Source of the DNA: Prosthecobacter debontii
GTDB taxonomy: Bacteria; Verrucomicrobiota; Verrucomicrobiia; Verrucomicrobiales; Verrucomicrobiaceae
Reading direction: 5' to 3'
DNA length: 64,000 bases
NCBI GenBank assembly: GCA_945860295.1
Contig: CAMAQH010000006.1
Coordinates: 1 to 64,000, forward strand
The notes beneath the pieces are model-generated. The model had not been told where the DNA came from, ran no database searches, and saw nothing but the letters and a program-made list of their open reading frames with translations. Below are positions 1 through 64,000 of the stretch, piece after piece. Position numbers and translations under genes: made by a program. Position 1 is the first letter of the stretch. Every line of letters begins with the position of its first letter.

Positions 1-156
1 GACAAAGGCAAACTTAAACTGCCCCGAGCCATCAAAATTCACGCCATCGACGCCAACCCGGCCCTGGTAGTTGATGAGCTGCGGCACCTGGGCTGGCAGG
101 AAGCTTGTTGAGTAGAGCAAAAGCAGGGCAACGGCCCATTTGAGTGAGGTTTTCAT
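1..156 (-). CDS. Secreted protein of unknown function, N-terminal part only
   Basis: The first 52 codons of a minus-strand gene are present; the rest lies outside the window. The peptide starts MKTSLKWAVALLLLYSTSF and continues LPAQVPQLINYQGRVGVDG, so it has a basic start, a hydrophobic core and a plausible signal-peptidase site after the Ala in LPAQ. The mature start (INYQGR followed by a phrase on a variable such as DGVNFDG) resembles the opening of many large exported verrucomicrobial proteins of unknown function. No catalytic domain can be judged from this piece. It is divergent from the WYL regulator, separated by about 235 bases. Confidence 0.6.
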   Translation of the reverse strand, partial: MKTSLKWAVALLLLYSTSFLPAQVPQLINYQGRVGVDGVNFDGSGQFKFAFV

Positions 157-391
157 AGGACTAGATGCTTGAGCAAAATATTTGTAACGCCTCAAAAAAT
201 TACTTTGGGTCGGTGATGTGGCAAGATTTAGTTCCAGAATCATCGGCAGGGCATGGAAGTCGGAAATGAAGTGGTGGCATTGCATGAACAGAGAGGACTG
301 AAAGGGATGGCCTCAATCTCCGCATCCTCCACCATGGGGTCAGACATTTGCGGGGCGACAGGCGAACTTTCTTCGGTATTTATTCGTTAGC

Positions 392-1471
392 ATGTCCAAA
401 GCAGCTTCTTCCCGAAGATCACGAGTTAAAGATCCCTTTCCGATCGCGGTCATCCGCAAAGGAACCAGCCGAGTCGCCATGTGGCGGGTTCTGGAGATCC
501 ACAAGATCGTGCAGACAGGCAAACATCCGAACTGCTCGACATTGGCGAAGGAGATCGAGGTGGCGCCGAAGACGATCCAGCGCGACATCAGCTTCATGCG
601 CAACCAGTTGGATCTGCCGCTGGAGTATGATCAGCTCAAGCATGGTTACTGCTACACGCGGCCAGTGCATGAGTTCCCCACGCTAAATCTCTCACGCAAT
701 GACCTGGTGGCTTTGTTCCTGGCTCGTCATGCTTTGGAGCCTCTGCGGGGAACGCGCTTGGAGCGTATGTTAAGCGAGAGCTTCAGTAAGATCGCCGAGG
801 CATGTCCCGGTGAGGTGTCGATCCAATGGAATGAACTCGACGAAGCTTTCTCCGTGAAAGCAGCGGGTGTGATGCCTGCCGATGTGACGCTGTTTGGTGA
901 TCTACTCGATGCGGTGCGTGCGTGCCGGGAGGTGAGCTTTGAGTATCACAAGCTCACGGCAAATAAACCGGAGCAGCGCACGGTGCATCCCTATCATGTG
1001 GGTCAGATCGAGCACGGATGGTATTTGCTGGCGTATGACCCAGCTCGGAAGGCTGTGCGCACCTTTGCGCTGCAACGCATCACGAACCTCACGATGCTGA
1101 GGACGAAGTTCGTGCGTGATCCACGTTTCAATGCGCGGGATCATCTCGGTGGTGGTTTTGGCGTGTGGAGCTATGCGGGTGAAGAGAAGCGCAGGTATGA
1201 GGTGCATATTCGCTTTGAAGGCTACGCCGCCCGCGTGGTGGGGGAGCGCCTATGGCACAGCACGCAAATCATTCGCCAATTGGAGCCGGATGGCAGTGTC
1301 ATTGAGTTTCAGGCGGACCTTTCTGGTCTGGAGGAAATCACCCGCTGGGTGCTGAGCTGGGGCAGCAAGGCAAAGGTGATCGGGCCGCCGGAGCTAGTGA
1401 AGCGAGTGCGGGAGGAGTTGGCGTTGATGAAAGAGATTTCCATGCATGGAACGGAACACGCTAGCAGCTAA
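392..1471 (+). CDS. WYL-domain transcriptional regulator with N-terminal HTH
   Basis: The 359-residue protein has a helix-turn-helix of the DeoR/HTH_11 kind around residues 30-75 (RVLEIHKIVQ, then STLAKEIEVAPKTIQRDI, with the recognition helix in KTIQRDI). A WYL domain follows in the second half, where HGWYLLAYDP carries the signature Trp-Tyr-Leu. WYL proteins are DNA-binding regulators whose WYL module senses a ligand, often a nucleic acid or nucleotide. Length and domain order are normal for the family. It is a single gene with no partner that reveals its target; the neighbouring exported-protein gene points away from it. Start ATG follows closely on an upstream stop. Confidence 0.85.
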   Translation: MSKAASSRRSRVKDPFPIAVIRKGTSRVAMWRVLEIHKIVQTGKHPNCSTLAKEIEVAPKTIQRDISFMRNQLDLPLEYDQLKHGYCYTRPVHEFPTLNLSRNDLVALFLARHALEPLRGTRLERMLSESFSKIAEACPGEVSIQWNELDEAFSVKAAGVMPADVTLFGDLLDAVRACREVSFEYHKLTANKPEQRTVHPYHVGQIEHGWYLLAYDPARKAVRTFALQRITNLTMLRTKFVRDPRFNARDHLGGGFGVWSYAGEEKRRYEVHIRFEGYAARVVGERLWHSTQIIRQLEPDGSVIEFQADLSGLEEITRWVLSWGSKAKVIGPPELVKRVREELALMKEISMHGTEHASS

Positions 1472-1789
1472 GACCACGCCAATCATAAGCCATTGCTCCA
1501 GAAACCAATTCGGAACGAAACCGGGGACTTGAACGACAAGTCCTAGAATACGGGCATCTCGACACCTTGGCCATGGTGCGAATGTGGCAGGTTTTCAGCG
1601 GAGCAACAATTTTGCCGAGCACCGGCAGAGGCGATTTAGGATTCCCTCTAATGCCCCGAATGGCCAAATCAGCGCCTGATCGGGTCCTGGGGCTTTGTGA
1701 ATCTGTAATCGCGAAAAGATGCGGTCTGTGTGAATGCGTGCTCGACAGATTCGGGGGTGGCAGATTTACTCGGGCACCTCTTTCTTCCC
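1472..1789. other. Non-coding gap before the PilT-like gene
   Basis: No convincing gene is seen in these 318 bases. An 8-base inverted repeat (GAATCTGT at 1699-1706 and ACAGATTC at 1745-1752) lies upstream of the PilT-like gene, but the arms are far apart and no T-run follows. An open frame extends 20 codons upstream of the chosen pilT start, without similarity to PilT. Confidence 0.4.
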
Positions 1790-2887
1790 ATGCGCCAATA
1801 CGACCTTATCGAATATCTCTCCATGGCCATGCAGGCTGGTGCTTCTGATCTTCATCTGTCTCCTGGAGCGGCTCCGATGATGCGTCTGCATGGGCGGATG
1901 ACGCCGGTGACGGAGGAGGTCTTTGATGCGCTGGATGTGCGTGAGCTGGTGCTCGGCGGTCTGAAGGACACGCAACGTGCGAAACTGGAAGAGGAGTGGG
2001 AGCTGGACTTTGCCATGGAGGTGGAAAACCTCGGGCGATTCCGTGGCAACGCCTGTTTTGCCATGGGGCGCATCGAGGGGAACTTTCGCTACATCCCGGA
2101 CACGATCCCTGAACTGACGCAGCTCGGTCATGGCCCGACGGTGGAGAATCTCTGCAAGATGAAGGACGGTCTGATCCTGATCACGGGTGTGAGTAACAGC
2201 GGTAAAACCACGACGCTGTGCAGCATGACGCAAACCATCGCGCGTGAGCGTTCGTGCAACATTGTGACGATCGAAGACCCGATCGAGTTTGTCTTCCATC
2301 ATGGTCACGGTCTGATTCGCCAGCGGCAGGTGGGTTTTGACACGCATGACTTTGCCCGAGCGATGAAGAGTGCTCTGAGGCAGGATGTGAATGTGATTAC
2401 GGTGAGCGAGCTGCGGGATCTGGAAACGATGCGCACGGCGCTGACGGCGGCAGAAACTGGGCATCTGGTGATCAGCACTCTGCATACGATGGATGTGCCG
2501 AGCACGATGACGCGCATTTTGGACAGCTACCCGAAAGAGCAGCAGGACTATGTAGCGGCGCAGCTCAGCCACTGCTTGCGTGGGATCATCAGTCAGCATC
2601 TGATCCGCCGTCCTGACGGTGAGGGCCGGGTGATGGCGACTGAGGTGATGACGATGAATAATGCGATTTCGAGCTGTATCCGCGATGGGCGTTTGCAGCA
2701 GCTTCCCAGTCTGATCCAGATCGGTGGGCGAGATGGGATGCACACGATTGATGATAGTCTGCTGCATCTCTTAAACTATGATTTTATTACTCTGGATGAT
2801 GCCAAGGCGCACTGTCGCGATTACAGCTTTATCCATGCGGGTTATGAAAAGACGATGCGTGAACGGGGGACTGCTAAGAAACGCTAA
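1790..2887 (+). CDS. pilT: PilT/PilU-like pilus retraction ATPase
   Basis: A 365-residue type IV pilus ATPase of the secretion/twitching superfamily, which hydrolyses ATP at the cytoplasmic base of the pilus to depolymerise pilin. The start MRQYDLIEYLSMAMQ with ASDLHLSPG matches the usual PilT N-terminus, so the 20 codons upstream were excluded. Walker A is GVSNSGKT, the Asp box is TIEDPIEF, and the His box is STLHTMD. The Walker B stretch reads VNVITVSELRDLETM, where PilT usually has a Gly before the Glu; the catalytic Glu is kept. The C-terminal AIRNLI-type motif is altered to AISSCIRDG. No other pilus gene is nearby. PilU-like function is a fair alternative. Confidence 0.85.
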   Translation: MRQYDLIEYLSMAMQAGASDLHLSPGAAPMMRLHGRMTPVTEEVFDALDVRELVLGGLKDTQRAKLEEEWELDFAMEVENLGRFRGNACFAMGRIEGNFRYIPDTIPELTQLGHGPTVENLCKMKDGLILITGVSNSGKTTTLCSMTQTIARERSCNIVTIEDPIEFVFHHGHGLIRQRQVGFDTHDFARAMKSALRQDVNVITVSELRDLETMRTALTAAETGHLVISTLHTMDVPSTMTRILDSYPKEQQDYVAAQLSHCLRGIISQHLIRRPDGEGRVMATEVMTMNNAISSCIRDGRLQQLPSLIQIGGRDGMHTIDDSLLHLLNYDFITLDDAKAHCRDYSFIHAGYEKTMRERGTAKKR

Positions 2888-2889
2888 CT

Positions 2890-3249
2890 ATGAGAACTGA
2901 GACCTATGACTGCATCCATCTGCGTGGCCTAGAACTACCGACAAGGATCGGTGTGCCTGATGAAGAGCGCGCTGCCTGGCAGACGCTCTCGGCGGATGTG
3001 ACGCTGCGCCTGTCGGCCCACTTTGAGCAGATGCATGATGAGCTGGCTGGGACGGTGGATTACGCTGCGGTGGCTTTGCGTTTGCGTGTTCTGGCGGCTG
3101 ATCGGCCGCGCGCATTGATCGAAACTCTGGCGGCTGAAATGGCTGCCTGTTTGCTGGCTGAGTTTGGCCCTAGTTCAGTCACCATCGAGCTGCGCAAGCG
3201 CATCATCCCGGGCACGGATCATGTGGCGGTGAGCCTGACTCGGCCTTGA
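2890..3249 (+). CDS. folB: Dihydroneopterin aldolase
   Basis: A 119-residue protein, typical in length for FolB, which cleaves 7,8-dihydroneopterin to 6-hydroxymethyl-dihydropterin and glycolaldehyde in folate synthesis. The sequence shows the expected landmarks: LRGLELPTRIGVPDEERAAWQ (the Glu that binds the pterin), GTVDYAAV (the conserved Tyr), a Glu in ALIETLAAEMA and the late Lys in IELRKRIIPG. It starts 2 bases after the pilT stop, so the two genes are probably cotranscribed although unrelated in function. Confidence 0.9.
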   Translation: MRTETYDCIHLRGLELPTRIGVPDEERAAWQTLSADVTLRLSAHFEQMHDELAGTVDYAAVALRLRVLAADRPRALIETLAAEMAACLLAEFGPSSVTIELRKRIIPGTDHVAVSLTRP

Positions 3250-3309
3250 GCTGCTGACTTTTTTAAACGTGGGTGAAAGGAATGATTCAGATCCGTTATT
3301 AACCCAGGG

Positions 3310-3338
3310 TTGACGCCAGACAATCAAGGTCGTTTAAC
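3310..3338 (+). promoter_or_regulatory. Candidate sigma-70-type promoter for the tol-pal operon
   Basis: TTGACG (3310-3315) is followed after 17 bases by TTTAAC (3333-3338), 21 bases before the first tol gene start. The -35 hexamer is near consensus and the spacing ideal; the -10 is weaker. This is the only gap ahead of the five-gene operon. Confidence 0.4.
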
Positions 3339-3358
3339 TAACTCGTTCTTTCACTGTG

Positions 3359-4177
3359 ATGCTTTTGCCTATGCTGTCTCTCGTTACTGGCCTGAAATTT
3401 GGCCTGGATAATATCACGCCTTTTGCGTGGGTTATGATCGGTTTATTGGCTCTGCTTTCGACGATGAGCTGGGCCACGCTGCTGATGAAATGGCTTCTGT
3501 TAAGTCGCACAGATCGGGCAAATCGGCGCTTCCTGAGGTTGTTTCATGAAAGTCCGCATCCGCTGGATCTATACTTGAAGAAAGAGCAGACGGACTTGTC
3601 CCCCCTTTACTTTATTTATCACTCGGCCTCACGGGATTTGGCCTTTCATCTAGTGGGTGAGGAGGAGCCTGGGCGCAGTTTTTCAGCACGCTTGCAGGGC
3701 GCAGGCCGCATCTCACCGAGTCAGATGAGCACGGTGCAAAACGCGATGGAGCGCGCGCTGGGCAGTGCGGCTTTGAAGCTGGAGCTGCGGCTAAGCCTAG
3801 TCGGAACCGTCATCGCGGTGGCACCACTGATCGGGATTCTAGGCACGGTGGTGGGGTTGCTGGATGTTTTTTCCGCTCTGGATGTGCAGAATAAGGCAGC
3901 TCTGGTGCCGGGTGTGAGTTCGGCTTTGATCACCACGATCGTAGCGCTGCTCGTGGTGCTCCCAAGTCTGATCGGTTATAACATTTTGGTGAACCGCATT
4001 CGGACGATCTTGGTGCGCATGGACAATTTTGCTTCGGAACTCAGCGGTGTCTTTGACCGGCAGTTTGTGGACCACCGAAAGGTGGAGGAAAGCCTGCCCA
4101 GTCTGCATAGTCTGGGTGCGCCAGCAATGCCGATGTCAAGCGCCACCACGGCTTCACGTAATCCTGCACGCGCATGA
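3359..4177 (+). CDS. tolQ: TolQ/ExbB/MotA-family proton channel
   Basis: A 272-residue inner-membrane protein of the MotA/TolQ/ExbB family. An N-terminal TM segment (around residues 17-40) is followed by a cytoplasmic loop, then two long TM segments in the second half with the family signature (RLSLVGTVIAVAPLIGILGTV and PGVSSALITTIVALLVVLPS). With TolR it forms the proton-driven motor of the Tol-Pal envelope system. The ATG at 3359 follows directly on a GTG in the same frame; another ATG occurs at 3371. It overlaps tolR by 4 bases (ATGA). Assignment to Tol rather than Exb rests on the downstream tolB and pal genes. Confidence 0.88.
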   Translation: MLLPMLSLVTGLKFGLDNITPFAWVMIGLLALLSTMSWATLLMKWLLLSRTDRANRRFLRLFHESPHPLDLYLKKEQTDLSPLYFIYHSASRDLAFHLVGEEEPGRSFSARLQGAGRISPSQMSTVQNAMERALGSAALKLELRLSLVGTVIAVAPLIGILGTVVGLLDVFSALDVQNKAALVPGVSSALITTIVALLVVLPSLIGYNILVNRIRTILVRMDNFASELSGVFDRQFVDHRKVEESLPSLHSLGAPAMPMSSATTASRNPARA

Positions 4178-4593
4178 GACGCCTTTCCAGTCGTCACATG
4201 CCGCGACTCGTGGCTGAGATCAGTGTGACTCCGCTGCTTGATCTGATGTTACTGCTGCTATTGACGGTGATCGTGCTAGTGCCTGTGTTGCAAAGCGACG
4301 GCAGGCACCAAGCTGCCTCAGTCGTTGAAAATTCCGTTACTACAGTGCCCAAGAAAATCATCGAGATGAAGGTGAACGCTGACCTCAAGCTCACGCTGGC
4401 AGGGAAGGGGGTCGAGCATGGTGAGCTTATCACAGAGTTAAAGAAGCTGGTAGCCACTGAACCTGAATTGGGAGTGGTGGTGGGTGTGCCCTCCATTCTG
4501 ACTGCTCCACGGCTCCTGGATATCATGGATGCGCTGCGTGAGGCGGCAGTTCGGCACACTTCTGTGATGGTAAGTCCCGTTGTGAAACCCTGA
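4174..4593 (+). CDS. tolR: TolR/ExbD-family biopolymer transport protein
   Basis: A 139-residue protein with a short cytoplasmic N-terminus, a single TM segment and a periplasmic domain. The family signature is EISVTPLLDLMLLLLLTVI; the Asp in LLD corresponds to the proton-conducting Asp of TolR/ExbD. The periplasmic part ends with the usual folded region (LVATEPELGVVVGVPS to AAVRHTSVMVSPV). It overlaps tolQ by 4 bases and lies 6 bases before the TolA/TonB-like gene. Partners are expected to be the upstream TolQ and the downstream TolA-like protein. Confidence 0.88.
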   Translation: MRRLSSRHMPRLVAEISVTPLLDLMLLLLLTVIVLVPVLQSDGRHQAASVVENSVTTVPKKIIEMKVNADLKLTLAGKGVEHGELITELKKLVATEPELGVVVGVPSILTAPRLLDIMDALREAAVRHTSVMVSPVVKP

Positions 4594-4599
4594 TTTGCC

Positions 4600-5661
4600 G
4601 TGCCTAAGCCTGTTCACCCACAACCACAGCTTGAGCCGCTGCTGCCAGCGCTCATCGGTGTTGGTCTGGCGCATGGGCTGCTGGGTTTGCTGATTTGGAC
4701 TTTTCTGCCGATGCTGGTGCCGAAGAACGCTGGATCTAATGAGGTGTTGGCAATGTTGATTTGGCGCTCTCCGTCAGATTTTGTGATGGCCGCGGTGCCG
4801 CTGCCTGCCCCGACTTTGGTGGTGCCTGCTGCTTCACTTGCTAAGCCCACCTCTAAGCCTGCTGTGACGACTACTGAAGTGCCAGCTAAACCCAAAGTGC
4901 TGAATTTTTTCTTTGGCGGCAGTCAGGACAAGGCCGCACCTGCGGCGGCGATGGTTTCTGAGTCGGAGAATTTGCAGGTGGTTTCGAGGATCAGTAGTGC
5001 CGTTACCAGCATGATTTCTGATAACGTGTCGGTGATGCCGTCTCTGCTGCCCCAAGGAATGATGATCAATTCTTTGGGTTCCGCTCACCCGATGAGTCCC
5101 GCACCGCTGCCGATGATGACGGCTCAAAATACGCTTCCAGAAGTAGCACCTGCGCCGCTCAATTCATCGCCTGAAGACGCTGCAAAGCCCGTTGCTTCAA
5201 TGTCTGAGATGACGGGGCCGGAAAGGGTGTCAATTAAGTCCATTACCCTATCGGCCATTTTTTTAGCCAAAGAGTCTATTGCGGCACCCCAACCGGGTAA
5301 GCCTGTGCTTAATTTGTTAAACATCGCGGCGTTGAATGAATTCAAGCGCGCTCAAACAGTTGAGACGGGTCGGGCAGACATGGCAGGTGTGGAGAATTCG
5401 CTTCAGCAGGCGATCTTGCGTGAGTGGAAGCCGCCGCCGATCAAATCGGTTCCTGTAACTCAGCGGCGTGCGACTTTGGAAATCTCTTTGCTGCGAGACG
5501 GCCAGGTTTGTGATGCCACGGTGAAGACACCCTCAGGCTCAGAAGCTCTGGACGCCTCCATCCGCTCGGCTGTGGAGCGCGTATCGAAGATTCCTGAGAC
5601 TCTCCCTTCAAGTTTCCCCAAAGAGCGCTACGATCTGCGGGTGAATTTTCAGATCGAATAG
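4600..5661 (+). CDS. TolA/TonB-like energy-transducing periplasmic protein
   Basis: The 353-residue protein has one N-terminal TM anchor (LPALIGVGLAHGLLGLLIWTF), a long Pro/Ala/Ser-rich middle and a C-terminal domain of TonB type (residues about 270-353: RRATLEISLLRDGQVCDATV through LRVNFQIE). The layout and the place between tolR and tolB identify it as the TolA-equivalent that spans the periplasm and contacts TolB/Pal. The start is GTG at 4600, the only start close to the TM segment. TolA and TonB cannot be told apart by sequence here; position favours TolA. It abuts tolB without a gap. Confidence 0.75.
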   Translation: MPKPVHPQPQLEPLLPALIGVGLAHGLLGLLIWTFLPMLVPKNAGSNEVLAMLIWRSPSDFVMAAVPLPAPTLVVPAASLAKPTSKPAVTTTEVPAKPKVLNFFFGGSQDKAAPAAAMVSESENLQVVSRISSAVTSMISDNVSVMPSLLPQGMMINSLGSAHPMSPAPLPMMTAQNTLPEVAPAPLNSSPEDAAKPVASMSEMTGPERVSIKSITLSAIFLAKESIAAPQPGKPVLNLLNIAALNEFKRAQTVETGRADMAGVENSLQQAILREWKPPPIKSVPVTQRRATLEISLLRDGQVCDATVKTPSGSEALDASIRSAVERVSKIPETLPSSFPKERYDLRVNFQIE

Positions 5662-6867
5662 ATGAGTGTGTTGCGCCTTTTCATTTTCTTGAGCCTATCT
5701 ACCGCGCTGGTGCCCTGCGCGCAGTCGGTGACTTTGCCGGCATGGCTGCGGCTTTTAAAGCCGATGTCCAGAGCGGGCGCGCCTAGAGCGGCCTTGAAGC
5801 GTGTCAGCGTCTCCGACTTTACGGGTGGCACAGGTGAGAGTGCTCTGCGTGGTCTTGTCAAAGAACTGACTCAGGCGCGTGAATTCACGCTAACCAGCGA
5901 GTCACCCGATTTCACGATCAGTGGTAGCTCCGTGGGTGGGCGTGTGACCGGTCGTGTCGTGAATCGTGAGGGTGAAAAATTGTTGGACCGCACCTATGCA
6001 GCTCCGGGCCTGGATGAAAATTTGAAGGCTTTCGCGGATGATTTGATTTTTGCAGTGACTGGAAAGCCTGGACTAGCAACGAGCAGAATCGCCTTTGTTA
6101 GTGATAAGTCGGGGACCAAGCAGGTTTATCTTTGTGATCCAGATGGCAAGGATCTACAGCAGGTGACTCACCACACCTACGGCTGCGTCTCGCCCTCGCT
6201 CAATGCCGATGGGTCGGCTGTGGCTTACACGAGTTACAAAACCGGCTTTCCTGTGGTGCAGGTTCTCGATCTCGGGCTGGGCTGGGAGCGCACGGTCTCA
6301 GATACCCCGGGCAGCAGCTTTGGTTCGGCCTTTTCCCCCGATGGAAATCGACTGGCTGTGGTGATGAGCTTCCTCGGAAATCCAGAGATTTTTGTCATCG
6401 ACCTCACCACGAACTCTGCCGCCTGCATCAGCGATACGACGGGTGTTCCTGGCAGCCCCTCCTGGCACCCCGATGGTAAGCAGGTAATTTTCAGCGATGA
6501 TCGTGGCGATGGTCCACGACTCTATGTGACAGAGGTTTCTGAGACCAATGAGGCTGAAGCTAAACGGATCCGCTGGCGCACGGGTTATGGCTTCTGCGCG
6601 GACCCTGAATTTTCACCTGAAGCCGATAGCGTGGCATTCACCGCCCGCATCGGTAGTGAACTGGCGGTCGTGGTCAAAGGCTGGCCAAATGGCTCGTCAC
6701 GCGTTATCCAATCGGGCGGTGCTGCGCATCCATCCTGGAGTCCAAATGGCCGCTACCTTTGCTACACTCAGCATGGCACTTTGTATGTTCAAAACCTGTA
6801 TACCGGTCAGAAGCAGGCGATCCTGAATGGACACGGCCAGATTACCGAACCTCGATGGATGAAATGA
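5662..6867 (+). CDS. tolB: Tol-Pal system protein TolB
   Basis: A 401-residue periplasmic beta-propeller. An N-terminal hydrophobic signal (LRLFIFLSLSTALVPCAQS) precedes an alpha/beta domain (VSDFTGGTGESALRGLV) and then a series of PD40-type blades, recognisable as ASRIAFVSDKSGTKQVYLCD, SFGSAFSPDGNRLAVVMS, GSPSWHPDGKQVIFSDD and AHPSWSPNGRYLCYTQ. TolB binds Pal and the Tol proteins. The ATG starts on the base after the previous stop codon, and its own stop overlaps the pal start by 4 bases, consistent with translational coupling. Confidence 0.9.
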   Translation: MSVLRLFIFLSLSTALVPCAQSVTLPAWLRLLKPMSRAGAPRAALKRVSVSDFTGGTGESALRGLVKELTQAREFTLTSESPDFTISGSSVGGRVTGRVVNREGEKLLDRTYAAPGLDENLKAFADDLIFAVTGKPGLATSRIAFVSDKSGTKQVYLCDPDGKDLQQVTHHTYGCVSPSLNADGSAVAYTSYKTGFPVVQVLDLGLGWERTVSDTPGSSFGSAFSPDGNRLAVVMSFLGNPEIFVIDLTTNSAACISDTTGVPGSPSWHPDGKQVIFSDDRGDGPRLYVTEVSETNEAEAKRIRWRTGYGFCADPEFSPEADSVAFTARIGSELAVVVKGWPNGSSRVIQSGGAAHPSWSPNGRYLCYTQHGTLYVQNLYTGQKQAILNGHGQITEPRWMK

Positions 6868-7322
6868 AGCAACTTGTGACACATTTTTGCTGGGCAATAG
6901 TGATGCTGGGCGCTCTGCCAGCTTGCAAAAGCCTGCCTAGCCTTTCGCGTGAAAAAGAAGCGGAAGTCGTCTTTGCTCTCGGTCCGCGCGATGGTTTCAC
7001 CAGTCCTCTATCTGGCGCGTTAAAGCCTGCCTGCCCGGCCCTCGAATTTGCAGGAGAAAAATTCGCTCTCACGGGGGCGCACAAAAAGACGCTCGCAGTT
7101 GTTGTCGCTGACTGGAGCAAGGATAAACCGCGCTACCTGATCGCTGGTTATTCGCAGCCGGGATTGCCAGATGATTTTGCGCGTTCCTTGTCTGAGCGCC
7201 GCGCGCAGGCCGTCCGGCAGTATCTGATTGAAAGTGGTGTTGAGGCTGCAAACATGCAGACAGTTGGCTATGGTTTTGATAGCTCGCCGACCTCCAGTGT
7301 CGTCGTCATCTACCGACAGTAG
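6864..7322 (+). CDS. pal: Pal-like OmpA-family lipoprotein with divergent peptidoglycan-binding motif
   Basis: A 152-residue protein with a lipoprotein signal ending in a lipobox (LGALPAC, Cys 24). The C-terminal half is an OmpA/Pal-like fold: YLIAGYSQPG, then ARSLSERRAQAVRQYLIESGV and MQTVGYGFDSSP. The Arg of the LSxxRA motif is kept, but the GHTD segment that supplies the Asp binding meso-diaminopimelate in Pal reads GYSQ. Peptidoglycan binding may therefore differ. The start is the ATG overlapping the tolB stop; a longer reading frame upstream lies inside tolB and was rejected. The role is inferred from the operon. Confidence 0.78.
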   Translation: MKQLVTHFCWAIVMLGALPACKSLPSLSREKEAEVVFALGPRDGFTSPLSGALKPACPALEFAGEKFALTGAHKKTLAVVVADWSKDKPRYLIAGYSQPGLPDDFARSLSERRAQAVRQYLIESGVEAANMQTVGYGFDSSPTSSVVVIYRQ

Positions 7323-7476
7323 GACCCGAGCTGAAGAGCTGGATTGCGCTAGGCCGCGTCCATTGGGCTTACTCTCTCCTTGTTGCGCTTTGAGATGAAC
7401 TTTTTACCGCATCTCTTGCAAAGAGTCTGCCTCCCGCTACGATCTCTTTGCGATAGCGTCTCAATTGCACAACACC

Positions 7477-7755
7477 ATGCATGCCCAACTCACTTTAGCT
7501 CAATTGCCCATCGGCAGTGCGGCCTTCATTCACAGTCTGCCAACGGGCAGAGTGGGACTGACAAGGCTGCGTGAGTTGGGGCTTACACCTGGTGCGCGAG
7601 TCACCATGGTCCGCCGTGCGCCTCTGGGTGAACCCATCGAAATCACCGTGCGCGGCTCCCATATTGCGATGCGCGACCACGAGGCGCAGCACATTGGCAT
7701 TACCCATGTGGAGCAGGCATTCAATCCAGCTCAAAGCACCACGACCCAGGCATGA
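7477..7755 (+). CDS. feoA: FeoA-like ferrous iron transport protein
   Basis: A 92-residue SH3-like small cytosolic protein. It shows the FeoA pattern: TLAQLPIGSAAFIHSLP, RLRELGLTPGARVTMVRRAP, GEPIEITVRGSHIAMR, ending near HIGI. FeoA supports the FeoB iron channel. ATG at 7477 is preferred over an in-frame TTG four codons earlier. The stop overlaps the feoB start by 4 bases (ATGA). No convincing Fur box was found in the 150 bases upstream. Confidence 0.85.
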   Translation: MHAQLTLAQLPIGSAAFIHSLPTGRVGLTRLRELGLTPGARVTMVRRAPLGEPIEITVRGSHIAMRDHEAQHIGITHVEQAFNPAQSTTTQA

Positions 7756-9818
7756 GTGAGACGCCTCTACTGGCCATCGTTGGGAACCCAAATTGTGGGA
7801 AAACAACCCTCTTTAACCTGCTCACAGGTCTGCGCCAAAAGGTGGCAAACTACCCCGGCGTGACCGTGGAGAAAAAGATCGGCGAATGCTGGTCCCAGCA
7901 TGGCAAGAAGCTCAGGTTGATCGATCTACCGGGTGCTTACAGCCTGAATGCGCGCAGTCCTGATGAGGCTGTGCTGCGTGATGTGCTGTTGGGCCGTCGT
8001 GAGGACACACCGCGCCCTGATCGTGTGGTCATCGTTGTCGATGCGGCCAATCTGGAGCGCAACCTTTACCTAGCCAGTCAAGTTCTCGAACTCGGTCTAC
8101 CGACCGTGATCGCATTGAACATGGTCGATGTCGCCGAGGAGAAACAGTGGCTTATCAATGTGCCAAAGCTCGCCGAAGAACTTGGTGTGCCAGTGGTGAC
8201 CATGCAGGCCACGACAGGGAAGGGGCTGCTCGAACTCAAGGCAGCCATGAGTCGTGAAGAACTGCCCAAACCACGCTGGCATTCAGCGCCTCTACCTGAG
8301 GTCATCCGCGCTGCATTGCATGGTATTCGCGCCGAGTTACTGCTCAGCGGCGCTGTGCATGAAAATACATCCCTGCTTGAGCCACTGTATCTGCTTTCCG
8401 ATCACGATCCGCTGCGTGCTGGCATTCAGGATGTGCATCTTGGTCAGATTCAACGAGGACGCCATGCCTTAGAGGCGGCGAATTCAGGCTGGGAGGATCA
8501 GCTCGTCAATGATCGCTACACCGCTATCGAAAAACTCTGTCAGAAGGTTTTGAATCGTCCCGATCAGGAGCTGCCCTCGCTAACCCAAAAGCTCGACCAT
8601 TGGCTCCTGCATCCTTGGTTGGGTGGGCTGACCGTTCTGGCCATTCTCGTCTTCCTTTTCTACCTCATCTTCAAAGTCGCCGAAGGTCCAATGGGCTGGA
8701 TCGAGGCCGCTTTTGCCGCGCTTGGCTCCTGGGTCACAGGGGCGATGCCTCCAGGTGATCTCCGTGATCTGATCGTCGATGGCGCGATCAATGGCGTGTC
8801 CGGCGTGGTTATTTTCTTGCCGCAGATTTTGATCCTCTTCTTCTTCATCGGCATCATGGAGGACACCGGCTACATGGCGCGACTGGCCTTCATCATGGAC
8901 CGGCTGATGAGCATCGTCGGCCTGAATGGGAAAGCCTTCCTACCATTCCTCAGCTCTTACGCCTGCGCCGTCCCCGGAGTCATGGCCACCCGAACCATTG
9001 ATAGTCCCAAGGATCGTCTCATCACCATCCTTGTCGCTCCGCTGGCGAGCTGTTCGGCGCGTCTGCCGGTCTACCTGCTGCTCATCAGCGCCTTCATGCC
9101 TAACTCGGTTTCGATCTGGGCTAAAGCCTCCATCATGGTCGGGCTTTACGCATTGGGGACACTTGGTGCGTTTTTCTTTGCCTGGCTACTTAACAAAGGC
9201 GTCATGCGCGGGGCCAACGCACCGATGATCCTGGAGATGCCGACCTACAAGATGCCATCGCTCAAGTCGATACTTCTGCTCGTCTGGCAGCGCGCGAAAG
9301 CATTTTTGGCTCGCGCAGGCACCGTCATCTTTGGGATATCCATCCTCATCTGGGCTGCCTCGACCTATCCAAAGACTGATTCACCCGATGCTTCCATCCG
9401 CTTGGAGAAAAGCATTGCAGGCAGGGCAGGGCATCTCATCGAGCCCGTCATCGCGCCACTCGGTTATGATTGGAAGATCGGCATCGGCCTCATCGGCAGC
9501 TTTGCGGCCCGGGAAGTATTCGTGAACACCATGTCGGTTGTTTATGCCGTCGAAGCAGAAGAAGAGGATATGACCCCGCTACGCGATCATCTGCGCGCCG
9601 AAACCCGTGCCGATGGTAAGCCTGTCTATTCTCCGCTCGTCTGCATCAGCCTGCTCGTCTTCTATGTCTTCGCCATGCAATGCGTCAGCACGATGGCCAT
9701 CGTCAAACGAGAGACGAACTCTTGGGGCTGGATGTGGTTCCAGCTCTTCTTTATGACAGGCACTGCCTATGTCCTAGCGCTGGGCATTTACCAGATCGGC
9801 ACCGCGCTGGGTTACTGA
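7752..9818 (+). CDS. feoB: Ferrous iron transporter FeoB
   Basis: The 688-residue protein begins with a G-protein domain: G1 GNPNCGKTT, a G2 Thr in YPGVTVEKK, G3 DLPG and G4 NMVD. A helical linker (about residues 170-280) follows, then a polytopic membrane region of Gate type with two repeats (for example VVIFLPQILILFFFIGIMEDTGY and LLVFYVFAMQC). The Cys in LSSYACAVPG matches the conserved Cys of the Gate motif. FeoB imports Fe(II) across the inner membrane. Length is slightly short of the 700-770 usual but no domain is missing. Confidence 0.95.
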   Translation: MSETPLLAIVGNPNCGKTTLFNLLTGLRQKVANYPGVTVEKKIGECWSQHGKKLRLIDLPGAYSLNARSPDEAVLRDVLLGRREDTPRPDRVVIVVDAANLERNLYLASQVLELGLPTVIALNMVDVAEEKQWLINVPKLAEELGVPVVTMQATTGKGLLELKAAMSREELPKPRWHSAPLPEVIRAALHGIRAELLLSGAVHENTSLLEPLYLLSDHDPLRAGIQDVHLGQIQRGRHALEAANSGWEDQLVNDRYTAIEKLCQKVLNRPDQELPSLTQKLDHWLLHPWLGGLTVLAILVFLFYLIFKVAEGPMGWIEAAFAALGSWVTGAMPPGDLRDLIVDGAINGVSGVVIFLPQILILFFFIGIMEDTGYMARLAFIMDRLMSIVGLNGKAFLPFLSSYACAVPGVMATRTIDSPKDRLITILVAPLASCSARLPVYLLLISAFMPNSVSIWAKASIMVGLYALGTLGAFFFAWLLNKGVMRGANAPMILEMPTYKMPSLKSILLLVWQRAKAFLARAGTVIFGISILIWAASTYPKTDSPDASIRLEKSIAGRAGHLIEPVIAPLGYDWKIGIGLIGSFAAREVFVNTMSVVYAVEAEEEDMTPLRDHLRAETRADGKPVYSPLVCISLLVFYVFAMQCVSTMAIVKRETNSWGWMWFQLFFMTGTAYVLALGIYQIGTALGY

Positions 9819-9875
9819 TCTCGATCAGTCAGATCCGTTCGACCAGACGTATCTTTGCGAACTACCCAACTCACC

Positions 9876-10016
9876 ATGTCCTCCGAACTCCAATTCTGGC
9901 TCGCCCTCGGCATCGTCGTCTTCACCGTCGGCACCTTTGTTTTCCAGGCTTTTCGGTCTAGAAAGACAGGTTGCGGCGGTGCCTGTGGTTGCCCGCAAAA
10001 GCCCAACAGGAAGTAA
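9876..10016 (+). CDS. FeoB-associated Cys-rich single-pass membrane protein
   Basis: A 46-residue open frame: SSELQFWLALGIVVFTVGTF gives one TM segment, followed by a basic patch (FRSRKTG) and a Cys cluster CGGACGC near the C-terminus. It starts 57 bases after the feoB stop on the same strand. Small proteins of just this form (TM segment plus C-terminal Cys cluster) are common after feoB and are annotated as FeoB-associated Cys-rich membrane proteins; a metal-relay or redox role has been proposed but is unproven. Confidence 0.75.
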   Translation: MSSELQFWLALGIVVFTVGTFVFQAFRSRKTGCGGACGCPQKPNRK

Positions 10017-10063
10017 GAAGGTGAAATCAATCGGAACCCTGTAAAATAAGGGTAAGGATGAGC

Positions 10064-10081
10064 TTGTGAAAAATTTCACAA
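10064..10081. promoter_or_regulatory. CRP/FNR-type palindrome upstream of the ATP synthase operon
   Basis: TTGTGAAA (10064-10071) and TTTCACAA (10074-10081) form an inverted repeat with a 2-base centre. It contains TGTGA-N6-TCACA, the consensus recognised by CRP-family regulators. It lies 67 bases upstream of the atpB start. It could also act as a small hairpin, but the arms are AT-rich and no T-run specific to it follows. Confidence 0.45.
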
Positions 10082-10147
10082 TTAAGTCTTGCCTCTGTCA
10101 ATCCTACGGCTAAAAACACGTCTGCCAATTTCGGCCCGCCTCTTACT

Positions 10148-11026
10148 ATGGAGTTACTTTCTGCCTTTACCCCGACCTCGCCTTTGCTCGCTAACGTGAG
10201 TTCAAAGGCGACTGAGTTGTTTCATGAGGGCGGTGTTCTCGCTTTCCTGACAAACTCAGTGCTAGTCGCGCTCGTGGTTCTTGGGGTCGTTTTTTGGTTC
10301 TCCCGCAAGGCGACGTCGAACATGACGCTCATCCCCCACAAGGCGCAGAACTTCTTCGAGTTCATCATTGAGTTCCTTTATGATCGCGTCGTCGGCATCG
10401 TCGGTGAAAAACAGGCCAAGCTGGCCTTCCCGCTACTCGGAACCCTCTTTATTTACATTCTCGTCTCCAATTGGTTTGGCCTCATCCCTGGAGTCGGCAC
10501 GATTGGCTTTGGTGATCCGGTCGGCCCATTCATGGTGGGTGAGGTTCATGACCCGCTGCTCCGCCCGCCAACGGCTGATTTAAATGCGACACTTGCTCTC
10601 TCCATCTCTGCTTTCTTGGTGTGGTTTTATCTGACCATCAAAGAACTCGGTGTCTGGGGTTTCCTGGTTCACACATTCGGAGCCAAAGGTGGCCTCAAAG
10701 GCATCATGGGTTTTGTCGTTGCCATCGTCTTCCTGTTTGTTGGTGTGATCGAGGTTGTTTCCATGATTCTTCGTCCGATGACGCTCTCCGTTCGACTCTA
10801 TGGAAACATCTTCGCTGGTGAGAGCGTGCTTCACACCTTGGGCGGGCTTTTAGACAAAGCTGGCTATCCCTGGAGCTTCATCGGAAGCGTCCTTTTCCCT
10901 TTCCCTTTCTATTTCATGGAGCTCTTAGTCGGCCTGCTCCAGGCCATCGTCTTCACACTTCTCTGCTCCGTTTACATCCAGCTATCCACTACCCACGACG
11001 AACATTCCGAGGAAGAGCACCATTAA
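10148..11026 (+). CDS. atpB: F1Fo ATP synthase subunit a
   Basis: A 292-residue polytopic Fo subunit that forms the proton half-channels beside the c-ring. The essential Arg is R216 in TLSVRLYGNIFAGE. Other family landmarks are IPHKAQNFFEFIIEFLYD near the first TM and the C-terminal helix LLVGLLQAIVFTLLCSVYI. The first gene of an eight-gene operon in standard order; no atpI is seen upstream. The His/Glu-rich C-terminus (HDEHSEEEHH) is unusual but probably exposed. Confidence 0.95.
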   Translation: MELLSAFTPTSPLLANVSSKATELFHEGGVLAFLTNSVLVALVVLGVVFWFSRKATSNMTLIPHKAQNFFEFIIEFLYDRVVGIVGEKQAKLAFPLLGTLFIYILVSNWFGLIPGVGTIGFGDPVGPFMVGEVHDPLLRPPTADLNATLALSISAFLVWFYLTIKELGVWGFLVHTFGAKGGLKGIMGFVVAIVFLFVGVIEVVSMILRPMTLSVRLYGNIFAGESVLHTLGGLLDKAGYPWSFIGSVLFPFPFYFMELLVGLLQAIVFTLLCSVYIQLSTTHDEHSEEEHH

Positions 11027-11097
11027 GAACCCTTTACTCACAGGACCATGCGCAACGTGTGGATGTGAGTGACCCAACAAACTAAAACTACATCACT

Positions 11098-11337
11098 ATG
11101 ATCTCTGAACTCATGATCCTCGCTGAAGCCGCTGACGCAGTCGGTGGCATTTCTGGAAACATCACCCAGGCCGTCGGTGGCGCTGGTGCCGCTATCGGCG
11201 TCGGCCTCATCGGATCCAAGGCTGTCGAAGCCGTCGGTCGTAACCCAGGTGCTTTCGGTAACATCCTGACACTCGGCATTATCGCCATGGCCCTCGCAGA
11301 AGGTCTTGGTATTCTTGCCTTCTTCGTCAGCAAGTAA
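11098..11337 (+). CDS. atpE: F1Fo ATP synthase subunit c
   Basis: A 79-residue hairpin of two TM helices with a Gly/Ala-rich first helix (GGAGAAIGVGLIGSKAVEAVG), the polar loop RNPGAF and a second helix carrying the ion-binding carboxylate E68 in AMALAEGLGI. The Glu is followed by Gly rather than Ser/Thr, and the helix-1 Gln typical of Na+-binding rings is absent, so proton coupling is expected. A terminator-like hairpin sits just downstream. Confidence 0.95.
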   Translation: MISELMILAEAADAVGGISGNITQAVGGAGAAIGVGLIGSKAVEAVGRNPGAFGNILTLGIIAMALAEGLGILAFFVSK

Positions 11338-11350
11338 TTGCAAATCACAC

Positions 11351-11376
11351 AGCGGGCTATTTTAGCCCGCTGCTTT
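11351..11376 (+). terminator. Hairpin with T-run between atpE and atpF
   Basis: AGCGGGCT (11351-11358) and AGCCCGCT (11364-11371) form an 8-bp GC-rich stem with loop ATTTT, followed by GCTTTTT. It is 13 bases after the atpE stop and inside the operon, so it is best read as partial attenuation or 3'-end protection favouring subunit c over the F1 genes. Confidence 0.7.
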
Positions 11377-11425
11377 TTCACCTTCCTTTTCTTCAGTCTT
11401 CACTCGCTCGTTCACTCTCCCAGCC

Positions 11426-11983
11426 ATGGAACTCTTCTCGCCTATCTCTGGAACCATCATGCCAATGCTCGCTGCTGGTAAGGTGGACGAAATGACCCGG
11501 AAATTTGGTCTGTCCTTTCCCAAGTTCTTGGCTCAGGTCCTGATTTTCATCGCTGTTTATGCGATCCTGAAGAAGTTCGCCTTTGGCCCTATCCTAGCCA
11601 TGCTAGAGCAGCGCCGCCAACGAATTGCCGATGGTGAAGCCAAGCTCGACAAGATCGCCAAAAATTTGGTAGACGCAGAGCTCAGCGCTAAAACCGTCTT
11701 GGACAAAGCCAACGATGACGCAACTCGTCTCATTAAAGAAGCTGGTGACAGCGCCAAGTCACTGACTGAAAAGCGCCAGCAAGAGGCCATCCATGAGGCT
11801 AGCCATATCCTCGCTAAAGCGCGCGAAGCTTCGACGCTCGAACACGAGCAACTCATGGCCCAGCTCAAGCGTGAGTTCGGTCGCATGGTCACAGATGCCA
11901 CCAGCCGTGTCACCGGCAAGGTTCTCAACACAGACGATCAGAGCCGCATCAATCAAGAGACCAGCGCTCAAGTCTCTCTGTAA
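11426..11983 (+). CDS. atpF: F1Fo ATP synthase subunit b
   Basis: A 185-residue peripheral-stalk subunit. A single TM helix (about residues 34-52, LAQVLIFIAVYAILKK) is followed by the conserved FGPILAMLEQRRQRI segment and a long charged helical stalk rich in Ala, Lys and Glu. The N-terminus before the TM is about 30 residues, longer than in E. coli. The start ATG at 11426 follows the terminator-like hairpin by about 50 bases. Dimerises and links Fo subunit a to delta on F1. Confidence 0.92.
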   Translation: MELFSPISGTIMPMLAAGKVDEMTRKFGLSFPKFLAQVLIFIAVYAILKKFAFGPILAMLEQRRQRIADGEAKLDKIAKNLVDAELSAKTVLDKANDDATRLIKEAGDSAKSLTEKRQQEAIHEASHILAKAREASTLEHEQLMAQLKREFGRMVTDATSRVTGKVLNTDDQSRINQETSAQVSL

Positions 11984-12012
11984 TTTCTCGTGTTTTTTTG
12001 ACCTAACCGACC

Positions 12013-12408
12013 ATGAAAATCAGCAAGGAAGCCCGCCGCACCTCTCGTCAGCTTTTCCGTATCTGCATCGCAGATGGTCGGCTCGATGAAGGCCGCGTCA
12101 GGACCGTGGTTAATGGCGTCGCTAGCAGCAAGCCCCATGGTTATCTTGGTATCCTTGATTCTTTTTCCCGCCTAGTCGCCAATGAGATCAATGGTCAGCG
12201 CGCCTTGGTCGAAAGTGCGACTCAACTGACTCCGTCCATCGCTGTCGATCTTCAGATCAGCCTTTCAAAGAAGTACGGACGCACGCTCAATCTGGAGTTC
12301 AATGTGAACCCGGAACTGCTCGGCGGCATCCGCGTGAAAGTAGGTAGCGACGTCTGGGACGGCTCCGTCAAAGCGCGCCTCGAAGCCCTCAAGAACTCCC
12401 TTTCCTAA
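12013..12408 (+). CDS. atpH: F1Fo ATP synthase subunit delta, short form
   Basis: The C-terminal half is clear: ATQLTPSIAVDLQISLSKKYGRTLNLEFNV then PELLGGIRVKVGSDVWDGSVKARLEAL, the signature of delta/OSCP. At 131 residues the protein is about 45 shorter than the usual 175-180; the loss is in the N-terminal helical domain that docks on the alpha subunits, of which only a reduced version (ARRTSRQLFRICIADGRL to RLVANEINGQRA) remains. No in-frame extension is available upstream because atpF ends 29 bases before. Likely a lineage feature rather than a truncation, since the operon is otherwise intact. Confidence 0.88.
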   Translation: MKISKEARRTSRQLFRICIADGRLDEGRVRTVVNGVASSKPHGYLGILDSFSRLVANEINGQRALVESATQLTPSIAVDLQISLSKKYGRTLNLEFNVNPELLGGIRVKVGSDVWDGSVKARLEALKNSLS

Positions 12409-12432
12409 TCCATTTTTTAAACGCCCGAATCT

Positions 12433-13962
12433 ATGAGTAACATCCTCCAGGAAATCGAATCCCAAATCGCCGGCCTCAAGACTGCTGTGACGAAGTCAAA
12501 TGTCGGCATCGTCCGTGAAATCGGCGATGGTGCCGCCAAGATCGAAGGTTTGAGCGATGTCATGCTCAACGAAATGATCGAGTTCCCAGGCGGTGTTTAC
12601 GGCCTCGCGCTCAACCTCGAAGAAACCGAAGTCGGCTGCGTGCTGCTCGGTGACGGCGTGGGCATCAAAGCTGGCGACGAAGTGAAAACCACCGGTCGTC
12701 TCCTTTCCGTTCCTGTCGGCAAGAGTCTCCTTGGTCGCGTTGTCAACGCGCTCGGCCAAGCCATCGATGGCAAAGGCGACATCAAAGGTGAAGCCCAGTA
12801 TCCAGTCGAAAAACTCGCTCCTGGCATTATCGCCCGTAAATCGGTTTCCGTTCCCGTGCAAACAGGCATCATGAGCATCGACGCCATGATCCCGATTGGC
12901 CGTGGTCAGCGTGAGTTGATCATCGGTGACCGTTCCACCGGCAAGACCACCATCGCGGTGGACACCATCATTTCCCAGGCCCAGCAGAACAAAGCCGCCG
13001 AACAGGGTAAGCTCGCAGGTCACAAGCCTCTCTATTGCATCTACGTCGCTATCGGCCAGAAGCAGTCGAACGTCGCCCGCGTCGTTAAGACGCTCGAAGA
13101 CGCCGGTGCCATGGAATACACCACTATTGTTAGTGCTTCTGCCTCTGACAGCGCCGTGAATCAATACCTCGCTCCTTACACCGGTTGCGCCATTGGTGAG
13201 TGGTTCATGGATCAGGGCCAAGACGCTCTCATCGTCTTTGATGACCTTTCCAAGCAGGCCGTCGCCTATCGCCAAGTGTCCCTCATCTTGAAGCGCCCTT
13301 CCGGTCGTGAAGCTTATCCTGGTGACGTCTTCTATCTCCACAGCCGTCTCCTTGAGCGTGCTTGCCGCGTGAATGAAAATTACGGTGGTGGTTCCATGAC
13401 CGCTCTGCCGATCATCGAGACGCAGGCCGGCGACGTGTCCGCTTACATCCCGACGAACGTGATTTCCATCACCGATGGTCAGATCTTCCTCGAAACCGAC
13501 TTGTTCTATCAAGGTATACGCCCCGCTATTTCGGTCGGTCTTTCCGTCTCCCGTGTGGGTTCCGCCGCTCAGACCAAGGCCATCAAGAAAGTGTCTGGCA
13601 CGACCAAACTCGACCTCGCCCAGTTCCGCGAACTCGCTGCCTTCGCGCAGTTCGGTTCTGACCTTGATGCTGGCACAAAAGCCAAACTCGATCGCGGTGC
13701 TCGCATCGTCGAACTCTTCAAGCAGCAGCAGTATCAGCCGAAGAGCCTCGCCATCATGGTGTGCTCTTTGTATGCGATGCAGAAGGGTTACTTCGACAAC
13801 GTCGCCGTGGAGCGCATCAAAGAGTGCCAGGCCAAACTCGAAGACTACATGACCACTCGCAAAGCGGCCATGCTTGAGAAGCTCGCCAATGAGAAGACCC
13901 TCGACAACGTCGAAGCCGACTTGAAGACCGCTCTCGAGGACTTCAAGGCGAGCTGGAAGTAA
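12433..13962 (+). CDS. atpA: F1Fo ATP synthase subunit alpha
   Basis: A 509-residue F1 subunit, normal length. It has the non-catalytic nucleotide site (Walker A GDRSTGKT, residues about 170-177), the beta-barrel start [18 protein letters not shown] and the family signature [17 protein letters not shown]. It alternates with beta in the F1 hexamer. Codon use is strongly C/G-ending compared with neighbours such as the tol genes, as expected of a highly expressed gene. Confidence 0.97.
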
Positions 13963-13997
13963 ATTGGATCTGAGATCTACATTTTAATTTTCTAACC

Positions 13998-16375
<2,378 letters not shown>

Positions 16376-16381
16376 CCTCGC

Positions 16382-16470
16382 AATGACGAAGGCAGTATGA
16401 CGAATGACGAAATTTAACCGATCCAGCCACCAGTCTTCTCAGCCCCCGTCGTCATTCGCCATTAGCCATT
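16382..16470. repeat. AATGACGAATGA-family repeat and hairpin between atpD and atpC
   Basis: The gap contains AATGACGAA (16382-16390), CGAATGACGA (16401-16410) and its inverted copy TCGTCATTCG (16449-16458), a 10-bp perfect stem with a 38-base loop. The same motif recurs in other gaps at 56698-56775, 58772-58783 and partially at 33377-33387. It probably represents a dispersed intergenic repeat or sequence scar, and could form an mRNA hairpin inside the atp operon. Confidence 0.6.
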
Positions 16471-16485
16471 TAGTTTTACCCCGAC

Positions 16486-16902
16486 ATGCCCCTTAAACTC
16501 GAAATTGTCACTCCCGAAGCCCGCATCTTTTCAGATGACGTCGATACCGTCGTGCTTCCAGGTTTCGAAGGTGAGATGGGCGTCCTGCCGTCTCACGCCC
16601 CGCTTGTCACCACTCTGAAGCCCGGTGAACTGCGCTATACCAAAGGTGGCAAGACCACTGAAATGGCCGTTGGCGAAGGCCTCGTCGAAGTCACTGGCAC
16701 CACCACTCGTGTGCTGACCGACATGGCCATCCACGCCGATGCCATCGACGAACAAGCTGTCGAAGAAGCCATCGCCCGCGCGCACAAATCTCTCGCCGAC
16801 CTCAAGCCCGGCGAGCAGCAGGAAGAAGTCGCCGCCGTCATGGCCATGATCCAGCGTAGCACCGCCCAGCTTCACCTGAAGCGTAAACGCCGTACACTTT
16901 AA
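16486..16902 (+). CDS. atpC: F1Fo ATP synthase subunit epsilon
   Basis: A 138-residue F1 central-stalk subunit with the N-terminal beta-sandwich (LKLEIVTPEARIFSDDVDTVVLPGFEGEMGVLPSHAPLVTTL) and a C-terminal helical hairpin (EEAIARAHKSLADL through MIQRSTAQLHLKRKRR). It inhibits ATP hydrolysis and completes the rotor. It is separated from atpD by 110 bases that hold a repeat, a larger gap than elsewhere in the operon. Confidence 0.95.
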   Translation: MPLKLEIVTPEARIFSDDVDTVVLPGFEGEMGVLPSHAPLVTTLKPGELRYTKGGKTTEMAVGEGLVEVTGTTTRVLTDMAIHADAIDEQAVEEAIARAHKSLADLKPGEQQEEVAAVMAMIQRSTAQLHLKRKRRTL

Positions 16903-17086
16903 TAGCTTGAACAGGGCAGGGTGAGTTGTCCTACTCCCTAATGCGCCGTTCTCTAGTGGACGATTGCAGATGTTCAGCCAGTGGTCGACTTTCGGAGAAT
17001 CACCGACACCCGTGTTCTGCGCGTATGGAGATCGTGTCCGCTTTAGCCTTATCGAAGGAGGACTCTTTAAATCTCATCCTCCTCTG

Positions 17087-17497
17087 TTACCAGAACTTCA
17101 CGCCTTCGTTCTGCTCGATCCACAGGCCCAGGACCTCGCGTGTGCCGTCGGCGGCGACGCCCAGGGCTCGATACACGACTTTGTTCCGCACGGTGCCTTC
17201 GTCGCGAATGCGCACGCGCAAGTCGTCGAGATGCTCTAGCATCGCTTTGATGTCGCGCACGGACATGCTACGGGCGTAAAGGGCTATGATCTTATCTTCG
17301 AAACCTGGTAGTTTCTTTTGCCACTTGGGCACCAGTAGCGGCTCGAAACTGCTGTGCCTGACGCGTGGCAAAGTGATGGCCATCTCGCTGCTGTCTCCGA
17401 GCACCGTCCTGGCGCTGAAGCCGTTGCGGCAGTTGCCCTCGGGTTCGGCGCTTTCGCCTTGCTCGTCGAGCACCAGATCGGTGTGGCTGCGTCCAGT
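17087..17497 (-). pseudogene. IS256 (Mutator) family transposase remnant
   Basis: A minus-strand frame contains pieces characteristic of IS256-type transposases: DEQGESAEPEGNCRNGFSA, then ITLPRVRHSSFEPLLVPKWQ, KKLPGFEDKIIALYARSMSV, and after a jump KVVYRALGVAADGTREVLGL ending WIEQNEGVKFW and a stop. About 70 residues between SVRDIKAMLEHL and KVVYRAL are missing, including the first catalytic Asp region, and both the N-terminus and everything after KFW are gone. The element is dead. Terminal inverted repeats were not recognised. Its upstream edge at about 17498 touches another broken gene, so it probably marks an old insertion. Confidence 0.8.
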
Positions 17498-17498
17498 T

Positions 17499-17909
17499 TT
17501 AAGACGATGGTGTGTCCGAGATGTCTGCAATGCTGTCGATGTTGTCAGCACTGAGGATGATGCCCTGCGCCCAATTACTGCGCACATGCCCGTTGATCTC
17601 CTTGGTGCGTATGACATTCCCTAGGACGCCACTTTGTGCTTCGATGGCGATGGGTCCCGTGCCTGCACCGGTGTAGCGCACCTCAAAGCCACCGTGGTCG
17701 AGTGTGATATTGTGTGAGGTGATGAGGATGCGCTAGTCGAGAGTCTCCGTGAGGTAGTAGCGTCAAGGGTAGGCGAGCATGCAGTAGTCGAGACTGCCAT
17801 TGAGATTGGCGTTGTTTGTATCGCGACTGGGGATGTGCTCGCCCGCGTCGAGCTGCATCAGCGTCTTCATTGAAGAAGTGGGATTACCGCCGAGCGTCAG
17901 CGCCCGATA
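17499..17909 (-). pseudogene. Broken gene fragment of unknown family beside the transposase remnant
   Basis: One minus-strand frame runs from just after the kinase stop to the edge of the transposase remnant and reads like protein (LTLGGNPTSSMKTLMQLDAG, then SRDTNNANLNGSLDYCMLAY, and later VLGNVIRTKEINGHVRSNWA) but carries two in-frame stops (TGA and TAG) in its first half. I do not recognise the family; the Asn/Gly/Thr-rich style suggests an exported beta-rich protein. Probably a tail left after the IS256-type insertion. Confidence 0.35.
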
Positions 17910-21530
<3,621 letters not shown>

Positions 21531-22208
21531 TTAGTTAGTCGCCGAGTAAAGGTTCATCAGGTGGCGTAGCTCCACATTCACCTCCGCCTCATCGCTCGCG
21601 GTCACCGCTACATGAGCGCGCACCCGTTCACGAAAGCGTTGACGCAAATGATGTGCCGCCACCCGCGCCGTGCCCTCTGACATGCCGAGTTGCGCAGCCA
21701 CCTCCGAACGGCGTGCATCCTTGCGATCCACTTGCAGGAGCTCGCTGAGCACCACGAATTGCTGTTCCTTGCCCGCCGACTGCGCCGCGCACACAGCCTC
21801 CACTTCTTGGTTATCAAACTCCACCCGCTGCCAGCGCCCACTGCGCTGTTCCGGGTTCCTCGAGCGATGCCAATTCAGCATGAAATTCTTCAGTCCACCA
21901 AGCAGATACGAGCGCCGCCGAGCCTTCTCGCGATCCGCCGCCCCGAGACGCCACTTCCCCAGCAAGTGAACAAAGAACGACTGCGTTATGTCCTCATCCT
22001 CCGCCAAGTCCATGCCTTGCCGCCGCGCATAGGTGTAGAGTGGCGCCGAATACATGCGGCAGAAAGTCTCAAGAGAAGAACACGCCATCGTATCATGACC
22101 GCCCGCCAGGCAAACTTGCGTCCACGGCTTTTCTGGGAAGCTTGAGTTATGAGTGTGTTCTGGATCCATCGGTTCACATAAAGATGGCTGTTGCAACTCG
22201 GCGCGCAT
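21531..22208 (-). CDS. ECF-type RNA polymerase sigma factor linked to a Ser/Thr kinase
   Basis: A 225-residue sigma factor. Region 2 lies at about 45-110 (LETFCRMYSAPLYTYARRQG, EDEDITQSFFVHLL) and region 4 at about 150-195 with a helix-turn-helix (RSEVAAQLGMSEGTARVAAHHLRQRFRE). This type, with QSFF and a long linker, commonly precedes Ser/Thr kinase genes in planctomycetes and verrucomicrobia. The start is uncertain: an ATG 13 codons inside (at 22169, MDPEHTHNSS) is equally good, and neither has a clear Shine-Dalgarno sequence. The kinase start abuts its stop codon, pointing to coupled expression and probable control by phosphorylation. Confidence 0.85.
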   Translation of the reverse strand: MRAELQQPSLCEPMDPEHTHNSSFPEKPWTQVCLAGGHDTMACSSLETFCRMYSAPLYTYARRQGMDLAEDEDITQSFFVHLLGKWRLGAADREKARRRSYLLGGLKNFMLNWHRSRNPEQRSGRWQRVEFDNQEVEAVCAAQSAGKEQQFVVLSELLQVDRKDARRSEVAAQLGMSEGTARVAAHHLRQRFRERVRAHVAVTASDEAEVNVELRHLMNLYSATN

Positions 22209-22241
22209 CCGAAAAATTGGATGAAGCCCAACTCAAGAGAT

Positions 22242-23606
22242 CTACATGCTAAAACGCGGCTTGATTGTGTAACTGTGCTCCACGCTGGCATTTTCCATGT
22301 CAGCTCTCGTCACGCTAGGCACGATGCTTCGCACGTAATCCACCTTGGCTTTCTTTTCGCCGACGGTCACACGCACATGACCGCTGCTGCCGAGGATGAC
22401 GCCGGTGTAGCGGTATTCTTCGGCGCTGCGGGTGCCTCCGTTGGGCTGGCCGGGCTGGGGGACTTCTTGGTAGATGATGCCGTCGAGCTCTTCTTTGGCG
22501 AATAGATGATCGTGGCCGTGGAAGACGGCGCTGACGCCTGTTTTGATGAGGAGTTGATGGATCGGCATCTCCCAGCCGGGGCGGTGCTCTTTGAATCCTT
22601 CGCTGCCATCGGCGTACTTGCCACCCCACTCCATGTAGGGCGCGGGTGTCACGCCGCCACGCAAGTCCTTGCCCAGACCACCGATCAGATGATGCAGGAA
22701 GACGAACTTGAAAGGCGCCTTGGTGCTGGTGAGCGTCTTCGTGAGCCAGTGATACTGAGTTTCGCCGAGCGTGGCGCTCCAGTTGTCGTCGCCGCGTTTT
22801 ATGGTGGCCCAAAAGGGATCGAGAGCGACGAACAAAGCATTACCCCACTCAAAGGCGTAATAGCTGTGCTTGTCATTGCCATCGGTCGGATTGGGGAAGA
22901 ACTTGTGTCGTCTGGCCAGAGACCAGTTTGACATCTCGAGCTGGTCTCCGCGTTCGCCATCGTGATTGCCGAGCACCATGAAAATAGGCACGCTGTGGGC
23001 GATACGGCCCATGTAGTAGCGCTGGCCGAGGTATTGGGATTCGGAGCGCGTGTAGAACTTCCCAAACTTGTCCACCATCGTCGTGTCGCCGAGGTCGATC
23101 ATGAAGTCGGGCTTGTCGGCAAGCATGTTGGCCAGCGTTTGCTGGTAAACGCGGACATCGGTGTTGTTATCGAGATGCGAGTCCGCCTGCATGACAAATG
23201 AAAAGCTCGAAGCAACCTTGCGCTGCGTGTGAAAGCTGCGCACGGCATCCTGCGTGGCCTCGGCACCAGCACGGCGATAGGTAAGCTGGTAGTTGTAGCT
23301 CGTGTCCGGCTTCAATCCGCCCATGACGAGGCTTTGCGGCACTCCAGTCTCCAGTTTCACGGCATCATTCTTCAAGCCATCGCCAAAGGTGATGCAAGCG
23401 TCAATCGGCTCCCACGCGATCACGCTGGCCGTCACCGACTCCGCGCCTGGCCTGCAAAGCCAGACGTTGAAGAGATACGACGGCACCACCGCTGGCTCGA
23501 CTTGGCCGCCCTGACCTGCGCCACCTTTCGTCTTTTCATCAGGAGCGGCGGCGATCAGCAATAGGGCGAGCGCTATGAGGCCAAAAGATGTGATGAATGC
23601 ATTCAC
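22242..23606 (-). CDS. Exported calcineurin-like metallophosphoesterase
   Basis: A 454-residue protein with an N-terminal hydrophobic signal (FITSFGLIALALLLIAAA), a fibronectin-III-like domain (about 45-125, LKPDTSYNYQLTYR) and a metallophosphoesterase domain with all five motifs: QADSHLD, DLGDTT, LGNHDG, FLHHL and FHGHDH. The order resembles purple-acid-phosphatase-like enzymes; the substrate is unknown. The start is GTG at 23606, overlapping the sulfatase stop by 4 bases (GTGA), so both are translated from one mRNA. It is the last gene of a three-gene operon of exported proteins. Confidence 0.88.
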   Translation of the reverse strand: MNAFITSFGLIALALLLIAAAPDEKTKGGAGQGGQVEPAVVPSYLFNVWLCRPGAESVTASVIAWEPIDACITFGDGLKNDAVKLETGVPQSLVMGGLKPDTSYNYQLTYRRAGAEATQDAVRSFHTQRKVASSFSFVMQADSHLDNNTDVRVYQQTLANMLADKPDFMIDLGDTTMVDKFGKFYTRSESQYLGQRYYMGRIAHSVPIFMVLGNHDGERGDQLEMSNWSLARRHKFFPNPTDGNDKHSYYAFEWGNALFVALDPFWATIKRGDDNWSATLGETQYHWLTKTLTSTKAPFKFVFLHHLIGGLGKDLRGGVTPAPYMEWGGKYADGSEGFKEHRPGWEMPIHQLLIKTGVSAVFHGHDHLFAKEELDGIIYQEVPQPGQPNGGTRSAEEYRYTGVILGSSGHVRVTVGEKKAKVDYVRSIVPSVTRADMENASVEHSYTIKPRFSM

Positions 23607-24982
23607 TGCTTTTTGCCTCCTTTCTTACCACCTTTGCCGCCGCCTGTCCTAGCAGGTTCTTTCTTGGGATCGTAGTTCGGATTGGGCTTCGGCAATTTGG
23701 CTCCGACTTCCCTCAAATAGTCCGCGAGCTGTTTGGCAAGGCTTGTTGCCAGCTCCGGCTTTGCTGCTGCGAGGTTATTGCTTTCGCCGATGTCGGCTTT
23801 GAGGTCAAAGAGCTGGTTTTCACCTTTTTCATAGAAGTGGATGAGCTTCATGTGGCCGCTGAGGATTGCCGAGTGTGGTGAGTCGCCCTGATAATGCGGG
23901 AAGTGAAACACCAGAGGCTCGCGCTGCCGTTTCACGGGATCGGATGAGCCGCTGAGCAGGTGTGTGAGGTCGCCGCCTTCGTGTTGCTTGGTCAGCGATG
24001 CCTTCACGCCGGCCCAGCGGCAAAAGGTCGGGAAGAAATCGTAGCCGACAACTCGCTGATGGCACCACGAGTTCGGTGCGATACCGGGGCCGCGAATGAT
24101 CAAGGGTACGCGGATGCCGCCTTCCCACAGATCGCCCTTGCCACCATTCAAGGTACGGCGGTTGGAGCCGCCGTTGTCGGACATGTAAATGACGATGGTG
24201 TTCTTCGAAAAGCCCATGGCATCGACTTTCGCCAACAGTTCGCCCACACCGCGATCGAGGTCTTCCGCGATGGCGGCGCGGCCGATTTCCTTGTCGTTTC
24301 CGCCGGAGGCGAGCCTCCGATATTTCTCCAGCAACGCGGGTGTGGCGTTCTCTGGATAATGCAGCGCGTTGTAGCTCATCTGGATGAAGAACGGCTTCCT
24401 AGCCGCCTGGCTTCGCTTCAAGAAATCCGCCGCTCTCTCCCCCATGCCAAAGATATCCACTGGGTTCGGTGGCAGATGCGGCGCGGCGTCCTGATTGCCC
24501 GTGTCGCCATCGCTTTCGTCGTAGCCGTGAGCGGCGGGCCCACCGCCGGAGAGATGCCATTTGCCGTAGTGGGCGGTCGCGTAGCCAGCCGATTTCAGCA
24601 TCTGCCCGATTGTAATCTCGTCATCGCGAATGCTCTTGCGGTTGTCGCCTTCAATCAAACGATGCCCAGGCTCCGCTGGGGCCGCTTTCGTCCACCCCAA
24701 CTCCGCCGGATTCCGCCCTGTTTGCAAGCTGATGCGAGTCGGCGAGCACACCGGCGCGGGCGCATAGGCCGCACTGAATCTCATGCCCTGCTCCGCAAGT
24801 CGCGCGATGTTCGGCGTCTGCACAAAGCTGCTCTTCGAGTCCGGCATGTTCGGGTGCATCTGGCACGAAAGCCCGCTCCAGGCCTGATCGTCCGAGAGCA
24901 TGAAAAGGATGTTGGGGCGCTCTGCCGCAGCGAGGAAGGTGCTCATCAGAGCGGCAAGACTAAGATGGATGAATCGCTTCAT
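23603..24982 (-). CDS. Exported arylsulfatase-family sulfatase
   Basis: A 459-residue sulfatase with a signal peptide (MKRFIHLSLAALMSTFLAAA) and the alkaline-phosphatase-like fold: ERPNILFMLSDDQ with two metal Asp residues, then the formylglycine motif CSPTR (Cys 79), the LQTGR signature, GKWHLSG and MSDNGG. The Cys-type motif needs oxidation by a formylglycine-generating enzyme, which is not in this window. The C-terminus is Lys/Gly-rich (KGGKKGGKKQ). ATG at 24982 was chosen since 12 further upstream codons precede the signal peptide. It begins 19 bases after the upstream gene of the operon. The substrate is likely a sulfated polysaccharide, by family habit only. Confidence 0.9.
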   Translation of the reverse strand: MKRFIHLSLAALMSTFLAAAERPNILFMLSDDQAWSGLSCQMHPNMPDSKSSFVQTPNIARLAEQGMRFSAAYAPAPVCSPTRISLQTGRNPAELGWTKAAPAEPGHRLIEGDNRKSIRDDEITIGQMLKSAGYATAHYGKWHLSGGGPAAHGYDESDGDTGNQDAAPHLPPNPVDIFGMGERAADFLKRSQAARKPFFIQMSYNALHYPENATPALLEKYRRLASGGNDKEIGRAAIAEDLDRGVGELLAKVDAMGFSKNTIVIYMSDNGGSNRRTLNGGKGDLWEGGIRVPLIIRGPGIAPNSWCHQRVVGYDFFPTFCRWAGVKASLTKQHEGGDLTHLLSGSSDPVKRQREPLVFHFPHYQGDSPHSAILSGHMKLIHFYEKGENQLFDLKADIGESNNLAAAKPELATSLAKQLADYLREVGAKLPKPNPNYDPKKEPARTGGGKGGKKGGKKQ

Positions 24983-25001
24983 GTGAGGCACTGGCTGAGT
25001 T

Positions 25002-27674
25002 TCAACGATTGGGCGCACCCGTCACATCCAAATCAGGCTTCGTGTTCCAGCGTTGTTTCCATTCGGGCTTCTCGATCTTGGTGCGGAAGATGAGGGTGTT
25101 GTCGAGAGCGATGTCGTCGCTCCAGATGAATTTGGCGCCTTCGAAGTCGTTTTCGAAGTAGGGCTGCTTGGGATCGACTTCTTCGACGGTGTATTCTTTG
25201 GCGTTCTTCCAAGTGCTATCGTCGAAGTCGATAGCCCACCATTTTTCCGGCAGGGGTTCTTGTTTGACTTGGGGATTCGCGGTGTCGCCATTCACGGGAC
25301 CGTGGAAGAAGTTCTTGGCCTTCCAGCTCGCGTTGGTGACGGTGCCATTGGCGAACTTCAGACAGAAGCCGCCGTCGCCAATGTTGGTGCCGTATTCCAT
25401 GCCGGTCTTCGGATCGGCGTTGTCCTTCGCGAGCACGGCTATGGTCATGGGATACTCGGGCAGGAAATCGACACTGACGACGTTGTGCGGCGTGAACTGG
25501 ATCGGATCGACGGCGACGAGGCGACCGTTCACGAAGAGCATGAACCAGTTATCAGCATAAACGTTGAGCTTCATGGTATCGGCGATGCTCGGCTTGATCA
25601 GGCCGGGAGGACCTCCTTTGCCTTTGCCGCCGCCTTTTTTGGGTTTTGCGGCAGCAGGTGGAGGAGGTGGTGGTGCTTCCGCCGTTTTGGGTCCGACTTG
25701 TCTGACAACGCTACCGCTGGTGTGAACGACACGTAGTGATGAACTCGCCAGCACCTTGTCCTTCATTGCGGCGATGAGTTCTTCGCGGCCTGGAGTGCCG
25801 CTGATCTCCAGCGGACTGGAGAGCGCGTACATCGTGAGCACATAAGTCTTCGCGCCAGGACCTTTGGAATGCGGTGGCTCATAGCCGACTTGGCCTTTAA
25901 AGCCGGTGCCGATTTTGCCAATCTTCTGTGAGTCCTTCGGCAGGCTTGAAGTGCTCGCTGGGATGTCATAGACGGTCCAATACCACTTCTTGTCACCGCC
26001 TGGAGCGACGTGATCCATGATTAAGGCGTAGCCCTTTGTGGATGCAGGTGCGCCAATCCATTCCAAGGGTGGGCTGATGCTGTCTCCGTCACCAGTGAAC
26101 TCGACAGGCAGGCTCTTGAGATCTTCGACCACGGAGCTGTTGAGCATGAACTTGCCATCGCTGCTGCGAGGTTGATCCGGCAGGGCCACAAAGGCTTCTT
26201 GCCTGCCGCCACCACCACCGCCGCCCTGTCTCATTTCTTCGCGTGCAGGAGGCTCATCGCCACGCGGCTGGCGGGGAGCGCCTTGAGTCGGCGCATTGCC
26301 TGCGAGTTCCTCAAGCTCAGGCGTATCGAGGATGCCATCACGATTGTGATCAAAGGCATTGAACTGTTCTTTCGCTTTCGCCATCGCATCTGCAAGTGAG
26401 ACATCGCTCTTCGTGGCATTCGTCTTCGCATTGTCAGCAAACTCCTGCGCAGTCACTGAGCCATCACCATTGACATCGAGAATGCCCTGCACCGCTGCCT
26501 GTGGGCGTTGTGGACGACGATCTTCGTTGGTTTGAGGTGGGTTTCCTTCGCGGCGCTTGCCTTTACCTTTGCCCTTTGGTTCACCGATACCCGCACCGCC
26601 TTCACGACCGCCACTACCACCTTGACCGGCGCGGTAGGTTTCCTCGGTCTTTTTGCCGTCGGAAGTGATGTGTTGAAACTTCCACTCGCCTTCACTTTCC
26701 ATGGCATAGCGGATCTCGGATTTGGCTCCGTTGACCTTGTATTGCAGGACGTAGCTCTTGCCGTCAGCAAGCCGCTCGAAGCCCGTGATCTCGGCTCCGC
26801 GCAAAGGCTTGCCTGCTCCACGGAAGCCGCCTGCGCGTGGCTGCGGATCGACTTGGCCATCGACCTCGGCAACTTCACCATGAAAGCCTCCATTCACATA
26901 CGGATACTTGTTGGATGCATGATAGTGATAGCCTCCGCCTGCAATTTCATGGCCATTGAACTCGTCGAGTTTGCCCACGGTTGATCCATCTGGCTCAGTT
27001 AATCCAAGGATTGGATAGCCATCCAGTGCATAGGCGATTGGCATGCCCTTTCCAGCCTGCGTCTGCAAATGCAGCGGCGCTGAGTGGTAATGATAATCAT
27101 CTCCGCGACCACAGTGACCGCCCCATTGGTCCAGCTCACCGATCTCTTGCGCCACTTCACCACGATTGTTCTGCGGATTGAAAATGGGAATGCCATTCAC
27201 CGCGAGAGCGATGGCACCACGAAGGAAACGATCCTTGATGGAAGCAGGCTCCTTCGATACGACAGGATGCAATGGAATGCGCCAGGCATTGTCACCAAAG
27301 TAATCGTGTGGAGTCGGCACCTGCTGCTGCCAGTTGGTGATACCCACCATCATGTTATGCTCGGGCATACCGTTCGAGCCGACATAAAGAAACTCACCAT
27401 CAGCGCGTAGATCGAGCTTGGTGAATGGGAGAAATGCCTTCGCCGTTGCTGGCGCTTCCGCCGCATTGGCAACAGCCGCAGCCGCGAGTTGAAGCGTGGA
27501 CGCAGTCGAGGCGACCTCCACATGATCACGCTTCCATTCCTGCATGATATGCTCTCTCATCGCTTCATCAAAGACAGGCGGTTTACCAGCCTTCCAGGAG
27601 TGAGCAGAGGCAACACTAGTGAGTGCAACAAGAGTGAAAAGGCAGAGCGTTGGTTGATTCATTCTAGATTTCAT
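25002..27674 (-). CDS. Exported multidomain fusion: YHYH, EF-hand, PEBP and C-terminal carbohydrate-binding-like domain
   Basis: An 890-residue exported protein. After a signal peptide (ending TSVASA) comes a YHYH domain at about 95-265 with two DYHYH/GYHYH motifs, a short propeptide-like stretch, a Gly/Lys-rich linker, two EF-hands at about 398-412 and 441-455 (DVNGDGSVT and DHNRDGILD), a phosphatidylethanolamine-binding-protein-like domain of YbhB/YbcL type at about 505-665 (PPLEWIGAPASTKGYALIMD, WYWTVYDIP, GPGAKTYVLTMYAL), a Pro/Lys/Gly linker and a C-terminal beta-rich domain at about 705-890 (ADNWFMLFVNGRLVAVDP). ATG at 27674 gives the best signal peptide (MKSRMNQPTL); 27662 is possible. 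First gene of the operon with the sulfatase. Biochemical role unknown. Confidence 0.85.
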   Translation of the reverse strand: MKSRMNQPTLCLFTLVALTSVASAHSWKAGKPPVFDEAMREHIMQEWKRDHVEVASTASTLQLAAAAVANAAEAPATAKAFLPFTKLDLRADGEFLYVGSNGMPEHNMMVGITNWQQQVPTPHDYFGDNAWRIPLHPVVSKEPASIKDRFLRGAIALAVNGIPIFNPQNNRGEVAQEIGELDQWGGHCGRGDDYHYHSAPLHLQTQAGKGMPIAYALDGYPILGLTEPDGSTVGKLDEFNGHEIAGGGYHYHASNKYPYVNGGFHGEVAEVDGQVDPQPRAGGFRGAGKPLRGAEITGFERLADGKSYVLQYKVNGAKSEIRYAMESEGEWKFQHITSDGKKTEETYRAGQGGSGGREGGAGIGEPKGKGKGKRREGNPPQTNEDRRPQRPQAAVQGILDVNGDGSVTAQEFADNAKTNATKSDVSLADAMAKAKEQFNAFDHNRDGILDTPELEELAGNAPTQGAPRQPRGDEPPAREEMRQGGGGGGGRQEAFVALPDQPRSSDGKFMLNSSVVEDLKSLPVEFTGDGDSISPPLEWIGAPASTKGYALIMDHVAPGGDKKWYWTVYDIPASTSSLPKDSQKIGKIGTGFKGQVGYEPPHSKGPGAKTYVLTMYALSSPLEISGTPGREELIAAMKDKVLASSSLRVVHTSGSVVRQVGPKTAEAPPPPPPAAAKPKKGGGKGKGGPPGLIKPSIADTMKLNVYADNWFMLFVNGRLVAVDPIQFTPHNVVSVDFLPEYPMTIAVLAKDNADPKTGMEYGTNIGDGGFCLKFANGTVTNASWKAKNFFHGPVNGDTANPQVKQEPLPEKWWAIDFDDSTWKNAKEYTVEEVDPKQPYFENDFEGAKFIWSDDIALDNTLIFRTKIEKPEWKQRWNTKPDLDVTGAPNR

Positions 27675-27816
27675 ATGTACCGATTCTGGTAAAAGCATGT
27701 CAGATGAGCATCAGCAAAATTCAGGGGATTTGTCAGCAAATCGTCAAGATGGAGCAGGACGAGAGATTCCATGAATACCTGCTAGAGGCCGCGTTTGATC
27801 CCGTCTATTTGATCCT

Positions 27817-28269
27817 ATGTCACAGCCCCAACCACAGCCTATCGATCCTGCTGAACTGCCCGCGCTCGCGCGGGCGACGATGACCAAAGCCAAGTTCCCG
27901 ATGCTGGCCACGATGGATGGCGATCAGGCCCGCGTACGGCCTGTGTCTCCGGTGCGCACAGATAGATTCACTGTTTATATCGCTAATCTCCGCCGCTATG
28001 AGAAAACTGCTCAACTGGCAGCGAATCCGAAAGCGGAGCTGTGCTACACGGATGACGATCACCATCAGGTTCGCATCACAGCCGTAGCTAGCATCGTCAC
28101 CGATGCGGTACTGTTAAAAGAAATTTGGGACGCTAATCCTCTGCTGCGTGCTTACTTACGCACACCGGAAAACCCTGAACTCATCATCTACCGCTTTGAG
28201 CCAAAGGACGTGAGCTACATGCGGGAGTGGGCGCTGGAATATCATGTCGTGCCGTTTAAAAATGACTAG
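27817..28269 (+). CDS. Pyridoxamine 5'-phosphate oxidase family protein
   Basis: A 150-residue split-barrel flavin-binding protein: ARATMTKAKFPMLATMDGDQ, ARVRPVSPVRTDRFTVYIA, KAELCYTDDDHHQVRITAVA. This fold binds FMN or F420-like cofactors; specific substrate cannot be read. It is shorter than true PdxH (about 200 residues) and lacks its C-terminal segment, so it is unlikely to be PdxH itself. The ThiF-like gene begins 20 bases downstream. Confidence 0.8.
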   Translation: MSQPQPQPIDPAELPALARATMTKAKFPMLATMDGDQARVRPVSPVRTDRFTVYIANLRRYEKTAQLAANPKAELCYTDDDHHQVRITAVASIVTDAVLLKEIWDANPLLRAYLRTPENPELIIYRFEPKDVSYMREWALEYHVVPFKND

Positions 28270-28289
28270 TTACCGTTTCCCTTCTGCCC

Positions 28290-29060
28290 ATGCTGCCCGA
28301 CCTCACTGAAACCGATCTCGCTCTTTATGAGTGGCAGATGTCAGTGCCGGGTGTTGGTGAAGAGGGACAGCGCAAACTCAAATCTGCCAGCGTGCTGATC
28401 TCCCGAGTGGGCGGGCTCGGTGGTCTGGTGGCGCTGGAGCTAGCGGCGGCTGGTGTTGGTAAACTGGTATTGGCTCATGAGGGCGATTTAAAGATGTCAG
28501 ATCTAAATCGCCAACTTCTCCAAACTCGTGCTCAGGTGGGCAGACCGCGTGTGGAGTCGATCACTCAACGCCTGCATGATCTAAATCCCGACTGCGAGGT
28601 CGTGGCCATTTCGGAAAATGTGTCTGCTGAGAATGCTGATGCCTTAGTGGCTCAAGCCGACATCGTGGTTGATGCCGCGCCGCTCTTTCAAGAGCGCCTG
28701 GCTTTAAACGCCGCCGCCATGCGTGCTGGTAAGCCAATGATCGAGTGCGCCATGCACACCCTTGAGGCCAGCGTGACCACGTTCATCCCTGGCATGACCG
28801 GTTGCCTCGCGTGCTATGTGCCTGCAGTGCCGCCTTCATGGACTCGGCAGTTCCCGGTTTTTGGTGCTGTCTCCGGCACGGCTGCCTGTGTGGGTGCGAT
28901 GGAGGTAATCAAACTCATCATCGGCATCGGTCAAACCTTAGCTGGTGAAATGCTTTGCATGGATCTGGGGCAGATGCGTTTTCGCCGTGTCAAACTACCT
29001 CGAAATGAGGGCTGCGCTGTGTGCGGAACTTTCACCACCAAAAGGCTGAATGAAAGGTGA
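28290..29060 (+). CDS. ThiF/MoeB/HesA-family adenylating enzyme without the usual thioester Cys
   Basis: A 256-residue E1-like enzyme with the ATP-binding RVGGLGG (residues 39-45), the Arg/Asn motif SDLNRQLL, and structural zinc Cys pairs at 172/175 (GCLACY) and 242/245 (GCAVCG). Such enzymes adenylate the C-terminal Gly-Gly of ThiS or MoaD. The stretch that normally carries the catalytic Cys (APTCxxxGV in ThiF/MoeB) reads PPSWTRQFPV, with Trp 184 in its place. MoeB works without thioester transfer, so adenylation may be retained. No thiS or moaD gene is adjacent. Cotranscribed with the PNPOx-family gene. Confidence 0.82.
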   Translation: MLPDLTETDLALYEWQMSVPGVGEEGQRKLKSASVLISRVGGLGGLVALELAAAGVGKLVLAHEGDLKMSDLNRQLLQTRAQVGRPRVESITQRLHDLNPDCEVVAISENVSAENADALVAQADIVVDAAPLFQERLALNAAAMRAGKPMIECAMHTLEASVTTFIPGMTGCLACYVPAVPPSWTRQFPVFGAVSGTAACVGAMEVIKLIIGIGQTLAGEMLCMDLGQMRFRRVKLPRNEGCAVCGTFTTKRLNER

Positions 29061-29165
29061 AACTCACATTCATTGCAGGTCGTAATTAACGTAGAAATCA
29101 CGGTGCGCGACTGGAAGACTTAATAATTCCCACCGGGACTGACCGGATTTCCTCCCCCCATCGTT

Positions 29166-30179
29166 ATGAACACCCAGACTGCCAGCGCTAACACTCCCGT
29201 CTTTCCCTTCGAACTGATCCGCGCTGATCTGGAAGTGGTCGAGAAGGCGATCCGTGATCAGGCCCGTGCCTTTGATCCTGCTGTAGAGGGCTATGTCTCC
29301 TATGTCTGTCAGGCTGCAGGTAAGCGCATTCGCCCTGCGCTCGCACTCATGGCAGGCGGCGCCACGGGCGGCAAGACGGCGGACCATACTCGTCTTTCCG
29401 TCATCCTTGAGATGATCCACATCGCCTCGCTCGTGCATGATGACATCATGGACGGTGCCGCCACTCGCCGTGGGTTACCGACGGCTGCCGCGAAGTGGGG
29501 CAGCGCACTCAGCGTGCTTTTGGGTGACGCACTCTTCGCTTACGCGCTTGAACTGGCCACCGAGTTTGAAGATGCCGTCGTTTGCCGCAGCATAGCCAAA
29601 GCCTCGCGTGATGTGTGTAGTGGCGAGATTTTTCAAACTCAGCGCCGCTTTGATTTGAATCTCTCCGTGCCTGATTACCTTCGCATGATCGAGATGAAGA
29701 CTGCAGCCCTCTTCGGTGTCGCTGCGGGTATGGGCGCACGACTCAATGGCGTGCCGGAGAACGTCGAAGCTGCGTTGCATAGCTGCGGCATGAAGCTCGG
29801 AACCGTTTACCAGATCTATGATGACTGTCTCGATCTCGTTGGTGATGAAAAGAAAGTTGGCAAGACCCTGCGCACTGACTTGGTGAAAGGTAAGCTCACT
29901 CTTCCGATCCTGTATCTTCTCATGGATGCTACCGATGCGCAGAAACAAAAGCTCAACAAAATGCTGCTCCAAGGCGAGCCGATAGACACCACTATCCTCG
30001 CTAGTATCGCCGACTATGAAGGTGCTGTTGAAAAGGCCGTGAAGTTCGCCCAATCAATGTTGAAGGACGCCGTCGCTGATCTCATCTGCCTTAGCGATAC
30101 GCCGTATAAGCAGGCCTTTGAAGGCGTCGCAGAATACATACACGGCCTGTTGGACAACTGCCGCGCGCTGTCTCGCTAG
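29166..30179 (+). CDS. Polyprenyl diphosphate synthase, long-chain type
   Basis: A 337-residue trans-isoprenyl diphosphate synthase. First Asp-rich motif DDIMD at 92-96, second YDDCLD at about 218-223, plus GKRIRPAL and KTAALFG. The residues four and five before the first motif are Ser and Ala, the small type found in synthases making long chains for quinone side chains, so an octaprenyl-type product is the best guess. The gene is followed after one base by the convergent stop of a DUF2452 gene. Confidence 0.88.
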   Translation: MNTQTASANTPVFPFELIRADLEVVEKAIRDQARAFDPAVEGYVSYVCQAAGKRIRPALALMAGGATGGKTADHTRLSVILEMIHIASLVHDDIMDGAATRRGLPTAAAKWGSALSVLLGDALFAYALELATEFEDAVVCRSIAKASRDVCSGEIFQTQRRFDLNLSVPDYLRMIEMKTAALFGVAAGMGARLNGVPENVEAALHSCGMKLGTVYQIYDDCLDLVGDEKKVGKTLRTDLVKGKLTLPILYLLMDATDAQKQKLNKMLLQGEPIDTTILASIADYEGAVEKAVKFAQSMLKDAVADLICLSDTPYKQAFEGVAEYIHGLLDNCRALSR

Positions 30180-30180
30180 A

Positions 30181-30621
30181 TTACTCCACCGTAGTGGTGA
30201 CAAAGGACCGCAGATCAAAATCTTCGGACACTTTTTCAGCCTGCCAGCGCCCATCCGCATTCAGGCGGAAACTGCCTAGCCAGCGCTGGTGCCATGACTC
30301 AGGTTCGATCATGCTAAGGTGGTGTTTACCATCGACATCGTAAAGGTGGTACATCTCACCGATCACAGGTTCAAAGCCAAAGCGTGCTTCGTAGAGGAGC
30401 TTGTTCCAATTGAAGGAATCAATGACACGCATGTACCGCTCACGCAGTTCCACGAGTTCCTGCTGCAATTCCCGCTCGACACGCGAGACGCCACGGCTTT
30501 TGAAATTGGTCAGATCTAACGGGATGATCTTTGCCGCGAGACGCGAGACAGGGTAAGGGAGGTAATTGCCGCGTGGCTCGGTCTGGTAAAGGTCGCGATC
30601 GATAGGGTCTTCCGTGGTCAT
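30181..30621 (-). CDS. DUF2452 family protein
   Basis: A 146-residue cytoplasmic protein with the shape of DUF2452: a PVSRLAAKIIPLDL motif, a helical middle (ELQQELVELRERYMRVID), and a C-terminal half with GEMYHLYDVDGKHHLSMIEPE followed by WLGSFRLNADGRW. Function of the family is not known. It ends two bases from the prenyl synthase stop (convergent) and starts divergently from a lipoprotein gene. Confidence 0.72.
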   Translation of the reverse strand: MTTEDPIDRDLYQTEPRGNYLPYPVSRLAAKIIPLDLTNFKSRGVSRVERELQQELVELRERYMRVIDSFNWNKLLYEARFGFEPVIGEMYHLYDVDGKHHLSMIEPESWHQRWLGSFRLNADGRWQAEKVSEDFDLRSFVTTTVE

Positions 30622-30692
30622 AAATATCCATTATTACGCCGCGCAGACAAGCATGGTTGAGATTGATATGGACTACTTCAGCCTCTAGTTTC

Positions 30693-31160
30693 ATGGCAAT
30701 GTATCTCCGCCCGCTTCTATTTCTCTCGTTGATCGCACTCGTTAGCTGTGAGTCCTCCGCACCCACAGTAGAACAAATGGATGCACTCCAAACGAAGATC
30801 AGGGCGGAGCATCGAGAAGAATATGCCGCGCTAGAACAACAGCGCTCCTCCGTGCAGATGAGTGCCGAGCAATATGTAATTGAGCGAACATCGCTGGATA
30901 AAAGGGTGCAGAATAAAGTAGATACGATGCTGTGGAATCGCCATGCGTTGGTGCAGAGTGAGATGCGGGCCAATGGCATTCCCACGCCCGACGCACCCGT
31001 GTCACTGGAGGCGCCAGGTGTGGGTCAGTCGCAGGGTTCCCTCTACAGCTCATCTCGCATGAACGGCTTGGGCAATCAAATCCAGGGCGGCTTCATGCGT
31101 GATATGGGCGGCTCTAACTTTAATCAGAATCGTGCTGGCAGCGTCTATGATAACCAATAA
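30693..31160 (+). CDS. Small lipoprotein of unknown function
   Basis: A 155-residue protein with a lipoprotein signal (MYLRPLLFLSLIALVSC, lipobox LVSC). The mature part is a charged helical region (AEHREEYAALEQQRSSVQM) and a Gly/Asn/Ser-rich tail without a known domain. ATG at 30693 is chosen because the upstream frame starts at a TTG and would spoil the signal. It is 9 bases ahead of a metallopeptidase-like gene and probably cotranscribed with it. Confidence 0.65.
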   Translation: MAMYLRPLLFLSLIALVSCESSAPTVEQMDALQTKIRAEHREEYAALEQQRSSVQMSAEQYVIERTSLDKRVQNKVDTMLWNRHALVQSEMRANGIPTPDAPVSLEAPGVGQSQGSLYSSSRMNGLGNQIQGGFMRDMGGSNFNQNRAGSVYDNQ

Positions 31161-31169
31161 CTCACGCTG

Positions 31170-31541
31170 ATGGATGCGCTGCATTTGGAGACGGTGGCTA
31201 AGTCAGTCATTGAGCAAACCATGCTCCGGTTGCCAGAAAATATTCGATTTGCGACTGAGGCATGTGCTATCGAAATCGCCTACATCAAAGAGTGCCACAC
31301 TTCTGGTGAGGCATTGGAGTCCGATTTGCTCGGCCTTTTTGAGGGGCGCTGTCATTCGGATGCAGAATCAGAACACGTCGATGATCTCCCCCGCGTCCGC
31401 CTCTTTTTGGATAATATCTGGGACTACGCTGAGCATGATCGCACGCTGTTTAGTGATGAGGTGCGTTTAACGCTGCTGCATGAGTTGGGGCACTATTTCG
31501 GGCTGAATGAATCACAAGTAGAGGCGCTGGGTCTCGCTTGA
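31170..31541 (+). CDS. Small zincin-type metallopeptidase-like protein
   Basis: A 123-residue protein with a clear zinc motif near the C-terminus, HELGHYFGLNE, matching HExxHxxGxxE of the small zincin family (PF06262 type). The N-terminal half (LPENIRFATEACAIEI, LGLFEG) also matches the family layout and its usual length. Proteolysis is inferred; no substrate is known. Located between a lipoprotein gene and a GYF-domain gene on the same strand. Confidence 0.8.
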   Translation: MDALHLETVAKSVIEQTMLRLPENIRFATEACAIEIAYIKECHTSGEALESDLLGLFEGRCHSDAESEHVDDLPRVRLFLDNIWDYAEHDRTLFSDEVRLTLLHELGHYFGLNESQVEALGLA

Positions 31542-31586
31542 AAAAACGTTCTTTCCATTTCTGACCGAGCTGTGCAAAATCATAAC

Positions 31587-31907
31587 ATGACATGGTTTTA
31601 CAATACCGAAGGTGAGGCAGACGGACCGCATGAGGAATCCGCGATGTTGTCCCATGTTAGCGCTGGCCGAGTGCTTGCTCAGACATTGATCTGGCACACG
31701 GGTTTAGATCTTTGGCTTGAGGCGGCCACGCTTAGACCCGATTGGTGGCAGCCTACGGTCGAAAAATTAGTGGTCAAAACCCCAGGCAGCAGCGCGACTG
31801 GCGTCATCTCATCTCATCGCAGTCCGGCACCGCTAGTTAAGACAGAAGCTCCAGCGAAAAAAAATAAGCTGGGCCTGCTGAAGCGCCTGTTTGGGCGCAA
31901 AGGATAA
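31587..31907 (+). CDS. GYF_2-domain small protein
   Basis: A 106-residue protein with an N-terminal GYF_2 (DUF4339) domain: MTWFYNTEGEADGPHEESAM, GRVLAQTLIWHTGLDLWLEA. GYF domains bind proline-rich peptides. The rest is a Pro/Ser linker and a basic end (KKNKLGLLKRLFGRKG) that could touch membrane or nucleic acid. ATG at 31587 begins exactly at the domain; a GTG five codons earlier is possible. Confidence 0.72.
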   Translation: MTWFYNTEGEADGPHEESAMLSHVSAGRVLAQTLIWHTGLDLWLEAATLRPDWWQPTVEKLVVKTPGSSATGVISSHRSPAPLVKTEAPAKKNKLGLLKRLFGRKG

Positions 31908-32340
31908 ACCGAGTGAATGCGGCTAGGCGTGCTCTTCAGAGCGGGAAAGCGGGTCATGCGTCAAAATAAACACAGACAAGGAGGGAGTCAGACAAACAGT
32001 AAAATGAAAGTTATAATATGGGAACCTTATGAAGCAGCCCAGCGGGTAAGAACCCCGCGCTATAGAACCTTGAGCCAGGCAGCCGGAAGCGAGTCATGCG
32101 TAGTCTGTCGTGAGGCTGGCGCTTAGCGTTGACAGTGAGTTCTAAATCCGCGAAATTGAAACCCAAAATGTTCACCTTTTGGGGATGTCTTCGCCGTTGA
32201 CCTAGCAGGGGTCAGAGTGCGTGTGGCGACAAATGGCCAGCCACACGCGACCCACCGGGGTCCGAGACCAGGGTAAAAGTGCATGACAAGGGATGTCTGT
32301 GAGCCGAGCAGCAGCCAGTCAGAAAGCTGCTAGGCTCGCC
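31908..32340. other. Non-coding segment with strong RNA-like secondary structure
   Basis: No credible gene is seen in about 430 bases. Several perfect stems occur: GCGTGTGGC (32219-32227) with GCCACACGC (32240-32248), GACCC/GGGTC just after it, and GAGC..AGCAGC paired with GCTGCT..GCTC around 32300-32338. A 17-base direct repeat with two mismatches is present at 31945-31961 and 32085-32101 (core GTCATGCGT). The density of stems suggests a structured RNA or a piece of a group II intron or another element, but no conserved intron domain V was recognised. Confidence 0.4.
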
Positions 32341-32383
32341 CAATGGAGGCAGCGAGAGCAAATCAGAGTGTTGATGCCAGTAA

Positions 32384-32870
32384 TTCACCATTCATCGTGG
32401 CAGCGCCACTAGACTCGGGTAAGGGAACTTCCTCATGGTCGGCGTCCATCTCGCCCATGATGTTCAGATGGGTGACAAAAACATTCTCGCCAACTGCTGC
32501 ATGTTGGCTGGCCACATCCATCTCGGTAGCAATATCTTCATTGGTGGCGGCGCTGTGTTTCATCAGTTTATCCGTATCGGTGACTCCTGCGTCATCCAGG
32601 GCAATGGCAGCTTTGGAAAAGACATCCCACATTTCATTTCCGCCATGCGCACCAATCGCATCACCAGGCTAAACATCGTCGGCCTGCGCCGTCAGGGTTT
32701 CACTGCTGAGCAGCGTGCCTCCATCAAAGATCTCTTCCACCTCTTGTTCTGCTCCGTGAAAAATCACACCCAAGCCTTAACTGCCGCGCGCGAACGTGAT
32801 TGGCCCGAGCCTGCATCACGCCTCCTAGCCTTTGCCAGCGTGCCCTCTGCGAGCCAACGCATCCATCTTC
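32384..32870 (+). pseudogene. lpxA: 5'-truncated lpxA-like acyltransferase fragment
   Basis: The frame begins inside the LpxA family (FTIHRGSATRLG, compare the VTIHRGT motif), hits a TAA at 32420, and continues GNFLMVGVHLAHD, ANCCMLAGHIHLGSNIFIGG, GGAVFHQFIRIGD, LNIVGLRRQGFTAEQ. Left-handed beta-helix hexapeptides and the HxxHD-type active-site region (VHLAHD) are visible. The first 100 or so residues are missing and replaced by the structured non-coding segment. The intact lpxA for lipid A must lie elsewhere. Downstream, the frame runs into the IS66-like remnant on the opposite strand. Confidence 0.78.
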
Positions 32871-33277
32871 AGTCGCAGCACAGCGTTGTCTTTCGTGAGC
32901 TGTTCAAGGCGCTGAGTGAGGCCTTCGACTGCGCTTGCAGCGTTTTGTTCATCTCACGCAGCGTCGCGTTTTTCTGCTGGAGCAAGGATGTGCCGCGAGG
33001 GCAGCAGCACTAAGGCAGCAGCAGGTATCACCTTGATCAAGCGCAGCGGAGCAGACGGAGTCCGGGACGCTTCACGTGAGCCACCCCGTGCATAGTCACC
33101 CCGCGCGGGCCTTCGATCCTGTATTCAGGAGGCGAAGGCGCCGTAGTTGATCCCCAACGTGCCGGGCAACCCGCTGCACTCAAACTCGGCGATCAATGCC
33201 TCCCGCTGATCATGAGACAAAGTTAGCTTCCCGAGCGCAGCACACTTCAAAATCGTCATTGATACGGCTGCATCCAT
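32825..33277 (-). pseudogene. IS66-like accessory/transposase N-terminus remnant
   Basis: A single minus-strand frame of 151 codons with two in-frame stops (TGA at 33125-33127 and another TGA later). The first part (SHDQREALIAEFECSGLPGT, INYGAFAS then DRRPARGDYARGG) resembles the HTH accessory protein found with IS66-type elements; the end (LTQRLEQLTKDNAVLRLKMD then ALARR) resembles the leucine-zipper start of IS66 transposases. The assignment is by pattern only. It overlaps the end of the lpxA fragment, so two scars are superimposed. Confidence 0.4.
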
Positions 33278-33397
33278 AAGAGTCCCAGCATAAGACTCCG
33301 GCTCCTACCATCGACGACCAACCCACGGTGCTGGAAATGACGGATACTTTTGAATCGAAAATGGGACGCTAAGGTGAGTGACGAATGCTAAGAACGT

Positions 33398-34612
33398 TTA
33401 GTCGAGGCCGGGGCGCTCGGTGCTGGCGCCGCCGCCGATGATTTCTTCATCGGGGAGGTCGTAGCCGACGACTTCGACTTCGCCGTGGCGGATCTTTTTC
33501 TTGGCCATGGCGACGGAGATCCAGCGGAACTCTGCGTTGTTATCGAGTAGGACTTTAAAGACCATGGTGAGGGGGACGGCGAGGAACATGCCGAGGGGGC
33601 CCCAGAGCCAACCCCAAAAGATGACGGAGAGAATGACGACGAGGGGTGAGATACCAAAGCGATTCCCGAGCAGGGTGGGCTGCACGAAGTTGTCGAGACA
33701 GAAATTCACGAGGACGTAACCGATGGCGACGCCGATGGCTCCGCCGGTGCCGTGCTGGACGAGGGCCTCAATGATGGCGGGGATGCTGGCGGCGGTGGAG
33801 CCGACGGCGGGGATGTAATTGAAGAGGAAGGCGAGGATGGCCCAGAGCAGGGGATATTGGAGATCAAGGAAGTAACACCAGATGCCTGTAAGCAGTCCTG
33901 TGAGGGCGCTGATGAGGGTTTTGACCCCGAGATACTTTTGGATGTCAGAGGCGCTGCGGAGTAGGCCGGAGAAGTCGGGACCACCGGCAAGCTGGACGGC
34001 GCTCATGCGGGTGGTGGTGCCCTGGGCTTCCATGAGAATGAACATCATCAAGATGAGGATCATGATGAGGCTGGTTAAAATGGTGGCGAGGGTGCCAAAG
34101 GTGGTGCCGAGCATAGAGCCGATGGTGGAGACAACATCCTGCTGGGTGGCGTAACCGATGATGCTGTTTCAGTCGAATAGGCTCTCGGTGCTGGCGCGTG
34201 CGCCCTCGACGCCATTGGCCTCTAGCCAGGTGGCGAAATCATTCATGGTGCGCTGAAGACCGCGCAGGTAGCGGGGGAGATCACGATTGAAACTGATGAG
34301 CAGGCGAACGGCGAGTGTGATGAGGCCGGCGAGGAAGCTGAGATTCACTAGCATGGTGGCAATGAGGGCGATCGGCCCAGGAATACGCCGCCGTACTAAC
34401 CAGCTCAGCAGAGGGAAGCTAAGCACGGCGAGGAAGAAGGCACAAGCCAAGGGGACGAGGATGCTGGAGGCGGCTTTCATGCCTGCGAGCACGACGATGA
34501 GGCAGGCGAGGGTGATGACCATCTGGGAGCTTTTATTTCCCCAGTTCACGTGGTTTTCAGGATGTTCTAAGTCTGACATTGATTGATGACTACCATACGG
34601 GGATTCACTCAT
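33398..34612 (-). pseudogene. AI-2E family transporter interrupted by one in-frame TGA
   Basis: The two halves lie in the same frame. The first (34169-34612) has three to four TM segments (SQMVITLACLIVVLAGMKAA, VPLACAFFLAVLSFPLLSWL) and ends LEANGVEGARASTESLFD followed by TGA at 34169-34171. Reading continues NSIIGYATQQDVVSTIGSM and then typical AI-2E family membrane segments (LFNYIPAVGSTAASIPAII, VNFCLDNFVQPTLLGNRF). Joined, the length of about 404 codons is normal for the family. A single base change from TGG would explain it; a sequencing error or readthrough cannot be excluded. No other damage is seen, so loss is recent if real. The substrate is unknown; the family name does not prove AI-2 export. 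Confidence 0.85.
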
Positions 34613-34719
34613 GAGTGCACCTTTGATTCTGAGGTCGGTGTATAAAAGTACTGAAATGGGTGATGTGTCTGCGAGAGCTGAGCTTGTGCGGCCCGTTGGT
34701 ATGTGGCGATTCAGCGCTT

Positions 34720-37700
34720 ATGACTTCAAGACTACTTTTTTTCCTACTTAGTGCTGCTTTACCCGCCATGGCTGCGGATGGGATCAAGTCGAAGACGACC
34801 TATGCGGCGGCCTATGGCTCGACAAATAATGCGGTGATGGTGGACCCGGCGAAGGATCTGCCGCGCTACCCCGCGGTGGAGCCTAAGGATGCGGCGGCGA
34901 CGTGGCAGGTGAAGAAGGGCTTTAAACTGGAGATCGCTGCGAGTGAGCCGCAGGTGCGCGACCCGATCGCGATCTGCTTTGATGAGCGTGGTCGGATGTT
35001 TGTGTGCGAGATGATCGACTACTCGGAGATGCGTGATGTGACGCCGCATCTGGGCCGGATATCTATGCTGGAGGACAAGGATGGGGATGGTCACTTTGAA
35101 TCGAGTCAGGTCTTTGCTGATGACCTAGCCTGGCCGACGGGATTGATCTGGGCCAATGGCGGGCTTTATGTGGGGGCGACGCCTGATATCTGGCGCTTTG
35201 AAGACAAGGATGGTGATGGCAAGGCGGAGGTGCGGGAGAAGGTTTACACGGGCTTTGGCACGGGCCTGAAATTGCTAAATGTGCAGGGGTTGATGAACAG
35301 CTTTCAATGGGGTCAGGATAACCGCGTGCATGTGCTGGCGGGCGGTGGCAATCGCGGCTTGATGAAGTGTCTAAAGCGTCCTGAACTACCTGAGCAGGAG
35401 CTGGGCGGCAGGGACTTTTGGTTTGATCCTCTGACGCATGAGTTTGGCCTGGAAGGCGGCGGTGCGCAGTATGGCATGAGCTTTGATAACTACGGGCGCA
35501 AGTTTGGCTGCTCGAACTCGGATCACCTGCAATACTGGGTCTATGATGACCGCTATGCGGCGCGCAATCCCTTCTATGAGATGCCGTCTGCGCGCAAAAG
35601 TATCGCCGCAGATGGGGGCGCGGCGGAGGTGTTTCGCATTAGCCCGGATGAGCCCTGGAGGATCATCCGCACGCGCTGGCGGATTGCCGGGGTGGTGAAG
35701 GGGGCGGTCGAAGGTGGTGGTCGTGTCAGCGGCTACTTCACGGGTGCGACGGGAACAACGATCTATCGTGGTGATGCTTATGGACCGGAGTTTGTGAACA
35801 ACAGTTTCACGGGAGATGCGGGTGGGCAGCTCATTCACCGCAAGGTGATTCGTTATGCTGAAAACGGGATTGATCTGATCGGCGAGCGGCCTGCAGACGA
35901 GCAAGGGTTTGAGTTTGCGGCGAGCAATGATACCTGGGTGCGTGTGGTAAACTTTGCTAATGCGCCGGATGGCTGCCTGTATGTCTGTGACATGTATCGC
36001 GAAGTGATCGAGCACCCATGGAGCGTTCCGGATGAGATCAAGAAGCACCTGGATCTGAACAACGGCAATGATCGCGGGCGGATTTACCGGATCGCACCAG
36101 ACGAAGGTGTGGAACGCAAAGGGCAGAAGGTGACTCTGGACAAAGCGAGCATGGAGGAACTGGTGAAGACGCTGGTTCATACGAACGGCTGGCAGCGTGA
36201 TGTGGCAGCGCGGTTGCTGTATGAGCGGCAGGACAAGGCGGCGGTGCCGCGCTTGAACAATGTGCTAAAAATGAAGGGTGAGCCGCTGGCGAAGATCCAT
36301 GCGCTGAATGCGCTGCTGGGACTCAAGGCGCTGGATGATGAGGCGATCACCCAAGCCGTGGCGGATGAGGATGCGTTTGTGCGTGAGAGGGCGCTTGTTT
36401 TAGCCTCTGCGACTGATTCAAAGGTGAATTCAAAGGCACTGCAAAGTCTTGTGAGTGATCCTGCTCCACGAGTGCGGCTGGCCTATGCGATGCTGCTTTC
36501 CAAGACCGCTGAAGCGACGGCTCAGCAACTCGATCTTGCGCAATCGAGTGCTTCGAATGCGTGGATCACGGCAGCGGTTTTAAACGGTGTCGGTAAAGAT
36601 GCCGAGAAGCTACTGGAGAGCGTTGTGGGTGGGCAAAATCAAGATTTGAAAGGGGCGTTTGCTCAATCGTTGCTGAGCATGATCGGTCAGCAGCGCGATA
36701 CCAATGCGATGGAGTATGTGGTTCGATGGCTGTCTGCCGAAAGCACCTCTGCTGCAATGCGCAAAGATGCACTGAAGGCCTTCTCTATTGGGCTGCGTCG
36801 TGGAGGTAGCTCGATTGCTAAAGTGGATGCCGCAGGCAAGCTGGTGGTAGTTTTCACCAAGGCGGCGGGGACGGCGGTGGATGCAACGGCGGCGGAGTCT
36901 GCGAAGCTGGAGGCGATCGAACTGCTGGCTTTGGCGACAAAGGATCAGGCTCATGCTGCCTTGCTGGCTTGTTTGAAAGAGGAGCAGAGTGAGAGGGTGC
37001 AGGCGGCGGCGGTGAAGGCGCTGAGTGACGTGGATGGAACGCAGATGGGAGCGCTGCTGTCTGTGTGGGCTGGCTTAAAGTCCAAGGCGCGCGAGGCTTT
37101 GCTGGGAACGCTGCTGGCGCGTGATGAGGGGGCGGTGGCGCTGCTTGAAGCGATGGGCTCGGGCCGAGGTAGCCCGACTCCTGTTGATCTCGCGGCGTCA
37201 CAGGTGCAGGCTTTGTTGAAACATAAGTCGGCAAAAGTGGCGGCTTTGGCCAAGACGGTGCTGGCTGCGATGATCCCGCCATCGCGTGAGGAGGTGGTGA
37301 AGAAATTCCAAGCGGCGCTGGCTTTGAAGGGCAATGCAAAAGCAGGAGAGCAAGTTTTCCTGGGACGCTGCATCGCCTGCCATGTGGCAAACGGGCAGGG
37401 GATCGAGGTGGGACCGAATTTGGTGACGGTGAAGACGAAGGGGCGAGATGGTATTTTAACGGCGATCCTGGAGCCGCATAAAGAAGTGGCGTCGCAATTC
37501 ATTGCCTACTCGGTGAGCACGAAGGATGGGCAGACGCTGATGGGGGTAATCGCCAAAGATGATGCGAATAGCATGACGTTGAAGATGATGGGTGGAGCTC
37601 AAGTGGCCGTGCAGCGTGCCAACATCCTGGGCAGCAGCTCCACTGGCCAGAGTCTGATGGCGGAAGGACTGGAGCAGGGCATGGCGGTGCAGGATATGGC

Positions 37701-37734
37701 CGATCTGCTGAGTTTTATCGAGGCGGTGAAGTGA
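34720..37734 (+). CDS. PVC-type exported heme-binding CxxCH protein with dehydrogenase-like propeller
   Basis: A 1004-residue protein with signal peptide (MTSRLLFFLLSAALPAMA). The N-terminal half is a beta-propeller of the PVC membrane-bound dehydrogenase type (DPIAICFDERGRMFVCEMID, DDLAWPTGLIWANGGLYVG, NFANAPDGCLYVCDMYREVI, the last typical of the family). The middle (about 480-860) is HEAT-like helical repeats with many Ala/Leu/Lys. The C-terminus is a cytochrome-c-like domain with C884-x-x-C887-H888 (CIACH) and a family tail with AILEPHKEVASQFIAYSV. Periplasmic electron transfer linked to sugar or alcohol oxidation is suspected, not shown. ATG at 34720 was chosen for its signal peptide. 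Confidence 0.9.
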   Translation: MTSRLLFFLLSAALPAMAADGIKSKTTYAAAYGSTNNAVMVDPAKDLPRYPAVEPKDAAATWQVKKGFKLEIAASEPQVRDPIAICFDERGRMFVCEMIDYSEMRDVTPHLGRISMLEDKDGDGHFESSQVFADDLAWPTGLIWANGGLYVGATPDIWRFEDKDGDGKAEVREKVYTGFGTGLKLLNVQGLMNSFQWGQDNRVHVLAGGGNRGLMKCLKRPELPEQELGGRDFWFDPLTHEFGLEGGGAQYGMSFDNYGRKFGCSNSDHLQYWVYDDRYAARNPFYEMPSARKSIAADGGAAEVFRISPDEPWRIIRTRWRIAGVVKGAVEGGGRVSGYFTGATGTTIYRGDAYGPEFVNNSFTGDAGGQLIHRKVIRYAENGIDLIGERPADEQGFEFAASNDTWVRVVNFANAPDGCLYVCDMYREVIEHPWSVPDEIKKHLDLNNGNDRGRIYRIAPDEGVERKGQKVTLDKASMEELVKTLVHTNGWQRDVAARLLYERQDKAAVPRLNNVLKMKGEPLAKIHALNALLGLKALDDEAITQAVADEDAFVRERALVLASATDSKVNSKALQSLVSDPAPRVRLAYAMLLSKTAEATAQQLDLAQSSASNAWITAAVLNGVGKDAEKLLESVVGGQNQDLKGAFAQSLLSMIGQQRDTNAMEYVVRWLSAESTSAAMRKDALKAFSIGLRRGGSSIAKVDAAGKLVVVFTKAAGTAVDATAAESAKLEAIELLALATKDQAHAALLACLKEEQSERVQAAAVKALSDVDGTQMGALLSVWAGLKSKAREALLGTLLARDEGAVALLEAMGSGRGSPTPVDLAASQVQALLKHKSAKVAALAKTVLAAMIPPSREEVVKKFQAALALKGNAKAGEQVFLGRCIACHVANGQGIEVGPNLVTVKTKGRDGILTAILEPHKEVASQFIAYSVSTKDGQTLMGVIAKDDANSMTLKMMGGAQVAVQRANILGSSSTGQSLMAEGLEQGMAVQDMADLLSFIEAVK

Positions 37735-37740
37735 AATCTG

Positions 37741-37787
37741 ATGGCAGAAAGGGATGAGTCGCGGCGTTAAACCCACTTTTCTGCCAT
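37741..37787 (+). promoter_or_regulatory. Inverted repeat covering the start codon of the TPR-redoxin gene
   Basis: ATGGCAGAAA (37741-37750) and TTTCTGCCAT (37778-37787) are perfectly complementary over 10 bases with a 27-base loop. The second arm includes the first two bases of the ATG at 37786, so the hairpin would hide the start if transcription runs through from the upstream gene. It could also serve as a weak terminator for that gene; no T-run follows. Confidence 0.45.
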
Positions 37788-40128
37788 GCATCGCCATCTC
37801 GCTCTCTGCGCTCTATGTGCTCTATGTTTTGTTTTATCCAGCCTCAGCAGCCTAAGCGCCGATGATGGGCATGATGGTCTGCCGGGCCACTCGCAGCACG
37901 GAGAAGCATTCAATGAAGGGCCGCGCCAAGCTGCGGTGCTGATTCCGGGATGTGGCAAGGTGAGCTTCCCGATCACGACGAAAAAGCCCGAGGCGCAGCA
38001 GTTCTTCAATCAGGGCGTGGGCCAGCTTCATGGCTTCTGGTATTATGAAGCGGAGCGCAGCTTCCGGCAGGTAGCCACGCTCGACAAGGACTGCGCCATG
38101 GCCTTCTGGGGCATGGCGATGTCGAATGTGAATAATGAAAAGCGTGCCAAGGAGTTTCTGAAAAAAGCCGTGGCACTCAAGGACAAGGCGAATGCTCATG
38201 AGAAGCTCTGGATCACATCTCTGGAGACTTTTTATAAAGAGGATAAGAACGACAAACGTGACAAGAAACAACGCGCGCTGGATTACATCAAAGATCTGGA
38301 AAACATCGTGCAGGAGCATCCGGCTGATCTTGAAGCAAAAGCCTTTCTAGTCTGGAAAATCTGGCAAGCGAACGGGGATGCGCCGATCACGAGTAACCAA
38401 GCTGTGGATGCGCTGATGGATCAGATCTTTGCGATCAATCCTGAGCATCCTGCGCACCACTATCGCATTCATCTTTGGGATGTCAGCAAGCCAGTGCGGG
38501 CGCTGAAGTCGGCCGCACAGAATGGTCAATCGGCGCCCGGAATCGCGCACATGTGGCACATGCCAGGGCACACGTTTTCGAAGCTGAAGCGCTTTGACGA
38601 TGCGGCCTGGCAGCAGGAGGCAAGCATGCGCGTGGACCAAGCGCACATGATCAAGAACTGGATCTTGCCCGATCAGATCCATAACTACGCCCACAATGAA
38701 GAATGGCTGGTGCGCACCTTCAATGAACTGGGTCGGGCCGAGGACGCGATCGGACTCGCGCGCAGTCAGATCCGCATCCCGCAGCACCCTGCTTTTAACA
38801 CGCTCGATAAAGAAGGTGCTACCGCCAGTTATGGTCGGACTCGACTGATCGAGACATTGATTAAATGGGAGCTATGGGATGATCTGCTGAAGGAAACAAA
38901 CAGCCCACTGATCTCCGCAGTCATCCAGTCAAGTCATGAGGCAACGCGGCTGCGGGCGCGCGGAATAGCCTTCTATTTTAAAGAGGATGCCAAGTCTCTG
39001 GACGCCGCGATTGGCGCACTGGTCGAGGTGGAGGTGCAAGCCAAAGCCAAGAAGGACAAAGAAGCCAAGGCGAAGAAGGATGAGGCGAAGAAGCCTGAAG
39101 CAAAGCCAGCCGTCGTCGCGACGAAAGTCTGTGAGACCAAAAAAGGTGATGTGAAGTCCGTAGAACCGACTGTGAAGAATGAGGAAGCTAAGCCCGTGGC
39201 TGTGGCGACGAAAGCTAAGGAGAGTGCGAAGAAAAAAGACTCAGTGGCAATGGCCCTAGCCGACCTTCTCGCCCTGCAAGCGGTGCTTGCGAAAGCTAAG
39301 ACTGCTGCTGAAACAGTCGCGAAGGCCACGGACATGCCGAAGCCACTGCAAGCCAGCCTTTATCTCAGGCTCGGAGATAAAAAGAAGGCAGAAGACTTGG
39401 TGAAAAACTATCCGCAGGATCTTGCTGGACTCACCGCTAAAGCTGAAATGCAACAGGCGCTCGGCAAGACGGATGATGCCAAGAAAACCTTGGAGCAGGT
39501 GCGCAAGCTTGCCTTTGCTATGGATAGCAATCTTCCGGTGAAGCTGCGGCTCGATAGGCTGGCAAAAACGTATGGCATCGCTGGCGAGTGGCGCGCACCG
39601 ACTCCGAAGCGTGAAGATAGCGGTGTGCGGCCTGCTTTGAACACGCTAGGCCCATTGTATTGGCATCCGCCAGCCGCGCCAAACTGGCAGGCATTGACAC
39701 TGGAAGGTAAGCCTGCGAGCGACGCTCAATTTACAGGCAAGCCGCATGTGCTTGTCTTTTATCTTGGCGCTGCCTGCACGCATTGCATGACGCAGGTGAA
39801 TGCCTTTGCCAAAGCTGCACCGGATTATGAAAAGGCGGGCATCTCACTCGCTGCGATCACACTGGAACCGCTGTCACTTGCCAGTCGGATCATTGAGCAG
39901 ATGAGCACAAAAAAGTTACCGCCGTTTCCGATTTACTGCGATCCTAGCCAAGCTGTTTTTAAGACCTTCCGAGCCTATGACGACTTCGAGCAAGAACCCC
40001 TGCATGCCGCCATGTTGATCGATGCTAAAGGCCGCCTGCGCTGGTTTGACATCAGTTGGAGGCCCTTTACCGACACCGCTTTTCTGCTCAAAGAGGCGCA
40101 GCGCTTGCTGAAGCTGCCTGAGGATTAG
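37786..40128 (+). CDS. Exported TPR-like protein with C-terminal peroxiredoxin/thioredoxin-like domain
   Basis: A 780-residue protein with a signal peptide (HLALCALCALCFVLSSL). The N-terminal 370 residues are helical repeats starting FFNQGVGQLHGFWYYEAERS, a pattern seen in exported TPR-like proteins. A Lys/Glu/Ala-rich stretch (about 415-490) separates them from more helices, and the last 150 residues are an AhpC/TSA-type redoxin: PHVLVFYLGAACTHCMTQV with Cys 664 and Cys 667 in a CxxC motif, then LIDAKGRLRWFDISWRPF. A thiol-disulfide role in the periplasm is likely. The partner is unknown; it follows the heme protein by about 50 bases. Confidence 0.82.
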   Translation: MHRHLALCALCALCFVLSSLSSLSADDGHDGLPGHSQHGEAFNEGPRQAAVLIPGCGKVSFPITTKKPEAQQFFNQGVGQLHGFWYYEAERSFRQVATLDKDCAMAFWGMAMSNVNNEKRAKEFLKKAVALKDKANAHEKLWITSLETFYKEDKNDKRDKKQRALDYIKDLENIVQEHPADLEAKAFLVWKIWQANGDAPITSNQAVDALMDQIFAINPEHPAHHYRIHLWDVSKPVRALKSAAQNGQSAPGIAHMWHMPGHTFSKLKRFDDAAWQQEASMRVDQAHMIKNWILPDQIHNYAHNEEWLVRTFNELGRAEDAIGLARSQIRIPQHPAFNTLDKEGATASYGRTRLIETLIKWELWDDLLKETNSPLISAVIQSSHEATRLRARGIAFYFKEDAKSLDAAIGALVEVEVQAKAKKDKEAKAKKDEAKKPEAKPAVVATKVCETKKGDVKSVEPTVKNEEAKPVAVATKAKESAKKKDSVAMALADLLALQAVLAKAKTAAETVAKATDMPKPLQASLYLRLGDKKKAEDLVKNYPQDLAGLTAKAEMQQALGKTDDAKKTLEQVRKLAFAMDSNLPVKLRLDRLAKTYGIAGEWRAPTPKREDSGVRPALNTLGPLYWHPPAAPNWQALTLEGKPASDAQFTGKPHVLVFYLGAACTHCMTQVNAFAKAAPDYEKAGISLAAITLEPLSLASRIIEQMSTKKLPPFPIYCDPSQAVFKTFRAYDDFEQEPLHAAMLIDAKGRLRWFDISWRPFTDTAFLLKEAQRLLKLPED

Positions 40129-40243
40129 ATTCGCTGGGTAGGCATCCTTAGGTGTTGCAGAATGAGGGGTAAGCCCTCGGGTCTTGCTTGGTTGCTAGTA
40201 GCTGCAAGTGGCATTGAACTTATCACCATGTTGCAGAGCCCCG

Positions 40244-40272
40244 CTTGACGCAGGGGCGCGTCCATCTATCCT
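40244..40272 (+). promoter_or_regulatory. Candidate promoter for htpG
   Basis: CTTGAC (40244-40249), a 17-base spacer, then TATCCT (40267-40272), located 33 bases before the htpG start. The hexamers fit a sigma-70-type promoter; no separate heat-shock (CIRCE) element was seen. Confidence 0.45.
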
Positions 40273-40305
40273 CGGCGCCCGTTTTCTATCCCTACCCAAA
40301 AAACT

Positions 40306-42153
40306 ATGAGCACACCTACCACGCATGACTTCCAAGCCGAGGTAAAACAGGTCTTGGACATCGTTATCCACAGCCTTTACACCGACCGCGAAATCTTCAT
40401 ACGTGAACTTGTTTCCAATGCGGCAGATGCGCTGGAAAAGATGCGCCTGACTCAGCTCACGGAGAATGATGTCTTCGGCGCGGAACTGCCGCTGAACATC
40501 ACGATCACGACGGATGAAGCCGCTGGCACGCTGACCATCGCGGATCACGGCATTGGTCTGTCCCGTGCGGAGTTGGTGGAAAATCTGGGCACCATCGCGC
40601 ACTCGGGATCGAAGGCATTTGCTGCTGCGTTGAAGAATGCGGGTAAGGGCGGTGATGCGTCCCTGATCGGGCAGTTCGGCGTCGGTTTCTACAGCGCCTT
40701 CATGGTGGCAGATGAAGTGAAAGTGTACACCCACTCCTGGCGCAATGACGGCGAGCATCTCGTTTGGTCCAGCTGCGGAGCAGGCACTTACACGATTGAT
40801 GAAGCAACGGATCAGACACGCGGTTGCCGCATCGTGATCACATTGAAAGAGGATGCGAAGGAGTTCGCACAAGCGCATCGCGTGCGCAGCATCCTTGGAA
40901 AATACTCGAACTTTGTCGGATTTCCGATCCAACTCGATGGCGAGGTGGTCAATACGGTCGAGGCGATCTGGTTGAAGAACAAAGACGAGATCACCGATGA
41001 ACAGTATAAGGCTTTTTATCAGTTCACTTCCCGTGCCTTTGATGAGCCGAGCTATCGCTTGCACTTGCAAGCAGATGCGCCGCTGGTGATAAATGCTCTG
41101 ATCTTCCTGCCTGAGCAGAACATGGAGCTCTATGGCATGGGCCAGATGGAGCCGAATGTGGGCCTGTATTGCAAGAAGGTACTGATCGACGCCCACCCGA
41201 AGAAGCTGCTGCCTGACTGGATGCGTTTCGTGCGCGGCGTGATCGACAGTGAAGATCTGCCGCTGAACATCTCCCGCGAGTCTATGCAGGACAGCGCACT
41301 GGTTCGCAAGCTGGGTGACGTGGTGACGAAGCGCCTGCTCAAGTTCATCGACAAAGAGGCTCAGGACGACGCGAAGAAGTACCAGGAGTTCTACACGAAG
41401 TACAGCCGCTTCTTCAAAGAAGGCGTGGCCACGGATCACACCAATCGTGACGCCATCGCCAAGCTGCTGCGCTTTGAATCCAGCCTCACCGACAAAGGCG
41501 AGATCGTGGGCCTTGGCGACTATGTGAAGCGCATGAAGGACGACCAGAAAGCGATCTATTATCAGGTCGCTCCGAGTCGCAGCACCATCGAGAGCGGTCC
41601 GTATGTCGAGGCCTTCAAGTCGAAGGGCTACGAGGTGCTCTATCTCTATGACAACATCGACGAATATGTGGTGAGCAGCCTGCGCGAGTTTGAAGGAAAG
41701 CCGCTCCAGTCAGTGAACTCGAATGATGTCGATCTGGGTGATGTCGCCAACGAAGGCGATGCCCTGAGCGAAGCTGACTCCATGATGCTGTGTGATTGGC
41801 TCAAGACCACTCTGGCTGAAGGCGTGGAAGAAGTCCGCAGCGGCAAGCGCCTCGTCAACAGCCCAGCTCTGGCCATCACGCCTGATGGCGAGATGACGCC
41901 GCAGATGCGCCAGATGATGAAGGCCATGAAACCTGAAGAAGTTGAAGCACCGAAGGTTATTCTCGAAATCAATCCGCGTCACGACATCGTGAAGAAGCTC
42001 GCCGCGCTTAGTTTGAGCGATGCTGACAGTGCGAAGGTCATCGCCGAGCAGATTCTCGACAACGCCCTGCTCAGCGCTGGCTTGCTTGATGATCCCCAGC
42101 GCATCGTCGCTCGCACGGAGAAGATTATGGCGCGGTTGCTCAGCAAGGAGTGA
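40306..42153 (+). CDS. htpG: Molecular chaperone HtpG (Hsp90)
   Basis: A 615-residue bacterial Hsp90. The N-terminal ATP site shows IFIRELVSNAADALEKMR (ATP-binding Asn and the Glu of the family signature), ADHGIGLSR and GQFGVGFYSAFMVAD. The middle domain carries the catalytic-loop Arg in PLNISRESMQDS, and the C-terminal dimerisation domain is complete. The length is normal. It is preceded by a good promoter and followed by a hairpin. Confidence 0.96.
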   Translation: MSTPTTHDFQAEVKQVLDIVIHSLYTDREIFIRELVSNAADALEKMRLTQLTENDVFGAELPLNITITTDEAAGTLTIADHGIGLSRAELVENLGTIAHSGSKAFAAALKNAGKGGDASLIGQFGVGFYSAFMVADEVKVYTHSWRNDGEHLVWSSCGAGTYTIDEATDQTRGCRIVITLKEDAKEFAQAHRVRSILGKYSNFVGFPIQLDGEVVNTVEAIWLKNKDEITDEQYKAFYQFTSRAFDEPSYRLHLQADAPLVINALIFLPEQNMELYGMGQMEPNVGLYCKKVLIDAHPKKLLPDWMRFVRGVIDSEDLPLNISRESMQDSALVRKLGDVVTKRLLKFIDKEAQDDAKKYQEFYTKYSRFFKEGVATDHTNRDAIAKLLRFESSLTDKGEIVGLGDYVKRMKDDQKAIYYQVAPSRSTIESGPYVEAFKSKGYEVLYLYDNIDEYVVSSLREFEGKPLQSVNSNDVDLGDVANEGDALSEADSMMLCDWLKTTLAEGVEEVRSGKRLVNSPALAITPDGEMTPQMRQMMKAMKPEEVEAPKVILEINPRHDIVKKLAALSLSDADSAKVIAEQILDNALLSAGLLDDPQRIVARTEKIMARLLSKE

Positions 42154-42171
42154 TGGAGTTCAGGAATCATA

Positions 42172-42196
42172 GGGTGACGGCTAGAGGCCGTCACTC
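42172..42196 (+). terminator. Hairpin after htpG
   Basis: GTGACGGC (42174-42181) pairs with GCCGTCAC (42187-42194) over 8 bp with loop TAGAG, extended by one G-T and one G-C pair. It stands between the convergent ends of htpG and clpS. The following bases contain few T residues, so strength is uncertain. Confidence 0.5.
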
Positions 42197-42204
42197 CTTG
42201 GTGG

Positions 42205-42567
42205 CTACTCAGCAGGCTGCATCGTTGCCTTCATCGGGCCTTGGCTTTCCTTCATGCGAGGGTCGGCGCCGTATTCGTGGATTTGCTCCACGCGCAGTTC
42301 AGCGAGTTCTTTGTGACAGGTAGCGACGATGACGCGTCCGCTTTCATCCACCTCGCAGGCCATCTTGTAGCCTTTGTCGAATTCGTAGCCAAAGATCCCC
42401 ATCAGCATTTCGATCACATACTCGTAACTGTGCGTGTCGTCGTCATGCAGGATCACATGATAGGGCGGCTCCAACTCAGGTTTGAGCTTGGGCGGTGATG
42501 GTCGCACGTCGGGGCATCCCGGCTTAACTGGGGCTTCTGTGGCATTTTGCATCAATTCGAACGTCAT
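42205..42567 (-). CDS. clpS: ATP-dependent Clp protease adaptor ClpS
   Basis: A 120-residue protein whose core reads EPPYHVILHDDDTHSYEYVIEML, the ClpS pattern that binds N-degron substrates and the ClpA/C N-domain, followed by GYEFDKGYKMACEVDESGRVIVATCHKELAE with the conserved His. The N-terminal extension is Pro-rich and flexible, as in the family. The C-terminal tail after EQIHEYGADPRM is slightly long. It converges on htpG. No clpA or clpP gene lies in the window. Confidence 0.88.
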   Translation of the reverse strand: MTFELMQNATEAPVKPGCPDVRPSPPKLKPELEPPYHVILHDDDTHSYEYVIEMLMGIFGYEFDKGYKMACEVDESGRVIVATCHKELAELRVEQIHEYGADPRMKESQGPMKATMQPAE

Positions 42568-42616
42568 GGCGCATCATGCACTCGGACTCTCTTTGTCTCA
42601 ACCGCCTGGATGCAAA

Positions 42617-42646
42617 GAGGCTGGATTCTTTTCAGAATCCAGCCTC
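42617..42646 (-). terminator. Strong hairpin downstream of the EF-hand gene
   Basis: A 13-bp perfect stem, GAGGCTGGATTCT (42617-42629) with AGAATCCAGCCTC (42634-42646) and a 4-base loop, lies 29 bases after the stop of the minus-strand EF-hand gene. On that strand it is followed by TTT. No other gene ends here on the plus strand. Confidence 0.75.
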
Positions 42647-42675
42647 GTGCTAATTAAACGCAAACCGGCAAACGA

Positions 42676-43533
42676 CTAGGCTGGATCTTTCTTCGGAGCT
42701 TCACCTTCGGCCTCAGGACGCGGGCGACCGGAGCCGCCTTTGTCACCTTCACCGCTGGGTGGTCGACGGAAGCCGCCGCCTTCACCACCTTCGCCGCTAG
42801 GGCGGCGAGTTCCGCCAGGGGCACCTTGACCGCCGGGTCCACCAGGGCCGCGCATCATGTTTCTCATGCGTTCCATGCCTGATTTCATTTCTTCTTTGCT
42901 CACTTTGCCGTCTTGATTTTCATCCATGCGAGTAAAGCGTGTCTCGATCTCTTGCTTGGAGAACTCGGCATACTCTTCCTTGTCCACGTTGCCGTCGGTA
43001 TTCTTGTCCATGCGGCCATAGATCTCGTCGAGATTGAAGCCACCAGGTCCGCCTGGACCACCAGAAGGTCCACCTTGCGGGCGATCTCCTTCAGGACGTG
43101 GCTTGGGTTTTTCGTCTTCAGGCTTTGGCATCGGCTTGTCGCCTTCTTTGTTGTCGCCGGGTGGGCGTCGGAAGCCGCTTTCACCACCTTCACCGCTGGG
43201 ACGGCGTGCACCACCAGGGCCTCCCTCACCGCCAGCTCGGCCTTTCATACCCTCGCGCATCTTTTCGGCGATCTGGCTCATCTCGGTCTGGTCCACGAAG
43301 CCGTCAGCATTCACATCCATTTTGGAAAAGCGGTCGCCAGTGTCGCGCTTGGAGAATTCATCAAATTCAGCCTTGCTGATTTTACCGTCGCTGTCGGCGT
43401 CAGCGCGTTTGAGAAAGTCTGCGAGGCGACCGCCGCCGCCCTCGCCTTTAGGTGCGCCGTCTTGAGCGATAGCGATGCTGGCGCTCAGTGTGAGAAAACT
43501 GAGTGCCGTAAGGATGTTCATGGTGGGTTTCAT
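42676..43533 (-). CDS. Exported EF-hand protein with two EF-hand pairs and Gly/Pro-rich linkers
   Basis: A 285-residue protein with a signal peptide (NILTALSFLTLSASIAIAQ) and four Ca2+-binding loops: DADSDGKISKAE, DVNADGFVDQTE, DKNTDGNVDKEE and DENQDGKVSKEE. They form two similar pairs, each followed by a Gly/Pro/Arg-rich stretch with the repeated phrase RRPSGEGGE and FRRPP. The layout suggests an internal duplication of pair plus linker. Such proteins are frequent in the exported set of PVC bacteria and probably bind calcium outside the cytoplasm. A strong terminator follows. Confidence 0.88.
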   Translation of the reverse strand: MKPTMNILTALSFLTLSASIAIAQDGAPKGEGGGGRLADFLKRADADSDGKISKAEFDEFSKRDTGDRFSKMDVNADGFVDQTEMSQIAEKMREGMKGRAGGEGGPGGARRPSGEGGESGFRRPPGDNKEGDKPMPKPEDEKPKPRPEGDRPQGGPSGGPGGPGGFNLDEIYGRMDKNTDGNVDKEEYAEFSKQEIETRFTRMDENQDGKVSKEEMKSGMERMRNMMRGPGGPGGQGAPGGTRRPSGEGGEGGGFRRPPSGEGDKGGSGRPRPEAEGEAPKKDPA

Positions 43534-44031
43534 ACTTGAGGGTCGGGTTCTGATTGCGTGCCTTGAAACCAGCGTGCCGATGTTTTGTTTCGGTACGGAT
43601 GAAAATTGTGAGGAGAGGGCTATTTTCCAAGATACTGGACCTTATCCCCACTCGTGGTGATGTACATGCAGTCCTGCGCCACAGAGACGCTGTCCTAAAC
43701 GTGTGGTTTCGTTCATTCGAGACCGGTACGTTTTTCGATGTGCTCTGAAGTTGATATTCCCGACACTCCCTGAACTCGACTTTTTTATTGAGGAGCGTTG
43801 AGGGAAATGATTTCTAGAGAGTTGTCGCTAAATAAGGGTTCCGTTCACTATTTCCGTGGATTGATCCGGTCTTGAATTTTGTGATGGTCTTGAGCTTGTA
43901 AGGTATTTAATTGCCGAAGTCCGAAAGTGGTTGGTTTAATAGTTTTATTTGGGCTGATCTGGAATTAATTAAGATTTATTCGAGATCATGCAAAATTAAT
44001 GGTTTAGCTTCCACGCAGTAGTCGCTCCCGC
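43534..44031. other. AT-rich regulatory gap before the FHA-Hsp70 operon
   Basis: No gene is supported in these 498 bases. The right half (about 43790-44020) is noticeably richer in A and T than its surroundings. Several promoter-like pairs are present, for instance TTGAAT near 43872 with TTGTAA near 43896, and TTGCCG (43911) with TTTAAT after 18 bases. None stands out, but the length and composition suit the control region for the plus-strand giant gene. Confidence 0.4.
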
Positions 44032-47000
44032 ATGCCTTATCTGGCCTTTAACCTCAACAACGGAAATGAGTTCGTCTTCGACATCCTCGAAGAACGTTTG
44101 TCTATCGGCAGGGATACGAGGAACGACATCGTCATCGACAACACCTACATATCGGGTTTTCACGCCGAATTCATTCGGCATGCTGATGGTGTCTATGAAC
44201 TCTTAGACCTGAAATCTTCTAACGGAACATTTGTGAATGGGCAGCGTATCGAGCGCAGCCGGGTGAAAGGGGGGGACAAGATCCGCTTTGGTCAGCTCGA
44301 TTCGCGTTTCCGTGAGCGCGCACCTAAAGGGACGGCTCCAGCTGCTGAAATCAAATCTGGAAAAGGCAGTAAAAGCCAAGCTCCGAATGAGGATGGTCAC
44401 CCGGGTGATACCGAATCCATTCCCGCTCGTGATGCGCAGCCGAAGGATGCGGCGGGTCCGATCGAGCCGACCAACCCGCCTCTTGGCCCTAGTGATTCTG
44501 GCGGTAACTCACCGGCGACCACGAGCTTGCCGATTCGCAAGCCAGATGTTCATCCTGATTCAGTCCTACTCCAGCAGACCGAGGAACTGAGAGAGGAGAT
44601 GGCTAAGCTTAGATTGGAGCGCGATCTCCTGCGCACCGAAAATGACAAAGAGTCGGCCCTCCGCGATAAAGTGCGCGCTTTGGAAAAAACTTTGGAGCAG
44701 CGCCAACGTGAATCTGAAGAAACGACGACGAAATTGACCGAACTCAAGGCGGATGTAAGTGCTGCTCAGGCTGAGGTGGCGAAGTTGGTCACAAAGCGTC
44801 GTGAAGCAGGCAATCTCGATAGCCAGGTCGAAACCAATCGCAGTGAATTGGCGAAGGTGCAGTCTGATATCGGCATGGCGACGAGTGGCTTGCAGTCGCT
44901 GCATCGGGATGCTGATAAAGTGCGAGCGGATCGTCTAGAAGTGAGTAAGCAACTTGAAGACTTGCGTGCGCAGATTCAGCAAAGCGAGGTACGCTCGCAA
45001 GATCTCGCCAGCAAGACTCAAGAACTTGAGGTTAAGGCTCAGGAATACGCTCGACTGGTGGTTGACTCCGAGAAATCTGAGAGTGAACTGAAATCTCGTC
45101 AGAGTAGCGAGCTACAAGAAATCGAGGCGAGAATTAGCGCGCGTAAATTGGAACTGAGTCAGTTGGAAATATCTCTGACGGGTGCGCAGAAAGCGGTGCA
45201 GAGCACACAGTCTGAAGCTGAGTCGAGTGTCACCAAACTGCGCGCAGAAAAGCAATCCCTTGAGCAGCAGGTAGAAGGCTTGCAGCAGTCAATCAGCGAG
45301 GGCCAGAGCGGTCTGGGTAACCTCGAAAAACAGCGCAGCCTCCTCGGTGTGGCCCTAGCCGTATTGCTTTCCAGACGCCAATCGAGCGAGTCTGAAGTGA
45401 CTGCATTGACAGCACGCTCTGCGTCAGCACTTCAGCAATATGAGGCGACCCTTGTAGAGCAGTATAAGGCCGAAGCTTGTCTTATTGAGCTGCGTCAGCA
45501 ATTTAGCCAGACTGAGGCCGATCATGATCTTCAGAGATCGCAGGCCTGCAGTTCGATCACTGCTTTGGAGGAGTCAATCCGCAGCAAGACAGAGCAGTTC
45601 ACGCAGCTCGAAGCTCGTGAAACAGAACTTCAAAATAAGCTGTGCGACCTCTCCAAAACTGGAGCAAAGGAGGCGCAGACTAGCACGGCAGTGCAGGTGC
45701 TCGATGCACAGAAAAGTGAGTTGACAACTGTCGTCACACAACTCTCTAAGCAGCGCGATGCTCTTCAGCTCACGGTCATTTGCGCGCAAGCGAAGCAAGA
45801 GGCTGAATTGGCCGAACTCGAAAGTCGCAGGGCTGAGGTGGCGAAACTCGACACTCAGATTCCGCTGCTCGAAAGCACGATGGTCGATCTGACGGCACAG
45901 GTGCAACGACTCAAGGATGCGCATAGTATGCTTAGCGATACTGAGTCGGCGCTGATGGCTCTCGAAATTCAGAAGACTGAACTAGTCGACAGTATCGCCG
46001 AGATCAAACTTCAGCACGAAGAGTTCACGAAGCAGGCCAAGCTGTCAGAGGCCACGAAGTTGGCCAAAGAACAGGCACTCGAACAATCCATCGATGCCAA
46101 GACAAACACACTGGCTACCTTGGATTCAAAGGTGAGTCAGCTTGAGGTTAAAGAGGCTGATCTGACCAATAAGCTCAATGATCTCGCTGGTAAAAATGTG
46201 CTGCTGAGCAATGCCACGGAAGCTCTGAAGGGGGTGGAATCTCACAAAGCAGAATTGCTCTCAGCCATCACTCAAATGACGGCGGAGCGTGACATGCTGA
46301 CTCGCGACGTGCTGACTGGTGCTGAAAAGGGCAGGGCGCAGCACAAGCTAACTCAGACGCTGATCGCACGGCTTGAAGCTGTCGAAAAAGAGATGCATGC
46401 TAGCGAGGAACAGCAGGCGACGGTTTCCTTTGAATTGGGTAAGGTGCGCGAAGGTTTGCGCGTGGCTGAGTCTGCCTTTGAAACGAAGCAAAAAGACCTC
46501 AATGAGGCAGAAGCTTGCGCGGAGAGCTTGCGTAAGCAGGTGGAAGAGACCACAAAGCAACAGGCTAAACTTCAGCAGGAGGTGTCTGAGTGGAGTGCAA
46601 AACTCACCGCTGCTAAAACGGATCTTGAAGTAACAAGTGCCAATACGCAGGAGAAAGTGAAAGCGGCAGAAGAGGTTGTCGCCAGCCATGCGCAGCACAG
46701 CACTCAGTTGACTGAATTGCAGACTAAAATTAGAGGGCTGGAAGTTTTGCTGGCGACTCTTGAAGCGGCTCATTTGGAAAAAGAGACGCAGCTAAACACG
46801 CTGGAATCACAGCAGCGAGGCGCGTCCGATCTATTAACCATTAGGCAGCAAGAGATCACGGCAGAGGAAACACGGCTTTCAGAATTGCGTTCATTGACCA
46901 CGATCTTCGATCTTCGTGTGGCGGAACTTTCTGCGACTGAGAAGAAGCTCAACGAAGCCAAAGGTGCGGAGATCAAAGCAACGCAGGACATGGACAAGGC

Positions 47001-49302
47001 GCAGTCTGAAACCAAAAGGCTCCAGGATGAGCGTGCGGATCATGAAAAGCGCCTGCCAACACTGCGCGCTGAGTCGGAGATGCTACAATCAAATTTGGCG
47101 ATCAAGCTCAAGGAACTGGTGATGTCTGACGCACGCCTCACGGGTCTCAATCAGCAGGTCAAGGATCTGGATGTTCGATTGAAAGAGATGAAGGCTGCTG
47201 AGGTCGCGATGGAGAAAACCCAACTGGAAGTAACTCGCCTGACGGGTGAGCGGGACACCATCAATTTAGTCGTCGCCACTTTGCTGACTCAGCGTGAAGA
47301 TCACGAGAAAATCCTTCCAGGACTGCGCGCTGATGTGGATGTGCTGCGCACCGAATTGCGAACGCTGACTCAGGGCAAGCAAGCAACCGTCAATGCTCTG
47401 GAAAAAGTGCAGGCAGAGAGAAATTCAGTGTCTGAGCAAGCCGTCGCGCTGCGCACTGAGGTTACTCAACTGGAGAAGCTGCTGAATGATAGACGCGGCA
47501 CACTCGAAGCCGAGACTAAGACCAAGTTGGCCGAAGCCAATCAGGCGGAAACCAAATTGCACGAAGTAATTGCCAAGGTCGCGGCTGCCGAGAAACGCGC
47601 GATTGAACTCGCCGAGATCGAGAAGCGGCTTTCATCTGCGACCAGCACGCTCAAAGACACAGAGAATCAGCTTCTCGCAGAAGAGAAGGCGCTGGCCACA
47701 CTCGCTGGCCAACAAGAGAAGACGCGCAAGGACCTAGCCATGCTCGAAGAGAGTACGAAGTCCACGCAGATGCAGATTTCCGAGCTAACAAAGAAGGCTA
47801 AGGCTGAAGAGACTCGTTATGCGGATTCTGTGATGCTGGCTGAGAAGTTTGGTGCTGCCCTTCAGGCGGTGGAAGCAAAGCGTGCCGAGGCCGAGGCGGC
47901 ACTGACAAAGGCACGCGAGGAGGAGAGAAATCTCCGCAAAAACATCCCCGCACTGAATACTGAGATGGCTGGTTTGCAGGCGGCTTTGACGACGCTGACA
48001 CGAGATCGTGAAGAGGCGTCTCAATATGTTTCACGACTGAATGTCACGACGGAAGGCTCGAATCGTAAGCTGAGTGAATTGCAGCAGCAAATCTCACAAC
48101 TCGAAGAGGCGCATCGTTTGCGCGAAGAACGAGTGATCAAAGCTCAAGCAGACGTGGATAATGAAGGTGCGCGCTTGAAGGCCGCCCAGGAACAGACACG
48201 CGCTGCTGAGGTTGCTCTTCAAGATCTCGAGCGTCAGGTCAAAGAGGGTCGTCAAAAGGCTGAAGCCACCCGCACTCTAGTGACGAATCAGGAGGCTGAA
48301 CTTAGCTTGCGGTTGGATCGTGTGCAGTCGCTCAAGACGGATGAAGAGCGACTCAATAAGCAACTCGCGACTAGGCAGCAAGAAATCCAGGAGGCGGAAA
48401 CCAATGTCGCTGAGCTGCACAACAAGATTTCATCTGAGCAGAAGCGTGTCGTTGAGTTCACCCATGTGGGCGGTCAGGTGCTGACGATCGGTGCTGCGTT
48501 GGCCAGTCTGGAAACACGACAGGGTGAAACCGCTCGATCACTGCGTGATGCGGCCGAGCGTGAGTTGGCTTTGCAAGTGAAGATCAATGCACTCCAGGAA
48601 TCCTACAATCGCGAGTCTGCGCGTTTGGAGGAAGTGAAGAAGAACCGTCTCGGTATTGAGGCTGATATGGCGACCTTTGTTGACAAGTCGCAAAAGCAAA
48701 TGACGAGCCTCAAGGCTGTGGAAGGTGAGCAGCAGAAGCGACTGACCGATGTGGAAAAGCATCTTCACGAGCAGGCTACTTTGTTCGAGCGCGTGAAGTC
48801 TGAGCTGGCTGGACTGCAAGATCGACGTGCTGATTTTGCTCAAGCTGAAGCTCAATTCAGGCACTGGCAGGAGATCGAAGCTCGACTCCGCGGCCAGCTC
48901 CTGGAGCTGGAAGAGAAGCATGAAATCATGCGCCGAGGACTGCCTACGGATGAGGCCACAGTCGTCATGTTTGCGAATGATCTGATCAAGCGCATCGACC
49001 TCATTGATGCGCTCACCGCTCGCTACAGCGGCCACAGTGGTAGCGATGTTGTGACACAACTTGGCACGCTGCGCGCTTCCTTTGAGGACATTCTTTTCCA
49101 GCACGGAGTCAGTGAGTTTGATATCGCCGTTGGCACAGAGGTGGATACCCAACTTCGTAAACGCATCGCCGTCGTGGACAGTCTCCCTGGCAAAGAGAAG
49201 CCGCGTGTCGTTGAAACCTGCCGCTCCGGCTTTATGTACTCGCGTGAGGAGGGCCATGAGGTCGTCCTGCGTAAAGTAGAGGTTAGGACCTCAAGCCAAT
49301 GA
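44032..49302 (+). CDS. Giant FHA-domain coiled-coil protein with C-terminal GrpE-like domain
   Basis: The 1756-residue protein starts with an FHA domain at 1-95: SIGRDTRNDIVID (Gly 26, Arg 27), the Ser 41 and His 44 in ISGFHAEF, and SSNGTFVNG (Asn 64), all residues needed to bind phosphothreonine. A Pro/Gly/Asp-rich linker (about 96-180) is followed by some 1450 residues of almost uninterrupted heptad-type coiled coil rich in Glu, Lys, Ala, Leu and Gln. The last 96 residues (1661-1756) look like GrpE: LRASFEDILFQHGVSEFDIA, the Val-Asp of GTEVDTQL, VVETCRSGFMYSREEG and VLRKVEVR. No TM or signal peptide is seen, so it is cytoplasmic. The Hsp70 gene starts 33 bases later. The likely role is a scaffold and exchange factor for that Hsp70 (inference). 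Confidence 0.88.
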   Translation: MPYLAFNLNNGNEFVFDILEERLSIGRDTRNDIVIDNTYISGFHAEFIRHADGVYELLDLKSSNGTFVNGQRIERSRVKGGDKIRFGQLDSRFRERAPKGTAPAAEIKSGKGSKSQAPNEDGHPGDTESIPARDAQPKDAAGPIEPTNPPLGPSDSGGNSPATTSLPIRKPDVHPDSVLLQQTEELREEMAKLRLERDLLRTENDKESALRDKVRALEKTLEQRQRESEETTTKLTELKADVSAAQAEVAKLVTKRREAGNLDSQVETNRSELAKVQSDIGMATSGLQSLHRDADKVRADRLEVSKQLEDLRAQIQQSEVRSQDLASKTQELEVKAQEYARLVVDSEKSESELKSRQSSELQEIEARISARKLELSQLEISLTGAQKAVQSTQSEAESSVTKLRAEKQSLEQQVEGLQQSISEGQSGLGNLEKQRSLLGVALAVLLSRRQSSESEVTALTARSASALQQYEATLVEQYKAEACLIELRQQFSQTEADHDLQRSQACSSITALEESIRSKTEQFTQLEARETELQNKLCDLSKTGAKEAQTSTAVQVLDAQKSELTTVVTQLSKQRDALQLTVICAQAKQEAELAELESRRAEVAKLDTQIPLLESTMVDLTAQVQRLKDAHSMLSDTESALMALEIQKTELVDSIAEIKLQHEEFTKQAKLSEATKLAKEQALEQSIDAKTNTLATLDSKVSQLEVKEADLTNKLNDLAGKNVLLSNATEALKGVESHKAELLSAITQMTAERDMLTRDVLTGAEKGRAQHKLTQTLIARLEAVEKEMHASEEQQATVSFELGKVREGLRVAESAFETKQKDLNEAEACAESLRKQVEETTKQQAKLQQEVSEWSAKLTAAKTDLEVTSANTQEKVKAAEEVVASHAQHSTQLTELQTKIRGLEVLLATLEAAHLEKETQLNTLESQQRGASDLLTIRQQEITAEETRLSELRSLTTIFDLRVAELSATEKKLNEAKGAEIKATQDMDKAQSETKRLQDERADHEKRLPTLRAESEMLQSNLAIKLKELVMSDARLTGLNQQVKDLDVRLKEMKAAEVAMEKTQLEVTRLTGERDTINLVVATLLTQREDHEKILPGLRADVDVLRTELRTLTQGKQATVNALEKVQAERNSVSEQAVALRTEVTQLEKLLNDRRGTLEAETKTKLAEANQAETKLHEVIAKVAAAEKRAIELAEIEKRLSSATSTLKDTENQLLAEEKALATLAGQQEKTRKDLAMLEESTKSTQMQISELTKKAKAEETRYADSVMLAEKFGAALQAVEAKRAEAEAALTKAREEERNLRKNIPALNTEMAGLQAALTTLTRDREEASQYVSRLNVTTEGSNRKLSELQQQISQLEEAHRLREERVIKAQADVDNEGARLKAAQEQTRAAEVALQDLERQVKEGRQKAEATRTLVTNQEAELSLRLDRVQSLKTDEERLNKQLATRQQEIQEAETNVAELHNKISSEQKRVVEFTHVGGQVLTIGAALASLETRQGETARSLRDAAERELALQVKINALQESYNRESARLEEVKKNRLGIEADMATFVDKSQKQMTSLKAVEGEQQKRLTDVEKHLHEQATLFERVKSELAGLQDRRADFAQAEAQFRHWQEIEARLRGQLLELEEKHEIMRRGLPTDEATVVMFANDLIKRIDLIDALTARYSGHSGSDVVTQLGTLRASFEDILFQHGVSEFDIAVGTEVDTQLRKRIAVVDSLPGKEKPRVVETCRSGFMYSREEGHEVVLRKVEVRTSSQ

Positions 49303-49335
49303 TTTTACTCTAATCACTTTTACCCCTCTACTATT

Positions 49336-50826
49336 ATGGCTGAATATGTTGGTATTGACCTTGGAACCACGCTCTCTGGGCTGGCCTATCTGAAATCTGA
49401 TGGCAATCCTGAGATTGTCCCAAACTCTGACGGTGAGCGCCTGACTCCATCCGTCGTCTTCTTTGAGGCGCATGAAGACATTAAGTTAGTCGGTAGCGCT
49501 GCCCGTGATGGCGGAGAGCCGGACCGCACGATTTTCCAGATCAAACGTCACATGGATAACCCCGAGTATCTGGTGAAGATCGACGATAAGAACTGGACGC
49601 CTGCTGAGATCACAGCGCTGATCCTTTCCAAGCTCAAGCGCGACTGCTCCAAGATCATCGGCAACATCACTGAGGTGGTGATCACGGTGCCCGCGAATTT
49701 TAACGAGCTAGCGCGCAAGAGCACCATCGGCGCGGCAGAGATGGCAGGCATGAAGGTGAAGCGTTTGGTCAATGAGCCGACTGCTGCTGCCGTGTATTAC
49801 GCGCACAGTCAGGGCGTGCAGGGGCGCATCTTGGTTTATGATCTCGGTGGTGGCACGCTGGATGTCACGATCTTGAATGTGGAGGGTGATAATATCCGAA
49901 TCCTCACCAGCGAAGGCGCGCGTCATCTGGGTGGCAGTAACTTTGATGAGATCCTGCTGGATGCCTATGCTGAGCAGTATAGCAAGCAGACTGGAGCCAA
50001 GCTTTTCACGGATGAGCGGCACCGCCGTCGTGTGCTGCAAACCACGGAGGATGCCAAGAAGATGCTGTCCAAATTGCAGCGTGTGAATGACACGGTGGCC
50101 AATGATAAGAACGACGGCATCGCCCGTATTGACCTTTCGCGTGAGAGTTTTGAAAAGCTAATCCGCCACATGTTGACCCGCACAGTCATGCTCGTGGAGC
50201 AGGCTCTGGATTCCGCCAATCTCAAGACCAGTGAGATTGATCATGTGGTGCTAGTCGGTGGTTCGACTCGTATTCCGAAAGTGAAGACCGTGCTCGAGAA
50301 GATGTTTGGCAAGGTGCCGAAATCTTGTGGCAATGTGGATGAGTGCGTGGCTCTTGGCGCGGCACTGTTTGCTAAAAAGTCGGCGCGCATCCAGGAAGTC
50401 TGTAACGCTAGCTACGGCACGGTGGCCATGGTTTACAATGCCAAGACGGGTGAGGAGAAGCTGATGAACTCCGTCGTTATTCCAAAGAACACGCCAATCC
50501 CGTGCTCACGCACGCAGGTGTATCAGACCAGCGAGGATAATGAGCGAGTGATCGAAGTGGACGTCACGCAGGGAGAGGATGAAGACGCAAAGTTTGTGGA
50601 CATTATCGGTCGCATCACGCTTGAGGTGCCTGCGAACCGCCCGAAAGGCTGCGAGATTGCTGTCACTTTTAGTTATGATGAAAACCAGCGCGTGCGTGCT
50701 CTTGTCTTAGATAAGCAATCAGGTCGCAGCCGTGAGGTCGCTGTAAGTTACAAGGGCGCAGGCGTACTTTCTGATGAAGATCTAAAGCGTAAAAGCGCAC
50801 ATCTCAGGACCATGCGGATCGAGTAA
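49336..50826 (+). CDS. Hsp70-family ATPase lacking the C-terminal lid
   Basis: A 496-residue DnaK relative. The nucleotide-binding domain (1-350) is complete: YVGIDLGTT, the catalytic Lys 70 in FQIKRHM, ITVPANFNELAR, VYDLGGGTLDVT (168-178) and VVLVGGSTRIPKV (304-316). The linker that in DnaK is a hydrophobic DLLLLD reads IQEVCNASYGTV. A beta-type substrate domain follows (about 357-478, NSVVIPKNTPIPCSRT, DIIGRITLEVPANRPKG, AVTFSYDENQRVRALVL), and the chain ends soon after, with no alpha-helical lid. It is therefore a specialised Hsp70 and not the housekeeping DnaK. It probably works with the GrpE-like domain of the preceding gene. Confidence 0.9.
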   Translation: MAEYVGIDLGTTLSGLAYLKSDGNPEIVPNSDGERLTPSVVFFEAHEDIKLVGSAARDGGEPDRTIFQIKRHMDNPEYLVKIDDKNWTPAEITALILSKLKRDCSKIIGNITEVVITVPANFNELARKSTIGAAEMAGMKVKRLVNEPTAAAVYYAHSQGVQGRILVYDLGGGTLDVTILNVEGDNIRILTSEGARHLGGSNFDEILLDAYAEQYSKQTGAKLFTDERHRRRVLQTTEDAKKMLSKLQRVNDTVANDKNDGIARIDLSRESFEKLIRHMLTRTVMLVEQALDSANLKTSEIDHVVLVGGSTRIPKVKTVLEKMFGKVPKSCGNVDECVALGAALFAKKSARIQEVCNASYGTVAMVYNAKTGEEKLMNSVVIPKNTPIPCSRTQVYQTSEDNERVIEVDVTQGEDEDAKFVDIIGRITLEVPANRPKGCEIAVTFSYDENQRVRALVLDKQSGRSREVAVSYKGAGVLSDEDLKRKSAHLRTMRIE

Positions 50827-50873
50827 GCGGATGAAAAATATTCCTGAATCACCAACTCTAATCATCGATTTCT

Positions 50874-51212
50874 ATGTTTAAAAAAATCCTTCAATCCTTG
50901 TCTAGATCTCAGAGCGCGAAGGCAGAGGTCCCAAAGTTCCTTAACCCAGTTGCTGGATTCCCGGCTAAACCGTCTGGAAGCGTGCTCAATAAGATCGCCA
51001 AGCCTGTCGCTCAGGTAAAGCCGCAAACTCCTGAAGAACTGTGCGAGGTCACGCCCAAGATGCCCAAGGATCAAATTCAAGTGCGTCTCAAGCTTTTGTA
51101 TCGTCGCTACAATCGCAGTGCCTCCAGCCTTGATTCAAAAATCCGTGCTGAGGCAGATCAGATGCTGAACGCTATCGTTCTCGTGCGTGAAAAGTACTTT
51201 GGAGAGATTTAA
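50874..51212 (+). CDS. Small basic protein, third gene of the FHA-Hsp70 cluster
   Basis: A 112-residue protein, function not recognised. It has a basic N-terminus (MFKKILQSLSRSQSAKAEVP), a Pro/Val/Ala-rich middle and a helical C-terminal half (QIQVRLKLLYRRYNRSASSL then KIRAEADQMLNAIVLVREKY). The two predicted helices with an LYRRY motif faintly recall helices II and III of a J-domain, but the HPD motif is absent, so this is only a thought. It starts 47 bases after the Hsp70 stop and is followed by a strong terminator, making it the end of the unit. Confidence 0.75.
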   Translation: MFKKILQSLSRSQSAKAEVPKFLNPVAGFPAKPSGSVLNKIAKPVAQVKPQTPEELCEVTPKMPKDQIQVRLKLLYRRYNRSASSLDSKIRAEADQMLNAIVLVREKYFGEI

Positions 51213-51265
51213 GTCAGAGTGGTAATTTTCAAGACGCTCCTGATCGGGGCTCCTGTTTGATCAAC

Positions 51266-51302
51266 AAAAAGGCGGTGTGGTTTCAAGCCACACCGCCTTT
51301 TA
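51266..51302. terminator. Bidirectional terminator between convergent genes
   Basis: AAAAAGGCGGTGTGG and CCACACCGCCTTTTT flank a 7-base loop; the GC-rich stem is 10 bp (51271-51280 with 51288-51297) with A5 before and T5 after. It can stop transcription of the FHA-Hsp70 cluster from the left and of the DUF1501 gene from the right. Confidence 0.92.
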
Positions 51303-51325
51303 ATTTCTGATTACTCTATCGCGGA

Positions 51326-52660
51326 TTAGGCGATCAGTTCGGTCATGACGCGACCGCCATTGACGATGTCGATAGGGCGGACGCCATCCACCATGATACG
51401 TTTATCACCATTGATTCCGAGAAGTCGATACATGGTCTTGGCAAGATCCTGTGGGCTGACAGCATCGCGGTCTGGCTCACCACCCAGAGCGTCTGAGGCA
51501 CCATGGATGTAGCCTTCCTTCATGCCGCCGCCAGCCATGGCAACTGAGAAGACGCGTGGCCAGTGATCGCGACCATTGGTGGCGTTGATCTTTGGCGTGC
51601 GACCAAACTCAGAGCTAACCATGACGAGTGTCCTTTTGAGCATGCCACGATCAGCTAGATCGGTGATGAGGCGGGCAAAGGCCTGATCAAAGTTTGGGGC
51701 TTGGCCATCAAAGGCACTCTTGATATTGCTGTGGTGATCCCATCCGCCGTAGTTGACGGACACCATGCGCACACCAGCTTCTACAAGGCGACGAGCCAGT
51801 AAGAAACGCTGTCCAGCTGTGTTACGACCGTATTCATCACGGAGTTTGTCGGACTCTTTGCTCAGATCAAAAGCCTCACGTGCTTGCGTGCTGCTGATTA
51901 GTCCATAAGCAGCTTGGTAGAAGCTGTCCATGGCGGTGATGGAGTCAGCTTTTTCAACCGTGCGGAAGTGCTCGTCCACTGTGCTTAGGAGGCTGCGACG
52001 ACGATCAAAACGCTTCTCGTCGATGTCTTTTGGTGTGAGAAGGTCACGCACTGAGAAGTTTTTATCCGCAGGATCACTACCGAGAGCAAAGGGACCAAAA
52101 GCGCTGCTCATGTAACCCGTGCCTTGGTCTGGCGCGACCATGTTTGGCACGACCACATAAGGCGGCAGATTGTTTCGTGAGCCCTGCTCGTGAGAGATCA
52201 TGGAGCCGAAGCTCGGGAACTTGAGTGCAGGGCTTGGGCGATAGCCCGTGAACATGTTGTGCGTGCCGCGTTCATGAGCGGCCTCACCGTGAGTCATGCT
52301 GCGTATCACCGTCAGCTTGTTCATGATCTTGGCGATTTTTTTGAACTGCTCACCCACATACTCTCCAGGGATGGATGTCTTGATTGGCGTGTAGGGGCCG
52401 CGATAGTCGGGGCTGGCGAAGGGTTTTGGATCCCAGGACTCGTGCTGAGCCATGCCACCTGGCAGGTAGATGTGAATGATCGAATCAGCAATTGGCTTGA
52501 AGGACTCCACCTCAGGAATGACGGCGGCTGCTTGCAGGCGCATCATTTCAGGCAGCGTGAGTCCGAGACCACCGAGCATCCCAACGTAGAGGAAGTCGCG
52601 ACGGCTGACGCCTGTGCGGAGATCAATGTGGTTGCCTTGGCAATTGGGGTGCATTTTCAT
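51326..52660 (-). CDS. DUF1501 family exported protein
   Basis: A 444-residue protein of the DUF1501 family, which has an alkaline-phosphatase/sulfatase-like fold and is abundant in planctomycetes and verrucomicrobia. The N-terminus has a Tat-type signal (VSRRDFLYVGMLGGLGLTLP). Typical family phrases follow: DSIIHIYLPGGMAQHESWDP, HGEAAHERGTHNMFTGYRPS, VSVNYGGWDHHSNI, VMVSSEFGRTPKIN, GRDHWPRVFSVAMAGGG. Usually paired with a DUF1549/DUF1553 cytochrome protein; no such partner is adjacent here. Function is unknown. Confidence 0.92.
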   Translation of the reverse strand: MKMHPNCQGNHIDLRTGVSRRDFLYVGMLGGLGLTLPEMMRLQAAAVIPEVESFKPIADSIIHIYLPGGMAQHESWDPKPFASPDYRGPYTPIKTSIPGEYVGEQFKKIAKIMNKLTVIRSMTHGEAAHERGTHNMFTGYRPSPALKFPSFGSMISHEQGSRNNLPPYVVVPNMVAPDQGTGYMSSAFGPFALGSDPADKNFSVRDLLTPKDIDEKRFDRRRSLLSTVDEHFRTVEKADSITAMDSFYQAAYGLISSTQAREAFDLSKESDKLRDEYGRNTAGQRFLLARRLVEAGVRMVSVNYGGWDHHSNIKSAFDGQAPNFDQAFARLITDLADRGMLKRTLVMVSSEFGRTPKINATNGRDHWPRVFSVAMAGGGMKEGYIHGASDALGGEPDRDAVSPQDLAKTMYRLLGINGDKRIMVDGVRPIDIVNGGRVMTELIA

Positions 52661-52790
52661 GTCGTGTTAGATGGCGAGGATGGATCGTTCGAGACTCATT
52701 ACGATAAGGGCAATAGCTTCTTGCAAATTTGGGAAAAGTTTTTTTTCATCAGGATACCCCCATTTGATCTCCATTTTATCTGCCCAAGAT

Positions 52791-53969
52791 TTATTGACTC
52801 TCGCTTGGCATTTTTGCGGCGGCTGTCACCCAGCCTGGGACGACGAGTTCTGTAATCCAGGCTTGATCAATGTCATCATTCACGGCTGAGAAACAAAGTT
52901 TCAACGTCAGAGGAGCCTGAGCGCCTCCAGCGCTGCGCAGCCAGTAGTCGAGATCGTTGTCGAGATCTGCCCCTTTAGGGACGTAGCCGAAAACAGGCGT
53001 GGCAGATGGGTTGCCAGCTGGCACAAGTTTTATGCAGCGCAGGTTCTTTTCATCGCTATATCGTCCCTTAAAATGAGAGGCCGTCACGGCGAGCACACGC
53101 ATCAAAACAGGCTTTTTTGGTCGTGCCTCGCGCATCTCTTCCCATCCCAGGTCTCCCAGCGCCACAAAACTTGGCCAATCTACACGGGGGCCATCAAGCG
53201 TCGGCACCACAGCAGCAAATTTTTGAGTTCCATCGATCAACACCACTTTGAATTCACTGAAGTTGGCTCTGTTCTTCGCCCCGACTTCAATCTTCTGAAA
53301 TGAGATCGCACCTGCCGGATGGTTCTCATAAAAGTCGCGCATCTGCGTTTCCACAGACTTTGGATTGGCGACGTAGGCCAGCTTTTTATCGACACTCGGT
53401 GCAGCGAGAAATTTTTCCAAAGCCGACTGCGGCTCACTGCCGGTGCTCGCGCCTTGAACAGGTTGTTTAGCTGTAATAAAAGTGAGTTTTTTTATCGGTG
53501 TCATTACCGTAGCGGGCTTAGCTATCTCAGGCTTTGCTGCAGCGTCTGCCTTCGCGCCACTTAGCATAGAAGGCGCACTGGATTGATTAGACTGACCGTC
53601 TGGAGTGAATCTGCCCCAGATGCCAGTCATCTGAAAAATCGCTGCCAGAATGGATAGGCCCAGGACTGATCCCACAGCCACGAAGAAGCGCTTCTTCGCC
53701 CTTAGCACCTCAGGGTCCCCACACATCCGCTCAAAAGCATCTCCCTGAAGTTGCTGCGGCGCATAGCTCAAATCTGACTTTGCCAAAGTATCCGTGGGCG
53801 GTGGTCCACCCATCAGCAGTGCCTTATATTTGACGCGACTTTCCCGTCCTGCCACTTGTAGCATGATCGCCATGCCGCACGCGGGACAGGGACGGGAGCG
53901 CGTGACAGTAGTCACCTGGATTTCAACAGGTGTCTCACAGTGGGGGCATGTGATGGGGGCAGCAGGCAT
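52791..53969 (-). CDS. Zinc-ribbon, single-TM protein of unknown function
   Basis: A 392-residue protein. The N-terminus has a zinc ribbon (ITCPHCETPVEIQV, then RPCPACGMAI) followed by a cytoplasmic stretch, a TM helix at about 95-115 (FFVAVGSVLGLSILAAIFQM), a Ser/Ala/Pro-rich linker and a C-terminal domain (about 180-392: LEKFLAAPSVDKKLAYVANP, FKVVLIDGTQKFAAVVPT, VDWPSFVALGDLGWEEM) that is presumably periplasmic. The architecture of zinc ribbon plus TM plus extracytoplasmic domain recurs in this phylum. I do not recognise a catalytic motif. It is divergent from hisC. Confidence 0.72.
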   Translation of the reverse strand: MPAAPITCPHCETPVEIQVTTVTRSRPCPACGMAIMLQVAGRESRVKYKALLMGGPPPTDTLAKSDLSYAPQQLQGDAFERMCGDPEVLRAKKRFFVAVGSVLGLSILAAIFQMTGIWGRFTPDGQSNQSSAPSMLSGAKADAAAKPEIAKPATVMTPIKKLTFITAKQPVQGASTGSEPQSALEKFLAAPSVDKKLAYVANPKSVETQMRDFYENHPAGAISFQKIEVGAKNRANFSEFKVVLIDGTQKFAAVVPTLDGPRVDWPSFVALGDLGWEEMREARPKKPVLMRVLAVTASHFKGRYSDEKNLRCIKLVPAGNPSATPVFGYVPKGADLDNDLDYWLRSAGGAQAPLTLKLCFSAVNDDIDQAWITELVVPGWVTAAAKMPSESQ

Positions 53970-54123
53970 GGCCTTGACTTGATCTTACCATGCGCTTGAG
54001 ACAACAACATGGCAACTTCACAGCTGAATAGCTTCGTGAAATTTTCGGGGTCTTCAAGGAACGCGCTCTCGGGCTTGCCAGCGCGCGTATCCCAGCCGAA
54101 GAAAACCCTTTCTGCACACCACC

Positions 54124-55218
54124 ATGTCAATCTGGAACTACGCCAACCCACAGCTCAAAGACCTCGTCGCTTACGAACCCGGCAAGCCCGTCGAAGATGT
54201 CGCCCGCGAACTCGGACTCCGTCCTGAGGAAATCATCAAGCTCGCCTCAAACGAAAATCCCCTGGGGCCCAGCCCCCAAGCCATCGTTGCCATGCGAGAC
54301 GCCGTCCAAGACGTTCACATCTATCCAGACGGCGCCTCCTACCGTCTCCGTCAGGCCCTCGCCCAGAAGTTCGACCTCGAAATGGCCAATCTCATCATCG
54401 GCTGCGGCAGTAATGAAATCATCGAATTCATCGGCCACGCCTTCCTTCAGCCTGGGGATAACATCATCACCGCCAAGCACGCCTTCCTTGTTTATAAACT
54501 CATGGCCAAAGTCTTCGGTGCCGACACCATCGAGGTCGATGATCCCGGCTACGTCCATGATCTCGAAGCCATGGCCGCCGCCATTACCACGCGAACCAAG
54601 AAAATCTTCATTGCCAATCCCAACAACCCCACCGGCACCCTGGTTAGCCAAGAGCAGATCGATCGCTTCATGGACAAAGTGCCCGACCATGTGGTCGTCG
54701 TCTTTGACGAAGCTTACTACGAGTTCCTCGACAACCCGCCCGACACCGTCAAATACGTCCGCCAGGGTCGCAACGTCGTCATCCTCCGCACCTTCTCCAA
54801 GATCCAGGGTCTCGCTGGCACCCGCGTCGGCTACGGCATCGCCAACAAAGAGTTGATCGACATCTTGCAGCGCACCCGCCAGCCCTTCAATATCAACTCC
54901 ATCGCTCAGGCTGGTGCCCTCGCCGGCCTCCACGACCAGGAGCATCAGGATAAAACCAAAGCCATCACCGATGAAGGCCGCGCCTACTTGCAGTCGCAGT
55001 TCACCGATCTCGGCCTCGACTACATCCCCAGCTACGCGAACTTCGTCCTCGTCAAAGTTGGCGATGGCAATGCTGTCTTCAAAGCCATGATGACCCATGG
55101 CATCATCATCCGCGCCATGGCCTCCTACAAGCTTCCCGAATGGGTCCGCATCAGCGTCGGCACCATGCCGCAAAACATTCGCTGCATCGAGGTGCTGCGT
55201 CAGGTGCTCGGCAAGTAG
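54124..55218 (+). CDS. hisC: Histidinol-phosphate aminotransferase
   Basis: A 364-residue class I/II PLP aminotransferase. HisC features include LASNENPLGPSPQA, GCGSNEIIEF, IANPNNPTGT and the PLP Lys motif TFSKIQGLAGTRVGYG, plus YVRQGRNVVILRTF. The reaction transfers an amino group from glutamate to imidazole-acetol phosphate in histidine synthesis; some homologues accept aromatic keto acids. Codon use is markedly C-rich compared with the next gene. It is not in a his operon. Confidence 0.92.
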   Translation: MSIWNYANPQLKDLVAYEPGKPVEDVARELGLRPEEIIKLASNENPLGPSPQAIVAMRDAVQDVHIYPDGASYRLRQALAQKFDLEMANLIIGCGSNEIIEFIGHAFLQPGDNIITAKHAFLVYKLMAKVFGADTIEVDDPGYVHDLEAMAAAITTRTKKIFIANPNNPTGTLVSQEQIDRFMDKVPDHVVVVFDEAYYEFLDNPPDTVKYVRQGRNVVILRTFSKIQGLAGTRVGYGIANKELIDILQRTRQPFNINSIAQAGALAGLHDQEHQDKTKAITDEGRAYLQSQFTDLGLDYIPSYANFVLVKVGDGNAVFKAMMTHGIIIRAMASYKLPEWVRISVGTMPQNIRCIEVLRQVLGK

Positions 55219-55298
55219 TCGCCAGCGTTATCTGGTCGCGCATACGAATTGCATTTCGTGATTGCCACTGTGGCGCGTGTGCTTCACTCTGCGGGCCC

Positions 55299-56684
55299 AT
55301 GAGCCACACCGCCTCTCTTCCCGACTCGAACGCCCCTTGGTATAAGCAACTGACCGGCTACCACTGGTTTGTCATCATCGTGGCTTCGGCGGCATGGTTC
55401 TTTGATTGCTTGGATCAGCGGCTGTTCTCTTTGGCGCGTGTGCCGGCTCTGGTGGAGCTCATGCAATTGCCGCCGACGAGTCCGGTCCTACAATCTTTTG
55501 GCAAGGTGGTAACGGCTTGCTTCCTGATCGGTTGGGGCATTGGTGGTATGATTTTTGGAGCGCTGGGAGACAAGTATGGCCGCGCGCGGATGCTGACGCT
55601 GACGATCCTGATTTACTCGGCCTTCACGGGCCTGAGCTATTTTAGCCGAACGCAGTTGGACTTCACGATCTTCCGTTTCCTGACGGGGATCGGTGTGGGC
55701 GGCGTCTTCGGTCTAGCGGTGGCGCTGATCGCTGAAACCGTTCCAAGTGGGGCACGCACGCAATGCCTTGGTTTACTCCAGATACTTTCCACCATCGGCA
55801 ACATCTCGGCAGGCTTTGCAAAGCTCGGGATCGATGCGCTGGAGGCCAATCACACCATCGTGGCTGGCTCGGGCTGGCGCTGGATGTTCCTCATCGGTGC
55901 GGCTCCTGCGCTGATGATTATTTTCACTCGTGGCTACCTGAAGGAGCCTGCTTCATGGCAGCACTTGAAGGACACGGATCAGCTCCCCAAAGGTGGCATC
56001 TTTGCCCCTTATGCGAGCCTGCTGGGGAATGCTCGATGGAGGAAGAATCTCTTGGTCGGCGCGGTCATTGCCAGCACGGGCGTGATCGGTCTGTGGGCCA
56101 TTGGCGAATACGCGGTGGATCTGCAGAAAGTGGTCTTCAAGCAGTACTTCGAGAAAGCAGGCGTCGCGGCAGATAGGATCGCGGGTGAGGTAAACAATGC
56201 TATCTCCATCGCCTATCTCTTTAACATGCTCGGTGCAGCGGTGGGCATGACGCTATTTACCAACATCGCTAAACTGGGTCGCCGATTGGCTTTCTTCCTG
56301 GGTTTCACAGCGGCACTGATCGCCACCTTTTTAGTGTATTGGAAGATGAGTGATCCCATCTCCGCTCGCTGGATGATGTTCCTCATGGGAATGGCCCAGC
56401 TCAGCGTGTTTGCGGGCTTTGCCATTTATCTGCCTGAGCTATTCCCTAGCAAGCTGCGCAGCACGGGTACAAGCTTCTGCTACAATCTCGGACGCTTCGC
56501 CGCCGCTGGTGGCAGTTTCTTTTCCGCCACGCTGACCTCAGGCATCTACGGCAAGTTTGCCGCTCAAGATCCCGCCCTGCCTCTGCGCTACGCGGCCATG
56601 ACTATGTGCGCCATTTTCCTCATGGGCATTTTCATTCTACCCTTTGCCCCTGAGACTAAAGGCAAGCCGCTGCCAGAAGATTGA
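55299..56684 (+). CDS. MFS transporter, sugar/aromatic-acid type
   Basis: A 461-residue major facilitator with 12 expected TM segments. The loop 2-3 motif is GALGDKYGRARMLT and TM5-6 ends RMLTLTILIYS-type phrases; the N-terminus HWFVIIVASAAWFFDCLDQRL places an Asp in TM1 as in aromatic-acid/H+ and sugar symporters. ATG at 55299 is chosen because the frame upstream overlaps hisC. The substrate cannot be predicted. TM11 region PELFPSKLRSTGTSFCYNLGR is typical of the family. Confidence 0.85.
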   Translation: MSHTASLPDSNAPWYKQLTGYHWFVIIVASAAWFFDCLDQRLFSLARVPALVELMQLPPTSPVLQSFGKVVTACFLIGWGIGGMIFGALGDKYGRARMLTLTILIYSAFTGLSYFSRTQLDFTIFRFLTGIGVGGVFGLAVALIAETVPSGARTQCLGLLQILSTIGNISAGFAKLGIDALEANHTIVAGSGWRWMFLIGAAPALMIIFTRGYLKEPASWQHLKDTDQLPKGGIFAPYASLLGNARWRKNLLVGAVIASTGVIGLWAIGEYAVDLQKVVFKQYFEKAGVAADRIAGEVNNAISIAYLFNMLGAAVGMTLFTNIAKLGRRLAFFLGFTAALIATFLVYWKMSDPISARWMMFLMGMAQLSVFAGFAIYLPELFPSKLRSTGTSFCYNLGRFAAAGGSFFSATLTSGIYGKFAAQDPALPLRYAAMTMCAIFLMGIFILPFAPETKGKPLPED

Positions 56685-56697
56685 CCAGCTACGCTGG

Positions 56698-56775
56698 AAT
56701 GACGAAACTCAAATGACGAATGAACTCCCTGTTCATGACGCCTGCTCTTCTCATTCATTCGTCATTCTGAATCGT
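56698..56775. repeat. AATGACGAATGA inverted repeat
   Basis: AATGACGAATGA (56712-56723) and TCATTCGTCATT (56755-56766) form a 12-bp perfect inverted repeat with a 31-base loop; extra AATGACGAA copies flank it. It lies just after the MFS stop and is followed by a T-run, so it may act as a terminator. It belongs to the same family as the repeat at 16382-16470. Confidence 0.7.
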
Positions 56776-56785
56776 CATTTTTTCC

Positions 56786-57070
56786 ATGACTCCCGCCGAA
56801 CTCGCCACGCTGCCCTCTTTGCCTGCCAGCCTCTCACCCGAGGCGCAGGCGCTGTGGCATACGAAGGCAGGTAATTGGGAATCGGCGCATAACATCGCGC
56901 AGGACATCCACACGATTATGGGATCGTGGATTCATGCGCTGCTGCATGTTATCGAGGGCGATCAATGGAATGGCGACTACTGGTTTGCCAAAGCCAAGAA
57001 ACCCTCGCGCAAGCCGAATGACATCGACGCGCTGTGGAATGAGATCGCAGCCGTAGTCCTTGCCTCATGA
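56786..57070 (+). CDS. Small conserved-looking protein upstream of an Smr gene
   Basis: A 94-residue protein: ELATLPSLPASLSPEAQALW, ESAHNIAQDIHTIMGSWIHA, then HVIEGDQWNGDYWFAKAKKP. The His- and Trp-rich helical pattern (AHNIAQ, GSWIHALLHVIEGD, NGDYWF) looks conserved and non-random, but I do not recognise a family name. The stop overlaps the Smr gene start by 4 bases, so the two are translated together. Confidence 0.72.
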   Translation: MTPAELATLPSLPASLSPEAQALWHTKAGNWESAHNIAQDIHTIMGSWIHALLHVIEGDQWNGDYWFAKAKKPSRKPNDIDALWNEIAAVVLAS

Positions 57071-57345
57071 TGGAAGACGACCCCGTGCGCATCGACATCA
57101 CGGGCGAGCTTGATCTGCACACCTTCCAACCGCGTGAAGTCGTTGATTTACTCACGGACTACATCAGCGAATGCCAGAAGCGCCACATCCTCAACGTGCG
57201 CATCATCCACGGGAAGGGGACTGGCACGCTACGCACTGGCGTGCATGAGAAACTGGCCCGGATGGACATCATTGAATCCATCACCTGGCCCGCCAGTGCA
57301 TCGACTGGCGGCTGGGGTGCCACCTGGGTCCGGCTGAAGGCCTGA
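57067..57345 (+). CDS. Smr-domain protein (DNA/RNA nuclease-like)
   Basis: A 92-residue stand-alone Smr domain: GELDLHTFQPREVVDLLTDY with the LDLHxxxxxxA-type motif, VRIIHGKGTGTLRTGVHEKL with the GKG motif, ending GGWGATWVRLKA. Smr domains, as in MutS2 C-termini and SmrA/B, cut nucleic acid; SmrB acts on mRNA at collided ribosomes. A specific role cannot be assigned here. ATGA overlap with the preceding gene. Confidence 0.85.
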   Translation: MMEDDPVRIDITGELDLHTFQPREVVDLLTDYISECQKRHILNVRIIHGKGTGTLRTGVHEKLARMDIIESITWPASASTGGWGATWVRLKA

Positions 57346-57351
57346 TTGAAA

Positions 57352-57380
57352 GTGGTCCGCACGCCGAGTGTGCGGACTAC
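57352..57380 (+). terminator. Hairpin after the Smr gene
   Basis: GTCCGCAC (57355-57362) pairs with GTGCGGAC (57370-57377) with a 7-base loop; one G-T pair and two further pairs extend the stem to about 11. No T-run follows, so it may be a weak terminator or mRNA-end structure. Confidence 0.45.
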
Positions 57381-57531
57381 GCTATGCCGTGCTTTTTGAA
57401 AGGTGGCCTTTTTTGCCTGCGCCAGACATAGACCATCTTGCGCTCCAAAATGAGTTGCCTGTTTCTTGAAATATTTGCACGCCAGCTCGAACCTTTGCGC
57501 GATGTTCGTCTAAAACTTCTTCAGCCTCTCT

Positions 57532-58182
57532 TCAAGCATCACTGAACGCATCAAATGCCTTTTGTCTAGCATCTTGCGCGGGAGTGACGGGCGAGATGGA
57601 GAAGGTTACTTGGTTGTTACGATCTTCTTGAATTGTTCGGAAGTCATTTCTGAGAGGAGTTTCAAATTCTTCCGCGCCTGCTTGGATTCTTGGTTGTATT
57701 GCTCCTCCGTCATATCTCCTGAATTTATCTGATACGTTGTAGTCGAGTCCATGCTTTTTAGCGACGTCTTGTGCGGCTGTTTCATAATCGGTTTTGGCTC
57801 CTGTTTTGTTGACGGCTTTATAGATATGGAATAAATCCCTGCTCGGTGGCGGGGCGCCCTTAGCAGACGACTTCGCATGCATACTCTCGTGAGTTTGAGG
57901 CGTGGAGAATACCAGACCTACCCGTGAGAATGGAGGAACGAATTTGCCGTTCGCTGATTTTTTCGGCGGCACGCTTGGCCCGTTTAACTTTGCATCCGTC
58001 AGTTTCAGACCTCCCCAACGCCAATCAGGCCACCCAGCGTCCTGGGTGGCCTGATTTAAAGAGAGAGTGCTTTGAAAGCCAGACGTGTCCGCGAAGTCGG
58101 CGTTTAGAAGCGGCAGATGAAGTGACCGTGAAAGCGGTGCCTGCTGTGGAAGAGGGGCTTGAGTTGTTTTAGAGGCTGACAT
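57532..58182 (-). pseudogene. Uncertain minus-strand gene, probably frameshifted
   Basis: An open frame of 216 codons has no recognised domain. Around 57606-57760 another frame reads more naturally (INSGDMTEEQYNQESKQARK then LLSEMTSEQFKKIVTTK), while the first half of the long frame (KTDYETAAQDVAKKHGLDYN) also looks genuine. A join at about 57710-57730 would give a plausible C-terminus, so a frameshift is suspected. A 15-bp hairpin cuts through its N-terminal part, arguing that the real start is further in. Surrounded by other remnants. Confidence 0.3.
58023..58056. repeat. 15-bp perfect inverted repeat
   Basis: AATCAGGCCACCCAG (58023-58037) and CTGGGTGGCCTGATT (58042-58056) are perfectly complementary around a 4-base loop. 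The stem is strong enough to be a terminator, although only a short T/A stretch follows on the plus strand. It falls in the middle of an unconvincing open frame. Confidence 0.65.
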
Positions 58183-58195
58183 GACTTGCTAGCCA

Positions 58196-58327
58196 GCGTC
58201 GGAACCGCTCTCATGGCGGCACTTCAGTAAGAAATCACCCGCATGGCACGCAGCGCTCAGCCTCTATCAAGTCAAATCCCACGGCGGTAAATTCGGCGGC
58301 ATCTTCGACTACTCTCGCAACTGTTAA
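58196..58327 (+). pseudogene. C-terminal scrap of an unidentified gene
   Basis: One frame ends HAALSLYQVKSHGGKFGGIF then DYSRNC and a TAA at 58325-58327. The composition and ending look like the C-terminus of a real protein, but no start or family is visible. It directly precedes the PLD-helicase remnant and may come from the same lost operon. Confidence 0.3.
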
Positions 58328-58333
58328 AAACCA

Positions 58334-58747
58334 ATGAGCGAATGATTTAAATCCGGCTCCGAACTCTTGATCGACGATAACAGCGACAGCGAATCGAAGG
58401 TCCGCAACTACCTGACGGATTGGTGCGAGCTTTCGAAGACCATCGACATCGCCACGGGATACTTTGAATACGGTGCCTTGCTTGCACTCAAAGACAAATG
58501 GCAGCAGGTCGATTCGATCCGCCTCCTCATGGGTGATGAAGTCTCCAAGCGCACCAAGCGTGCGTTCGAGGAAGGTCTGAAAAAGATCGCCACCACGCTG
58601 AATGCCAGCTTGAAGAGCGAGAAGAAAGCCAACGACTTCTTGTATCTCAGCTACCGCTGGGACACCAGCGAGAGCATGGCCGCTAACGTGGCTATCATCT
58701 GGCACGTCCTTGCACGCTCGGATAGTCGTGCCGAGGCAATTTTTTGA
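58334..58747 (+). pseudogene. Truncated N-terminus of a PLD-nuclease/helicase protein
   Basis: The frame starts MSE, has a TGA at codon 4 (58343-58345), then reads FKSGSELLIDDNSDSESKV, RNYLTDWCELSKTIDIATGY, FEYGALLALKDKWQQVDSIR and LLMGDEVSKRTKRAFEEGL. This is the pattern of the N-terminal phospholipase-D-like module of large SNF2/DEAD-type helicases found in defence islands. The gene stops after about 138 codons while the full protein would exceed 900 residues. It is a remnant; the nonsense codon and truncation make it inactive. Confidence 0.65.
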
Positions 58748-58796
58748 GGTGATCGAGCCGCAGGAAAGATGAATGACGAATGATCTGAACTTCGGT

Positions 58797-59804
58797 CTAT
58801 CGCTTCACGGCATCCCAGACCTTGGTGTATTTGGCTAGATCGGGGCCGAGGTCCTGGATGACTTCACTCTTGGCGCGGACTTCGTCGGTGATGATGACGG
58901 CGGGGTTCTTGAGGAATTCGGGGCTGACTTTTTTTAAGGCTTCGGTGTTCGGGCAGAGGTAGCCCATCCACTGCATGTTCTGGGCGGCGACGGTGGGGTC
59001 GAGTAGGAAATTAATGAAGGTGTGGGCCAGCGCTTTCTGCGGGGCGGACTTAAGGATGACCATTTCGTCACAACTCATGGTGACGCCTTCCTGCGGGATG
59101 AGGATGCCAACTTTGGGGTTCTCCTGGGTGAGCTGAAAGAGGTCGCCACTGTAGCCATGCACGAGCAGGAACTCGCCTGAATCGAGTCCGGCCTTGTAGC
59201 CTTCGTTGTCAAACTTGGCGGCGTTGTTTTTCCAACGCAGTAGGACTGCCTGTGCGGCGGCGAGCTTGGCGTCATCGCGCGTGTTGATGCTGTGGCCGAG
59301 TGATTTTAAGGCCGCGCCGATGGTCTCGCGCATGTCATCGAAGAGGGTGATGCGCTGGGCCAGCTCAGGGCGCTCAAACATGGACCAGGAGGGCAGGGGA
59401 GCTTTCACTTTGTCCTGCCGATAGGCGATGACGGCATAACCCAGGGTGTAAGGCACGCTGTGGAGCATGGTCTTGTCGGAGACCTTGTCGAGCACGGCAG
59501 GGTCGACGTGCTTGAGGTTAGGCAGTTTGGTGTGGTCGAGCTCACTGAGGAGTCCTTCCTGAGCCATGACCTGGATCATGTAGCTGGTGGGGACGATCAC
59601 GTCGTAGCCGGTGGCTCCGGCTTTGAGCTTGGCGTACATGGCCTCATTGGAATCGAAGGTGTCGATGACGATACGGCAGGCATGATCGGCCTCGAACTTC
59701 TCCACCGCCTCTGGGCTGATGTAGTCTGCCCAGGTGAAGAGGTGCAGGGTCTCGGCTGCCTGTAGCGGCAGGACGGCGAGCGCGAGTAACAGGAGCGACT
59801 TCAT
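58797..59804 (-). CDS. PotD-like spermidine/putrescine-type substrate-binding protein
   Basis: A 335-residue periplasmic binding protein with a signal peptide (MKSLLLLALAVLPLQAA) and the PotD/PotF opening LHLFTWADYISPEAVEKFEA, followed by VIDTFDSNEAMYAKLKAGAT and YDVIVPTSYMIQVMAQEGLL. It would bind polyamine or a related cation for an ABC importer, but no permease or ATPase gene accompanies it. The ATG at 59804 overlaps the proB stop by 4 bases; the upstream frame lies in proB and was excluded. Confidence 0.88.
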   Translation of the reverse strand: MKSLLLLALAVLPLQAAETLHLFTWADYISPEAVEKFEADHACRIVIDTFDSNEAMYAKLKAGATGYDVIVPTSYMIQVMAQEGLLSELDHTKLPNLKHVDPAVLDKVSDKTMLHSVPYTLGYAVIAYRQDKVKAPLPSWSMFERPELAQRITLFDDMRETIGAALKSLGHSINTRDDAKLAAAQAVLLRWKNNAAKFDNEGYKAGLDSGEFLLVHGYSGDLFQLTQENPKVGILIPQEGVTMSCDEMVILKSAPQKALAHTFINFLLDPTVAAQNMQWMGYLCPNTEALKKVSPEFLKNPAVIITDEVRAKSEVIQDLGPDLAKYTKVWDAVKR

Positions 59805-60583
59805 GATTGCTTGGGGAAGCGTGTGCAGATGCCGCCACCGGCCACGACGGAGGGGAGCTGCTCGGCCTGACGGCCACTGGCGATGATGCACTCGACGCCG
59901 CCACGCACGGCTTCCTGGACGGCGCGTAGTTTTGAAATCATGCCGCCGGTGCCTAGCTTGGTCTTTTCTTCCTGGGCGTGATGGATGACGAGATCGACAT
60001 CTGCGACGACGGGGATGGGGCCTTCCTCTGGCTTGGTCATGTCACGCAGCAGGCCGGGTGCGCTTGTGAGTAGGATGAGCAGGTCGGCTCCCCAAAGGCA
60101 GGCGATGCGGGAGGAGAGTTTGTCGTTGTCGCCAAAGCGCAGTTCCTCAATGGCGACGCTGTCGTTCTCGTTGATCACGGGCACGACTTGGGGGAAGTCG
60201 AGCAGTCGCTCCAGTGTGGCTTTGACTCGACTAGCGCGGTCGGTCTGGGCCAGATCTTCATGCGTGACGAGAAGCTGAGCGACATGGAGTCCGTGATCAC
60301 GCAGTAGATTTTCATAGGCATGCATGAGATGGGTCTGGCCGACGGCTGCCAAGGCCTGAAGGGTGGTCATGTCGGTGGGGCGCTCATTCAACTCCAGTGG
60401 CTTCAAGCCTGAGGCCACGGCGCCACTGCTGACGACGACGACACTGTGCCCGGCGGCTTTCATCAAGGCCACGGCTTCGACAAGCTTGCGCAACTGCACG
60501 GGATCAGGCTCTGGGCTGTTCAGCTTGGTGAGGATGCCGGTGCCGAATTTGAGGACGATGCGCTTGGTTGCTGTGCTGGACAT
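59801..60583 (-). CDS. proB: Glutamate 5-kinase, short form without PUA domain
   Basis: A 260-residue amino-acid kinase: RIVLKFGTGILTK (ATP phosphate loop), VVVVSSGAVASGL, NENDSVAIEELRFGDNDKLS with catalytic Asp residues, and GTGGMISKLRAVQEAV. It phosphorylates glutamate at the start of proline synthesis. At 260 residues it lacks the C-terminal PUA domain found in the E. coli protein (367), as in many short ProB forms. Expressed within a minus-strand operon after birA; no proA is present in the window. Confidence 0.92.
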   Translation of the reverse strand: MSSTATKRIVLKFGTGILTKLNSPEPDPVQLRKLVEAVALMKAAGHSVVVVSSGAVASGLKPLELNERPTDMTTLQALAAVGQTHLMHAYENLLRDHGLHVAQLLVTHEDLAQTDRASRVKATLERLLDFPQVVPVINENDSVAIEELRFGDNDKLSSRIACLWGADLLILLTSAPGLLRDMTKPEEGPIPVVADVDLVIHHAQEEKTKLGTGGMISKLRAVQEAVRGGVECIIASGRQAEQLPSVVAGGGICTRFPKQS

Positions 60584-60632
60584 GGTGGAGGCGCAGAAAA
60601 GAACACGCTAGCCGTGCTCGCAAGGGCTTCTC

Positions 60633-61427
60633 TCACACGACCTGACGGACACCTTCAGCGCTGCTGAGCGTGGTGAGTGTGCCGTCGGGGAGGGAGAGGA
60701 TGAGGTGGCCTTCGCTATTCAGGTCCATGGCGTGACCGAAGAGTTCGCGGCCTTCGACGGTGGCGCGAATCTGGCGACCGATGAGCCAACTGCGGTCGCG
60801 TACTTCGGCGACGGATTCATGGAAGTCGTGATCAAGGCGCTGAAACTGGTGATGAAGCTGACGCAGCAGGACCAGAGCGAGCTGCTGGCGATCTAGCTCG
60901 CGGATGATGGGTCGCTGGAGGGCAGTGAGCAGGGAGGTGGCTGAGTTTGCAAGCTCAGGTGGGAAGTCGCCTGTATTCACATTGAGTCCGATCCCGAGGA
61001 CGATGGCCATGCCCTGCGGTGGTGTCACGGCTTCGGCAAGCAGGCCGCTGACTTTGCGGTCATGCAGGTACACGTCGTTCGGCCACTTGATCATTGGCTT
61101 TAAAGGCAGCTCATCTTCAATGGCATGGCAGATGGCCAAGGCAGCGAGGGTGGTGAGACGAGGCCACAATGCGGTGGGCGCGTCAGGCCGCAGCAGCAAC
61201 GAGAGCATGAGATCCTTACCCTTTGGTGTGACCCAACGGTTGTCGCGGCGCCCACGCCCGGCGGTCTGTGATTCGGTGAAGAGGACGAGACCTGCTGGCT
61301 CACCCGCCATGGCGGTCTCACGGACGGCATCACTGGTGGAGCCAATCTCGTCGGCGACCTGCACGCGCCAGGGGAGGGCTTCGGCCTGGCAGGCGGCATT
61401 CAGGGCGCTGGCATCGAGTCGGCTCAT
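60633..61427 (-). CDS. birA: Biotin--protein ligase, no repressor domain
   Basis: A 264-residue enzyme, catalytic and C-terminal domains only: EIGSTSDAVRETA, the biotin/ATP loop ESQTAGRGRRDNRW, PMIKWPNDVYLHDRKVSGLL, and GIGLNVN. It activates biotin as the adenylate and transfers it to acyl carboxylase carriers. There is no N-terminal HTH, so it is not expected to be a regulator. ATG at 61427 overlaps the stop of the upstream CDF gene by 4 bases; 15 upstream codons were excluded. Confidence 0.92.
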   Translation of the reverse strand: MSRLDASALNAACQAEALPWRVQVADEIGSTSDAVRETAMAGEPAGLVLFTESQTAGRGRRDNRWVTPKGKDLMLSLLLRPDAPTALWPRLTTLAALAICHAIEDELPLKPMIKWPNDVYLHDRKVSGLLAEAVTPPQGMAIVLGIGLNVNTGDFPPELANSATSLLTALQRPIIRELDRQQLALVLLRQLHHQFQRLDHDFHESVAEVRDRSWLIGRQIRATVEGRELFGHAMDLNSEGHLILSLPDGTLTTLSSAEGVRQVV

Positions 61428-62332
61428 GGCAATTGATCGCCAGGGTGCAGTTCTTCGTGATCGCCGACGCACTCCAAATGCGTGGTGAGATGCACCTGAT
61501 GATCGACGCTGTGCTGCACGGCGCTCTCGATCTGAGTGGCGATGCGATGTGCGTCACGCAGGGAGATGTCATCGGGGAAAAGGAAATGTACATCGACATA
61601 ATGTACATGCCCGGCATTGCGATGGCGCAGCGCGTGGAAGGTGACGCAATGTTTGGCGGTTTCGCGGGCCAGGGATTCATCCAGCACACGCGTCAGCGCC
61701 GGATCAGCGTGATCCATGAGTCCGATGACGCTTTGGCGAAGCAGGTCATAACCGGAGACGAGGATGTTTGCGGCCATGAGTAAACCGCAGATGGGGTCCC
61801 ACCAGGGCTGACCTGTGAGATGCATGAGGCCGAGTCCCACGAGAGCCCCGAGGCTGGTCCAGCAATCGGTGAGCACATGCTTGCCATTGGAGACGAGAAT
61901 GAGGGAGTTTTGTCCGCGACCAATGCGGAGGAGATACCAGCCGAGTCCGCCATTGATGACGATGGTGAGGGCGGTGATCCAGACCCCGGCGCTGAGATTG
62001 GCGACCTCCGCCCCGCCGATCCAGCGGCGCACGGATTCATAGATGATGAAGACCGCTGCAAGCACGATGAGTCCGCCTTCAACACCGGCTGAGAAAAAGG
62101 AAATCTTGCTGTGGCCATAGCGGTGATCTTCATCGGCTGGCTGCCCGGCTAACCAAAGGCTGTAAGTGGCAAAGATGACGGCGGCGACGTGAACGACGGA
62201 CTCGGCGGCATCACCCAGAATGGCCGCTGAGCCGGTGAGCAGATACGCGCCCATTTTGAGCACGAGCATGACAAAGCCCGTGATCAAAGAGAGTCGCATC
62301 GCTGACGAGGCGCTGGCGGATGCGGAGTTCAT
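61424..62332 (-). CDS. Cation diffusion facilitator family transporter
   Basis: A 302-residue metal efflux protein with about six TM segments and a C-terminal cytoplasmic domain. Family marks are KMGAYLLTGSAAILGDAAESVV, EDHRYGHSKISFFSAGVEGG and HVLTDCWTSLGALVGLGLMH. TM5 keeps the H-x-x-x-D pair. TM2, where [HD]xxxD normally sits, reads ESVVH, so the metal site is altered and specificity (Zn, Mn, Fe or other) cannot be assigned. It overlaps both neighbours by 4 bases. Confidence 0.85.
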   Translation of the reverse strand: MNSASASASSAMRLSLITGFVMLVLKMGAYLLTGSAAILGDAAESVVHVAAVIFATYSLWLAGQPADEDHRYGHSKISFFSAGVEGGLIVLAAVFIIYESVRRWIGGAEVANLSAGVWITALTIVINGGLGWYLLRIGRGQNSLILVSNGKHVLTDCWTSLGALVGLGLMHLTGQPWWDPICGLLMAANILVSGYDLLRQSVIGLMDHADPALTRVLDESLARETAKHCVTFHALRHRNAGHVHYVDVHFLFPDDISLRDAHRIATQIESAVQHSVDHQVHLTTHLECVGDHEELHPGDQLP

Positions 62333-63018
62333 GAAAGCAGCAGTTCACACACACGCTCTGTTTCTGCCAGGCTTTCCAAGCACTGCCAGGGCTGGTGAAT
62401 GCGCAGCGCGTCGGCCTGGAAATGGCCTGTGCCAACCGCGAGGCAACGCGCGCCGATGGCATGGGCGCAGGAGATGTCCTTTGGCGTGTCGCCGATGACA
62501 ATGACATCTGCCACGGTGTAGCTGCGACCGGTGGCTGCGGTCATGCGCTGCATGGCGACAGGGCCGAGAAGATTTCGGTCCTCGGCATCATCCCCAAAGG
62601 CACCGTCCACAAAGCGTGAGCCGAGATCAAAGCGCGCGAGCTTCATCTCCGCGCCACGCCGTACATTGCCAGTGAGAAGGCCGATGTCTGCGCCGCCTGC
62701 GGACTCCAGCATGGTTAAAAGCGACCCGATGCCTGGAAGGGTCTCGCCGATAAATAATTCGTCATGCAGTCGGCGGTGCAGGTGCCCGAGGTAGCAGCTC
62801 AGATAGGCGGTGATCGCCGCTGCTTCATAAGCGTGCCCTACCTGGCCGAACAAACGACGCAGCACGCCGCCATCGGTGGCACCCGCGAGATCGAGAGGCG
62901 GTAGTTCATGTCTGGCCACGCCAAATATTTCCTCAGCCGCATCTAGCAAAGAGGCACCACCAGCACCGCCTGTGTCGAGCAGGGTTCCATCAATATCGAA
63001 GAGTAAAAGTCGGGGCAT
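62329..63018 (-). CDS. HAD-family phosphatase, phosphoglycolate-phosphatase-like
   Basis: A 229-residue HAD hydrolase: motif I LLLFDIDGTLLDTGG (nucleophile Asp and general acid Asp), motif II GLLTGN, and motif III/IV IGDTPKDISCA. A helical cap is inserted after motif I. Gph-like enzymes remove phosphate from 2-phosphoglycolate or nucleotides; the substrate is unproven. It is the first gene of the minus-strand run and overlaps the CDF gene by 4 bases (62329-62332). Confidence 0.88.
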   Translation of the reverse strand: MPRLLLFDIDGTLLDTGGAGGASLLDAAEEIFGVARHELPPLDLAGATDGGVLRRLFGQVGHAYEAAAITAYLSCYLGHLHRRLHDELFIGETLPGIGSLLTMLESAGGADIGLLTGNVRRGAEMKLARFDLGSRFVDGAFGDDAEDRNLLGPVAMQRMTAATGRSYTVADVIVIGDTPKDISCAHAIGARCLAVGTGHFQADALRIHQPWQCLESLAETERVCELLLS

Positions 63019-63152
63019 GGTGTTTGGAGCACCGCCATTAGCCTAAATTCAGCAATGAGGAACCACTGAATACACCGAATACACAGAAAAATTGAATCAG
63101 CATTCTGCGTTCGACATCGGTCATGCTTTGTGGTGACATGTCGTATCCAATC

Positions 63153-64000
63153 ATGAATACCTTGTTCCAGGAAACTACTTTTCTATCGAATCTATATGCC
63201 ACGCCAGCGGACTGGCAGCGGGACTTGTTTTATTCAGTCGTCAGAGGCGGGCATCTGCGTGCGGGATATGAGCACCGAATTCAGCGCGAGACTTATCCTG
63301 GGCATGAGCTGATTCTATGCATCGGTGGACGTGGCTGGGTTCAGGTCAATGGTAAGCGCCATGAAGTTGTCGGAGATGAGTTGGTGTGGGTGAACTGCCA
63401 CCATCCGCACGCCTATGGTGCGATCACCAATGAGCCTTGGGAACTGTATTGGATTCGTGTTGAAGGCAGGCCTCTGGAGAAAGTCGCCAAGTTATTGGAG
63501 ATACGTTCGCAGCCAGTGATTCGGAGTTTTGATGCGCGTCAGGCCACGCAGGAATTTGAACGAGTATTCCGTTACATGACAGGAAACCGCCCAAGTGATG
63601 CCGCGCTGGTGAATGCTGCTGTGACGGCGCTCATTGCCCTAGCTTTTGAGGCACGCCTTTCTGATCTCGACATTATACGTCCGGAGTTGCCGATGCCGGT
63701 GCAGAAGGCGCTGGAGAAGATGCGACTCTACTTTCATACCCCGATTCGTGTGATCGAACTCGCTCAACTCGCGGGCATGAGTGAGAGTCATTTTAGTCGC
63801 CAATTTAAAACCGCCATCGGCACTAGCCCGATTGATTGGCTGCGGCGTGAGCGAATCAATCAGGCGAAGCATCGTCTCATCGAGTCTGAAGACGCCATTA
63901 AGGAGGTCGCAAGGCAGGTAGGCTACAGCGATCAGTTTTTCTTCAGCAAGGATTTCAAAAAGATGACGAAGCTAACGCCAACTCAGTTCCGTGAACAAGA
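63153..64000 (+). CDS. AraC-family transcriptional regulator, cut by window end
   Basis: About 282 codons are present and the frame is still open at the window end. The N-terminal half is a cupin-like sensing domain (GGHLRAGYEHRIQRETYPGH, CIGGRGWVQVNGKRHEVVGD, WELYWIRVEG). The C-terminal part has both AraC helix-turn-helices: RVIELAQLAGMSESHFSRQF with GTSPIDWLRRERI, then AIKEVARQVGYSDQFFFSKD and FKKMTKLTPTQFR. Ligands of such regulators are usually sugars. In-frame ATGs at 63123 and 63138 are alternatives. Divergent from the HAD-CDF-birA-proB-potD operon. Confidence 0.9.
   Translation, partial: MNTLFQETTFLSNLYATPADWQRDLFYSVVRGGHLRAGYEHRIQRETYPGHELILCIGGRGWVQVNGKRHEVVGDELVWVNCHHPHAYGAITNEPWELYWIRVEGRPLEKVAKLLEIRSQPVIRSFDARQATQEFERVFRYMTGNRPSDAALVNAAVTALIALAFEARLSDLDIIRPELPMPVQKALEKMRLYFHTPIRVIELAQLAGMSESHFSRQFKTAIGTSPIDWLRRERINQAKHRLIESEDAIKEVARQVGYSDQFFFSKDFKKMTKLTPTQFREQ

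Follow-up and report, generated by a model that had tools for sequence, protein, structure and literature searches.

A conserved Hsp70 gene row of Verrucomicrobiota with an FHA-headed GrpE-like protein and a probable J-like partner

Introduction

The closest described counterpart of the locus reported here is the DnaK-DnaJ-GrpE triad. Within this triad, the HPD motif is held critical for J-domain action on Hsp70 (passages of PMC7289447), and the VLLLD interdomain linker of DnaK and its D393 are likewise given significance in parts of two papers (PMC8215388 and PMC7289447). J-like domains that lack HPD and operate in an Hsp70 setting are found in Pam16/Tim16 and in the trypanosomal Pam16-Pam18 pair, which are mutually pairing mitochondrial membrane proteins; TbPam18 and TbPam16 are both called J-like in a section of PMC11349236. 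HSP70, GrpE, and J parts are also co-encoded in the HSP70-GrpE theme of GAP1-N2 systems (Kaur 2020), which the relevant sections of PMC7159879 describe mostly from actinobacteria and firmicutes. Finally, GarA, OdhI, DgcB, and TIFA combine an FHA domain with a tail threonine that has a hydrophobic residue at +3, and bacteria have FHA proteins whose self-binding tails carry a valine at +3, as part of PMC6733907 sets out.

Here we analyze three neighboring genes in the window, a 64,000-nucleotide stretch of a Prosthecobacter debontii contig (CAMAQH010000006.1). Like the classical triad, the row is a gene cluster with an Hsp70 ATPase domain, a GrpE fold, and a probable J-like third part. However, it is without lid, VLLLD, or HPD, and its GrpE is joined to a coiled coil and an FHA domain. 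Unlike the Pam16/Tim16 and Pam16-Pam18 proteins, it has a single small protein, unaccompanied by a second J gene. In contrast to the GAP1-N2 theme, the row is without a GTPase or FNIII protein and is conserved by descent. Its candidate FHA ligand differs from those of GarA, OdhI, DgcB, and TIFA in lying behind the FHA domain and ahead of a coiled coil and GrpE, and it is known here from sequence. Computation supports the Hsp70 module of the original prediction, its GrpE bearing an FHA head, and shows it to be conserved.

Results

The first open reading frame (44032..49302, forward strand) encodes a 1,756-aa protein with FHA, coiled-coil, and GrpE-like parts, as assigned with Pfam. It is followed on the same strand by the gene of a lidless Hsp70 of 496 aa (49336..50826) and by that of a 112-aa small protein with a variable N terminus and a conserved C-terminal domain in alignments (50874..51212). 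The gaps between the three are 33 and 47 nt. A stem search placed a forward-strand intrinsic terminator of 16 pairs behind them (51267..51301), the longest stem among 13 terminator-like sites between 43500 and 52000 (shuffles predict 8.6, counting both strands). No sigma-70-like promoter was found in that interval, where 4.6 were expected. The predicted row of three genes closed by a terminator is thus present.

The FHA domain spans residues 24 to 87 (44101..44292, forward strand; Pfam E 7.6e-19). R27, S41, H44, N64, and T66, which we take to be the phosphothreonine-binding positions of FHA, hold the same residue in 66, 66, 67, 65, and 63 of 67 proteins, a set from which rows of ≤85 bits or ≤290 aa were left out. 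This conservation is consistent with the predicted role of a phosphothreonine binder. The linker that follows carries the motif GDTESIP (residues 125 to 131; 44404..44424, forward strand), in which T127-x-x-I130 fits an FHA ligand. The pattern T..[IVL][PASG], which was written only after the linkers had been viewed, occurs within residues 99 to 165 in 59 of the 67 proteins (17.9 expected from shuffling) and in 13 of 18 diverse representatives, where 4.46 would be expected. T-x-x-[IVL] is absent from eight of the 67, and its position is not clearly equivalent in several of the diverse representatives. By sequence, TESIP supplies an own threonine with a hydrophobic +3 residue near the FHA domain, the arrangement of a self-binding FHA. 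The original prediction had the FHA domain tether the machine to a phosphorylated target. The kept binding residues agree with it, but the ligand of the FHA domain may be the threonine in the protein's own linker, either in place of an external target or in addition to one. A census of 78 neighborhoods, with representatives of six clusters scanned, showed no kinase or client gene as part of the row, and a narrow search of open full texts found no nucleotide exchange factor fused to a phosphothreonine-reading head.

Residues about 191 to 1560 (44602..48711, forward strand) form a coiled coil with only 4 prolines; the hydrophobic period peaks at 3.49 to 3.50, and 26 of 26 windows along the segment peak within 3.35 to 3.70. 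The predicted giant coil is therefore real in this protein, but it is not essential, as its length is free among relatives. In some relatives the coil is almost missing, in others it reaches about 2000 residues, and the whole FHA-GrpE protein varies from 294 aa (L041) to 2388 aa. This range disfavors a filament or ruler whose size is constant, and we rejected a molecular ruler of fixed coil length. The coil is a spacer and not the core of the module. It could instead be that the scaffold is the primary element, with the coil dimer as a tether or strut tied by FHA to a phosphorylated structure and the Hsp70 only riding along to renew the strut. The longest coils would suit such a strut, and an uninterrupted 1370-residue dimer would be about 0.2 micrometre long, going by the usual rise per residue. 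We consider this unlikely, because coil length is free, down to the 294-aa protein, while the Hsp70 and the small protein vary little among relatives.

The C-terminal residues 1587 to 1756 (48790..49299, forward strand) are predicted to form a GrpE-like domain with a long helix, a helical bundle, and a beta wing. Pfam GrpE matches residues 1594 to 1752 (E 6.6e-6) with 26.3 bits, just above the cut-off of 25.8. The AlphaFold model of residues 1587 to 1756 has a pLDDT of 86, and its best fold match is 1dkg_A (rmsd 2.4 over 103 residues) with a Z of 12.6, just below the mark of about 13 under which the tool cautions that helical models, like any match with Z below 8, may reflect a common arrangement. 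The first six fold matches are all GrpE-type (Z 12.6 to 9.9), and the best match of another type has Z 8.0. Together, the Pfam score and the modeled fold bear out the C-terminal GrpE-like domain that had been predicted. When the protein's last 200 residues were compared with the PDB by plain sequence, nothing matched. Among relatives, Pfam GrpE scores 25.2 bits in L153 and 19.9 bits in L041, both under the cut-off, and does not match L187; the GrpE end is absent from two related FHA-coil proteins, L036 and L164.

The second gene product has the ATPase domain and beta substrate domain of the Hsp70 family. The Pfam profile (PF00012, E 6.3e-103) is matched only to position 509 of 599; therefore, the lid is missing. 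K70, E147, and T174, presumably the DnaK-type ATPase residues, are invariant in 12 sequences. In an alignment with the genome's own DnaK, the interdomain linker VCNAS (residues 355 to 359; 50398..50412, forward strand) replaces VLLLD, and V[CA]N-x-[SG] stands in its place in 12 module rows, with S or G at the D393 position. The protein thus has neither the helical lid nor the VLLLD linker of a canonical DnaK. R143, the counterpart of DnaK R167, at which HPD acts, is kept, which speaks against J input having been lost entirely. A lidless worm Hsc70 bound its own J partner more strongly, according to a part of PMC3315512. The source genome encodes its own dnaK elsewhere, as well as a grpE that adjoins a dnaJ-type gene.

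The third gene product had been described simply as a small basic protein; its J likeness went unnoticed in the original prediction, whose other two parts, the FHA/coil/GrpE protein and the lidless Hsp70, are borne out by Pfam and fold. The model, fold matches, and profile comparison suggest that its last 60 residues (residues 50 to 112; 51021..51209, forward strand) are probably a J-like domain without HPD, a likeness that is not significant by sequence alone. In the fold comparison, made with a view to the helix II-III hairpin in J register, entries that are J-domain or J-like by title make up 17 of the 50 matches listed, with a top Z of 6.6, and ribosomal chains are interspersed among them (Z 4.8 to 6.2). 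Also among the matches listed is 2guz_B, which comes from the Tim14-Tim16 complex and which we take to be Tim16. Residues 3..63 of the DnaK-bound J-domain 5nro_B align with residues 50..112 of the small protein. This fold alignment agrees with the profile alignment, and both place N80-R81-S82 (51111..51119, forward strand) on HPD. In 90 small proteins, N80 is found in 90 of 90, the D place is A, S, G, T, or L in all 90, and none of the 88 letters shown for the P place is P. The HPD of J-domains (PF00226) is thus absent.

Pfam DnaJ matched none of 17 small-protein members, Pfam and NCBIfam gave no match above any cut-off, and a GrpE profile did not match either. A phycobilisome-type chain from a PDB profile search (E 0.1) was taken as chance. 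The hhalign probability against J-domains was 7 to 44%, and 26 to 44% with larger alignments. The J-profile score was 23.62; 300 column shuffles gave no more than 16.79, and 220 real windows no more than 18.19. With hhalign below 50%, and with a fold Z of 6.6 that lies within the chance range for helical hairpins, the small protein could be an unrelated helical adaptor, acting as a docking factor or client, the lidless Hsp70 being served by the cell's usual DnaJ; the source genome encodes two proteins that are clearly of DnaJ type, along with two that match less well, and the Hsp70 retains R143, with which HPD would interact. We hold this to be doubtful, because sequence and structure give the same J register, no shuffle (0/300) or decoy window (0/220) reached the J score, kin of the small protein form the end of a TerB protein, and the third gene of class-wide rows also opens with a J-aligning stretch, at low probability. 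We therefore retain the J-like reading of the small protein, whose J-like origin is supported but not proven. Because the small protein is probably J-like, the module comes nearer to a full co-chaperone triad.

A scan of named genomes with two short peptide patterns, which misses distant kin, gave 97 relatives; the best 80 were taken as loci, and all are Verrucomicrobiota by title. All three genes are adjacent in 50 of these 80. The other 30 comprise 18 contig-cut or broken loci, L164 without GrpE, and 11 without an FHA-GrpE gene beside the Hsp70. In 13 of the 18, a contig end lies before the row or within it and truncates the locus (L108, L109, L111, L117, L119, L127, L133, L142, L151, L165, L168, L179, and L183), the contig of L180 ends just behind the Hsp70, and L132, L152, L169, and L178 have broken frames. 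The 11 are L130, L131, L143, L144, L145, L166, L167 (which also ends just behind the Hsp70), L170, L182, L184, and L185. Seven of their genomes have an FHA-coil-GrpE gene elsewhere, with its FHA end cut off in one; the L184 genome also holds a complete row, L187, and no such gene was found in the genomes of L166, L170, and L185. The prediction that the genes are neighbors in relatives passed, because the full row recurs in 50 of the 80 loci.

In a search of 387 genomes within the phylum, one and the same set of seven genomes, the window's own included, holds the GrpE-like domain (E ≤ 1e-8), the Hsp70 tail (E ≤ 1e-70), and the small protein (E ≤ 1e-25), the last two limits having been fixed after the results were seen. 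In one of this set (G115), the GrpE gene lies on another contig. Separately, the search for detached genes found no GrpE-like domain in four Hsp70-bearing genomes (G440, G442, G443, and G446). The row is kept across at least three families of one order.

The locus might also be a conflict or defense module akin to the GAP1-N2 theme, which in the sections of PMC7159879 that treat it comprises HSP70 and GrpE as well as a fusion with DnaJ and an HSP70 lacking its peptide-binding domain. A Roc-COR GTPase gene does adjoin one detached FHA-coil-GrpE gene (L229). However, only the three row genes are widely shared in the 78-locus census (the next clusters reach 19 loci), and no GTPase was found among the representatives of the six neighbor clusters scanned. 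PADLOC matches lie only within the coil, on which ground we rejected a defense system. Moreover, 29 of 34 other genomes of the genus keep the Hsp70 at 87 to 97% identity, and no relative was found in viral contigs or in plasmids. A conflict role is thus very improbable. A phage or plasmid origin was rejected, as viral contigs gave no relative and neither did plasmids when searched at E 1e-12 with the final 150 residues of the Hsp70.

Related rows occur in other Verrucomicrobiota. G307 encodes a GrpE-like protein, an Hsp70, and a TerB protein with a J-like end, and G224 a GrpE-like protein, an Hsp70, and a protein with a J-like end. The Hsp70s of both group with the module Hsp70s at 95/95 in a tree that left out L005 (partial) and L207 and in which two rows with the label canonical DnaK, L204 and L210, are long and unusual in composition. 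In other orders of the class, we found rows of GrpE, short Hsp70, and a J-like-FGE-sulfatase protein, counted with profiles built partly from the same loci. Their part order is that of the module, and their Hsp70s have 520 to 544 aa. They differ in a GrpE above the Pfam cut-off, in an FGE-sulfatase domain in the third gene, and in that no FHA was found, and their Hsp70s form a clade separate from the module's. Pfam was used to check each of the ten third genes for FGE-sulfatase and six of the seven first genes for GrpE. The opening stretch of the third gene product aligns with J-domains over its full length, though with low probability. This stretch has no direct similarity to the small protein, so a common origin of the third genes is not established.

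Discussion

The J-Hsp70-GrpE triad is probably complete in this row, with all three parts altered. We give an even chance to a dedicated Hsp70 machine in which each classical part has changed, with an FHA-headed GrpE rod and a J-like partner without HPD. For such a machine we infer complex formation, nucleotide exchange activity, a phospho-switch, and clients. The coiled coil would prolong GrpE's own dimer stalk and carry the FHA head at its other end. The GrpE-like domain would hold the lidless Hsp70 and reset it by nucleotide exchange, and the J-like small protein, its HPD lost, would partner the same Hsp70. Given the loss of both HPD and VLLLD, we propose that J-triggered ATP hydrolysis may have given way to a contact that is weaker, is regulated, or serves recruitment alone. 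The FHA head would bind phosphothreonine in a partner protein or in its own T-x-x-[IVL] linker motif, the latter in cis or in a neighboring dimer, and a kinase could thereby switch tethering or head-to-head assembly. Only tentatively do we go further and suggest an Hsp70 cycle that runs without HPD, in which an Hsp70 devoid of lid and VLLLD works with a J-like partner lacking the HPD aspartate, with the J-to-linker trigger dropped on both sides and phosphorylation as the switch, through FHA-mediated self-assembly of GrpE rods.

If this is true, rewired Hsp70 machines may form a broader class in Verrucomicrobiota that takes in the related rows. The long-kept row would be a natural test of the need for HPD, linker, and lid, and the module would equip a nucleotide exchange factor with a phosphothreonine-reading head. 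The carriers of the module are a group of free-living bacteria.

Gene row and its conservation

The original prediction of three adjacent genes at 44032-51212 was confirmed: the open reading frames, for proteins of 1756, 496, and 112 aa, are separated by gaps of 33 and 47 nt. The terminator thought to close the row was found as a 16-pair stem 3' of the third gene. Pfam assigned FHA and GrpE to protein 1 and HSP70 to protein 2. Elsewhere, the window's genome (4.68 Mb, 75 contigs) encodes a DnaK on contig C3 and a second full-length Hsp70 on C2. There is also a short Hsp70 match on C40, and C20 has a canonical GrpE adjoining a DnaJ-type protein. Therefore, the module is an extra system. Upstream of it lie an Hsp90 gene (HSP90, E 1.7e-111) and a ClpS gene (E 6.1e-18) at 40306-42567, and a glycine-rich EF-hand protein (EF-hand_5, E 2e-18) is encoded on the opposite strand at 42676-43533.

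Within the genus, the Hsp70 tail was found in 29 of 34 other genomes (87-97% identity; one partial) and was absent from five, two of which (G007 and G013) are 93% complete. Seven of 21 genomes from other families of the order have it, at 55-61% identity. In a phylum-wide sample of 387 genomes that includes the window's own, seven have the GrpE-like domain (E <= 1e-8). The same seven carry the Hsp70 tail (E <= 1e-70) and the small protein (E <= 1e-25), by limits that were chosen for these two after the results were seen. In genome G115, the GrpE gene is on a different contig.

Gene order was read in named loci from the best 80 of 97 relatives, all Verrucomicrobiota by title. The genes for the FHA-GrpE protein, the Hsp70, and the small protein are adjacent in 50 of these; in 18 more, contig ends cut the row or frames are broken. 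The FHA-GrpE gene does not adjoin the Hsp70 in 11 loci. Seven of the genomes concerned (G435 to G439, G441, and G444) hold a GrpE-like domain elsewhere, and the detached gene has an FHA head in six, the seventh being cut by a contig end. A GrpE-like domain was looked for and not found in G440, G442, G443, and G446. Loci L036 and L164 keep FHA and coil with the GrpE end missing. In a census of neighbors over 78 loci, only the three module genes were shared widely, and no other cluster reaches more than 19 loci. The representatives scanned from six of these further clusters were housekeeping, sugar, or unknown proteins. The Hsp90 and ClpS genes are not among the conserved neighbors.

A divergent gene with a lipoprotein look and zero Pfam matches is present in 19 loci. 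In twelve (L116, L118, L120-L122, L125, L128, L132, L134-L136, and L158), the module is preceded by another FHA gene, which is short (214-279 aa). Genome G445 (L184, L187, L233, and L234) has two Hsp70 copies and three GrpE-like proteins, of which that in L233 is 390 aa long and without an FHA match. Detached FHA-coil-GrpE genes stand tail to tail with a protein kinase gene at L232:1-2718 (Pkinase, E 4.6e-20) and with a Roc-COR GTPase gene at L229:2-1744 (COR-A, E 1.9e-32), each a single case.

Protein 1: GrpE-like end, coil, and FHA head

The Pfam GrpE score of protein 1, 26.3 bits, is narrowly above the cut-off of 25.8, and the coiled coil could have raised it. The match is weaker in relatives (25.2 bits in L153, 19.9 in L041, none in L187). 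Three tests nevertheless favor a GrpE identity for the predicted domain. First, alignment to the genome's own GrpE shows the glycine and the L-R of the last strands conserved. Second, the AlphaFold model of residues 1587-1756 has a 48-residue helix, then two helices, then a beta domain, which is the GrpE order of elements. Third, GrpE-type exchange factors fill the top six places of a structure comparison at Z 12.6 to 9.9, ahead of the next row at 8.0, in a range that the tool's caution for helical models, extending to Z 13, covers; two of the six have an rmsd >17, with the long helix differently placed.

The coil is a spacer. Across 51 named loci, the total length of protein 1 is 574-2388 aa, and in L041 it is 294 aa, barely longer than FHA plus GrpE, while the Hsp70 and small protein vary little. 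The window's coil has 1370 residues, four prolines, and a 3.5 period over its full length. GrpE dimerizes via long N-terminal helices, so a coiled coil running into GrpE is a natural extension of the stalk.

FHA residues R27, S41, H44, N64, and T66 are conserved in 63-67 of 67 heads. The stretch C-terminal of the FHA contains T-x-x-[IVL]-[PASG] in 59 of the 67 (17.9 expected); the window's copy is TESIP, residues 127-131. Among 18 diverse representatives, 13 have the motif (4.46 expected), although the pattern was written only after the linkers were viewed, and the position of the match does not clearly align in several representatives. FHA domains recognize phosphothreonine and often the +3 residue too; those of GarA, OdhI, and DgcB bind their own tails, and TIFA forms fibers (excerpt of PMC6733907). 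Because the FHA residues are kept, the linker motif is present, and such self-binding is known, a putative phospho-switch through FHA self-binding is a fair guess.

The small protein is probably J-like

In alignments, the N-terminal half of the small protein is variable and residues 50-112 are conserved. The two long helices of its model, at 65-83 and 88-109, lie in blocks with a pLDDT of 91-94. Among 50 PDB rows listed in a fold comparison, 17 are J-domain or J-like by title. The best is 6rzy (Z 6.6), and 2guz_B of the Tim14-Tim16 complex has Z 5.1; Z values in this range can be chance, and the J rows are interspersed with other hairpins and with ribosomal chains (Z 4.8 to 6.2).

Against a profile of 16 J-domains from these genomes, the probability was 7% with 17 sequences, 26% with more members, and 44% with two distant ones added. 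The last alignment scored 23.62, above 300 column shuffles (<=16.79) and 220 windows from up to 21 real families (maximum 18.19). Without the two distant rows, the score was 21.65 and the shuffle maximum 18.52. Sequence and structure give an identical register, in which N80-R81-S82 falls on the DnaJ HPD, presumably H33-P34-D35. All 90 of the sequences compared, a set with many near relatives, share N80, R78, L72, S85, L86, and L98. We call the predicted fold J-like and do not term it a J-domain. Trypanosomal Pam18 and Pam16, both J-like with a role in mitochondrial DNA replication, are a precedent for J-like domains without HPD (excerpt of PMC11349236).

A lidless Hsp70 with an altered linker

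The module Hsp70 has no lid, and its ATPase positions are invariant across 12 relatives. Lidless DnaK reportedly, by paper titles, binds GrpE more tightly and exchanges peptide faster. Worm Hsc70 binds its J partner more strongly after lid deletion (excerpt of PMC3315512). Because lid removal strengthens partner binding in these cases, a lidless Hsp70 bound to both a GrpE dimer and a J-like partner may by analogy be a standing complex, not a classical folding machine.

In 12 module rows, the linker is VCN-x-[SG] (VAN-x-G in L042) where DnaK has VLLLD, and the D393 position is S or G. With alanine at the hydrophobic linker residues or at D393, the linker of DnaK no longer stimulates the ATPase or does so far less (excerpt of PMC8215388). 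DnaK R167 pairs with D393 and is also the target of the HPD aspartate (excerpt of PMC7289447). It is conserved in the module Hsp70 as R143; by eye, it is G in the distant Hsp70s of genomes G224 and G307.

A literature search limited to open full texts, with most subscription papers and preprints outside its scope, looked in these phyla for FHA together with GrpE and either Hsp70 or DnaK. It returned a conflict-systems paper with a different arrangement (excerpt of PMC7159879) and a transcriptome paper (PMC2754498). Further searches on this theme, of the same scope, found nothing.

Related rows in Verrucomicrobiota

Weaker matches to the Hsp70 tail and small protein in the 387-genome search led to rows in G224 and G307. 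G307, of another class, has a GrpE-like gene, two tandem short Hsp70s, and a TerB protein (E 4.6e-12) whose C-terminal end matches the small protein. In G224, a GrpE-like gene comes first, then a short Hsp70, then the gene for a 326-aa protein that ends like the small protein. GrpE is the best Pfam match of both first genes, below cut-off (E 5.5e-4 and 0.01). In a tree, these Hsp70s adjoin the module Hsp70s (95/95), separate from DnaK.

A class search found a related Hsp70 tail in 31 of 335 genomes (E <= 1e-19), and 12 loci were retrieved for reading gene order. In ten (L265-L272, L274, and L275), the gene after a short Hsp70 ends in an FGE-sulfatase domain, found by Pfam in 10/10; GrpE is immediately upstream in seven and was above cut-off in all six first genes scanned. 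The first part of the third gene, lacking HPD, gives an end-to-end alignment with J-domains (probability only 10-12%; 0 of 200 shuffles reach the score). These Hsp70s are a clade of their own (100/100). Thus, the recurring parts are GrpE, a short Hsp70, and a J-like third gene; the additions differ, and in the module's branch they are the FHA and the coil.

A GrpE-like protein, a short Hsp70 (two in L189), and a protein with a J-like end are encoded at L189:4004-9176 and L188:8267-11559. Their third proteins have a hydrophobic start (by eye), TerB in L189, and the J-like domain last, a layout we take to be reminiscent of DjlA. At L276:3599-6762 and L273:2490-5544, a 568-aa Hsp70 adjoins a J-domain protein with RPD replacing HPD (by eye; Pfam DnaJ E 7e-4 for L276). 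At L213:2153-4930, the gene after a short Hsp70 encodes a protein whose N-terminus resembles, by eye, a J-domain lacking HPD; it also has DUF4190 and a weak zinc-ribbon match.
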